From assembly GCF_051622035.1 (NCBI RefSeq), contig NC_135355.1:34019986-34083985 (forward strand): a stretch of 64,000 nt of DNA, read 5' to 3'. This DNA comes from Arctopsyche grandis (Eukaryota > Arthropoda > Insecta > Trichoptera > Hydropsychidae). The notes under the pieces were generated by a model, which did not search any database, had not been told where the DNA came from, and saw only the letters and a list, made by a program, of their open reading frames with translations. A program made the translations under genes and the position numbers. The number at the start of each line of letters is the position of its first letter. The stretch's first letter is position 1. Positions 1 through 64,000 of the stretch are shown here, piece after piece.

Positions 1-186
1 AAAACTCTCAACAAAATGTACGAATATAAAAACGAAAAAAAAAACTTCTATATATACTGTTTGCTACCAATGTTTCCTCAAGGGAAATAAGACTCTTGAG
101 CATTTAGCGCCATCTATTGAAAATTTATTTAATTAATAAATGTTTCTATTGGTGTATAATATTTTTATATGTAGGTAGGTAGGTAT
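1..186. other. AT-rich leader, no gene seen
   Basis: AT-rich sequence with no coding signal. It most likely belongs to an intron or upstream part of the pickpocket gene whose 3' exons follow. It ends in a short GTAG repeat that was used as the target of the MITE at 187. Confidence 0.4.
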
Positions 187-347
187 CAGTGGCGTGCGGT
201 GAAATTCTCTCTCTTTTTGTCGTACAGCCTTACTTAATGTGCACGGGCAGGATACAGGAGGAACAGCTTGTTCCTCTTGTATTCCGCTCGCGCACATTAA
301 GTTAGGCTGTCCGACAAAAAGAGAGGGAATTTTACCGCACGCCGCTG
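187..347. mobile_element. hAT-type MITE, 161 bp, with 8-bp TSD
   Basis: Starts CAGTGGCGTGCGG and ends with its inverted complement CCGCACGCCGCTG. The two halves are nearly palindromic for about 55 bp per arm, including a CTCTCTTTTTGTCG stretch. It is flanked by the exact 8-bp duplication GTAGGTAT (179-186 and 348-355). CAGTG ends plus an 8-bp TSD are hallmarks of the hAT superfamily. It has no coding capacity, so it is a non-autonomous copy. A decayed relative lies at 53167-53326. Confidence 0.9.
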
Positions 348-679
348 GTAGGTATTTTTACCATTTTCTTTTCATATTATTAAACATATAAATATTAAAT
401 TAAATATTTGTAAAAAATTAGATCGTGTGCGGATCAAACACAGGATCGACACAGTTCTTTTAATTTTTTTATTTAATAACTTGACATGCCATAACCCATG
501 CGATGATATTTCATCGGGCACAACACTAGTTATAATAATTACAAGTGGAAATTGCTATACACATTTATATATATTGTATATATTACTATACACATTTATA
601 TACATTTATATATATTGCTATACACATTTATATTTATATACATATTATAGTATTTAACAAAGCGGTTGATTGTTTGCAG
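348..679. other. Intronic AT-rich stretch with short tandem repeat
   Basis: Probable intron upstream of the first visible pickpocket exon. At about 555-640 it holds imprecise tandem copies of TATACACATTTATATATATTG. The open frame at 427-657 only reads through this low-complexity sequence. No gene or RNA was recognised. Confidence 0.4.
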
Positions 680-3271
680 GGCGAAAAATGCTCCCACTTA
701 TCCAATGATTAATAATAAGAATAATAAACTTGGATTACTTTCGATGGAAGTGTTGATACCGGGAACGGTATATATGATCTCGGCTTTAATTATTTTTATA
801 GTAAGATTATATTGAATGCAATATGAACAAAATAATGGCCAATCTGTTTGTAGGTTTATACTATTGGGGAGGAAGAAGTTCCTACGTTGACATCACTACA
901 ATCAGATTATTTCCCAGTTGTAGAAAATATTCAGTATAGGTACTTTAATAAGCAAATTTCATTAAATAAATAATTTAATTAAAATCAACAAAAACCTTTT
1001 TCAAATGTAATATATAGGAGACACATTGCTATAAGAAATATAGAAAACGATCCTAACACTCGTGAAACTACACCGATACAGCGTAACTGCCGGTTTCAAG
1101 ATGAAAACAACCTGGAAGTATATCCGTACTACTCATACAGCGCTTGTACTGTGCAATGTCGAAAAGATCACCAAAAAAAGTTTTGCAACTGCACGGATCA
1201 CTTCATGCCGAACACAGGCACAATATTAATAAAAATAGTTCGTGCACAGATTCAAATGTACGATAATATTTTCACTAAACTGCATTATTTTAGAAGAACG
1301 TGACAAGTGTGGCTTAGTAGGACTCGTGTGCTTAAACCAGCACTATGCTCATCTTTCTGTGATGCGTCCAGAATGGGCAAGACGCAGCGGTCTCATTTGT
1401 CAGTGTCCTCCGTCGTGCACTGAAATTGACATCACCGTTATAAAAGACGACAAGAAATCGTAATTGTCCCGTATTTCTTCCAATAAACATAGTAAAATAT
1501 TATTTTATGAATTTCATCACAATTTTAGACGAAATGCCAAATCAAGTTTGGTAGAAATTGAAATGGAGTATTTACCGACGGAGCGATTTAAAAGAAATGT
1601 TGTGCGTAGCCGCCTTGATCTTGTTGGTGAGTATTAGAGTAGAGTACATAAAATATTTCAAAACGTCTTTTCTCTATAAACAAATCTACCACATGTTAGC
1701 ACAAAAGAAATTCAATATTACTCAGAATTACCAAAATATTAAATAACGCTTAAATGAGTCTATTCTTCCTGATAACTTCTTTTATCTAAATCCTCTCTAA
1801 AACACTGAAAATGTAACATTAATGTAATATATTCACATTAAATTCTGAGACATTTCTTCACTTCCATTTAAATCGGGATTCCTAACACATGGACTATTTA
1901 CAATACAATGATTACACTGAGCAACAAAAAATCACGTTTTTGAGTTACCAGAGTAGAGACTAACTAATCTCTACTAAAATTGACCCACTGAATTCGAATA
2001 TGATAATGATTTTTGTTGTTTGTGTCTCCTTTACGAGATATGAGGGTTTAAAAAAATGCGCAATTTTTACAGTTTTTTGGCTTTTGCGGTCTTTAATTCA
2101 AAATCTAGTATTGCTGTGCTCAAAGTGAGTAATGGAATCAATAGTCAGATATTTTTTCTATTGATTGTGATTTTTTATTGTTTTAAAATACTTATAATTA
2201 ATTTTCTAGCGAATTTTAAAAGTCAAAAAAATATTTTTTTTTTACGGATTTTTTCTATGTGCTATTTTGCATTTGTTTGGTCAGTTTTTTATTTCACCAC
2301 GTTTATATGGATTGGTTTTATATCTCCATATTTTTTATTTTTATCTAAATGTACTAACTCGAGCGGTAATTGCTAAGAAAGACTTTCGTTCAGTTTCCGT
2401 GAGCTCACACTAGAAGCGTGTAATCTCGTAAAGGAGACCCAAACAACAAAAATTATTAACATATTCGAATTCGGTGGGTCAAACTTAGTAAAGATTGGTT
2501 AGTCTCCGCTCTGGTATTTTTTTTTTTGTTGCTCAGTGTTATTATTCTATATATTGAATAAGAACATTAATAAACAGTATTGTACATAGTACTTGACAAG
2601 ACAACACATATGTGATATTGAGCAGATTTCCAGTAATAAATAATCGATTTCGAATTTTTGTTTTCATTGTAACTACATATGTACATAGTGTTGAAAATTT
2701 AAATTCATATACATAGATATGTATGTTACAAAGAGGATTAAAACTTCCGTAGCTTTCTTTAAAATATAAAATAGGCTTTTTGAGCTAAACTCAAATTGTT
2801 ATACTAATTTTTTGTCTAAATCAAAGTAAAGGAAATGCTAGACTTCAGTTTAAAGTTAGCTGAATCAAACATAATGAGTTGATTTTTTCCAATAACTGAT
2901 CACGGACCACTTGAAATGTTTCCACAATAGCCCAAGGCGTTTATAGCTAAGAACCTCCCCCCCCCCCCCCCGATTTAAATAGCTTATTTATAATTAAATT
3001 ATTACTATACTAAATAATAATTATATTTAATTTAGTTTCCACTGGTGGTACAACTGGACTTTTCGTCGGTGCAAGTTTATTAAGTTTCGTCGAACTAATC
3101 TATTATTTGGGATTTAGATACTATGGAACAGTTTATGCCGAAAAGAATAGAAAGAAACTTGAAATGAATAAAATCGAAAATAATACAAATGCACCAACTA
3201 TACAACATATAACAGTAGATATAAAACGCACTCGCAGTGAGTTACATAGTCAAAATGAATTTAAACACTAG
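680..3271 (+). CDS. ppk: Pickpocket-family DEG/ENaC sodium channel, 3' part (6 exons)
   Basis: Exons 680-800, 854-939, 1018-1217, 1294-1459, 1529-1626 and 3036-3271 join in phase to about 302 residues; the 5' end lies off the window. The product is an amiloride-sensitive-type trimeric cation channel subunit of the plasma membrane. Visible marks are the cysteine-rich extracellular domain (RNCRFQDE, CTVQCRK, FCNCTDHFMP, CGLVGLVCL, CQCPPSCTEI), the pre-TM2 motif LPTERFKRNVVRSRLDLV, and the signature STGGTTGLFVGASLLSFVEL leading into TM2 (IYYLGFRYYG), with a short cytoplasmic tail ending in TAG. The join 1217/1294 seems to use a GC donor (CAG|GCACAA), the only non-GT site in the gene. A CACTA-like MITE fills the last intron. 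Family assignment is firm; the particular ppk paralogue is not known. Confidence 0.93.
1915..2538. mobile_element. CACTA/Chapaev-like MITE, copy 1 (624 bp)
   Basis: Ends are CACTGAGCAACAAAAAA and its inverted complement TTTTTTTTGTTGCTCAGTG, flanked by TTA on both sides (1912-1914 and 2539-2541). The terminal inverted repeats run on imperfectly for well over 100 bp, with a shared GACCCACTGAATTCGAATA-like block in both arms. CACTG ends with a 3-bp duplication fit the CACTA-Mirage-Chapaev group, but the superfamily is an inference because no transposase is present. Relatives are at 18869-19660 and 49846-50462. It sits in the last pickpocket intron. The open frame at 2056-2376 is an accident of this element. 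Confidence 0.8.
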
Positions 3272-3744
3272 AAAAACTTCTTAAGTATTATTTATTCGTA
3301 AAGATTTAATCCGATTACAAATTTTTCAATTTTTAATATGATTTTTTTTCATACATATATACATATATAAAATTAAATACTTAAATGCATTATCAAATGT
3401 CAATATTTATATTATTTAAATTAATATGGCTTTTTGCTTTTAAAGTTAACTTATCAATCGATACATATAATAAGTTTCTAATAAATCAAAATATATTTCT
3501 CATTAGTACAAAATAAAAAGTAAATACGTCGCAACGCATTTAATCATTGCATATAATCACAATTTAAAATTAGATGTTAACTAACATTCGCTTTTTCATT
3601 ACATTTCTTTTCACTCCAATATCAAAAAAGAAAAAATACATATTAATATTATTAAAAATGTGTGACTAATTTCATTTCATCCTTTTTTTTATGCTATCTA
3701 TAATTCTTGTGTTAATTATATAATTATTTTTATTTAGAATTATG
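3272..3744. other. Convergent 3' intergenic spacer
   Basis: This 473-bp AT-rich gap separates the stop codons of pickpocket (+) and the arrestin-domain gene (-). It contains several AATAAA-like hexamers (for example near 3511) and poly-A/T tracts, so it probably holds both 3' UTRs. No other feature was seen. Confidence 0.5.
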
Positions 3745-6700
3745 TCAGTGTACAACTTGGTCATGCAACCAAGGTCTAAATATTGGTAATGTGCTTGGAT
3801 AATGAGTTTCGGGCTTCAACGTATCATCACCATCCCTGAGCGGATACGTCGCTAACATGATGGGCAATTGCAATTTAACTTCTTTCTCCAAACTTTTCGG
3901 CTCAATTATAAACTGTAAAAAAATTATAAATTCGTGTAATTATATTATCAAGGTCAATAACATACTTCCTGACATCAATTGCATTAACGGTACTTACATA
4001 AACATCGTATTGGATTTTAATGAGATGACATCCTCTCAAGTTGGTCGGAGGCAATGGTGGCACGTACAATAACTCGTTAATCCATTTGTCTTCTTCTCCA
4101 GGACGAATTTTACCCCTAGATAAGCCAGCTAATTCTCTCCTCTCCGTTTGAATTACCTTACCGCGTGCCATGTACTGAATCGTCTGTAATGAAAATGTTA
4201 AATTATGTATAACCACTCCCAATAGTATTAAGTATTATACAGTGGCGTAGCTACCGCGCCCGCAGACCCCGCAATGCGGGGGGGGCGCCACAAAGCGGCA
4301 CGCCTTTTTCATTGATTTTTTAATTTGTTCTGTAATTTTTTTGTAATATATTTTTTTAAAACCTGTCTTATATTTCAATCTATTTGCATCTCGTTTTATT
4401 GTATGTCAAAATATAATAATGTACATACATTATTATATTTTTAAATCATCCTCATTGTGTTTAATATTTGTTTATTTGTTTAATACACAAGTATACCACA
4501 GTGTCTTCACAGGTCACTCCAATATGACACTGTGGCCAGAAAATGTAATTGATCTATGCCAATAGGGCTGGAAGACTGCCTTCTTTTTCCATCTTTTGAA
4601 CGTCAGTGCCATTTTTCAACCTATTTGCTGAGAATTCTCTCTTATTCTTGTATATATTTTTTCAATGTGTTAAAACAGTAAAACAAAATTATATGAGGTG
4701 GAAAAACTAATAAAATTTACAAATTTATAAATTTTTCGCTATCAACATTAACAGGTGGGAAGTTTTTAAGAAAGATTCACCATCAGTTACTTTATGTTTA
4801 AACAGATTGTGCACTGCTTGTTGGTCGTCCAGATAAGACTATTAATGCACTTCGATATATACATAAAAAAAACGTATGAATTATTAATTTGGAAAGTTAT
4901 TTTGCTGTAAGGAAATAATATGAATATATGGGGGGGGGACGCCTTAAAATATTTTGCGGGGGGGCACCTGGAATTCACGCTACGCCACTGGTATTATTTC
5001 ATGAAACGTTTAACAACCTCAGTTAAAGCAGCTCGGGTACTTTTCACAGTAGTTCGACTTGTATTTATGACTGTTGCTGTAATAGCTATGCTCTCCCCTG
5101 GCACATACCCTCCTCTATCCAAAGCGACTCTGCATATTAGAGGTCCAGCTCCAACACAATTCATACCTAAGCGATGTTCGACTTCACATCGGAAAGCTTG
5201 CTAAAATTATATATTGTGACAGTCAGTTTGATGAAATTAAATATAATCAATTGTACAATGTTTAAACGATTTTTTTTCAACCGATAATATGGGAGGTTCG
5301 AGATTTAAATCTATTGGATTCATGACAATAAAAACTTGTTGGTTTTTATGCGTCAAGCCATTCGGTTCCCTCAAAGCAGCTTTGCAAAAATATTGTACCC
5401 AACCATGCTTTCCCAAAAACGTGGATGGTAAACCAGGCGGTAGGCCCAATTTAAATGGAAAGCTGTGTATTCCTGGAGATAGCACTGACGCTCCTTGTCC
5501 TAAAAAAGTTTACAAGAATATTTGAAGCAAATGTATTTTTTTATATTTTATTTAATATTGAATCATTCATACCTGGCTCTCCAAGTAATCTCATACGGAA
5601 GTCGATATAGTTTTCTTTATCATATATTCGTTCTGCTCTTGCTGTTCTTACACGAACTACGCCTTCACCGACGACATGGAAATGAAGTCCTGAAAACAGA
5701 CATTCCTTCTCATTTCGTTGAAATGCTTGATATGTTTCATTTTCATAATTTTTTAATTAAAACTTTGTATGTCACTTAATAATCCAATGTTTTATATCAT
5801 TCTAATAGATAAATATAACCATTAATTCCATATAAAATAAATATATGTATTTGTTTGGAATTATATAACGCATATAACCTTTAGAGTAATTTATTCAGTT
5901 TACATTGTTTGGATGAGGCCACTCGTTCTCATTAAAATGCAACATAATAACCATCATATAATAAATAATCAACCAACACAATCGTACACTGAACACACCT
6001 ACTTTCTCATATTTTGTATTTAATAGTGGAATTCAGCAACGTAATAGTAAAAAGTAAAAGCGACTGCATTTTATATTGATTTTCTTATTAAGAAAAAATA
6101 TATGCTATTAGCATTATCGTAGACAGAAAGCGAAAATAGTAAATACACTATGATTTAACATATGAATATCATATCAACATAAATAGACATGTATACAACG
6201 AAATTACATGAGAGTATGGTAAAATAAATCCACCGTGATGGTTCAATTTTAAAAGCTGAAAACTTCACTATATTGTCATAGAGACTGCCAAGATTTATGT
6301 GATAAATATAATTTATCTTCTGTTGAAATTTGCTTTGTTCATCCAACAAATTTTGGACCAATGTCCTTTGTTACTTTTTTACTTTACTCGAAAAATACTA
6401 AAATAAATTATCGAAAAATACTAAAATAATATTCTTTGCCTTTTGACATCTTCCCACATGACCACAGCTAACAATAAAAATGTTTGTTGAATTAAAAAAA
6501 TGTATTTAAAAAAAAAACGGAAATTTTGCAGTTGTTGATCAATATAAACAATATTAATATTGCCCATTGAATTACGCTAAAATATAAGAACCCTGTGACA
6601 TCACTAATAAATATAATTTTTCCTTGTCAATCAGAATTAAATGTATTGTTCTACATATAACTATACTGTTGCTAACGTTTTTGTTATTTTTACATATGAT

Positions 6701-7283
6701 TCATTTTTTATTTTACAAATACGGCAAAGAAATTATCTTCTTATATAGATGTATTATTTGAGACCAATTTTAATATCAACATTTCCACAAATGTGGGTTT
6801 CACACTTAGCCGCTCGTTGCAGTCACTGAACAATTTTCATTTCACCACAGTTTTTCAATCACCATGTGACACTGTATTTCTCCTCAAAATGGTGTTAAAT
6901 GAAACTAAGTAAAAATAAAAACAACACATCAATTGAGAACTTCACTCAACGAAGATGCTCAAAGCAAACTATTACAACACACATTCGACGGATTGCTTAA
7001 TTGACATACGATAATCATTGCGAACACATGTGCAAATCGCATTGACTGGCACCGAACCGGTTAACGAATGAGATCACGTCCTCGCACGCGCACATATTAT
7101 AAACGAACGCTCAACAGAGTTCCATCGTACTCGTACTCGTATATGCAAATCGGCGTACGAACCAAGTGCAGGTGTGTCGTCTTGGAGCTCGACCAGCACC
7201 TTCCCAGACAGGAACTGTCCCGGGAAATACAGCAATGAGGTGTTGTCGAAAAGGATCAGGAACTTGAGCAGCTTCCGAGGCAT
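3745..7283 (-). CDS. Arrestin-domain-containing protein (alpha-arrestin), 6 exons, about 330 aa
   Basis: Exons on the minus strand are 7283-7163, 5689-5573, 5499-5282, 5200-5018, 4183-3998 and 3912-3745. All joins keep phase (993 nt with stop). The N-terminal arrestin fold starts MPRKLLKFLILFDN and contains FPGQFLSGKVLVEL, then LHFHVVGEGVVRVRTAR, then the core FPFKLGLPPGLPSTFLGKHG and VMNPIDLNLEPPIL. The C-terminal fold has FRCEVEHRLGMNCVGAG, LDRGGYVPGESIAITATV and TIQYMARGKVIQTERRELA, ending in PTNLRGCHLIKIQYDVY and IIEPKSLEKEVKLQLPIML. Alpha-arrestins are cytoplasmic adaptors that link membrane cargo to ubiquitin ligases and endocytosis. Here the tail is short (ends DQVVH) and shows no PPxY motif, so NEDD4-type binding is not evident. 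Intron 1 is about 1.5 kb of plain AT-rich sequence; intron 4 carries a hAT element. Confidence 0.93.
4240..4990. mobile_element. Non-autonomous hAT element (751 bp) in an arrestin-gene intron
   Basis: Terminal repeats CAGTGGCGTAGC and GCTACGCCACTG are flanked by the 8-bp duplication GTATTATA / GTATTATT (4232-4239, 4991-4998; one mismatch). Both ends carry G-runs (GGGGGGGCGCC near the left, GGGGGGGACGCC and GCGGGGGGGCACC near the right). The interior has no intact transposase. Its right end lies 27 bp from the splice donor of exon 4 of the host gene. Confidence 0.9.
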
Positions 7284-8434
7284 TTCGAGGTCGTTTGAGG
7301 TCTGTCAAAGGTAGAACAGAGCGGTTACGAGCAGTCTGTGAGTCTGTGACTGTTGCCCAATAGTTTCATGTTGCTCAATAGTGCGACCGGCTGGTTGGAC
7401 AAGTAGTCAGCGGCTACGAGTAGTCAGAAACGGGGAAATGGGGCGTGATGATGTCGGTGACGGATGACGACCAGCTGGTGGATGCCTCATCGAGGTTCTG
7501 TCGATTTAGCCGAAGCCGAAGCCAAAGCCAAAGCCAAAGCATTGAGGAAAGAGCTAAAGAAGGCCGTGGGAGTGCGGGAGGAGGGCCGCCCACCTCTCAT
7601 TCATATTACATACACGCGCTTTCTTTCAGAAGTCTATGCACAATACCAATTTTTTTTTATATACATAATATATATAAAAACGGGCGCAATGTATGTGGGC
7701 ATGTTTGTGGCGGACGCGTAGACAAGTAAAGAAATCAAAATAAAAAACAAATTTTAGAATACCAAGCGTATACGTTATGTATAGAGATGTGGCGTGTCGA
7801 GAAGACGCGGGGAAGTGGGGAGTGTGTAGCGTCTGAGATGTGCTCCTGATATTGAGCACTCGCGTTGAAATGAGTGACGTCAGCGTCAGATACGCTGCGT
7901 GGGAGTGTACACACATCCACGAAGACACACACATTCATTCATCATTTCGACGCAAGCGAACGTACACGCGTTTAATTGGCGCTCAACTTTTTACGATAAA
8001 TACGCGCGCGCGCCTATAAATTACCCTACACTATATTTATATATAACAAAACTTTTTTTTTAATTCTTATTTTTTTTTCAATTTTAATTTTTGTTTTTAA
8101 TTCGTGTGTCAATTCCTTTCCTAAGCCACCCGTTGAAATCAACGGGCACAACACTGGTTCTTGATTGATGGAGTTTTTGGGTGTCAGATATTCCGTGATC
8201 GAGATTTTAGTGACGTGCGCGAGATCGCGCGAGATCCTAAACAACACCGTCGTTTCAATCTAATGACGCCACAGCCATTGAACCTTTTCGATGGTTTTGG
8301 AAAAGGTTCAATGGTTAATTTTATATGTAGATTTTTTTCTACGTAAAATAAATCGTGTGGTCTCGTATCGAATCATACTTGCATGCCTAATAGGTACTAC
8401 ATTTAAAAAAAAAATGCGCTATTTTATATTATAT
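7284..8434. promoter_or_regulatory. Upstream region of the arrestin-domain gene; no other gene supported
   Basis: From about 7050 to 8000 the base composition becomes much more GC- and CpG-rich than the surroundings, as expected around a promoter and 5' UTR of the minus-strand gene starting at 7283. A degenerate hexamer run CCGAAGCCGAAGCCAAAGCC lies at about 7513-7545. Open frames at 7445-7729 on this strand have no recognisable domain and shift between frames through the hexamer run, so I do not call a gene. A poly-T/A stretch follows at 8040-8100. Confidence 0.4.
8155..8240. repeat. Half copy of the 11.7-kb foldback element
   Basis: The stretch TTGATTGATGGAGTTTTTGG through GATCGAGATTTTAGTGACGT and GCGCGAGATCGCG repeats one arm of the inverted-repeat element at 11673-11880 with few differences. 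The second arm is missing here. Confidence 0.7.
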
Positions 8435-9244
8435 TGTTACGTACACCGCCGAGTAAGTGCTATCAGATTAGGCCGAGTAGCATCCCAGAGACTGTGTGAT
8501 CATTATAATTGGTTTCGGGGATTATATCCAGGCTTAAATAAAAGTCGGCTAACAATGAGATACCCCCGAATGCACTTAGCGTGGGTAGCGGTAACTCGGT
8601 CGCATTCCGGTAGAGTTTTCAGAACCCACAGCGATAGCGTGGGACTGACTTCCGTGGCACATCTAGTACGTGACCATAACGGGTTTGGTGCAAACGATCG
8701 AAAAGCGCCAGACAGATTAACTGGATGGCTGCTTTAAACGCAATTCTCGACTTCACGAATGAAAAATTGCACATCAGATGACGAGTAACCTTTCGATGTG
8801 CTCAGATGCAATTATTAAAATGGTAATTATTAAAATTGAGTTGGATCTTTCTGGCAAGTTTTAATAATTTAATAAGGAAAAATTCGGAACTAAAGTATCA
8901 GAAGCACATAACGTATACAGGGTAGGTATGTCGGGACTTCGGGTAGATTTCGCTTAGTGTAAGTGCGAGCAGTGCGCACGCATAAGGTACACGTGTCGTT
9001 ATCTGTGGTTCAGTCTGTCTGGCGCTTTTCGATCGTTTTCACCGCATCGGACCATAACGATAGGTAAACAAACCAGACGTCGAAGATGTCCTGAGAGACC
9101 TTTTCCTTAATAAGGAGGAACTTATGCGATATCAAGACATTCTGGACGGAACACTGCTAGTGTGTGTATCTCCTTAATCACCAATAAATGCTGTGAAACG
9201 ACTTTGACCTTTTACTTGGATCCTCCACCCACCCCTACGCAACA
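8435..9244 (+). mobile_element. Solo LTR of a Gypsy-like retroelement, interrupted by a MITE
   Basis: Begins TGTTACGTACACCGCC and ends CACCCCTACGCAACA, with the 4-bp duplication ATAT on both sides (8431-8434, 9245-9248). A polyadenylation-type AATAAA lies near the 3' end. It matches the solo LTR at 51122-51467 at both termini and shares its 3' end with LTR sequence ending at 48452. No internal genes remain. Length is inflated by the insert at 8682-9049; without it the LTR is about 430 bp. Gypsy assignment rests on LTR form and the 4-bp ATAT duplication and is an inference. Confidence 0.85.
8682..9049. mobile_element. Mutator-like MITE (about 368 bp) inside the solo LTR
   Basis: Inverted repeats run GGTG(C/A)AAACGATCGAAAAG then CGCCAGACAGA at the left (8687 onward) and in complement at the right (to about 9043), about 29 bp with one mismatch. 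The bases GACCATAACG occur directly outside both ends (8672-8681 and 9050-9059), giving a target duplication of about 10 bp. Long inverted repeats with a 9-10-bp duplication are typical of Mutator-like elements. No coding content. Outside it, LTR sequence resumes and aligns with the 51-kb copy. Confidence 0.75.
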
Positions 9245-9315
9245 ATATTATAAAATGCGTTATTTTATATTTTATTATTCTACCAGCGGAAACCTATAAT
9301 TGATATTTTGAATTA

Positions 9316-9590
9316 GGTCATCGACTTTAGATAGTCTAATTAATATTATGTATTAGATGTATTATGAGCATTTATAAGGATTGTAAATAGGTTTTTGAGC
9401 TTTTTTTCCTATTATGCTGTAGATTAACATTCGAATAATATAATAGTATAATACTATGATTACTAAAAAAATTAAATTAAATTGTAAAATAGAAAATGAT
9501 CAGTAGATCAGTAGCTATTAAAATAGATATAAGATGTATTGTGAACATAATTTCGTAATAATAAAAAGCATTTAAAAATCAAAAATATTT
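9316..9590. repeat. Dispersed repeat R, copy 1
   Basis: A roughly 275-bp unit that recurs in complement at 35851-36082 plus 37041-37077, and partly at 20820-21000. Shared blocks include AGATCAGTAGCTATTAAAAT and AATAATAAAAAGCATTTAAA. No coding capacity, terminal repeats or RNA promoter boxes were seen, so the class is unknown. Confidence 0.75.
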
Positions 9591-11340
9591 TGAAATGTAA
9601 TATATTATTCGTCTGTTTTGATTTAAGACTGTTGGTTTTCCTTTTATAATAAAATAAATAAATAATAAAAATATCAAATCTGAAAATGAATAAAAATCAA
9701 ATTGTCCAAGTCACTGACTTCTCATAAAACCAGACTGTATTGGTGGCCACGGTAGGTATGCCATCTTACATCACCTGTACACTTTTGTTTTCTTTTGCTG
9801 CCAATTCGAGGCGTTGTTCATCTTATTATGAAAAAAAGAGCAAAACAAACAAAAGCAACAACTTTCCATTGAACATCTTCACTATTATTTAATAAGCCTT
9901 TGTGTTCGGTGCGTGTGCGCGAGAATAGCGTATTTGACTATTTACAAGAAAATATGAAGGATATTATGTGGGTGATCAGGGTCGCTACCCAATACCAAAT
10001 AAGGAATTCCTTAGTATGCTGTTTCTCAATTTAGATAACGCATTTTGAATTGGCACGAGCTATATTGTGACAAAAGGCGTCTTTGGAATGTAATACACAA
10101 TAGCCATTATAATATTATATAACAATATTTATAACAAAGAAAAAACGTGTAAACAAATTGTTAATAAAATAAATTATATCAAAAACTGTCTATCAACAGT
10201 TATTTCACTATATTTTGAATATAAAATATTTTAATGTGTAATAGACTAATACCTAGATTGTTAATTAATTAATTAATGAAATAAACATGTATAACAGAAA
10301 TCATATCAATCGGATGATTTATAATAGTTGGGTAGACAAATTTTAAAGTAAATAACACTAACGGTAACCTTGTGTCCCTACAATGGTGATTTTGTTTACT
10401 AATACTCAATGACCAATAAATTTTACTTTTAGCTTTAAAATTCAACTAACTTTTGTCTCTCTCTTATAATACAGCAACCAACATATTTTTATAAGATGGG
10501 GCTTATGCTGGCAGAAAGAAACCTTTTCACAAGGAAAAGAAAGAAGAAACTAGATAAAGGCAGGAAAAACTGTCGATCCTAGTAAACACAACTAACAAAT
10601 CGTGTAAATATACATATAACAGATTCCTCGTTATTTTATAGAACCCTAAACCTTGCATTAAAACATCGATTGGTTATTTAATGGTATTTCATTATGTATG
10701 TAAATTAAGTTTATTATTATATATTTATACGTATGTAATACAGTTATACAACTTCGTAATATTAACTATGTAGAATCCTTTTCCTGACTTCACTGTTGTA
10801 CTTCTCGTGCTTCGAGATTATCAATTCCTTCATTTAGTCTTTCCAACAAATAAGTGATACATTGCCCACAATGATTACTTTTTAATTAACATCACCTATG
10901 TTAACAAGTTTCTTTTATGTTTCACTTCGCAAACGATTGTTTATTACATAAATCAAAAGTGTTGGCTTATGTCGCATTAAAGGACCAATAGATAGGGAAA
11001 AAACAAAAACACAGTAAAAGAAAAGCTGAAGTAGATTAAAAGAAAATCCAGAGGTTGATATTTTTCAGTAGTAATAAGAGATACTACTATAGACAAATAA
11101 AAATTACATTGATAAAAACTTCAGAAGCTTAAAGTTCAAAAATAAAAGCCCTGTGAAATTATTGAAAACCTTTTATGCCCTCTTAGGTTCTTCTTTATTC
11201 AATATCTATGTATGCAGATGGCACTAAATAGTTGAAATGGTGGTGTATCTATAGGGGGAAAGAAACTGCCCAATCAATGTTTCAATTTTGAAAAAATTGC
11301 ATATTAAATATCGTCTCTCAAAAATATTTTTACGATGAAT
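9591..11340. other. Intergenic AT-rich stretch without recognisable gene
   Basis: About 1.75 kb with many stop codons in all frames, poly-A/T tracts and a TTAATTAATTAATTAAT run near 10261. No gene, RNA or bounded element was recognised. Confidence 0.4.
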
Positions 11341-11625
11341 TATCCAGTTTTTTTGTACACGTGGCTAGAAGAGACGACAGCAGCCTGGAAAAGCTTGTTG
11401 TGGTTGGTGTCGTAGGGGGAAAAGAGGACGAGGAAGATGTCTTATACGGTGGACTGATCAAATAAGATCGGCTCTTGGCTGTTCTGTCATCGACGCACTA
11501 CGAAATTCTGTTTCCAGATAAGATTGGAGAAGAGACGTTAACCACACCCCAGCTTATGGAGGTCACGATCGTTAGTATTGAAGGAACGACTATGAAGAAG
11601 CTTCTTCTATTCGCTGCTAACTGAT
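11341..11625 (+). mobile_element. RTE-like LINE, 3' terminal fragment
   Basis: The + strand encodes pieces of the carboxy-terminal tail seen in the larger copy at 25.6-26.3 kb: a GKRGRGR-like basic stretch, then RWTDQIRSALG, then a WRRDVNH block before the terminal GTTAGTATTGAAGGAACGAC. The 5' part is missing, as usual for LINE copies. Confidence 0.65.
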
Positions 11626-11672
11626 GGCACTGTATTGGTGTATAAGCGGCCACTAGTCAACAACTAAATATG

Positions 11673-11880
11673 ATGGTAAACGGATTATTCCGCAAAAAGC
11701 ATTCTCGCGGACGTCACTAAAATCTCGATCACGGAATATCTGGCACTCGAGTTCTCGTTAGTACAATATTTCGAATGGGTGGTTTTCGATTGATGGAGTT
11801 TTTGGGTGCCAGATATTTCGTGATCGAGATTTTAGTGATGTGCGCGAGATCGCTTTTTGCGGAATAATCACCGAACCCTT
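11673..11880. mobile_element. Foldback/MITE with about 75-bp inverted arms
   Basis: Left arm GGATTATTCCGCAAAAAGC followed by a TCACTAAAATCTCGATCACG block; the right arm is its complement, ending GCTTTTTGCGGAATAATC. The loop is about 55 bp. A clear target duplication was not found, so the superfamily is left open. One arm is repeated at 8155-8240. Confidence 0.75.
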
Positions 11881-12119
11881 AATATTATAGGCTGGCAATA
11901 AAGTTCATTATAAATTGTGCTTGCAACACCGTCATTTGACGTTTGCTACTGTCAAATATCGATAAATATAACCTTACTTTTAGTTTCTATTTGTATTATA
12001 TCTATGATATTTCCATATTTTAATGAAATTGATGTTTAAAAATCAAATTAATTTTTACAATCGTATTATATAATTGCTAATTTTTATTTAAACTAAATCC
12101 TCTTAACATTCCCGCCAAA

Positions 12120-13663
12120 ATGTCTTCAGTTGTTGGTCAATGCATGCAAATGTGTCCACAAGAAGAATTAATTTTGTAAGATTGTACAAACTTGATTTTA
12201 TTTTTCTATTCCAATAAATTTATTAAAGTACACAACTTTTGTGAAAATAAAGGAGAGAAAGAGAAAGACTACTTCACCCCTTAGAAATGCTACCCGGTAC
12301 TGAAAAACACAAAATTCCAACAGCAGATCGTACTAGAACTATCAAATGCTATAGCCGCTCTGCTGCCGGTGTAAATTTAACCCGTCCAGACCAACTAAGA
12401 CCGCCGTCAATCCTTCACAAGACTGTCGAACATATTATATCCAAGTGAGTTACATTACTATTGGATTGGACTATGCTATAAAATATGAACGTTTCTTTAT
12501 TTTTTTATTTTCATTTAGCACGGTCAACGATGATCGATTCACATTGACCTGCAGATACGATTTCATATGCGACAGATTCAGAGCTATAAGTCAAGATATG
12601 ATTATACAGCGCGTATCAGCACACTATTGCATACAAATATATGAACCTATCGTGAAATTTTACGTTTTGTTTGGTTACAGGTGTTTCTTTTTTCAACGTT
12701 TTAATGAACGTATCGGTACTTTTATATTAACTATGTTTTTAATACTTCAGACTGTGCGAAGAAGATATATCGAAATATGATCCGACACTTCACAAGAAAT
12801 CGTTCATGGAATATTTAAAGCGTTTGCTCGTATGCTACGACGAAGTTGAGATGAACTCTAGCTCAATCTATTCTAAAATGTTTTACAAAATGGAAACATT
12901 ACAAATATCAAAAAACGTTCACAGTGAGGAAAATGCAAATAGACCTTTATTGGAAACTATATACTTAATGAGCAATATTGGTGATACTAATACTTTATTA
13001 CGATACTTAAGTCTTCCTCAAAAATATCAGTATGTTTGCATAATGTTTTTTTTTTATGTCTGGTTTTAAAATTTAAAACGTATGTATGAACAAAATTGAT
13101 TTATTTATCTTTCTTTTCAGAACATCTTTGGTCAATTTAGCGTTTCAATTATCTTTGAGTCATGTAAAAGGAAATTTTGTTCAAGTATGCAATGCGCTAC
13201 CCAAATTACACGTTCTGGCTTTATGTACTGTGTATCTGCAATTACCATCAATAAGAAAGTCAGTGACGATGAATCATTCAATCCATTATAATACAATACT
13301 ATTTTTATATTTATTTTCCTGTCTGTACTTTAGATCTGCTTTGAAAATTATGAACGTAGCATTCCATAGTAAAAATTTAACGTATCCGATGGAAAATTTA
13401 AAAACAATTCTTCTATACGATACCATCAATGATTTACATAATGATTGTAAATTGTGCGGCATAAAATGCATCAACAACGTCATCAATTTTGATAAAAATG
13501 CTTTCATTGACAATTCTGTAGTAAGTATTTCATACATATGTAGTTTTATGTCTTATTTATTAATATGATTTTTAAATTGTTTAATTTACAGGTCAAGATA
13601 AAAAGGTCGCAAATTATAGAAGAGAAATTAAAAGAAAGGAACATTCACGAATTGTTACTTTAA
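12120..13663 (+). CDS. SAC3D1: SAC3 domain-containing protein (SAC3D1/SHD1-like), 7 exons, about 360 aa
   Basis: Exons 12120-12175, 12253-12444, 12519-12680, 12751-13029, 13121-13258, 13334-13520 and 13592-13663 join in frame. The protein starts MSSVVGQCMQMCPQEE and continues RERERLLHPLEMLPGT, matching the N-terminal signature CxxMCPxxE...RE...LHxLE of the SAC3/GANP family. The SAC3 helical region follows: VKCY/IKCYSRSAAG, LRPPSILHKTVEHII, DRFTLTCRYDFICDRFRAI and RPLLETIYLMSNIGDTNTLL. It ends IKRSQIIEEKLKERNIHELL before TAA. Metazoan SAC3D1 is linked to centrosomes and the spindle, while other family members act in mRNA export; which applies here is inference. The short length without a C-terminal extension favours SAC3D1 over GANP/Xmas. 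Introns are 62-92 bp. Confidence 0.92.
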
Positions 13664-14149
13664 TAATCGATTAGTGAATTGAAAATTTATACGAGAAAGT
13701 GTGAAAGCTTGTAATAAAAAGTTTATATTTATTTTGTTTTTATTTTATTATTGTAATTAACAGATAAAAAATAATAACAAATTATTGACAATGTGATCTG
13801 ACAAGTTACCCCAATGCGTCGCAATAGTCTTACAAAACAAATAAATAAATTATCAATCATTTATCTAATTTGAATAGACTTGTGGCGGCTCTACGACATG
13901 GTCGAGTTCCGGTCACCATCCTGTGAGTTAAGACTAACTCAGCCATGTTGGTTTGTTGCTACTTCCTTCCCGACCGTCACATTAAATAGTCGTGTCTTAA
14001 AAATTTCGTCGTTTCACTCCATACGCCTCCCATAGACTTGTTTTGAATGTCATGAAACTGACCAGTTCATCAACCCAACAATCAAACGGGTCTAAATGCT
14101 TCTCTTAAGGATTTAAAACAAAAGTAAACGTTCTCGCAACAATAGGTAA
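13664..14149. other. 3' flank of SAC3D1 with repeat fragments
   Basis: Two fragments are recognisable. At 13735-13850 there is an AT-rich tail next to GTGATCTGACAAGTTACCCC, related to 63775-63860. At about 13868-13970 a stretch with CATGGTCGAGTTCCGGTCAC resembles part of the putative LTR at 44972-45232. The rest is unassigned. A polyadenylation-type AATAAA for SAC3D1 lies near 13713. Confidence 0.45.
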
Positions 14150-14645
14150 GAAAAGTTGATGATGTCGCAAAGCTCTGCCACACTCAAGAGTTCAAAATTT
14201 TAGCTCCGATAAAATCGAGAGGTTGTCAGCACTTACATTTAAAACTCCAAAGAAGTATTTGCAAATGCCAACAATCCTTCTCGAAGATAGTGAGTCAAAG
14301 ACTAAGATACATTTTAAAAATCTCTTCCACCTCGGTGAGCGCAGATTATCGGATATTATTTTAACATATTTATCTGGTAACCTGCGCTCATCATTACTTT
14401 CTTAATTTGAATGTGATGTATGAGTGGAATCTTAATCTACTCTTTTCCATTTGGGCCTCGCAGGGATGTTTTGTATTTGTAGCTTGTTCTTATTTATCGG
14501 AACAGGCTGCAGGTGCAAGACATTCCATTATTTGTATTTTTTATTTTAAATTTTAATTACTATAAAGTTTCTTGTGATTGTGTTAAATGCTGTATTATTT
14601 TTTTACTTTTCTTTTTTTTTTAATTTTTAGTATCTTAATTTTTTT
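14150..14645 (+). mobile_element. Jockey/CR1-like LINE, 3' terminal fragment
   Basis: Encodes LFHLGERRLSDIILTYLSG and NLRSSLLS before a stop, matching the end of the LINE reading frame at 46045-46806 (IFHLSERKLSEITLTHLSG). The 3' UTR also matches (CATTTGGGCCTCGCAGGGAT and GGCTGCAGGTGCAAGACATT), then turns AT-rich. It is 5'-truncated. Confidence 0.75.
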
Positions 14646-14654
14646 TGAAATGTG

Positions 14655-14779
14655 AACCGGTCGCTCTAGATCGGTCACACGTGATCACCCGTCATACTAA
14701 AACTGGTCACACCCTAAAACCTGTCAACCAGTTTTAGTGTGACGGGTGATCACGTGTGACCGATCTAGAGCGACCGGTT
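14655..14779. repeat. Near-perfect 52-bp-arm hairpin
   Basis: Left arm 14655-14706 (starts AACCGGTCGCTCTAGATCGG) and right arm 14728-14779 are complementary with a single mismatch, separated by 21 bp. No coding content. See findings. Confidence 0.9.
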
Positions 14780-14843
14780 GTCCTGTGACTGGTTCACATA
14801 TGACTAGTAGTCCGTTTACCGGTCTCACGCTCTCATTACGGTA

Positions 14844-14890
14844 AAATTAAATTACAGTAATGACAAATTAGCATTACTGTAATTTAATTT
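14844..14890. repeat. Short hairpin, 18-19-bp arms
   Basis: AAATTAAATTACAGTAATG is followed after 9 bp by its inverted complement CATTACTGTAATTTAATTT. It lies close to the larger hairpin and may be part of the same decayed element. Confidence 0.8.
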
Positions 14891-16479
14891 GATTATTCAT
14901 TATTAATTTGAAACTGAAACATTCACTTATCGAAACACATCCAGAAACGGGAACGGGAATTGCATGCGTTATTGTGGTATTGCAACGCATGCGAGGTTCA
15001 GCTAGATGTATATAAAAAAAAAAGTTCCAACATAAAAGTTCGTTTTTATTATATTGTGTTTAAACAAATGACATTTTTTTATAAATAATACATTTTTCAA
15101 TGTAAACAATATCAACAAGCATTACTGTACAAACGAAATTCATAATTATGCTAATTTCACTATAATGTACAGATTTTTGTTTAGTCCCGCAAAACTAACT
15201 ATAAAATGTGTTATAGCACAAGTCATTATTTAAAAAAAAAATTAAATGTGTTACAATGAAATTAAAAACACATACTTTGACTAGTACTAATAACAAATCA
15301 TTCAGTTTTTTTTATCGTTTAATTAATACAAGTTTGCAAATGTAATCGGTTACAAAAATCTCTATTGCACATGCATTCCAAACGCATTCTACCAAACTTC
15401 AACGTTTCGCATTTGATCGAAGCTCGGTATCGTACGTTAAAGAAACCCGTACAAAACATCACTCCCCTACACTAGCACCAACTCACTTTTTAAACTCTTT
15501 CGAATGCGAATTTTTAACAAAAATAATATATATATAACACCATTTGAGAAATATTTGGTGCACTTTGACACTGCACTGCATGAAGCAAATCATCATATAC
15601 ATATACATACATACCCAACAGAATGTTCAATACCAATATTTATGTAAAATAATAAATACACATTACATAGGATGATTTCGTACCGTAGAAAACAAATTGT
15701 ATTTCAATACAAATCAAATATCAACATAAACACACATGCATTTCTACATATAAATTATATATTTAAAACATATCACAATAAAATTGTCGAGTTTGGTTCA
15801 TTTGTTTATATGAAGTTTTATTTTCTCTATTTAAAATATATAAAGCATGCAACTTCAATCTATAAACTTCACCATTCAATAAACCGGAACAATAATCCAT
15901 TTAAGAACCTCTTCACTAACTGCGCTAATAACCTTAACCTTGTTTGGATTACCGAAACTATGTATATAAAGACTTGAGTAACTTATTTCATGAAATTGGA
16001 CGATTATTTTTGACGTACCACAAGATTACACACAAGAAACACAATTGAGATAACTAAATCTTTATTTATGGTATTTTCAACGCCGACTTTACATGCATCA
16101 TATTATATTTCATATCGGAAAGTTTGTATCATAAGATTTTATTTGAATCGATCATAAATTCAAATGAATAATCATTTAAAAGATTCGTATATTTAGAATA
16201 TAATATATACATATTATTCAAGTGATTTGATTTACACAAACTGGTATACTTAAAACACTTCAAATCGATTAAAATGGTAACGAAACACATGCAACATGAT
16301 CATTTATTTAAATATTACACAAACAATCACTTTCTAAAATGTTATAACACTGTAAATAATGACAAACGGGGTTATCCATATAATACGTTGACTTGTACGA
16401 GACAATATTCAATAAAAAGGGGAAAAAAGTAAACGAACATACAAAATATGTAACATGTAATAACAGTAATTTACAAACA
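14891..16479. other. 3' flank and probable 3' UTR of mitofusin
   Basis: AT-rich sequence downstream of the minus-strand mitofusin stop at 16480. It has scattered TTTATT/AATAAA hexamers and ATATATAC runs. Small frames at 15672-15977 and 16308-16508 have no recognisable domain. No bounded element was found. Confidence 0.4.
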
Positions 16480-19400
16480 TTAATTTGCAGACTTGAGAAA
16501 GATCTCATTGAAAATGTCTAATTCATTATTAAGGTAATTTGCTGTATTCTTCAGCTTCTTCGCTGACGCCGCCGCTTTCTCCAACACTTGAATGCTCTTG
16601 TCTAATTCGTGCAATTTCGCATCCATATCACAACTGTCTTCGTCGACCAAATGGCACAATTGAGCAAAAGTCGTAGAAAGCTCTCTGTAAATAATTTAAA
16701 AAAAAAATCATATAAATGACGATTCATAAACAAAGTATGCGAAGATTACGAGTATGCAGTTTTATTCACTGTTGAACTTGGTGACTGCAATTAGCCGAAG
16801 TGAGATCGACAATAAGTCTCAGTTTACGTGTAGCATGTTGGACATATTGCTTCTTAAACAGCTTTTCTTTCGCTTTACTAGTCCACGTCAAACGTTCGTA
16901 TGCGTACAATCCACCGTATAAAACACCGGTAACGGCTATAATACGCCATCCAACAGTTTTCAGCATCTGAAAAAATATATTATTACACATTTTACACAAC
17001 CTCTTTGATGGAATGTATATATGTTTATGAAAAACTTACAAATCCAGCCAATAATAATCCACCCATAGTGCTTTGAGATGTGAAAGTAGCTAGTGCTATT
17101 TTTGAAATCACAGTCCACTGTTCTGCCGAGAGTGGTCCTATCTGATTCGAAACTCCGTTGTATGAAACGGTCGTTAAATCCATAGAATCGGCAGGCGAAT
17201 TCATCGGTCGAGGCACCTGTGAATTTTCCAGAAACCGTATGAGCGGTTGGAGTACAGTTTTTAAGAAACTTTTCATAGTACAATTTACCATTTGGTTTGA
17301 GCCGTAGCTTTTGATCGCAAATCGATTGTAATTTTTGCCTTGGAACCTCTGGATCATGGCGCTTAAGCCCCAGCTGAATTGGAACTGAAGATCTTCTTCA
17401 AAGTCTGCACATAAATTTTCACAATTTAACCTGTACGATACTTGGAAAGGCTGTCGCCGTGTTGCTATGGTATTTCCGCTCGTTGCTATCTTTTCTTCGG
17501 ATAAAAGGTCAGTTAATTTATCTGAAAAATACAATGAAGATTATAATTATTAACAGAAAAGAATTGTAATAGAATGACAAACTGAAACAGATCCACTCTT
17601 AGACCTGTCATTTTGAAAAACATGACAAATAGGACACAATACATCAGATGCTATTACACTTATACTAAGATTTATGTTAATATTTAATTGAAGTTGAAGA
17701 TTGAGTTCAATTTAACATGTTTTTCAAACTAGGAGCAGGCTTGGTATTATAGAGGATTCTGTTACTATTGTATAGGCTTTGGATATAAAAAGCAACCTGT
17801 CATATCCAGCTGTACAGATTCGATATTAAGAGCTAGAGCGGTCGATAATCTAGCTTTCAAATTAGATCCCAGACCGTTTTCAACGTGTGAATGCAATTCT
17901 TTCTTGTAAAGATTGATTACGATAGGATCAGAATGAAAAGCCAGATTGAAGTCGTCGACTAAATTTGAAAGACGCCTGATTTCTTCATTCAATGCTCTGG
18001 AAACCTGACGAAAATGTATAAAACTTTTAAATACAAGTCAAAAATAATATTCAATTAGAGTGCATTTAAAAATTACCCTTTGTTCAACGTCGTCGACCAT
18101 AAACCGGATTTTCTCCTTCATTTCTCTGGTGATGATCATCAACTGTTGCTCAGTCCTGTTGAGTGCTTCGTGAAGCTGTTCCTTTTCTTGCAGTTTTCCA
18201 TTCCGCAAAGTGGTCGCTCGGTCGTGCACACTTTCCAATACAGTTCTAATATCAGTGGCAATTAATCTGCCTTTTTGAGAATGTTGATCGAACTTCGTCC
18301 GAACAGCCGATTGACTAATACACTCTTGGAACTTCTTTTCGAAATCTTGGAATTCAAAATACCTTGTTTGGAAACCCTCGGCTAGAGCACCAGCTGAAAT
18401 TTCACAATAAAGAACAATTTGAATCGAATTCCATCGACATATGTAAGTTTATCGATAAACCTAAGATTACTTTACTTACAACTGGCAGGCTTTTGATCTT
18501 TCTCCCTCAACCGTGCTAAAAGGGCTTCTTTCGCTGATATGAAAAAAATCCTCTCTTCGGCTTCCTTTGTCGTGCAAACTTTCAATTCTTTTACTAAGAA
18601 ATCGGCACACCGAGTAGCGTGCTGACTTCTAACCTGCAATGTCAAAATAAACCCTGTGACTAAAATACATAAAAACTTTTCCAACATATCATATTTTTTT
18701 GAATAGTGTTTGGTTTCAATTGAATATGTGCAATAAGATTGGAAGCCTGCCAAAGAAAGAAACGCATAAAAATAATCAAAATGATTGCAAAAGTAAGAAT
18801 TTAATATCCATCAACAGTGTAGTATTAAAACCTCATAATCAAATACGATCAACATAGCAAATTAATTACACTGAGCTTTAAAAAAAAATACCGGAACAGA
18901 GACTAATCAATCCTTTAAAAATGTGACCCACTGACTATGACAATGGCTTACTCTTATTTACGAGATATGAGCGTTTAAAAAAATGGACAATTTTTACACA
19001 TTTTTGGCTTTTGCAGTCTTTTTCAAAATTCGCCAGAAAATTAATTATAAGTATTTTAAAATAATAAAAAAGTTTTTTAAAAACAAACTTCATTTTTAGT
19101 TTTGTACATATATAATATAATATTAAGATATATAAATTATTATTTTGAATAAAAATACCAATAATTTTATTTTACTACCGCCATCTATGTATAAAACTAA
19201 AGACTACATAGAAGTCGCCCAGATTTAAAATTTGCAAACTTCACACGCGTCTTAAACGATATTTTATCTCTATCGTAATGGCGGCGGATCCATTTACTTA
19301 TATCGATGACCAAAATGAGCAATATGGCAAAGTATGAAAACGATCGGATAAGAGGCAAACTTTTTCCTGAATTGTAATCGTAAGTGAAACGTAAAGGAGG

Positions 19401-22400
19401 TTTGTAAAAATCACAATCAATAAGAAAAAACATCTAACTACTGATTCCAACACTCACTTTTGACGCAGCAATACTAGATTTTGACTTAAAGTCTGCCAAA
19501 GTCAGAAATGTGTAAATTTTGCGCATTTTTTTAAACGCTCACATAAAATAAACGAAAGGAACCAACAAAAATAATTGTCACATTCGAATTCAGCGGGTCA
19601 AACTCAGCAGATTTGATCAGTCTCGGCTTCGGTAAGAAAAAAACGTGATTTTTTTTTTGTTTATATATATAGAACTTAAACTTCAGCAACGTCAGATAAT
19701 AAGTGAAAAACAACACACATATAAGCATCGCCTATGAACTGTTTCAGAAACTGTCTAGTGTTTAAAATGATTTTTCACTGACCTGTTGTTGCTCATCGCA
19801 AAGCTTTCGATCAAAAATAAGGAATCCAATAATTATCGTTCCAAAACTGTTACTAAAGATATTCAAACTCAAACAAAACAGTCACCTACCTGATCTAAAA
19901 ACTCCGGCTCCGACGCAGACGCGTCCCATCTATTATTGAGAATGAAAATATTCGGTTTCGATAGTTTTGAAGACACTTTGTGGAAGAAATTCTTTTCCTG
20001 CGAGAAATAACAAAAACAATATACCACACGCGTTACTTCAAATAACACCAATATCGACTGACTTACGGTGACCATAAGAGTAGATTCAGCATTGGCGACC
20101 AGGACAAAGACGTCAGCATCCAAACAGTGATTATCGATCCACTCGTCTAAATTAGGCGTTACGTCTACACCCGGCGAGTCGACGAACACAACATCGTCCC
20201 TCAACAAGCCGCACTTTTCTCTAGGCCAAAATATATGCACCAATTCGCATTCTTGAAGGCGAGAATCGCAAAGAGCATGAGCCAATTGTCCCACAGACTA
20301 AAATCATACAAGTAACGTATAAAAAATCATCGAAACATGCACTACCGTAGTATATACAGTTGCACGTACTTGAACATTATGCTTATCGCTTGAATTTTCA
20401 GTCATTAAATAAGCTTCGTTATTGTCAGATCCTTCAACCTGCAGGAAACAATTGGTGGTGTGTCCGATTCCACTCGGTAATATTTTCTCGTGTAACATGG
20501 CGTTAATCACGGTACTTTTACCGTTACTTGTCCTGTTGACGTTACAAAATAATGAAATATGCATATAATATAGTTCAATCTAATTTTTGTATACTACATT
20601 CATACATTATGTATATGTCTAAGTGTACATTTCGTTCATTGATGAACATACTAGTTTGTTCACACACAAACCAATCTGGTCAGTTGTAGTGTACACAAAA
20701 GAATAAATTGACATTTTATACAATGCGAATTCGTACAAACATCCACGGTAAATCAATGGAGAAATTTTTACAGCATTTTATAATTAAATAGGCGAACCTC
20801 AAACTTGAGATTAAAAGAATTTTCTCTCTTTTTCCGATTATGCTGTACATTAACATTAGAATAATATAATACTATGATTACTAACAAAATTAAATTAAAA
20901 GTGTAAAATAGAAAATGATCGGTAGATCAGTAGCTATTCAAATAGATATAAAATGTATTTTGAACATAATTTAGTAATAATAAAAAGCATTTAAAAATCC
21001 AACTTGAGATTAACAAGAGAGAAGCCAATCTATCAGGAACTGTTCCAATGAAAATCAGAAAAATTGGCTAACTCTGATAAGAAACGATCGAACTGGAGTG
21101 ACAAACTAAGGTCTGGCCAGCAGCGGGACTCTAGTGGGAATCGAACCCGTGATACTCTGCTCAAAAGCATAATATTGTAACGTAGAGATTAGTTGAGTGG
21201 CGCTCGTGGACCGATGGTTTACTAGCGCAGATCATCTGATCTCTTGTTCCCGCCAAAATGGCCTCTACAAATGAATGAGCCGTATGCAACGGCCAATGGG
21301 ATCGTCTGACTCATCGACCAATAGTTGTTGAGCCCAAACGGGTATACATATGGGGCGCTCTCGGCCTGGAAACCATTCCGACCTGGAGCGCCGACGAGAG
21401 CAGACCAATAAACGACTTCTACAACGCTCCTGCGTCTTTCTCCCCGATCTTGGAAGCCCCCTCTTCACGTCCACGCAACAATATGTATGCTAACCACTAA
21501 TACACGCCGCTGGTTATATATGTATACTTACCCTGTGTTGCAATATTTTTTAATATTGACAGACACGGGAATTATTGCAACATCGTAATACGGGTTCGAT
21601 ACGATTTTCCATTTCAAATACACGGCGTTTCAACGTTTCAAAGGTTTTGACAACTAAAAATTTCATGCAAAACCCAGTGGGAGCCTATTTGAAGATAGCT
21701 TTGACTGTTAGACTGTTAGCGCTTAAACTAAAACCAATAGTTCGTGTATGAACAAACTAATATGTACATGAATGAACTGGAGTGAACACTTAAGACTGTA
21801 ATATGTATAATACTATTCAATATTAACCCTTTGAATGCTGACCAACGCCGATCGGCGTTTTGCCAACGAGTCCATGAGCCTCAAAAACGCCGATAGGCAT
21901 TGTATACAAAGTAAACAAGAATACTACCCGCTAAAGCCTTTCCAGGTAGCATTGAACATGAGTCGTGTAATCCGTGCCAACGTTTATAAAGACTGGTTTA
22001 CACCGGAATATCTGAATTTATAACCATAGCAGAATTTCCCGATTGAAATCCCAAACTACCGAGTGTTTTAGATTGTGGCTTGGAATTTATATTGTGAGCA
22101 TTACATTTTAACAACAATGAAGAAGATGGAAATAGTTTCAGAAAAATACATTAATTAATAGACTTCCTTTGTTTATTTTATATTGTTTCAAGATATATTA
22201 GAGAGTCTAAACACACCTTTACAAAACTCAAAATCCTCGGCGGTAGTGATCTAGGGTTTGTTTGGATTAGCTACAATTTTTAAACCAGCTTTCTATTGGA
22301 TTTCTAAATAATTCTAGTTTGGAAATGTTGGCGAAATTTTCAGCGTGGCGTGCTTTCAACAGAAACGACGTCAGCACTCAAAGGGTTAAGTGGTTTGTTA

Positions 22401-22833
22401 TTATTTCGATGAAGAGCAAAGCATACCTTCCAAAAAAGGCAACTTTCATGTGATCTCTGCATAAAACATCACGAATTGCCTTAACTTTTCCGACAAACGA
22501 GTCAACTTCTTTGACTTCAGCATCTTGAATTATTGACTTATCTTCAATTTCTACAACAAATTACAATGAATGAGTATCTAAACAATTTTGATCTGTGAAA
22601 ATATTTCAATATTAATATTAAAAAAAACCTTGCAAAAACAGTATTGCATCCTTCGAATAATCATGGATTTCCACAAATATATCGTTTATCTTTTTTTTGG
22701 CACGGACAAAAACCTGTAGGGGAGAATCGTTCACGGTCGAAATCGTGCGCGTCCCGTTAGTAAAAAGTCCCAAACGATTTTGAGAACCGTCTCCGCCGAC
22801 CATCGACGTTGCACGGTTCAAGTATGCCGCCAT
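16480..22833 (-). CDS. Marf: Mitofusin (mitochondrial assembly regulatory factor), 11 exons, 797 aa
   Basis: Exons: 22833-22629, 22550-22427, 20532-20370, 20297-20067, 19997-19890, 18633-18480, 18393-18077, 18004-17797, 17521-17040, 16966-16770, 16684-16480. They sum to 2394 nt and every junction keeps phase. It is a dynamin-like GTPase of the outer mitochondrial membrane that drives tethering and fusion. G1 is GRTSNGKST (about 109-117), a threonine-rich G2 segment is [10 protein letters not shown]3 is DSPG (204-207) and G4 is NRWD (263-266). The first heptad region follows. The membrane hairpin spans about 645-690 ([10 protein letters not shown], then [19 protein letters not shown]), and HR2 ends [20 protein letters not shown] and [20 protein letters not shown]. 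The start [16 protein letters not shown] resembles the fly Marf N terminus. Intron 2 (1.9 kb) holds a SINE, a solo LTR and a piggyBac MITE; intron 5 holds a CACTA-like MITE. The gene looks intact. Confidence 0.97.
18869..19660. mobile_element. CACTA/Chapaev-like MITE, copy 3 (eroded)
   Basis: Begins CACTGAGC after TTA (18866-18868) and shares the GAGATATGAGCGTTTAAAAA block and the GAATTCAGCGGGTCAAACTC block with copies 1 and 2. The last 8-9 bp of the right terminus are gone, but TTA follows at 19661. The interior between about 19150 and 19430 is not shared with the other copies. It lies in mitofusin intron 5. Confidence 0.7.
20820..21000. repeat. Dispersed repeat R, copy 2 (partial)
   Basis: Aligns with copy 1 at 9316-9590 over GATTACTAACAAAATTAAAT, GATCAGTAGCTATTCAAAT and AATAATAAAAAGCATTTAAA. 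It abuts the SINE body. Mitofusin intron 2. Confidence 0.7.
21001..21520 (-). mobile_element. tRNA-derived SINE split by a solo LTR
   Basis: On the minus strand the block GGGTTCGATTCCCACTAG (21133-21150 region) carries a polymerase III B box (GGTTCGATTCC). On the far side of the LTR at 21176-21480, the minus strand has TTAGTGGTTAGCATA, a good A box. Joined across the LTR these lie at tRNA-like spacing, and the head ends GTCCCGCTGCTGGCCAG. The body continues to about 21001. The acceptor-stem fold expected of a working tRNA gene is absent, so a SINE is more likely than a tRNA gene. Confidence 0.7.
21176..21480 (+). mobile_element. Solo LTR (305 bp), ATAT duplication
   Basis: Starts TGTAACGTAGAGATTAG and ends CACGTCCACGCAACA, flanked by ATAT (21172-21175 and 21481-21484). 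The terminal CGCAACA matches the LTR family at 8435 and 51122, but most of the body differs, so it is a related family. It sits inside a SINE, in mitofusin intron 2. It is a fossil without internal genes. Confidence 0.85.
21827..22385. mobile_element. piggyBac-type MITE (559 bp), TTAA duplication
   Basis: TTAA|CCCTTTGAATGCTGAC at the left and GTCAGCACTCAAAGGG|TTAA at the right. CCC ends and an exact TTAA target are diagnostic of the piggyBac superfamily. Near the left end is a palindrome AACGCCGATCGGCGTTTT. The open frame 21835-22023 has no transposase similarity that I recognise. Mitofusin intron 2. Confidence 0.88.
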
Positions 22834-23501
22834 TGCAGCAGCCCGGAAAGTAAATTAGACCTTTATAATGACTTTTTTTAAAGTTTCACACACAAAATTT
22901 GGTACAGCATGCAGAAGTAAACTGAAACAAAGGAAAAAAAATAAAACGAAAATTGATAACACAAATTGTAGCCTTAAAAATACTACCACATCAAATATAA
23001 ATTCATTGGTAAAAAAATACACAATATTCAATTACGACAAAAGTGCACACTGATTTGAAAAAAATGTATTAAACAATAATAAAAAATACACAGTAAAAAC
23101 ATGAGTGCTTTTTCTTTACTATATAAACATTGATATTTGATTGATATAACTTCCATTTAACAAAGAGAAAGTGTTCAGGCCACGAAATTTTGCAACCGAA
23201 CCAATATACAGCGTATTTGTGAGTGTTAAGCAAATCAACATTAAAAGTTTACAAACTATAATCAGCGACCTGTTCATTTCTCTGCATTACTGAGGAGTAA
23301 TTTTATCATCAGTTTCGTCCAAAGCTGCATGCAAAAATATTGGAATTGTTAAATATGTATGTATGTATGTATGTTTCATATAAAATTCCCTTATTTTAAT
23401 CAAGTTTTTATATATATTTTATATTCCAAGAAAATAAACCAACTTCACATACTACGGCTCGAAAATTACAATTGTAAAAATATATATCTTCAGGTTACAT
23501 A
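22834..23501. promoter_or_regulatory. 5' flank of mitofusin
   Basis: Upstream of the minus-strand start at 22833. It is AT-rich with a TATG microsatellite at 23354-23372. No TATA box or other site can be placed with confidence, and no other gene was seen. Confidence 0.35.
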
Positions 23502-24408
23502 CATTGCCGACAAAATTAAGTGGACACTTCAGAAAAAAACTTTAACACAGAATATTTTTGTTATGATACATTTATACACAATAGAAATAAATCAGTAATA
23601 TTCATGATACTTGGGTTTAAAAAATTATACAAAAATTATTTGAAAAAACAATACCGTTTATTAAAAAAAAAAATACAGAAAAATGAGCAGTACAGACAAA
23701 ATTAAGTGGACAGTGAGAAATTGAGATATATATATTTTTTTCAAAACTTGTATGAGAACCTTTGGAATTAATTACAGCCTTCGGTCTATTGGGTGTGCTT
23801 TCAACTAATTTTTGGTGTGTCAGCATCTATATATTTTCAAATAGTGGACAATTCATCAAAAAACATACTTTTATCATTGTAACCGATTTTTAAAATTTTT
23901 TGGTCCATTATAGACCACTAATTTTCTATGGGATTAATGTCAGGTGATTGAAGAGGCGACTCAAATAATTCAATTGTATCTTCTTCGAAAAATTTCATTG
24001 TTTTCTTCGATTTGTGTTTAAGGTCGTTGTCCTGTTGAAAGATGAAAGTACTCCCCAGACCCATTTTTTTCGACATTTTATTTTTTACGACACTACACGG
24101 GAACAATATTAACGAAACAACGGTCTCCTACCAAATTCAAAGGATAGAATGATAAAACAAAAAAAAAATTGAAGAAATCGTATCAGTAATAACTGAAATA
24201 CATTCGTTCCGCGTGAACGAAACAGCTATAAAATATATATGTCAACGAAACAGCTATAAAGTGTAAGAAACGAAATGTCTAAATTAGGATCATAAAATAA
24301 CACCCTTTTAATTTCTGAAAACTACAAAGCTCTATGTTGAATACTTTTTGAGAAAACCGCTTTCTTGAGTTCACCTAAATAGTGTCCACTTAATTCTGTC
24401 GGGCACTG
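23502..24408 (-). mobile_element. Tc1-like DNA transposon, degraded (907 bp)
   Basis: Ends CATTGCCGACAAAATTAAGT and ACTTAATTCTGTCGGGCACTG are inverted repeats flanked by TA, the Tc1/mariner target. The minus strand at 24106-23918 encodes FIFQQDNDLKHKSKKTMKFF and SPLQSPDINPIENLW-like sequence, the QQDN-PKHTS and SPDLNPIE motifs of the Tc1 DDE transposase. The catalytic domain is cut short and the rest is frame-broken. A second GACAAAATTAAGTGGACA motif at 23696-23713 is an internal repeat of the end. Confidence 0.88.
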
Positions 24409-25156
24409 TATGTAGATGCATATTTTTTTCATTTTGAACATTTCATAAACATTGATGTGACACGCTCAGATATGCGCGCGTTCCAACTCATACTTATACA
24501 TATGTTCGAAATGATCTGAAATTGCAACAGTAAAAAAGTACACTGGGGATAACACATGTGGAGATGTAGTTTACTATTTTTCTTGTGTACTTTTGTGAGG
24601 TCTTTCAAATATGGTATACAGTGTATACAGTGCCGATGTGGTGACAGTTTTCAGGTTAGGTCGAGAGTGGGGTTGGGGGTTGGGGTCGGGGGTCGGGGGT
24701 CGGGGTTCAGTTGGCAGAGTTACGTAACGTGATGCAAGCGAGGATAGCGGGAGGGGTGGGGGTGGGGTGGGGTGGGGGGGCGCGGGTGAGGAAGTGAGGA
24801 AATAGGGGCGAGAGGGTTGCAGCAACCAACTCACGTGTGTCTCGAAGAGCCCCCAATGTCATGGCGTCATCGAGGCGGCGAGCAACGATCGACAAACGTC
24901 AACTCGATCCGCGCATCAAATCATCTGCGGCCATAACGCACCTCCACGTGACCATGTGACGTTTAACAAATCATTCTGCGTTTTTATTTAAATACGTTCT
25001 AAAATTACGACAGTGCATTCAATGGCAACTTCTGCACCCAAATATGATGACACTAAGCAATTGCGATTGCCTTTTAAAGAATCAAAATCCCGTCTGGTGT
25101 TCCCCATTGCATTCTATGGAATCGAGACATTGACCCTGAAAAAAAAAGAAAGGTAC
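24409..25156. other. Intergenic, with strongly G-skewed stretch
   Basis: From about 24660 to 24795 the + strand has repeated runs such as GGGGTTGGGGGTTGGGGTC and GGGGTGGGGGTGGGGTGGGG. These fit G-quadruplex spacing. CpG density is raised from 24800 to 24960. No coding region is supported. Confidence 0.5.
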
Positions 25157-25505
25157 TGTAAGAATCTAGCACAACTTGTGCTATTACGAATCGAAACCAG
25201 TGATCTCATACAGTTCACACCAATCATCATCTCTCCTGAACAAACGATGCCATAGCTATAAAACACGTGTCTTGAAGACGAAGACAAAGCATCTGCACAC
25301 GGCACGCTTCAGCAGTAGCTCCAGACACCAGAGTGAACCTCTGGAGTTCAACCAGCTCACTTCTCCGAAGCTCAACCTCTTCGTACATACAATAACCATT
25401 CTAACAAATGAACAAAAATAAACAATCCTCTTACAAACACAAACGGTGTTTTCTTAGACCGGGACACGGTCAACACATCTGTCCCGCGTACTAGTACTTT
25501 CTAGA
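25157..25505 (+). mobile_element. Possible solo LTR (fossil)
   Basis: Starts TGTAAGAATCTAGCACAACT, very like the start of the putative LTR at 45232-44972 (TGTAAGAGTATAGCACAACT). Both are preceded by GTAC. An AATAAACAATCC polyadenylation-type signal lies near 25420. The 3' boundary is uncertain; a GTAC occurs again at about 25497. Pao/BEL or Gypsy origin cannot be decided. Confidence 0.4.
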
Positions 25506-25570
25506 TGCATTCGAAATGAGTCCACCTTACAGCACAAACTCTGATTTGATGAAGACTCCAAAAATGAATT

Positions 25571-26255
25571 CGTAGCAAAGTATTAAGATTAGAAGTGGGG
25601 GTAGACAGTTTATGGGACAAGTACGCGTGTATGAGTGAGATTCGTGGGAGGAGCCGACGAAACCGTCTACTCCCACTCCTAATCTTAATGCTACTTTATG
25701 GTACGAGTTCATTTTTCGAGTTTTCATCAACTTGGAGTTTATGCCGTAAGGGCCACCGATTCGATATGTGGTGTTGGAGACGGATGATTCACATACCATA
25801 GACTGCAAAACGCATGAACATCTCCATCCCCTCAAAGAGACTCTCCACAACATGTAGGAAAAGGGTTCTTTCCTGTTTTGGCCATATGGCTAGGCAGAGT
25901 GTGGAAAGGCTGGTAGTCACCGGAACGTTGGAAGGAAGGCGATCGAGAGGACATTTATGGACTGCAAAACGCATGAACATCTCCGTCCTCAAAGAGCTGG
26001 AAGTTTCAAAGAGACTCTTTCCTAAGTTGGCCATATGACTAGGAATTTGGAATATGAAGAGCCTGGTAGTCACTGGAACGTTGAAGGGAAGACAATCGTG
26101 AGGACGGTCTCTCAAGAGGTGGTCAGACCAGATCAAAGAACTGCCGGGATCGTCCCTTAACGCTGTCCTTAAATTAGCACGGAACTGGAAGAAGTGGAGG
26201 TGGATCGTTCATCAATAACCACGACGCTTAGTATTGAAAAAACGAGGAAGAAGAA
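25571..26255 (+). mobile_element. RTE-like LINE, 3' part with internal tandem duplication
   Basis: Encodes GHRFDMWCWRRMIHIPW-like, RVLSCFGHMARQSVERLVV, GTLEGRRSRG and a terminal LNAVLKLARNWKKWRWIVH block, the conserved tail after the reverse transcriptase of RTE-group elements. A segment of about 159 bp beginning GACTGCAAAACGCATGAACA is present twice in tandem (25801 and 25960). At 25571-25610 and 25657-25697 a long imperfect inverted repeat surrounds GATTAGAAGTGGGGGTAGAC. Confidence 0.75.
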
Positions 26256-26788
26256 AAATAGCTAAATAATTCATTAATTCTAAGTATCAAAATTTTCTTA
26301 TCATGACCGAACTGTTTAAAGCGAGATCAATATTTTATGAAAATATATTACCATTTCTACAATTCAGTTACTATTTACAATTTAATTTAATTTAGTTACA
26401 ATTTAGTTTTTTTTTTTCGCTAATGAAGTGCTAGCAGTCAAATAATTTTTATAGTGATTACGTATCTCCGAAGACAATAAAATACAATCTTTCTCATAAT
26501 CAGAAGACATTCATTAGCCACCAAAAATCACAGTTAGTCTTTAATAATATATCGATTGTGATTGTGATTACATCATAAGTGAAAATTGTGAAGACACAAC
26601 GGTTTTTAAATGCGTCAAATTGTAATTTTGTAGTAAGGTCGATTTATTGTTTATTTAGATCAAATGTTGTGTCACATAGTCGGCTGTCAGCTGTTTGCTG
26701 TCACTTTAGTCGTACGATTTATAGTCGATTTCTGTATTGAAATACAACATATATGTATGTATACAAAGTGTTAAAATTGTAAAATAAA
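26256..26788. promoter_or_regulatory. 5' flank of COA8
   Basis: AT-rich intergenic sequence upstream of the COA8 start. No bounded repeat or second gene was seen; the promoter presumably lies in its 3' half. Confidence 0.35.
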
Positions 26789-27287
26789 ATGTTTCGGCTG
26801 AATATCGCGAGAACGATGAGTAAAATGGCGCAATCGTTCGATCTGGTTGGGCCACCATGCCCTCGTTCACATTTGCGACCAATCAAGTTAGTCAAATCAC
26901 CTGTGGAATCTCAATTACAAGAACAATATCGCCGTGCTCGTCTCGATTTACACTCTTGGAATCAAGCATTTTGGGCCTCGCATAACACAGCATTTGTCAA
27001 AGTAAAACGCATCGGTAGTGTTACTGACAAAATAGCGAATCATTTTATTTTTAATCAAATATGTATGTCTGTTTCAGGAGCGAGAGTTGTTCATTGCTGC
27101 GAAGTCAAAAGGTGAAACGAAAACTTTAAGCGCTGATGAAATGAGCATTTTTTACAAAGCATTTTTGGATAAAAATTGGAAAACTCACGTTAATTACAAT
27201 GTTCAATGGTATAAAAAGAATATATCATTATTTATGCTATCGATGAGAGTGGGACTTGAAAATATCACTACCAAATTTAAATTATGA
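26789..27287 (+). CDS. COA8: Cytochrome c oxidase assembly factor 8 (APOPT1 homologue), 2 exons, 140 aa
   Basis: Exons 26789-27001 and 27078-27287 are joined by a 76-bp GT-AG intron in phase 0. The N terminus MFRLNIARTMSKMAQ is basic with no acid, as a mitochondrial targeting peptide would be. The conserved core DLVGPPCPRSHLRPIK and VESQLQEQYRRARLDLHSWN plus QAFWASHNTAF is the APOPT/COA8 signature. Exon 2 adds ERELFIAAKSKGE and DKNWKTHVNYNVQWYKKN. The protein acts in the mitochondrion to protect and assemble complex IV. A second ATG at codon 10 (MSKM) is possible but would shorten the presequence. Confidence 0.92.
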
Positions 27288-27402
27288 TATTTTGAATATA
27301 TGTTCATGTGTAATTTTACTGCCCTGTATAATATTCTAATATTGATTACGATAAATATAATTTGAATTTAATTGTACTATAAAATAATAAATACGTATGA
27401 AG

Positions 27403-28521
27403 TAGGGCATCCAATCCCGGAAGGTTTTTTCCAATCCCGGAAGTTCTAGCACCGGGAAATAAAATGTATAAGAAAAATATTTTTTTTTTTCAATTGAATA
27501 TTTTTGTATTTATTTAAAAAAATACACGTAAATACAAATATACTTAAAATATTAGTAATAATAAAATATAATAAAACAAGTATAAATAACAAAAAAAAAA
27601 TAAAATACAGTATTCATGTATTTAGATATTGACGTATGGGCGGTAAGGAGTTTAAATTGTAATAACAATTTTCGAGCTTTGCTCCACGTTTACCATCAAT
27701 TCTAGAATTTTGAAGCTCTTTTTTGACTATATTTGATAAATCTGGTGTTGTTGGTTTTTTTGACATGTGTTTAATTCTTTATTAAGTTTTTCTTGCAAGA
27801 CTGTTCAACTTCTAGTTCGACTTCCTCTATGTCGTCGTCTATTACATGTGTTTCTGTATCTGGCTCTAAAGTATTATCTGATGATTTGGACATGCTAACA
27901 ACCAGGTTTATTATTGATGATTTATTTAAGCGCTCAAAATTTAACAATGGGTTTTTATTCGTGTTGTCCTGTTCGCCCTTATGCAAAAACTGGAATAAAG
28001 AAGAAACATTAGTCCGGCGTTTGTTTATTTGACGAGCAAATGAATCCTTTAGTTGAATTGCTAAATCGCTGTTTTATATATTGTTCATCATAAAATTTAT
28101 AGTAATGTCAGCTGAGAGAAGTGTTGCATCACAACGACAAAATGATTCAACCTCTTTACAGGTTCTAGCGTTTTCATCAAATCATGAATGAATTCAAATT
28201 CTTTCTTTTCAAATGAAAGAATTTGAATCCTCATCAATCAATAAGAAGAGGTTAGTAATGACTGTTCCATCGAATTTTGACGTCAATTTTTAATTGAATT
28301 TCTTTTCCGTATTGTTCAATATATATATATGAATGATTTTTAAACGAGCCGTATGTGTGGTTGGCCAAACTTGCTAGGGATAAAGTGTGTGTGGTATGCA
28401 TGGGAGAGACCGGATGCGTGTTGCTATGGTCACTTGTTGGAGAACAAGCCGGACGACATGGTTATAATAAATAGATCTGACTGAATCTGCGCTTTTCACT
28501 TGGAATCCTTCACATCCGGAT

Positions 28522-28570
<49 letters not shown>

Positions 28571-28893
28571 TACAATATTTGTTCGGCACAAAATCATTCA
28601 TAATATTTTTTAAAATATATATTTTTTTTTGAAAATGAAAAATGCATGCGTCCAGAACACGTGTTGAGACCGATGGTTGAAACACAACTAATTCTTAAAA
28701 ATCCGTATAAAACCAACATTTTCGAGCGGATGACCTAGTATAACGTTGTTTTATGTTTTATAAATATTATTTTCGTAAAAATAATATTTATAAATAAATT
28801 TCTGCCAGCACCATAATCCCGGTATTAACACTACTTTCAACACCGGGATTCACGGTGCCAGAAAACGCTGTGATCCCGGGATCAAATGCCCTA
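27403..28893 (-). mobile_element. hAT element (1491 bp), coding part decayed
   Basis: Ends TAGGGCATCCAATCCCGG and CCGGGATCAAATGCCCTA are inverted repeats flanked by the exact 8-bp duplication GTATGAAG (27395-27402, 28894-28901). ATCCCGG is repeated several times within 80 bp of each end, as hAT transposase-binding sites often are. The minus-strand frame 27986-27771 (acidic, HVIDDDIEEVELEVEQSCKK) may be a remnant of the coding region, but no DDE or dimerisation domain was recognised. A (TA)22 tract lies inside. It begins 115 bp after the COA8 stop. Confidence 0.88.
28525..28568. repeat. (AT)22 microsatellite
   Basis: Perfect dinucleotide tract inside the hAT element; likely length-polymorphic. 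Confidence 0.95.
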
Positions 28894-28901
28894 GTATGAA
28901 G

Positions 28902-29471
28902 ATTATATTATGTATGCACAATTTGTTAAATATTATAATTTTTTGAATCAGTGAGTCAGTAAGAGACTAGGAAGCGTAAATATGTAGCAGTAAAGCTTTT
29001 ATAAAAGGCAGTAAAGAGTATGCTTATTGCCGTATACATAATTTGACATTGTGGTGGATTGACGTTATTTTTTTTTCGATTTCCCACTTGTATACGTTTT
29101 AACCATCAGTTAACCTACTTAGCTACGCAATAGAAGTTGAGCAACTCAATCGCGTTATGCTCCTTCGCTAACATTATGCTGCATTTACACGAGACCAATT
29201 TAAAGACATTCCATAAAGTCGAGCCAATATTCGTAGATTCCAATCCCAAGTCCAAGATTAAAATATTTCTAAAATTATTTTAAACAATATTTATAAAAAT
29301 CAGTTTGGCAGGAGTAAGTTGAAGGAAATGGGAAGAGAACTTTCAAGGCAATTTCGCTTACAAGGGATATTTGTATTAGGGAAGCGTTATTTTACAAAAA
29401 TCATACCTTTAATCTGAATACAAAAAATTGTATGAAATATAGGGAACCAAAATTACCTGTTTTGACTTATA
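28902..29471. other. 3' flank of the zinc-finger gene
   Basis: AT-rich sequence between the hAT element and the minus-strand zinc-finger stop codon. It probably includes the 3' UTR. No other feature was seen. Confidence 0.4.
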
Positions 29472-32400
29472 TTATTCTATTTTTATAACAAGCCTCTTAT
29501 TAGCTTTCTTTCTTTGTGGCTTCACCCTAGTATGAATGTTCATGTGTGCTCTAAGATTATGTTTCGTAATACATGATTTTGAACAAATGTCACATTTGTA
29601 TGGCTTTACTCCACTATGAATACTCATATGTGCACCGAGTAGATATTTTGTGAAGAATGTTTTTGAACAAATGTCACATTTGTGTGGTTTTACCCCACTA
29701 TGAGTATTGATATGTGTTCTAAGATTTCGTTTCGTAGCATACGTTTTTGAACAAATGTCACATTTGTACGGCTTAAATCCAGTATGAATACCCACGTGTG
29801 CACCGAGATCATACTTTCTAGGGAATGATTTCGAACAAATGTCACATTTGTATGGCTTTACCTCGCTGTGAATACACATATGTGAACTGAGGTTTGATTT
29901 TGTGAAGAATGATTTTGAACAAATGTCACATTTGTGTGGCTTTACTCCAGTATGAGTACCCATATGTGCACTGAGTCGATACTTACCAAAGAATGATTTC
30001 GAACAAATGTCACATTTGTGTGGCTTTATCCCAGTATGAATACCCATATGTGAACTAAGTTTTGATTTTCTAAAGAATGATTTTAAACAAATGTCACATT
30101 TATGTGGCTTTTCCTTTCTATGAGTACCCATGTGTGAACAAAGGTTTGATTTTGTGGAGAATGATTTTGAACAAATGTCACATTTGTGTGGTTTTAGCCC
30201 ACTGTGAATATTGATATGTGCTCTAAGATTTCGTTTCGTAGTATATGTTTTTGAACAAATGTCACATTTGTGTGGCTTTAATCCAGTGTGAATATACATA
30301 TGTGCACTGAGTTCATATATTCTAGGGAATGATTTTAAACAAATGTCACATTTGTGTGGTTTTACCCCAGTATGAATATTGATATGCGCATTGAGAGATC
30401 GTTTCGTAGCATATGTTTTTGAACAAATGTCACATTTGTGCGGCTTTTCCCCACTATGAACCCTCGTGCCAACGCTTAGACTGTCTTTCCTGTTAAATGA
30501 TGTTGAACCAATGTCACAATCATGCAGATTGTTTTCATGAGTAAATGATTTGTCTTGGAAATCTGTTATGTGGTCCAATTCAGAATGTGTAGAGCACATC
30601 TTATCTAAAGCTTTTTGTAATGACAATTCTTTCGCTAGATTGTGTCTATTGGTATCTATTATTGCTGCCATATTATCTCTTGAAGCAATTTTTCTTCCAG
30701 GGGTCTAAAAAATAAACCAAACGTTATTCAATTTAACATGTGTAACATTTTTATAGGTGATTATTAGATTTTCGATTGACCCTACAGTGCATGATTTTTT
30801 TATTTTTAAAAATAAAAAATATAGCCTAGTGTGAAATCGTAATTAGATTATGGGAAAAATAATAAAAAAAATCATGTTTTAATTTTTCTTTGTTTTTTTA
30901 TTTAAAAAAGTGGATGATTCATATATGCATCATCATGCATTCATTATATTTCATGAATTTTTTTAAAACAGTTTTTATCTTTATTGAAACACAGTGCTGT
31001 GCTACATTTTTCGCACTCCACATATGTTTGTGCTTTGCAGGATGGCAGTTTGCACCGCACACGTCTATCTCCCCAAATCGGACAATGATTTATGTTATCT
31101 AGCCGTACATCAGGCGAAGGTAAAACCGCCACAATGGGTTTTTTCTGTTTGCAAGCGATCTCCATTTGCAAACCAGTCGGTCTTCCTCGTTTTTCCAACG
31201 AAGGTAACCCAATGGTGCACAATGTACGAGCCAGATCTAATCTAAAATCGATTAATTTCATTACATCCTTGCCTTCATTGCATCTTCGCATAAGCAACCA
31301 AGCATTTATAACAGAAATATCTAAAAGGTGATAAAACAGCCGCATATACCACTTTCGTGATCGCATTTTAATTTTATATCTGCCAATCATGCTATCTAGT
31401 AAATCAGCCCCACGATGGCGAGCCTTTGTGGAACATATCTGCTCATCAATAGAAAGCATTTCCTCCATGGGGGTTGAAATAAATTTGGAAGAAAGTGAGT
31501 CTATGATGGGCCTTAATTTATGTAATTTATCATTATTTGCATCTACTTAATTATCGTTGAAATGCAAATTCTTTCTAATTGCTTCAAATGCATTTACGCT
31601 TAATGTATTTCGCACAATTTCTAGACCGACGATTTCGTTCCAGTATAACCTTGTGTTCGAAATCGAAACTACTGATGAAATAATGCAAATTCCCAAATAT
31701 TTCAAAAGATTTGTTTTTGAAAATTCAAACGGTATTGCCGCATTATTCTGATCACTATATTTTATAGTTTCTTCGACAATTTTGTATATTAATTTATCAT
31801 CAAAAAAATATTTAAAATATTGATACGGCGTTTCTAATTTTTTTATTGAATCTGACAGCACCGAGTTTCCGGTAAATGCCGGAAAATCTTTTTTCCACAA
31901 ACATTTTCTGACTTTGGAAAACACCGGATTGGGTTTATTTTGTGATGTAGTAGGTTGTGTTAATTCTTCAATTAATGGAGGTACAAGAATTGGCAATTCA
32001 GAAGTATTGTGGCTATCTAAGTAATTTTCTAACGATGTCTCCGAAACAATATAATTGTCTCCTTCATCATTCGAGTCATCTAATTCGTCATCACTGCCGA
32101 CAGGTGTATTTTCGATTAAGTCAAATAAGGCATCACTATCTAATTTTTCCAAATCTATTCTTTCAAGCCCATTTTTGTATATGAAAGGCATCTAAAATTT
32201 AAAAAACATATAAAAAAATTGTACTCTAACTGAAGTACTAAATATACTATACTGAAGCATATTCAATTGCATGGTGATTCATTTATGAATCAACCAGTAT
32301 TTGAGGTACATATAAGAGAAATAAATACAAATCAACTCAAGATCTAACATCACAACATAATTCTCTAGGATATATACAATACAATAAAAAAATTGTATTG

Positions 32401-35400
32401 TATATATATGTAAAAATTTGGACATAACTTAAAGACGTAAAGGAATTTATTTCTTTGCAAAGTAGCACAAATTCACTACCCGTGTTGACCAGTCGAAAGA
32501 TCGTCACAAAATGGTCAAAAAAGGATCATTTTTATGATTTAACATCTGGAGAATGGATGGTTCACAATTAAGGGTGTCAGATTTCATGCAAGTCAAAAAT
32601 TAACCTTCCAGCGGGCGCGCAAAGTTATTTCCTTTGAGCGAGCGCTTGTCGTAAATTTTACGTCATCAAGTTTTCTCCATGTAAATGGTGTTTTATTAGT
32701 GTAAATGGTGATTTCTTTATGTAAATGTTAAGGAAATGTAAGGTTATGAAAAATGATAAATGACAATACTTTAAAAAATATATATTTTACTTTCTCAACA
32801 AAAAACCAAAACAACACCCTAAATATGCTAACATTTCAAAACAAAATATTTTATCGACCTATTCGATCATTATTCAGAATTATTAATCAGAATCAATATT
32901 ACCTATTAGTCAGAATTAATATTTTCATCCTTACAATTATTACAAACCACCTCAACTGCAGAATGCTTCTTGCATGTAAAGGACTGGCAATGGCAACACT
33001 TCATTGATGCTGACGTTCTTTTCTTCTCCAGTGCACATGACCGACAAACACCGCGTTTTGGAAGGCTTCTATTTTCTTCTTCTGTTATCGGTTCAACTTC
33101 CCGACCGTAATTTACTTTGAGAAAAGCACTTACATCTTGCGGTAAATGTTTGATATTTGATCTGAAGATAAGATGCTCTTTCATCATGCTCAATGCTAAA
33201 TTTTTTAGAAAAATTCTTCGATGCCTTGGAGTCTTTTCTGGACAGGCAAATTTGTATAAAATTTGAGCATTTATGCCAGCAATATTCATTAGTGCGTAGA
33301 AAACTACACACGGCCATCTCTTTGTTCTTCTAGAGACCGAGTAAGCGGCACACATTTTATCGACTGTATCCACTCCGCCTTTGGTGTCACTGTAGTCCAG
33401 TATAACCTGAGGCTTTCCGGTGTCAGGATCCATTTCGTCGTCGTCATGTAATGTTGAGAGTAATATTGCAGATTTATTTTTCTGAGGTCCATAGGAAAGC
33501 ATCATTTTTTCTTTTTGGAAACCAAAAAGAGTGGATCCAACAGCTCTGCTTTTGCCCGGCAAGAATTCTTTTGGGATTTCTACTTTGTTCTTTTTTATTG
33601 TGCCCAAAACTGTTATTTTTTTCGTAAGCAAATAATCAGCGAGTGGTACACTTGTGTACCAATTATCGGTGGTCAAATTCCGGTTCGAGTTTTCTATCGG
33701 AGTGACTAGACGCTTTACAATATCTGTTGGAGTATTAGAGGCCGCAAATGGTCCAGCGGGTTGAATTCCGCAGTATATTTCCAAATTGGATGTGTAAAAA
33801 CTTTTGGCATCACATAACGCAAACATCTTCAACCCGTACTTTGCTGGTTTGCTAGGAATATATTGTATAAAACTACAACGACCTCTAAATGGATGCAGCA
33901 TCTCATCGATTGTAGTATATGCGCTCAATTTGAATGATGACTTGCAGTTATTAACGAAAGCTTGAAAAAACTCACGTATCGCTGCCAGTTTGTCAACTTT
34001 CCTCCTTTCAACTCGGGTATTCTTGTCATCGAATCTCAGGCAACGGGTGATGAAGAGAAATCTCTTGTGACTCATGACAGCTCTTGCTATTTCAATCCCG
34101 GTACCGTCACTGGCAAAAATCTCTTTCAGATTTGCATGGTGACATTTTTTTATTCCTATCAAATATAGTAGACCAAAGTATGCCATAAATTCTGGTCTGT
34201 CGATGTTTTTACAGTTCCGATCTCTAGAATATTGATGGTTAACTCTTAGCTGATCGATATACATATTTGTGTATTTTAAAACGTCGTCAATCATAGACAT
34301 ATCGATAATTTGTAATAATGCATGTAGTTCATTTTCAATACCACGAGATTTTTGAGTCAAGCCAGTGGGTACTTTGACTACGCTTATCTCTTTGTTTTTT
34401 CTAGAAACTCGGTATGTTGTCTTTCGCCATTTTGTAGATTTATTTTTTCCAATGAAAAATTCTTCCATTGTTTCCTGCTCTCCTTCAGATTCGTCTGAAG
34501 TGTTTTCTTGATCAGTATCGCTATCTTCAAGTTGTAGTTCGATTTCTTCTTCCGAAAACTCGCTGTCACTCGAAGGAAAGTACGCCTCATCATCTTGTAG
34601 TCTCATCATCTCCATAATGGAAGACGTCTAAAACAAAACTACGTACATAGATAAAGTAAAAATACATTTAGCTACAAAATAAACGATATAAATGAGAAAT
34701 AAATAGAAAAAAGTGGTTTATTTAATATACTTACGTTAGAAGGCGCGCGTGTCGTAAAATTTACGCTCAACGGAAATTCCCAAATATCGATGACTCACAA
34801 AAACTTCTAAGCACAACCGATTCGCCTGCAGTTTCGGGAAACACTGATCTTCGAATAGCTCGAAGCTTATCACCAAGTGGTAAAAGTAGGGGATGCGATA
34901 AAGCGCATTTGTCGTAAATTTTACGACAGCGCGCCCGCTGGAAGGTTAACATTAGCATTGCCACCCCCCAAATCCAACGCATTTTTTAATTTAAAAGTTT
35001 GTATACAAAAATTGACGACCATATCTGAAGTTTACCCCCCCCCCTTAAACTCCCCAATTTTAACAATTTTACATTTATTCCTGTTTTAGAAAAATATTGA
35101 ATTATTTTTTATTAATCAAGCGGAAATATTTTTTGATTTCTGTGGTTACTAGAATCGGTGATAATACTATAATATGAGCAACTTTGAAGTTCATTACGAA
35201 TGAGATCAACTGAATAAGGTGCGAAAACTTGATTAACCTTTCCCTCACGGTGCTAAAAACATCCGCGCGCTCCGATGATATGTATTTTGTACACCATATG
35301 AAAAAGTGACTTAAAAACCGGAAAAATTGAAATATTCATAAATATTTTATATATAGTCGCAAGTACCAGCACTATACATATACGTACATTATCTTTTAAT

Positions 35401-38400
35401 AATATTTCTCGTGGAATAAAAAGACAGAATGCGTGTGAATACCACAAATATGTATTTTTTTTAAAAACATACATATAAAATTGAAAATAAAAAAGCCAAT
35501 GTATAAAGACAAAATGTAAAAATAATGCAACTGACATTAGACAATAAGATACAAAATATACAAATAAAATACAATATATACATACAAAACGAAATATAAG
35601 TATAAAGACAGAATGCATGTGAATACCACAAATATGTATTTTTTTTTTTAAAACATATATATAAAATATCAAATTGAAAATAAAAAAGCCAATGTATATA
35701 TGTACATTTAGATATAAAGACAAAATGTAAAAAATAATACAACTGACATTAGACAATAAGATACACAATATACAAATAAAATACAAAATATACATATAAA
35801 ACGAAATATAAATATAAAGACAGAATGCGTGTGAATACCACAAATATTTTGATTTTTAAATGCTTTTTATTATTACGAAATTATGTTCACAATACATCTT
35901 ATATCTATTTTAATAGCTACTGATCTACTGATCATTTTTTACAATTTAATTTAATTTGGTTATTAATCACAGTATTATATTATTCTAATGTTAATCTAAA
36001 GCATAATAGGAAAAAGAGCTCAAAAACCTATTTACAATCCTTATAAATGTTCATAATACATCTAATACATAATATTAATTAACCCTTTGGCTGCTACGAG
36101 GTTTTTCAATGTCCAAGCGAAAAATGCTAACATTTGTAATTATTTTGAAAAAAAATAAATATAATATTTTTTTTACATACTTACTTCGCCGAACACTCGT
36201 AATTTTTATAATACTTTATATACATTTTTAAGAAGCAGTCGTGGACTCGTGCTCTCTCTTTCTGTCTTGCTTTTACATGCGTGCGTGCGAAAGAGATACC
36301 TACATATATACACTAAATAAGTTTTGACAATTGTTTTCCGACGCTTTATTCTTTTCAATAATCTATTTTTAGATATCGATGTATCCTTACAACATGCGAT
36401 ATATTCGAAACAGGTAGCGGTCTTTCTCTCTTTCTTTCTTGGTTTTAATTGTGTACGTGTGAGCGAGACACACAAGGATGCGAAGTTTCTAATAATCAAA
36501 TAATTTTTCAACATGTATCATAAACATTTTGTATGCATTTCAGTTGCATTTGATTGATTGCATGAATTCGTGACGTCTCGTGACCTATATAATTGAAAGC
36601 GGATTTCTATTGTTTTTTGCCATTTATTTTAACTCTGCAAAATGATATCGGACAGTGAAAGTGATGAAAGCGAAATAATAGCTCCTCGCCGAGGAACTCG
36701 ACAAATCAGCAGCTCTACTGATTCTGAAAATGGATTTATCGACAATAATCAATTCCCAAGTAATAACTCCTTATATGACATTGACAATGAACCCGAAATT
36801 TACTTTGATGATGAACCCGAAATTGAAGAGCTTTTATTTAAAAAATTGATAAATATTTATAAAGCCTGATTGAAAAATAAATATAAATACGTATATAAAA
36901 AAAATGTTTCGTGCCACTGATGCGCTGGTGGCTCAAAGAAAGTATTGAAATACGACAATTAATGACGTCAACAACGATCGTCGTAGCAATCTTCGCCGAT
37001 TTCAAAACAACGATTTATCGTTGTTGTAGCAGTCAAAGGGTTAAAGACTCTCTAAAGTCGATGACCTAAAGCAGATTATGTTTAGGTAATCTGTGTTTAT
37101 ACCTGAAGGGTATAGACATTTTGTATACCACAAATATGAATTATGTATGTACATATAAAATATAAAATTTGAAAATAAAAAAGTGAAGTAAGAAGGGGTA
37201 AATGAAATGTCTAGTTTGCACAATCGGAACACGATATCATTTTTTTCCGGTGTGTCAAACATACAGGTTTCTTGCAAATATTGCAAACTAGCGTACTCTT
37301 TTTTTTTGTTGCATAAGGGCAAAACCTGCATGTTCTCACTGACGCTCGGGATGCTGTAGATGTTGATGCCTCTTGTGAATTGCTCATACTATCTATTGCA
37401 GCTGTCTCGGGTGATGTTTTTGCAAAATATGCTATTGCCATGTCAATTGCGTCCTGTTGCGGTTTATGAAACTTGATCTGACTATTTTTTCTGCGAATTA
37501 TATTAGGTTTGGCCAAATCTAAACTGAGCTCTCTGATGAAGCATTTTCTGCGACTTCTATTATTTTTCTTCCACTCAGGATACTTTAGAATCCACAATAA
37601 GTATGCATTTAGTGCTGCCATGTCAAGGATTTCCATAAAGATGCGAAAAGGCCATCTTCTCGTCGACCTCACGCACGAATATTCTGCCGTCATACTGTCC
37701 CCAGTGTCTACCGCATCATGTAGTTCACGTTGTCTAGATGGCAAAAACTCTTTGGGTATTTCCCTCTTATTTTTTCGAAGAGTACCGGTCAGTGTTAATT
37801 TATTTTCTAATAGATTAACCGATAATGGAACCGATGTAAAACAATTATCGGTTGTTACCCCTCTGTTTGTGCCGTATTGTGGTCGAACCATGTCCATAAC
37901 CACTCGATTTCCCTGGTTGACTTCTCTTCTATTATTGACCATTCCCGAGTAAATTTGTAAATTTGATATATATGCCGTGGAAGAGTCAGCTGCTACCCAA
38001 ATTTTAATTCCATATCTCCCAGGTTTTGACTTCATATAAACCCGAAATGGACAATTGCCCCTAAATGTGGCCAAACGTTCGTCTGCGGTTATGTTACATG
38101 TTGGTGAATAATTTTGCTGGCATGCACATACAAATTTGTCAAAAATTGACTTTATGGGCTCTAGCTTATCTGAAGAAGCATTATATCGCTGTTCCCTCGT
38201 GTCTCTGTTGTCGAACCGAATATGGCTATATATATTGATGAATCTATCTCGAGACATAGCTGCCGTGAAAAATGGCTGCGAAAAAAGACCGTCAGTAGAC
38301 CACAATTCATTCAAACTAAGTTTTCGTGAACGATTTCTGCCAGACGCAAGCATTATTCCGAGGAAAGCGCATAACTCTTCTTCAAAAAGCGGGCCCATTT

Positions 38401-40089
38401 TATTTTCAGGTGAACGATCCATTTGACGGGTTGTTTCCTCACATATATCTTTTATCATGTCTTTAGTTATAAATAAGGAAAAAAAATCTCTAATTGTATT
38501 TACATTGGCACTATCATTTTTAAGTCCAGAATTCTCAGTTACGATATTGCTCATCCGACGTCTTGAGGACGATGGTGGTAATGGATTGCATTCATGTCCA
38601 TACCTCGATGTGAATATTTCTCCTACATCTTCATTCCCGCTGGCTTCTCCGTCTTCATTCTTAGTAGCTTCTTCTTCTTCATTCTCACTGGTTTCTCCAT
38701 CATCATTCTCACTAACATTGTCGAAATCTTCAACAAAATCTTCCGTGTCTGTAATATCATCGTTGATTTCGAACTCGATATCACTATCATATTCATCTTC
38801 ATTCATAGATCTGTTTTCATCCATTTCATTTTTCTTCTAAAATAACATATAATATACGAGTATAATGAATAAAATTGAATAAAGTGCAGTAACATAAATA
38901 AAAATCTAAATAGTGCAAACAAAAAAAAGTAACACACCCAAAAGTATCACGAGAAATAACAATAATCACGAAACTCTTGAGAACCACTGTAGACTGCAGA
39001 CTGCAAGAGTGACCCTCGGTGAAGCAAGGAACACGAGTGAAAAAAAACGCACACAAACAAGCTTACCCGCGCGAAATCCCCGATTTTTCGACAAATTATT
39101 TATTTCCGTCGCTGCAGATGAATAATTATATATATTATAATACATTGATGTAATTCATAATTATATTACGGAGGAATACAAAAATTCTGAACCTCGTATC
39201 TATTAAATTTCATATCGATATTCCCATTATTAGAGTCGAGTTGTAGTAAATACATATCACAGGGGAGGAAAGGTTAACCAAAGAAGTTGTTTTTGTTTTG
39301 AGTGATGTCGTTTGCTTCTACAGTTCATCGTTGAATATTGCTGCAGTGTGTTGTCCAGACATTGACTTTTTGTTTATAGTTTATGTTACATATTCTTTAA
39401 TTATGAGTTAAAAACTTCTGTAGGAATTTAAAAAGTAGTAAACAGGGACATTTGGGCGTCCCGAGAGGTTTGTTCGGGACACGAGAATTAAAACTGGTGA
39501 CAATCCCGATTAATCGGGACGCCCGACAACCCTATTCACAATGGAATTACCATGAATTCAGATAAAAAAATCTCCGTCACACAAAGTTACATGCAAAAAT
39601 ACACAGCGGTTCATATATGAATCACTATGCACTGTAGGGTTAACTGAATGTTTCGCTTAGAATCGATTAAAGGCAACCGAATCCTATTTACTAACCTCGC
39701 CATTGTTTCACCCAACTCATCTTCCCATATTGAATCTTCCAGAAAAACTTCCTCCGGCTTGATTTTCAAACAATTGCCTAATGCCTGCCTCGACGCTGTG
39801 TCATTCTGAAAACAAGCGTTCCGAAAGCTGTCGAGCAATTCCAGATTGTTGGCACAAGAAAGGCATATCATATCTGGCAGAGGGTCATCTTTCCTAACCT
39901 GCAAATGAGAAAGGTATTGACTATTGAAGATTACGAGGACTAGCCAATTAACAATAGCAATGGTTCGGGTGTAACCTCCAGCTGACAACAGGTCCAAATA
40001 CGTTGCGCCAATCCCGGTGGATGACGGTCGTCATGGATGGAGACGAAGGACTCTGCTGGAGCAGAGCAAAGACAAAGTCTGCACTCCAT
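29472..40089 (-). CDS. ZAD-C2H2 zinc-finger protein, 3 exons, about 517 aa
   Basis: Exons are 40089-39976, 39898-39692 and 30704-29472, all in phase 0 when the exon 2 donor is TTA|GTAAAT. Exons 1 and 2 encode a ZAD domain (MECRLCLCSAPAESFVSI, then LAQRIWTCCQLEVRKDD, LPDMICLSCANNLELLDSF), with the C-x2-C pairs that bind one zinc ion. Exon 3 starts TPGRKIASRDNMAAIID and encodes 11 complete C2H2 fingers, with linkers TGVKPHKCD or SGVKPYKCD, and a decayed finger before them (HDCDIGSTSF lacks its second Cys). ZAD proteins are insect nuclear DNA-binding proteins that dimerise through the ZAD; the target here is unknown. The 9-kb intron 2 is filled by nested piggyBac elements. The link of ZAD to finger exon rests on strand, phase and domain logic, not on transcript data. 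Confidence 0.85.
30944..32191 (-). pseudogene. piggyBac transposase of family D, internally deleted
   Basis: Starts MPFIYKNGLERIDLEKL, with an acidic N-terminal region, then the DDE_Tnp_1_7 region (LKYLGICIISSVVSISNTRL, RLYWNEIVGLEIV). An in-frame stop follows HFNDN at 31547-31549, and the frame resumes with MLSIDEQICSTKARH. Compared with related transposases, roughly 200 residues between KARH and RGADLLDSMIGRYKI are absent, removing the middle of the catalytic domain. The C-terminal cysteine-rich domain is present (CKAQTYVECEKCSTALC). Not functional. Confidence 0.82.
32604..34945 (-). mobile_element. Apparently complete piggyBac element (family A), 2342 bp
   Basis: TTAA (32600-32603) and TTAA (34946-34949) flank perfect 17-bp inverted repeats CCTTCCAGCGGGCGCGC. 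A second, subterminal block TGTCGTAAATTTTACG is present near both ends. The transposase frame 32906-34615 is uninterrupted. Size, termini, target and frame all fit an intact element. It is nested in the older piggyBac of family D inside the zinc-finger gene intron. Confidence 0.93.
32906..34615 (-). CDS. piggyBac transposase, full length (569 aa)
   Basis: A DDE-type transposase that cuts and inserts DNA at TTAA without leaving a footprint. Layout: acidic N terminus (about 1-60, EDSDTDQENTSDESEGEQE), DDE_Tnp_1_7 core (about 110-480) and a C-terminal cysteine-rich zinc-binding domain (CRSCALEKKRTSASMKCCHC through HSAVEVVCNNC). The expected catalytic aspartates are visible: TIDEMLHPFRGRC, LTTDNWYTS and GGVDTVDKM, with the last supplying two. 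The RRTKRWPCVVFYALMNIAGI motif follows. Length is close to that of the moth piggyBac protein (594 aa). The first ATG at 34615 is followed closely by a second (MEMM), and either could be used. No host role is suggested. Confidence 0.92.
   Translation of the reverse strand: MEMMRLQDDEAYFPSSDSEFSEEEIELQLEDSDTDQENTSDESEGEQETMEEFFIGKNKSTKWRKTTYRVSRKNKEISVVKVPTGLTQKSRGIENELHALLQIIDMSMIDDVLKYTNMYIDQLRVNHQYSRDRNCKNIDRPEFMAYFGLLYLIGIKKCHHANLKEIFASDGTGIEIARAVMSHKRFLFITRCLRFDDKNTRVERRKVDKLAAIREFFQAFVNNCKSSFKLSAYTTIDEMLHPFRGRCSFIQYIPSKPAKYGLKMFALCDAKSFYTSNLEIYCGIQPAGPFAASNTPTDIVKRLVTPIENSNRNLTTDNWYTSVPLADYLLTKKITVLGTIKKNKVEIPKEFLPGKSRAVGSTLFGFQKEKMMLSYGPQKNKSAILLSTLHDDDEMDPDTGKPQVILDYSDTKGGVDTVDKMCAAYSVSRRTKRWPCVVFYALMNIAGINAQILYKFACPEKTPRHRRIFLKNLALSMMKEHLIFRSNIKHLPQDVSAFLKVNYGREVEPITEEENRSLPKRGVCRSCALEKKRTSASMKCCHCQSFTCKKHSAVEVVCNNCKDENINSD
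35424..35850. repeat. Tandem repeat in piggyBac 3' region (about 190-205-bp unit)
   Basis: Two adjacent copies of a unit beginning GACAGAATGCGTGTGAATAC, followed by CACAAATATGTATTTTTTT, a GAAAATAAAAAAGCCAATGT block and ACTGACATTAGACAATAAG. The start of a third copy is at about 35819. A related piece is at about 37110-37190 on the other side of repeat R. This explains the long hydrophobic open frame at 35253-35843, which is not a gene. Confidence 0.85.
36083..37040 (+). mobile_element. piggyBac internal-deletion derivative (958 bp)
   Basis: TTAA|CCCTTTGGCTGCTACGAGG at the left and GTAGCAGTCAAAGGG|TTAA at the right. Ends are related to the MITE at 21827-22385. On the + strand 36642-36869 encodes 75-76 residues, MISDSESDESEIIAPRRG through DIDNEPEIYFDDEPEIEELL. 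This is an acidic stretch like piggyBac transposase N termini, so the element probably arose from an autonomous copy by loss of the catalytic part. Confidence 0.85.
36642..36869 (+). pseudogene. Truncated piggyBac transposase N terminus
   Basis: Acidic, serine-rich 75-residue frame starting MISDSESDESE. Only the N-terminal part is left; no DDE residues are present. It starts about 560 bp inside the MITE's left end. Its identification rests on composition and on the piggyBac termini around it. Confidence 0.6.
37211..38824 (-). CDS. piggyBac transposase (family B), 537 aa, in-frame internal deletion
   Basis: Open from MDENRSMNEDEYDSDIEF to a C-terminal cysteine-rich domain (CRFCPYATKKKSTLVCNICK and CLTHRKKMISCSDC). 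DDE motifs are visible: ITADERLATFRGNCP, GVTTDNCFTSVPLS and AVDTGDSMTAEYS. Compared with the sister copy at 41359-43099, about 50 residues are missing between LPSRQRELHD and AVDTGD, the segment that there reads SLFGFTSTKTLVSY and beyond. The frame stays open but the fold is probably damaged, so activity is doubtful. The N-terminal acidic repeats (ENEEEEATKNEDGEASGNED) look like expanded GAA/GAT codons. Confidence 0.82.
   Translation of the reverse strand: MDENRSMNEDEYDSDIEFEINDDITDTEDFVEDFDNVSENDDGETSENEEEEATKNEDGEASGNEDVGEIFTSRYGHECNPLPPSSSRRRMSNIVTENSGLKNDSANVNTIRDFFSLFITKDMIKDICEETTRQMDRSPENKMGPLFEEELCAFLGIMLASGRNRSRKLSLNELWSTDGLFSQPFFTAAMSRDRFINIYSHIRFDNRDTREQRYNASSDKLEPIKSIFDKFVCACQQNYSPTCNITADERLATFRGNCPFRVYMKSKPGRYGIKIWVAADSSTAYISNLQIYSGMVNNRREVNQGNRVVMDMVRPQYGTNRGVTTDNCFTSVPLSVNLLENKLTLTGTLRKNKREIPKEFLPSRQRELHDAVDTGDSMTAEYSCVRSTRRWPFRIFMEILDMAALNAYLLWILKYPEWKKNNRSRRKCFIRELSLDLAKPNIIRRKNSQIKFHKPQQDAIDMAIAYFAKTSPETAAIDSMSNSQEASTSTASRASVRTCRFCPYATKKKSTLVCNICKKPVCLTHRKKMISCSDCAN
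39446..39533. repeat. Small inverted-repeat fragment
   Basis: CAGGGACATTTGGGCGTCCCG at the left and CGGGACGCCCGACAACCCT at the right are imperfect inverted repeats around 45 bp. The ends resemble hAT termini, but no 8-bp duplication is evident. Confidence 0.4.
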
Positions 40090-40686
40090 TGCTACTTGGG
40101 CAACACAATTTTCAATAGTAACTATAGAACGGAAGATTCCTTGGCCCTTGATATTGATGTAAAAAACGATTACGATTTTACGAGCTCCGCGAACGGGCAA
40201 TTTCATACTTGTGATCGAAATATCAATAGACACTCCCGTTAGCTGTCAACATGCTGCCATTTTGTGGCCGTCCGAGAAATTTTGATCAGAATTTCCGATC
40301 ATTTATCTGTTGCGGATAGTCGTCACTAAAGATGTGGCAGTAGGAAAAAACCCGGTTTATTTCCAGGAATAAACCGGGTTTTCTATGTTTGGAATATACC
40401 GGGTTTTTCCGGGTTATATCAATCGACACATGCAGCACTTGAATGAATCTAAACATTTTCATGTAGAACAAATAAAAAGTTTGCAACTGTATGAATATAG
40501 CACAACTTGTGCTCTTACTTTTACTTTACTTACTTTTGTAGATTTAGTGATTTGTGTTTTTATTTTATCCAGTATTGTTTAAATTGGTATCGGTTCATAT
40601 GGAAATATTAAAAAAAAAAATTGTCCATCATCCACAAGCTCCTTATACAGTGTCCAAAACTCTCATCCGGTTTTTCTATTTTTTAA
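40090..40686. other. 5' flank of ZAD gene, with a hairpin
   Basis: Upstream of the minus-strand ZAD start at 40089. At about 40349-40381 the sequence AACCCGGTTTATT is followed after 6 bp by AATAAACCGGGTT, a stem of about 13 bp, and CCGGGTTTTTCCGGG follows. A motif TATAGCACAACTTGTGCTC at about 40496 resembles the start of the putative LTRs at 25157 and 45232. No gene was seen. Confidence 0.5.
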
Positions 40687-43539
40687 CCTTTCCCTTACGG
40701 TGCTAAAAAATTACGCGTGCAGCGGTGATGTCGACTCAGTCGTTCTAGAAATTCGTGATTTTAAAGTCGGATAAATATGAATATTTAACCATTTTTCCTT
40801 CTATTCATGACTATAGTAATAGTCCGTATCTATATAAATGAATATATATGTATCAATATTGGTAATATACTGCTAAAAACGATCTAAAAAGCATGAAATT
40901 GAAGACGCGTGAACGACAATCACAGAAGGCCGCCCATCTCCAAGTGAGGACGAACACTAGGCCCCCACTCCGCGACTCGCTGATCAGTGATCACGCCACA
41001 TCCGCCAGAATTACGCGATGATTCAAAACCTATGCGTAAAAATATATTCAATTTTTTCATCAAATAAAATAAAATATATTTATATGTACTTTTTATGTAT
41101 TTATTTTCACAATAATAATTTTAATACACAAATACATAAATTGATAAAAAAAAATGAGAAGTAAACGTAAATAAAAAAAATATAAGACAATAATAATAAT
41201 AATTAATTGATAAATATAAGTATTCATCCTTGCTATAATACAAGTAGACAATTACAAAAATTACAAAATTCACATGAATGATAAAAATATAAATTTTATG
41301 TAAATGTAAGTAAAGAACAATAGCATCAAAAATGTACGAAAACCGAATAACAATAAAATTAAATATTTGTGTCCATTACATAACAATCAGAGCATGAAAT
41401 AATTTTTTGTTCAATTATGTGCGTTATACAAACAGGCTTTTGACAAATATAGCACAATAGCCGAGTTCTTTTTTTTATCATTGGATAAGGGCAGAATCTA
41501 CAGTTTCTCGTTTGCACTCTAGAAATGGTAGATGTATTCTCCAATATGCCTTCTTGCGGAATGTTAGTGGAATGTGCTTCTAGTGATTGTCGATCATACT
41601 GCGATATAACCATATCAATAGCATCCTGTTGTTGTTTATGGAATTTTACTGTACTTTTTTTTCTCCTTACAATATTGGGCATAGCTAATTCCAAACTAAG
41701 TTCTCTAATAAATAATTTTCGTCGACTTCTGTTATTCGCCTTCCATTCTGGATATTTCTGCGCCCATAGCAAATATGCATTTAGCGCAGCTATATCCAGC
41801 ATCTCCATAAACACTCTAAAAGGCCATCTTCTTGTTGATCTTGCACAAGAATACTCACTTGTCATTTTATCGCCGGTATCTACTGCGCCTTTTGTTTTAT
41901 TATAAAACATTATTATTTCCGGCTTCTTTTCTTCATGACTACTCACTTCACTGTCATGAAATTGAGTAGACAATAGCAAAACTGCTTTATTTTTTTTTTG
42001 GCACATACGAAACTAATGTCTTGGTTGATGTAAAACCAAACAAGCTACTGTGTAAAAGTCTATGTTTCGATGGTAAAAATTCTTTGGGAATTTCCCGTTT
42101 ATTTTTACGTAGGGTGCCAGTTAGAGTTAGCCCTTTATCTAAAAGGCTATCAGCTAATGCCACCGAAGTAAAAAAGTTGTCCGTTGTTACACCTCTATTG
42201 GTGCCATATTGCGGTTGAACTAAATCCATCACTACACGATTCCCTTGATTTATCTCTCGGCAATTATTAACCATACCTGTATAAACCTGTATATTTAATA
42301 TATATGCTGTTGAAGAGTCAGCCGATACCCACATTTTTATTCCATATCTACCGGGTTTCGACTTCATATATACGCGGAATGGGCAATTGCCTCTATAGGT
42401 AGCCAAACGTTCATCCACAGTAATGTTGCAACTTGGAGAATAATTACGTTTACATTCTTCTACAAATTCATTAAAAATTGTCCTGATAGGTTCTAATTTA
42501 TCAGACGACACGTGTATTCTTTCTTGTCTGGTTTCTTTGTCGTCAAAACGAATTTGACTGAATATTGTGATGAACCTATCCCAAGACATAGATGCCGTAA
42601 AAAATGGTTGGCAAAAAGCGCTGTCATTAGTCCACAATTCATTTAAGCTTAATTTTCGGGTCCTATTTCTGCCAGACGCAAGCATTATTCCAATGAATGC
42701 AAGCAATTCTTCTGCCAATATCGGCTCGATAATTTTCGTGGATGTACGATGTAACTGACGCTTCGTTTGTTCACATATTTCTCTCACCATATTTGAATTT
42801 ATAAACAAAGAGAACATTTCTCTAATAGTATTTACAGTAGTGCTACCATTTATAAGTCCTGAATTTTCGGTAACAATATTGCACTCTCTACGTCTTGAGG
42901 ATGATGGTGGTAATGAATTCCATTGAAATCCATGATTCGATGTATACACTTCTTCGTCTTCATTTTCACTGGCCTCTAATTCCGAATCTGTATCTTCCAT
43001 ATCTTCAATAAAATCTTCCGTATCAGTAAAATTATCATTTATTTCAAAATCGAGATCGCTATCATATTCCTCTTCATTCATCAAATTTCTTTCAGCCATT
43101 TTTTTCTAAAATTAAAATTGTCTTTGAAAATATAAATATAATATACAATGTAGCATAGCAAATTAAAAAAAAATAACATTAAATAATTATTACCGTATTT
43201 ACTATATAATCATCAAGAAACACAAATAAAGTGCTGGTCCACACGGTACAAAAAAGCTCCGAAACGAAAAAACAACACGCGCGCACCGAGAATGGGACAC
43301 GACTGAAGGAAAAAACGTAATAACACACACTGCATTTGTGCATTATGCCCGATTCTTCGATAAAATATTTTTTTCTGTTGCGTTAGATAAATACGTGTAT
43401 ATTATAATAATTCTATCTAATACATTAATGTATTGCCGAGGAATACCCAAAATATGAACTCTGTATTTAGTATATTTACAGAGATATTCACACAATTAGA
43501 GTAAATGTCGACTATGTTTCTATCACCGGTAAGGAAAGG
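40687..43539 (-). mobile_element. piggyBac element (family B), nearly complete, 2853 bp
   Basis: TTAA|CCTTTCCCTTACGGTGCT at the left and CACCGGTAAGGAAAGG|TTAA (43540-43543) at the right. It carries a full-length transposase interrupted by one frameshift. It lies between the ZAD gene and the RNF34-like gene, outside both. Confidence 0.92.
41359..43099 (-). pseudogene. piggyBac transposase (family B), one frameshift
   Basis: The first frame (43099-41987, 370 aa) starts MAERNLMNEEEYDSD and covers the N terminus and much of the DDE core (ITVDERLATYRGNCP, GVTTDNFFTSVAL). The second frame (42006-41359, 215 aa) continues from KKKNKAVLLLSTQFHD through GAVDTGDKMTSEYS to the cysteine-rich end (CRFCPYPMIKKRTRLLCYIC). 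They meet in a run of ten T (A on the coding strand) near 41990-42000, where a one-base slip accounts for the break. Apart from this no damage is apparent. Confidence 0.88.
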
Positions 43540-43543
43540 TTAA

Positions 43544-44971
43544 CATGGGATGCACATTAAAACGCCTTCGTGCTTTTTTATTGCCTTCTTGAGCTTCATC
43601 TTCCAATAACAACGCGATTATACATAATTTTTCGTTCGATAAACGCCGAAACATTTTTGCTGACTTGTATTCTGACGCGTAGTGTCCGAGCCAAAAAAAC
43701 CCACATGGCCGTGTTTTGGGCTCTTACGGGCGCGCACTCATCTGTCAAACGCAGACGCCCGCCATCCGTCGGCCGTGACGGTCTTGGCGTGGCTGGTCTA
43801 CCTTGCCTGACCAGCCAGCGTACTCATCCACAGCCCCCGCCATAAAGGGGCACAGGCGAGAGGCGCCGAGAAACTCCCCGGCTCGCCATCTACTCCTTAA
43901 TAAACGAGGATAAAATCGAATTGACGTGTCTAATTCCCCACCCCGCCCTGTTTCAGCACGTGCTCCAGAGCGAGCTGAACGAGAGACGACGACACACACG
44001 CACAGCCACTGGTCACCCATATATATACACACATTGCAGCTCCTGAAGCTATCGTTCACGTAGCTACGAATGCACGTGTATGCATTCATATTGTAAGTAC
44101 TCGACAATACGACGTAAGCAATATTGCGCCGTATCGTCATTGCCTGTAATGTATAAGTAAGCCGATTTCGCCTTGCACTCGGCCAAAGTGCTGTAAACGT
44201 GACGTAACCGCGACATGTAGGTAGATATGAATAGAAATGTAATAAAATGACATATTTGAAACGGAGTTATGGAGACTGCTCTAGTTGTGAAGGTGTTCTT
44301 CACCACCAGTCCGCCATGTATTATAGACGAGTTCGTCTTTGTTTTAGTAGTTAATACTGCTGTTTGTTTGAATAAGTTACTTAATTGTTTGAATATACAA
44401 GTGTATAAATATGTTGTTGAAGCGGCTGGAATCGTAGTGTTCTCGAGACGGCTAATGGCTGTTGACTTGGTGTTGTGCGGGTCGCTTGATCTGCAATGTG
44501 TCGTTGCTCTGGATCTGGCTGAGTTGCAAGCGTTCTTCCATCGTAGGGTAGTGCAGTGGTAGCTGGTCAGATGCTGGATGTCGACTGCTGTCGTGGTGGC
44601 TGCTGCCTGTTGACTGGTTTGCTGCTGTGTGTCGACTCTTGTTGCTGTGGGTCGACTGAAGTTGTTTGGGGTGAACCTCCTTTTATATTGTTTTTGGGGA
44701 TCCACGTGACCTGTGTTTGGCGATTGATTCCGAGAAGTGCAAGTTATGCGAAGAATGTGGTTTGTTGTTTAGGGTGGACGTTTCTCGAATGTTTGGCGTC
44801 GTTCCACTCGATTTAGTCTAATGGATGCAGGTGTTCTTTGATTCCGTGTCGTTCTGATTGGTTCGTTGGGGTGGAATAAGCTCGAATGTTTGGCGTCGTT
44901 CCACTCGATTTAGTTTAATGGATGCAGGTGTTCTTCGACTTGAGATGACGTCAATGGTTGAGCGTGAGAAA
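43544..44971. other. Intergenic, moderately GC-rich, with a direct repeat
   Basis: A 50-bp direct repeat beginning CTCGAATGTTTGGCGTCGTT occurs at about 44782 and 44881 (about 100 bp apart). GC and CpG are raised at 43680-44050. The minus-strand frame 44705-44064 shows no domain and ends in low-complexity sequence; I do not call it a gene. An AATAAA-like ATAAACGAGGATAAAATC near 43900 suggests possible retroelement debris. Confidence 0.4.
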
Positions 44972-45232
44972 TGTATTCTCCGTCGCAATAGATTTCGATT
45001 ACGGTGACGAGATTCCTACATAGTCGTGCAGTGCTGCTAAGTATGAACAGACCTTGAGACGACTGGCATGTTGATGCACGTGCTTTATTTATTATAGCTG
45101 AAGGCAGAGTGAGGTAGCCGCTGTGAAAACAGCCGAGCTGGTCCCCAACTCGCAGGAAGGTGACCAAACTCGACCATGCCACAATATCATCGACCTAGTT
45201 TCGTATAGTTCAAGTTGTGCTATACTCTTACA
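44972..45232 (-). mobile_element. Possible LTR (fossil), about 261 bp
   Basis: On the minus strand it begins TGTAAGAGTATAGCACAACT after GTAC, contains ATAATAAATAAAGCACGTG, and ends GCGACGGAGAATACA. TGT...ACA ends and a mid-positioned polyadenylation signal suggest an LTR. No matching duplication is visible at the far end, so it could be a broken or one-sided copy. It is related to 25157-25505 at the start and to a fragment near 13.9 kb. Confidence 0.45.
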
Positions 45233-45480
45233 GTACAATATTTTGCATGGGTACCTTTCGATTGAGATTTTAGGGAGGTGCTAATAAAAAGCAAATAAAT
45301 AGCATTGTCGTGCCGATGCCAATCAATTGGCACCTTTGCATCGGCATTGGCATTGGAGATAGTGACAGCGATTGTCGTGGCGACACTGTTTGTCAGTGTC
45401 AGCGGGCAGTGCGCGGGGGTGGGGCGCCGAGAGTGGCGAGGAGCGGGGAGCGGGGAGCGGGGAGCGGGGCTGACGGGGTG

Positions 45481-55969
<10,489 letters not shown>

Positions 55970-56882
55970 TATTTTTCATTCTTCTCGGCTATTTCTATCT
56001 ACATTCAATAATTCCGTAATTACGTGCAAATTTCCTATGCTAAATCGCGTCAAATCTCAAATTTATTTAGAAATAGCTAATAGCTGATAGATTTTCCGAT
56101 TTTATTAATGTATATATGTATATAACGGTTTTTTTATTTTTTTATACTGATCACAATCATTAGTAAGAAAATAGCGTAGAATATGAAAATTCCATATTTT
56201 TTTGTTGTTCGAACTCAAATCGTGAAATTGCAGTCTGTCGTTTTTTTTATGATTAAAAAATAAATAAAATAATATTGTGTGCTTGAAGTATAATTCGATT
56301 TTTACAGAATTGTATATATGTATATATGTATATAATACATTTGTTTTTTTAATGATTCAATATACTTTTTGCTTAGCATGTAAATATTTACCAAAGATCA
56401 AATGTTGGAAAGTTCATTTTTGACAGTTTTTAAAAACTATTATATGTAGATATAATGTAAATTATTTCGTAAATGTATATCTCTTTTCGCTTCGTATCGT
56501 ATGTATGTATCTGTACCTAAAATGAGATTTTCTTTTTTCAAATATGTATACATTAACATTTCCCTTATACGTATGCGTATTGAATTTTCATTCGACTATG
56601 TATATTTATTTCCATTTCTATTATGTATCGATAGTTACATAATATCTATCTTACTGCTGCACAATACTATTTTTATTTGGGTATATTTTGTTCTTTAAAA
56701 CGGGTACGGAACATTTCTCTACCAATATATAATACATATGTTTCCATGTGGTGTTTGTAGATATATTTCGCACTGGACAATTGTTTTTATTTCACGTCAG
56801 ATCTTATCTTATTTTGTGTAATGAGATTTTTTTTAAAAATCACTATTTGTTAATTTTGATATAAGTTAAACCATATGTTTAC
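55970..56882. other. 3' UTR and flank of the RNF34-like gene
   Basis: AT-rich with ATGTATATATGTATAT runs. AATAAA-type hexamers occur near 56262 (AAAATAAATAAAATAATA), a plausible polyadenylation site. No other gene was seen. Confidence 0.45.
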
Positions 56883-57685
56883 CAGTGGCGGCTCGTCCTA
56901 ATAGGCTGCCGGGCTGCGACCCCTCCTCTAAAATTCTAAAATATTTTATTTATTAATGATATTCTTTTTATTAGTTGGATGGACGAACTATTGGGGTCTT
57001 CGACAGAGTCAATATTACTTACAATATTACCTGTATGCAAAAGGGTGATATTGTAAGTAATATTGACTGTGTCGAAGACGACGAAACCGTTAAAGCATAC
57101 CCAATGCTAGACAAACAATGTCTAAAAACGGAATTACGCGCATTATATGAACTTCATCACTTTAAAAATATCAACAGTGTTTATAAAATATATAATTTGT
57201 TTCGTGATACGGGTGCTGAAAATTTGGTTATCGGGGTTTTTTCTGTCTTAAAAATAATTGTCACAACTCCTATGACCACAGCAGAACCGGAAAGATGTTT
57301 TTCAACTCTTAATTGAATTAAATCGTTTTTGAGAAATTCAATGGGGCAGAATAGATTAACCGCATTGACTATGATTAGCATAGAAAAAGAAATGATTGGG
57401 GAAATACCGGACTTTAATAAAAAAGTCATTGATAAATTTATAGAACTTAAAAACCAAAGAACGGAATTTAATTTTAAATAGAAGCTTTTTTTTTTCAATT
57501 TTTCCCACCCCTTTAATAGGTGATGAATTTTGCTAGTTTTTTTTTTCAATAATACTTAAATCCACATGTAAGTGGCCGTATGCCAAAAACTGTACTTATT
57601 TTGTCCTGTTATGACATGATAGAACATTTATGGTGACATTTTTTCAGGCAGCCCCACCACTTAAAATTATCACGAGCCACCACTG
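56883..57685 (+). mobile_element. hAT element (803 bp) with transposase C terminus
   Basis: CAGTGGCGGCTCGTCCTAAT at the left and CACGAGCCACCACTG at the right, with exact 8-bp duplication ATGTTTAC (56875-56882, 57686-57693). GGGCTGC and GGCAGCCCC repeat inside the ends. A transposase C-terminal fragment lies at 56975-57481, and a palindrome at 56996-57079. Confidence 0.92.
56975..57481 (+). pseudogene. hAT transposase C-terminal fragment
   Basis: Reads LIVTTPMTTAEPERCFSTLN-type sequence (here VLKIIVTTPMTTAEPERCFS), then a TGA where an arginine codon is expected, then IKSFLRNSMGQNRLTALTMI and SIEKEMIGEIPDFNKKVID. This is the hAT C-terminal dimerisation domain (Dimer_Tnp_hAT) of KIAA1586/ZMYM-like elements. 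The BED finger and catalytic core are missing. Confidence 0.85.
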
Positions 57686-57693
57686 ATGTTTAC

Positions 57694-58334
57694 ACATCAA
57701 TATAACAAACTGTATAGAAAAAAAGGGGGACATTTATTGACTTCTATTTTTTTATTGTATGTACAGTTGTGTTTAACACCATTCTGAATTGTTTAAAAAT
57801 AAATGAAATATTTGCTTGCATCTTGCTAAAAAATATTATAGACATTGCTGAAATAAATCCTTCCATTTATAATTTGTCGCAATGTAATTTTTATAGAGAA
57901 ATTTCGTATTTTATAAAATACGGAAAGGAATACCATTTGCTTTATTCCTTTTTGGATCTCATTTTGACATACATAGGCAAAGTGATACATTTTTTTTAAC
58001 GACTCCTTATATTTTTAACAATATAAATAATACTTTTGTAAATAATCGTTAACTATTAGTTATTTAAAAATTAATATTTCTGCAACTAAGCTGGTATGTA
58101 TGCATACAATAGATATCATTTCCAAATCTGAATTGCTTATTTTGTTGACAAATTTTAATTAAAAAAAAGAAAACTAGTCATTTATATATTTCATGAAATT
58201 TTATTATTGTTTTCGATTAAATCAAATCAATCCAAGATAATTTGATACTTTTATAGTATTAAAATTATTTAATTTCTTGTTTTCTTATGAAAGGTTCAAT
58301 ATATTTTTTTTTAATTCTTGATATGTACACTGAT
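57694..58334. other. AT-rich intergenic sequence
   Basis: No gene or element recognised. The frame 57769-57999 is short and low in complexity. Confidence 0.35.
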
Positions 58335-58690
58335 TTTTATCGTACACATCGCGGGCGTTATTAAATTAGTATAAATGACAGGGGTTCTCAACCGTATCCA
58401 ATATTTACGTATTTAAATTGAAAAAAAAAACTTTCCGAGCGTATGAACTGCAGATTACATTGCATTAGTTTATATGGCAGGGCTTCTCAACCGTCTCCAA
58501 AATTTACTTTATTTCAAATGAATAATTTACTTTTTATCGTACACATCGCGGGCGTTATTAAATTAGTATAAATGTCAGGGGTTCTCAACCGTATCCAATA
58601 TTTTCTTATTTAAATTGAAAAAAAAAACTTTCTGAGCGTATGAACTGCAGATTACATTGCATTAGTTTATATGGCAGGGCTTCTCAACCG
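58335..58690. repeat. Left arm: two 196-bp units
   Basis: GGGGTTCTCAACCGTATCC at 58381 and 58576, alternating with GGCTTCTCAACCG at 58480 and 58676. Each unit is thus a dimer of two related monomers of about 98 bp. Confidence 0.9.
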
Positions 58691-60639
58691 TAATATAAAA
58701 TCTTATAATGAAAATAAATAAATAAAAGCCAAAATTACAAATCTTTTCTTCATATGAAATAAGTTGTATTCAGTTGAAAACAAAACAAAAATCATTTAAA
58801 CATAATATGAGCATACAAAATAGATAAAGAAAAAAGATCATCATTTGACATGTATTTTTAAAATCATTTTTAAATTTTTTACTTAATTTTGTAATAATAT
58901 TTATTTTAATAAATAAACAATATTCAATTAAAATAATACATCATTAATTGTAAGATTAAAAGTGATCTGCTCTCAAATAATGGAATCATCATAGTTCGAA
59001 CTGTTGAAATGCACATGACATTAAATTTAAAACATTAAAACACAAAATTTATCAATTTTCAGATTAAAACAATAATTGTTAAATTAAAAATTTAAAATAC
59101 CTAACATCAGTGACAAATTTAGTTATAATATAATTGCTTATCAACAGCTACCGCTGCATAAAAAATATTGATGTCATTTAAAAAATTTGAGTATATTATG
59201 ACTTAATTTATACATTCTTAAATAATAAGAAATAAATAAGCAAAAAGTTGTGCATTTGATGGTTAATTCATACGTTCTTCTCTCGCCTTTACTCTTCTTT
59301 GAATTGGGCGACTTCATGTTTTCGTTTTTTGGAGCAGCTCTTTTTCCCCTTTTATATAATTATATAGTTCAATGCACGACATTTTATAATACATACACTT
59401 TTTTATAACACGCTTTTCACTGTGTCAATATAATGCGAATTGCGCTCATCTGTTCAGTGAGCTTTATGTAATTAATGAGAACACACGTTCAACATAGGCA
59501 TTTTGCGGTGGGATGGTGAACAAGTATTGTTAACTTGATAACCTTATTAGAACTTTATAATACCAGAGAAATTATAAATTTATTACATAGATATATGTAT
59601 ATTTTTCTATAATAAATGTGATCGAGCTTATCAACTGTGAATAGCTAAAAATTATTATTCTAATGCTACAAACCGAAGTTGAAGAGGACATTGAAGAGAT
59701 TTCGAACCCACCATTTGCCTATTGTCCTAGGGTTTTACGCAAAGAAAAAAATGCATTCAATAGCCTCTAACATGAGGGTAGTAAAATTTTATAACCCATT
59801 TGTCTTTTTACATATTTTCGTCCATTTGTGTAGACAATTCATCTGTCAATCATAGAACTAATTTCAAAATATATTATTGTTTTGCCATCTCTATTCAACG
59901 CGCGTGATTTTTTTTACATTTACATTTTAATTGCATTTTACATCAATCGTGTGTCTTTTACATGTCAAAATTAAATTTTGTATGCAACTCTTACGCATAA
60001 TAGTTAGTTGTAAATGATGCAATATTAATGTGAAACATAAAGGAGGTATGTAAAAATAATTTTAGCTGGGGATTAAGGAACCCGTTGCCCAAAAAAAAAA
60101 AGGTTGACTATTGTAAATTTCTAATGTCTGCCTTTTTTACATACCTCCTTTTTTCTCCAATACAATGTCCGATTCATACATTTGTTTTTTGTTAAACACT
60201 AAGTAAAATCTCTCCATCATAAATCCTAATAGTCGTAATTCGAGACTTGATTGTAAAATAATACATTAAATTTATCTAAATTAATATTTGATATTCTTGC
60301 CTTATAATTGTATAATGAAATATTAAGTTTAAAAAAAACTTTCATTTTACATATAGCTTGCGAATGTACACTAGAAGACTTATTTGCAGAAGAAATAAAA
60401 TAATTGCATTTTTAAACAAAATTTTGGAAAAAAATTATGTGAATTTGATTTAGAGACGCCGTAAAGGTCACATTCAATGTTAAAACTCGAAGTACACGTG
60501 ACCGCTGGCTGGGAACTGTTTTATCAAAATAAAACGTGGCGATCAACGTTTATTTATTTATATATTATCTTAGCTATCAAGCTAATTTTAAAATTACTTA
60601 ACTCTAAAATTTATAATTATCTTATATGTACTGTCCCTC
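58691..60639. other. Core of the inverted-repeat element
   Basis: AT-rich, about 1.95 kb. On the minus strand near 59250-59320 a short basic frame reads MKSPNSKKSKGERRTYELT and might be the start of a lost transposase. At 60041-60156 AAAGGAGGTATGTAAAAA and its complement TTTTTACATACCTCCTTT form an inner inverted repeat. Nothing else was recognised. Confidence 0.5.
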
Positions 60640-61640
60640 ACAGAGGTCTTCGGTGTTAAACTAATTCAATGACATACGCTTAAAAACTAAATTATTCATT
60701 TGAAATAAAGAAAATTTTGGAGACGGTTGAGAAGCCCTGCCATATAAACTAATGCAATGTAATCTGGAGTTCATACGCTCGGAAAGTTTTTTTTTTCAAT
60801 TTAAATACGTAAATATTGGATACGGTTGAGAGCCCCTGTCATTTATACTAATTTAATAACGCCCGCGATGTGTACGATAAAAAGTAAATTATTCATTTGA
60901 AATAAAGAAAATTTTGGAGACGGTTGAGAAGCCCTGCCATATAAACTAATGCAATGTAATCTGCAGTTCATACGCTCGGAAAGTTTTTTTTTTCAATTTA
61001 AATACGTAAATATTGGATACGGTTGAGAGCCCCTGTCATTTATACTAATTTAATAACGCCCGCGATGTGTACGATAAAAAGTAAATTATTCATTTGAAAT
61101 AAAGAAAATTTTGGAGACGGTTGAGAAGCCCTGCCATATAAACTAATGCAATGTAATCTGCAGTTCATACGCTCGGAAAGTTTTTTTTTTCAATTTAAAT
61201 ACGTAAATATTGGATACGGTTGAGAACCCCTGTCATTTATACTAATTTAATAACGCCCGCGATGTGTACGATAAAAAGTAAATTATTCATTTGAAATAAA
61301 GAAAATTTTGGAGACGGTTGAGAAGCCCTGCCATATAAACTAATGCAATGTAATCTGCAGTTCATACGCTCGGAAAGTTTTTTTTTCAATTTAAATACGT
61401 AAATATTGGATACGGTTGAGAACCCCTGTCATTTATACTAATTTAGTAACGCCCGCGATGTGTACGATAAAAAGTAAATTATTCATTTGAAATAAAGAAA
61501 ATTTTGGAGACGGTTGAGAAGCCCTGCCATATAAACTAATGCAATGTAATCTGCAGTTCATACGCTCGGAAAGTTTTTTTTTTCAATTTAAATACGTAAA
61601 TATTGGATACGGTTGAGAACCCCTGACATTTATACTTATT
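60640..61640. repeat. Right arm: five 197-bp satellite-like units
   Basis: GGAGACGGTTGAGAAGCCCT recurs at 60719, 60916, 61113, 61310 and 61506: spacing 197, 197, 197 and 196 bp. Between them GGATACGGTTGAGA(A/G)CCCC marks the second monomer. Copies are nearly identical, so amplification or homogenisation is recent. Confidence 0.93.
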
Positions 61641-61854
61641 CAATGACATCTTAAAATGATATTCAATGAGTCACAATGACATTCGCTTAAAATGTAATTG
61701 TTCAATTTAAATAAGTATATGTTGGTACGGTTGAGAACACCTTTAATTTATAATAATTTAATAACATCCGCGATCTATACGATAAAAAGTACCATATACA
61801 TCGATAAATATAATACAATAAAAAGTTACTTTTGCCATTAAAATAGGATAATTT

Positions 61855-61980
61855 AGGATTTTTGAACATTTTGAACATTTTTGAACATTTTGTCGCGGGT
61901 ACATTTTGTCAGTGCACTAATTTTCGGGTACATTTTGTCGTTGAACATTTTGGCCTTGCACCAATTGTCGCGTCCCCGAA
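61855..61980. repeat. Short interspersed ACATTTTGTC motif cluster
   Basis: GAACATTTT occurs several times, followed by GTCGCGGGTACATTTTGTC, TCGGGTACATTTTGTCG and CCAATTGTCGCGTCCCC. This looks like a transposon end with repeated motifs, but no partner end was found. Confidence 0.5.
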
Positions 61981-63559
61981 TATTACCTGCCCTCTATTGC
62001 CATGAGAATGCCAGAAAATTGTGATATTCTTAAATAACTAGATTTTAAAAATAGTTATATTTTTTATTGTTCTACTTTATTCTTAATATGTAATGTTCTA
62101 TAAAATAAAATACTGGAGACATCTAAACATTTTATCGTGTATAAAATATATGGAATAATTTTCAGTTACTAAAACAAGACGATAACTTAATAAACAAAAA
62201 TTGTTCCTCTATCGATTTATAATTGTATGTTATTAACCATCATCCAGCCAAACTACTATTGGAGCCAGCTGAGCTTTAACCTTTTGGTCACAGGTGGATA
62301 TATGTACATATATTATCAAAAAAATGACACTACAAGAAATTGATTTACTAAATGCCAATGACTAGTATTTATCCGTATATAAAGTCTGATTTACCGAATG
62401 GATATCAACTTGATCGGACATACCCGAATAACCAGGGACAGCTCGTTCTAAGAAGCGCTGGTGCGGTGAATCCCCAGTCAAAATTAACAAATTCATATCA
62501 ATATATTATGTGGTAGTAAAATAAACGAAAATCACAAATAGGGGGGGTATTTTCAAGAAGTTGCGCTTATTCTACACATGAAAAATGGAAAGACAATGGT
62601 ACATCTGGTCTGATGCGTCTTACTTGGCGCTCCTATTGAAATATCATACAAAATCCAATGAAAGGGAAAGAGAACACTCACGTGACCTCGACACGGAAAC
62701 AAATATGTTTCCATACATAAAAACTAATATGGATCAGCGCTCCGAAATAACGCTTTTTTCATAATCGGTTTCGAAGATCTCTGATCCCCCAGTCGTCTCT
62801 TATTGCATTGTCCTTCGGTTAGTTACTAAGTTATCAGCTTTGCTTGCAGAGGGTCGTCTAAATTTTTGGAACTCGCAATGTAATTGTTCACCATCCGCCA
62901 CTGCAAATAACATATTGATAGTTTCATTTTTTCAACACCATCACCAGATATCTGATTTGTACAAGCCTACTCGTAATCAATCAGCTTTTGTTTTCAGTTC
63001 AATCAGAATCAGGCGCGCACACATGATATATTTTTAGGGGTCATTTAATCTAGGATGATACATGCTAGGTTGGATGGCCCATGCAGAATTATAAAAAGTC
63101 ATAAACAAGTACAAACAATAAAGAAATGGGAATTCGGTTCTCGGATACTGCAATATAATAATATGATGTAACGCTACGTCTTCCTCATCGTCCTTTCAGT
63201 TGGCATCCTGCTACCCCCACCCCCCGGACGCGCGCGATAAGAGACGCTCTCTTCTAATCAGACTTTCTTCGGAGACGGTTGAGCTCAGATCTCCCGTCCC
63301 AGACGCCTCTCTTCTTACCGGACCTTCACTTGAGGTAGTCGCAAGATCATATCTCCTGCCCCAGCCTTCAACCACGTACGGTCGAGCCAATAGCTGTACA
63401 GTTCCTGGAGCTCCCTCCTCTATATACGCCGCTGTTTACGGAACAGCCAGAAGCCGTCTATGGAGAGAAAGGACTTCGTGACCGGGTCTCCAGTTTTTCT
63501 CCCACCAGCTCATACAGCTAGCTACGATTCGACGAGGGGTATATAACCAGGAGAACTCC
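61981..63559. other. Unassigned intergenic sequence
   Basis: No host gene recognised. From about 63190 to 63540 GC rises and an open frame (63200-63481) runs through it without a recognisable domain; the sequence resembles a retroelement 5' region in texture only. Confidence 0.35.
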
Positions 63560-63770
63560 TACGATAGATAACGACACATTCCATGTTAGTCCACGGTTTC
63601 TCATAATAATGTGTTCCTGGAGGACACAATGAGAGTTTTGCGTCTTCTTTATAACGCATTGGTCCGAAGCATTTTGGAATCTGTTTCCATAATATGGAGT
63701 CCCAGGGAAGTGACTCACTCTAAAAATTGAAAAAGTTCAAAGGAAATTCCTCCGCTATCTATGTATTTAT
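63560..63770 (+). mobile_element. Jockey/CR1-like LINE fragment
   Basis: Encodes MRVLRLLYNALVRSILESVS and IIWSPREVTHS, then a KIEKVQRKFLRYL-type continuation, the segment that precedes the start of the copy at 46045. It then breaks into an AT-rich repeat. Confidence 0.75.
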
Positions 63771-63860
63771 TTAATTTATTATTATTTTAAAATAATAACA
63801 ACAATAAAATGACCAGTGTGACCTGGCAGGTTGCCCCAAAGCGTCACGCCGGTATATATG
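63771..63860 (-). repeat. AT-rich tail plus GTGACC..GCCCC repeat
   Basis: Complement TGACGCTTTGGGGCAACCTG then CCAGGTCACACTGG and an AT-rich tail. It matches 13735-13850. Probably the 3' end of a short retroposon inserted into the adjacent LINE. Confidence 0.55.
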
Positions 63861-64000
63861 AGGTAATTTGGATACTATCCTATACTGCATCCCAGTGATT
63901 TTTACAGGGATCCGTGGGCAATAGTTCTTGTAAGCTATAGTTCTTTATCTTGGAGGGATATGCTTCTTGTGTCATTTCTTGAAATTATTAAGAGGTGATA
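63861..64000. other. Window end, unassigned
   Basis: No feature recognised in the last 140 bp; it may continue the retroposon or the LINE. Confidence 0.3.

Follow-up and report, generated by a model that had tools for sequence, protein, structure and literature searches.

The window analysed here, a 64,000-nucleotide stretch of Arctopsyche grandis DNA, carries a reverse-strand zinc-finger gene of the ZAD type, whose second intron holds a nest of transposable elements (Table 1). Exon 2 matched the Pfam zf-AD model at 26 bits (E 1.1e-5), against a curated cut-off of 28 bits that is set for the whole domain, only half of which lies in this exon. The intron runs from GT to AG with phase 0 at each end, and the limits drawn for it by an earlier sequence-only reading, between ZAD exon 2 and the finger exon, were right. 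The proposal that an original intron of about 120 bp had grown to 9 kb through successive nested insertions was likewise borne out by the net length.

Table 1. Features of the nested intron, its host gene and the related C3 locus. Positions are those of the window unless prefixed; net lengths exclude nested insertions.
Feature	Position	Strand	Description
Finger exon	29472-30704	-	Open, C2H2 array; acceptor TTTTTTAG immediately before ACC
Intron 2 of the ZAD gene	30705-39691	-	8987 bp; 123 bp minus insertions
Outer piggyBac	30780-39639	-	1886 bp net; non-autonomous
Predicted acceptor, outer piggyBac	32192-32197	-	TTTTAG directly before ATG (0 nt); phase 0
hAT element	32569-39534	.	579 bp net; duplication TTCACAAT at 32561-32568 / 39535-39542
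piggyBac pb2	32604-34945	-	2342 bp, in hAT; matching termini, TTAA
Predicted acceptor, pb2	34616-34629	-	TTTTAG + 12 nt to ATG; phase 0
piggyBac pb3	35237-39273	-	About 2747 bp net of R and its duplication, in hAT; matching termini, TTAA
Repeat R	35848-37124	-	5'-truncated, retroposon-like 3' end; about 315 bp net of MITE
piggyBac-type MITE	36083-37040	+	958 bp; start of transposase frame; TTAA, matching termini
Predicted acceptor, pb3	38825-38838	-	TTTTAG + 12 nt to ATG; phase 0
ZAD exon 2	39692-39898	-	69 aa; phase-0 donor GTAAAT at 39691
ZAD exon 1 (predicted)	39976-40089	-	38 aa, MECRLC...CCQLE; ends in phase 0
C3 locus	C3:27319300-27328780		L084, L080, L085

The flanks of the outer element, joined as an intron lacking it, were compared with ZAD loci of the same genome (best 40 of 455 candidates; 42 rows, of which the window accounts for two), and 32 of the 40 non-window rows crossed the junction at 76-83% identity over 401-445 bases. 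The predicted insertion point reads TCAA, not TTAA, in L075, the only paralog with a base-by-base alignment, and also in the C12 locus L072, both being paralogs and not orthologs. Longer introns occur in some ZAD paralogs, of approximately 0.5-0.7 kb in L076, L077 and L079 and approximately 2.2 kb in L072. The family is very large, with 989 first-look candidates for PF07776 and clusters on C9, C12, C11, C6, C5 and C13.

The outer piggyBac has 13 identical terminal bases and is flanked by TTGA and TTAA, the former being the decayed left duplication, in agreement with the ends proposed earlier. Its size had been put at about 2.5 kb, against the 1886 bp measured, because the outer piggyBac and a hAT element inside it had been counted together. 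Its transposase survives in two pieces (30944-31468 and 31547-32191), both recognised as DDE_Tnp_1_7, with an inner stop and the middle of the catalytic domain missing. Inverted termini of the CC(C/T)T type and TTAA duplications, the marks of the piggyBac superfamily, were found in the outer element, pb2, pb3 and the MITE. Another piggyBac (40687-43539), with a broken frame and many near-identical relatives, lies just upstream of the ZAD gene, and the ZAD paralog locus L079 represents an empty site for it.

The sequence-only reading had both inner piggyBacs inserting directly, at TTAA sites, into an outer piggyBac of 2.5 kb. The piggyBac coordinates and the TTAA sites agree with such a history, but the segments surrounding both elements belong to a repeat with 433 first-look candidates in the genome, which we classify as a hAT element lodged in the outer piggyBac and holding pb2 and pb3, a 579-bp deletion derivative by its sequence. 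The 8-bp target duplication typical of the hAT superfamily, TTCACAAT, stands on either side of it. Outer-family copies crossed the hAT position without a break in 18 of 29 fetched loci, corresponding to 15 distinct places (L027, L028 and L031 overlap L006, L021 and L010), while the remaining 11 had no contiguous pair; in 12 of the 15 places the bases in common were exactly the eight of the duplication. The hAT element's own copies had both ends within reach in 18 of 29 fetched cases, eight of which carried a perfect duplication (8/8 bases, scored allowing a shift of 2). Among these 29 copies, the pb2 site was spanned empty in four and the pb3 site in five, the rest stopping short of the respective site. 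Direct nesting is thus refuted by empty hAT and outer-family copies, and we give it almost no chance of being correct.

Both inner piggyBacs have matching termini and flanking TTAA, and their limits had been correctly placed. The transposase of pb2 is intact (569 aa, 32906-34615, DDE_Tnp_1_7) and, when aligned to the Trichoplusia ni piggyBac structure (PDB 6x67), shows the TIDE, TDNW and GGVDTVD motifs and the C-terminal cysteines. With the four catalytic aspartates, which we take to be D268, D346, D447 and D450 in 6x67, and a cysteine-rich domain, pb2 is a candidate autonomous element. It shares TTAA, catalytic motifs and the C-terminal cysteine-rich domain with the moth transposon, from which it differs in its termini and diverged sequence (phmmer E 3.3e-85). 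The family consists of derivatives of about 570 bp made of its two ends in 38 of the best 40 places and of full-length copies in the other two, of which only that in the window has a full-length open frame. The other full copy, on C13 and about 95% identical, is dead (W63*, D416G, D419V, the last two removing catalytic aspartates). The dN/dS ratio of approximately 0.41 between them (21 synonymous and 33 non-synonymous changes) would not by itself demonstrate host selection. One scan of viral contigs for possible carriers of pb2 found no relative.

The pb3 frame (537 aa, 37211-38824, DDE_Tnp_1_7) has lost about 54 aa in frame within the catalytic domain. Only one close copy, 94-96% identical, was found among the best 40 of 127 candidates, at the C12 locus L072 (C12:3889022-3891247), where it lies in sense in intron 2 of a ZAD paralog, inside a different repeat; its left end is missing and only the right TTAA end is visible. 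The translation of that repeat resembles a hAT transposase by eye. Gene duplication was judged an unlikely cause of the two ZAD-intron locations, since pb3 identity (94-96%) exceeds that of the ZAD exon region (86%) and intron (79%) and the flanks differ. Because the acceptor region of the L072 copy is lost and stops are present, this copy is not maintained as a ZAD fusion.

Within the tandem repeats of pb3 lies repeat R, which is flanked by a 13-bp duplication, ATACCACAAATAT (35835-35847 and 37125-37137), and not by the TTAA previously assumed. Its A-rich 3' end (AATAATAAAAAGCATTTAAAAATC), the variable-length duplication and a 5' truncation, beyond which other R copies extend, mark it as a putative retroposon-like insertion. 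An empty site for R was not found, the sole close pb3 copy (L072) lacking that part. The splitting of R, inside pb3, by a piggyBac MITE had been recognised correctly, including the coordinates of the MITE, which has matching termini and flanking TTAA. The MITE is absent from all five fetched R copies, and DDE_Tnp_1_7 was not called in it, unlike in pb2, pb3 and both outer pieces. All of the best 40 of 636 candidates were full length and 99-100% identical over 958 bp, which points to a very recent burst of this family.

The nest, as we reconstruct it, is five deep: outer piggyBac, hAT, piggyBac, R and MITE. A deleted piggyBac entered the 123-bp intron, followed by the short hAT, by two piggyBacs within the hAT, by the retroposon-like R within one of these and by the MITE within R. 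The nesting described as a three- to four-deep piggyBac nest stood, but not its depth, its element count or the order of events; the claim that every step used TTAA held for the four piggyBac-type insertions and failed for hAT and R, with their 8-bp and 13-bp duplications. These errors, like that in outer size, arose from missing the hAT layer and the retroposon. For every insertion but R, five of the six in all, the same 476-Mb genome contains relatives with the empty site. Identity to relatives climbs with depth, from about 80-90% outside (mostly 70-90% over long pieces for the outer family, 81-89% for hAT) through 95% for pb3 and pb2, each to a single copy, and 97-98% for R to almost 100% innermost, in agreement with the nesting order, and the MITE is the youngest layer. 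The nest thereby provides a clean relative chronology, checked via empty sites in one genome. Such nests are ordinary; this one is real and richer than first described, and none of the papers listed by a literature search on nested piggyBacs concerned such a nest, going by titles or the beginnings of abstracts.

The most consequential feature, absent from the sequence-only reading, is that all three transposase-bearing piggyBacs (outer, pb2 and pb3) lie in sense with the host gene, each with a predicted phase-0 acceptor at or just before its ATG (Table 1). Candidate poly(A) signals (AATAAA) follow the transposase stops after 41 nt in the outer element, 208 nt in pb2 and 372 nt in pb3, which completes the predicted layout of an exon trap: sense orientation in a host intron, in-frame acceptor before the ATG and poly(A) signal. 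pb2 also has its own donor, GTAAGT, at 34734. With the upstream element, whose acceptor lies 6 nt before its ATG in phase 0, each of the window's four piggyBac families has such an acceptor. The strand in question contains 46 TTTTAG in 64,000 bases, so that a chance match within 13 bases has a probability of about 1% each; as the four families are homologous, however, their acceptors are not independent and mainly reflect an inherited feature. The AG was kept in 13 of 16 informative outer-family places, ten of them as TTTTAG, and TTTTAGACG is retained in the C13 copy of pb2.

A candidate mature case lies at the C3 locus (Table 1). ZAD exon 2 is followed there, on a single strand, by a pair of short exons, then by the piggyBac frame and lastly by a finger exon that encodes 11 C2H2 motifs, every exon read being a multiple of three in phase 0; ZAD exon 1 was not found in the 3258 bases upstream of exon 2. 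The piggyBac frame (602 aa, open, single copy) has an in-frame acceptor, CCCACAG, an AATAAA 33 nt past its stop, and closest relatives at 28-29% identity among the best 73 of 205 candidates. Against 6x67, one catalytic aspartate is kept and three of the four are lost, on the residue numbering assumed above. Element termini were not found, the best of 154 TTAA pairs matching at an unconvincing 9 of 14 positions. That an old frame has stayed intact despite the loss of catalytic residues suggests use by the host, and the element looks domesticated; its joining to ZAD is predicted from exon phase.

Across the genome, the best 116 of 605 piggyBac-domain candidates were scored against 188 listed ZAD exons (the best 150 of 989 candidates and 38 from the joined-flank comparison). 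Ten scored piggyBac genes had a ZAD exon no more than 10 kb away, against an expectation of 0.92 under an even spread, which is a crude null as clusters of ZAD genes may be rich in transposons. All seven scored piggyBac genes located up to 5.5 kb downstream of a ZAD exon on the list, a cut-off picked after the list was seen, were in sense (two in the window and one each on C12, C6, C13, C5 and C3). Within 12 kb downstream there were nine sense pairs and one opposite, while upstream the numbers were three and two. On the downstream side of ZAD exon 2 the C6 locus carries an intact transposase of 577 aa, the fetched part ending before the finger exon, and the C12 locus has a broken piggyBac in ZAD intron 2. 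At C13 (L081, C13:3357500-3363500) the piggyBac sits in or after the finger array, and at C5 a broken one follows the finger exon, neither being in intron 2. The L081 frame is open for 579 aa with no ATG near its start, as if needing an upstream exon. No piggyBac transposase was seen in intron 2 of the ZAD loci L076, L077, L078 and L079, which rejects transposon inserts in ZAD introns as a general rule.

We consider it probable, at roughly 0.6, that the nest acts as several 3' exon traps, stacked in a ZAD gene and all in its sense orientation, an explanation that covers both its history and the trapping. The phase-0 donor of ZAD exon 2 would splice past the fingers into the acceptor before each transposase ATG, and the trapped transcripts would end at the AATAAA signals beyond the transposase stops. 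The predicted products are ZAD-pb3 with a mutilated transposase, ZAD-pb2 with a full-length one and a short ZAD-outer fragment, while removal of the whole 9 kb would give the normal ZAD-finger protein. That transcripts splice into the transposons is deduced from the DNA, and the short, AT-rich acceptor sequences count against it. Nested transposons in introns are common, and the intron might simply be spliced out whole, its transposon acceptors silent or repressed and no host-joined product made. The decay of family copies elsewhere in the genome and the broken C12 sibling of pb3 would fit such an inert nest, but the three sense orientations out of three with in-phase acceptors, the uniform sense orientation of the seven scored cases near ZAD exons and the old intact case on C3 do not, and we regard it as rather unlikely. 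It is far less probable still that the host gene is dying, with the insertions trapping its transcripts and the finger exon no longer joined to ZAD: the host's own acceptor is indeed the farthest of four in competition, yet both the ZAD exons and the finger exon retain open frames and, by sequence, usable splice sites.

The exon-trap layout itself is already known. The layout of piggyBac, that of moths included, is a natural 3' exon trap according to Newman et al. (2008; PMC2268245), and the primate CSB-PGBD3 fusion, as presented there, has the same sense piggyBac in a host intron, the same poly(A) signal after the stop and the same acceptor a few nucleotides before the ATG, in frame with the host donor. 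The window differs in having three stacked elements in one intron of an insect ZAD zinc-finger gene, known from DNA alone; the C3 locus, where a single old element has lost catalytic residues, is closer to CSB-PGBD3 than the window is. Vertebrate fusions of transposases with KRAB and other host domains have reportedly been described by Cosby and colleagues in 2021. The arrangement predicted here shares with the KRAB type a regulatory host domain upstream of a captured transposase, putatively joined by splicing, and differs in that ZAD replaces KRAB and the evidence is genomic. Drosophila ZAD-ZNF genes are likewise clustered, fast-evolving ZAD and C2H2 genes, and some ZAD proteins contain other domains; no transposase domain is named in the available portion of that source (PMC7655104).

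No ZAD-piggyBac fusion was found in the open-access literature searched. The novelty lies in ZAD as the host family and in the stacking, and the part worth following is that a ZAD gene has sense-oriented, in-phase traps and that a mature candidate exists elsewhere in this genome. The wider proposition, that piggyBac exon traps repeatedly land in ZAD genes and yield ZAD-transposase proteins, with C3 as the mature, domesticated case and the window as the young, stacked one, is put forward tentatively. If true, it would give insects an equivalent of the fusions of CSB and KRAB with transposases, linking piggyBac as a natural exon trap with the expanding ZAD-finger family, a link not found in the literature searched. 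Were the fusions made, insects would possess their own stream of regulator-transposase proteins, running from a young insertion, as in the window, to an old intact gene, as on C3.
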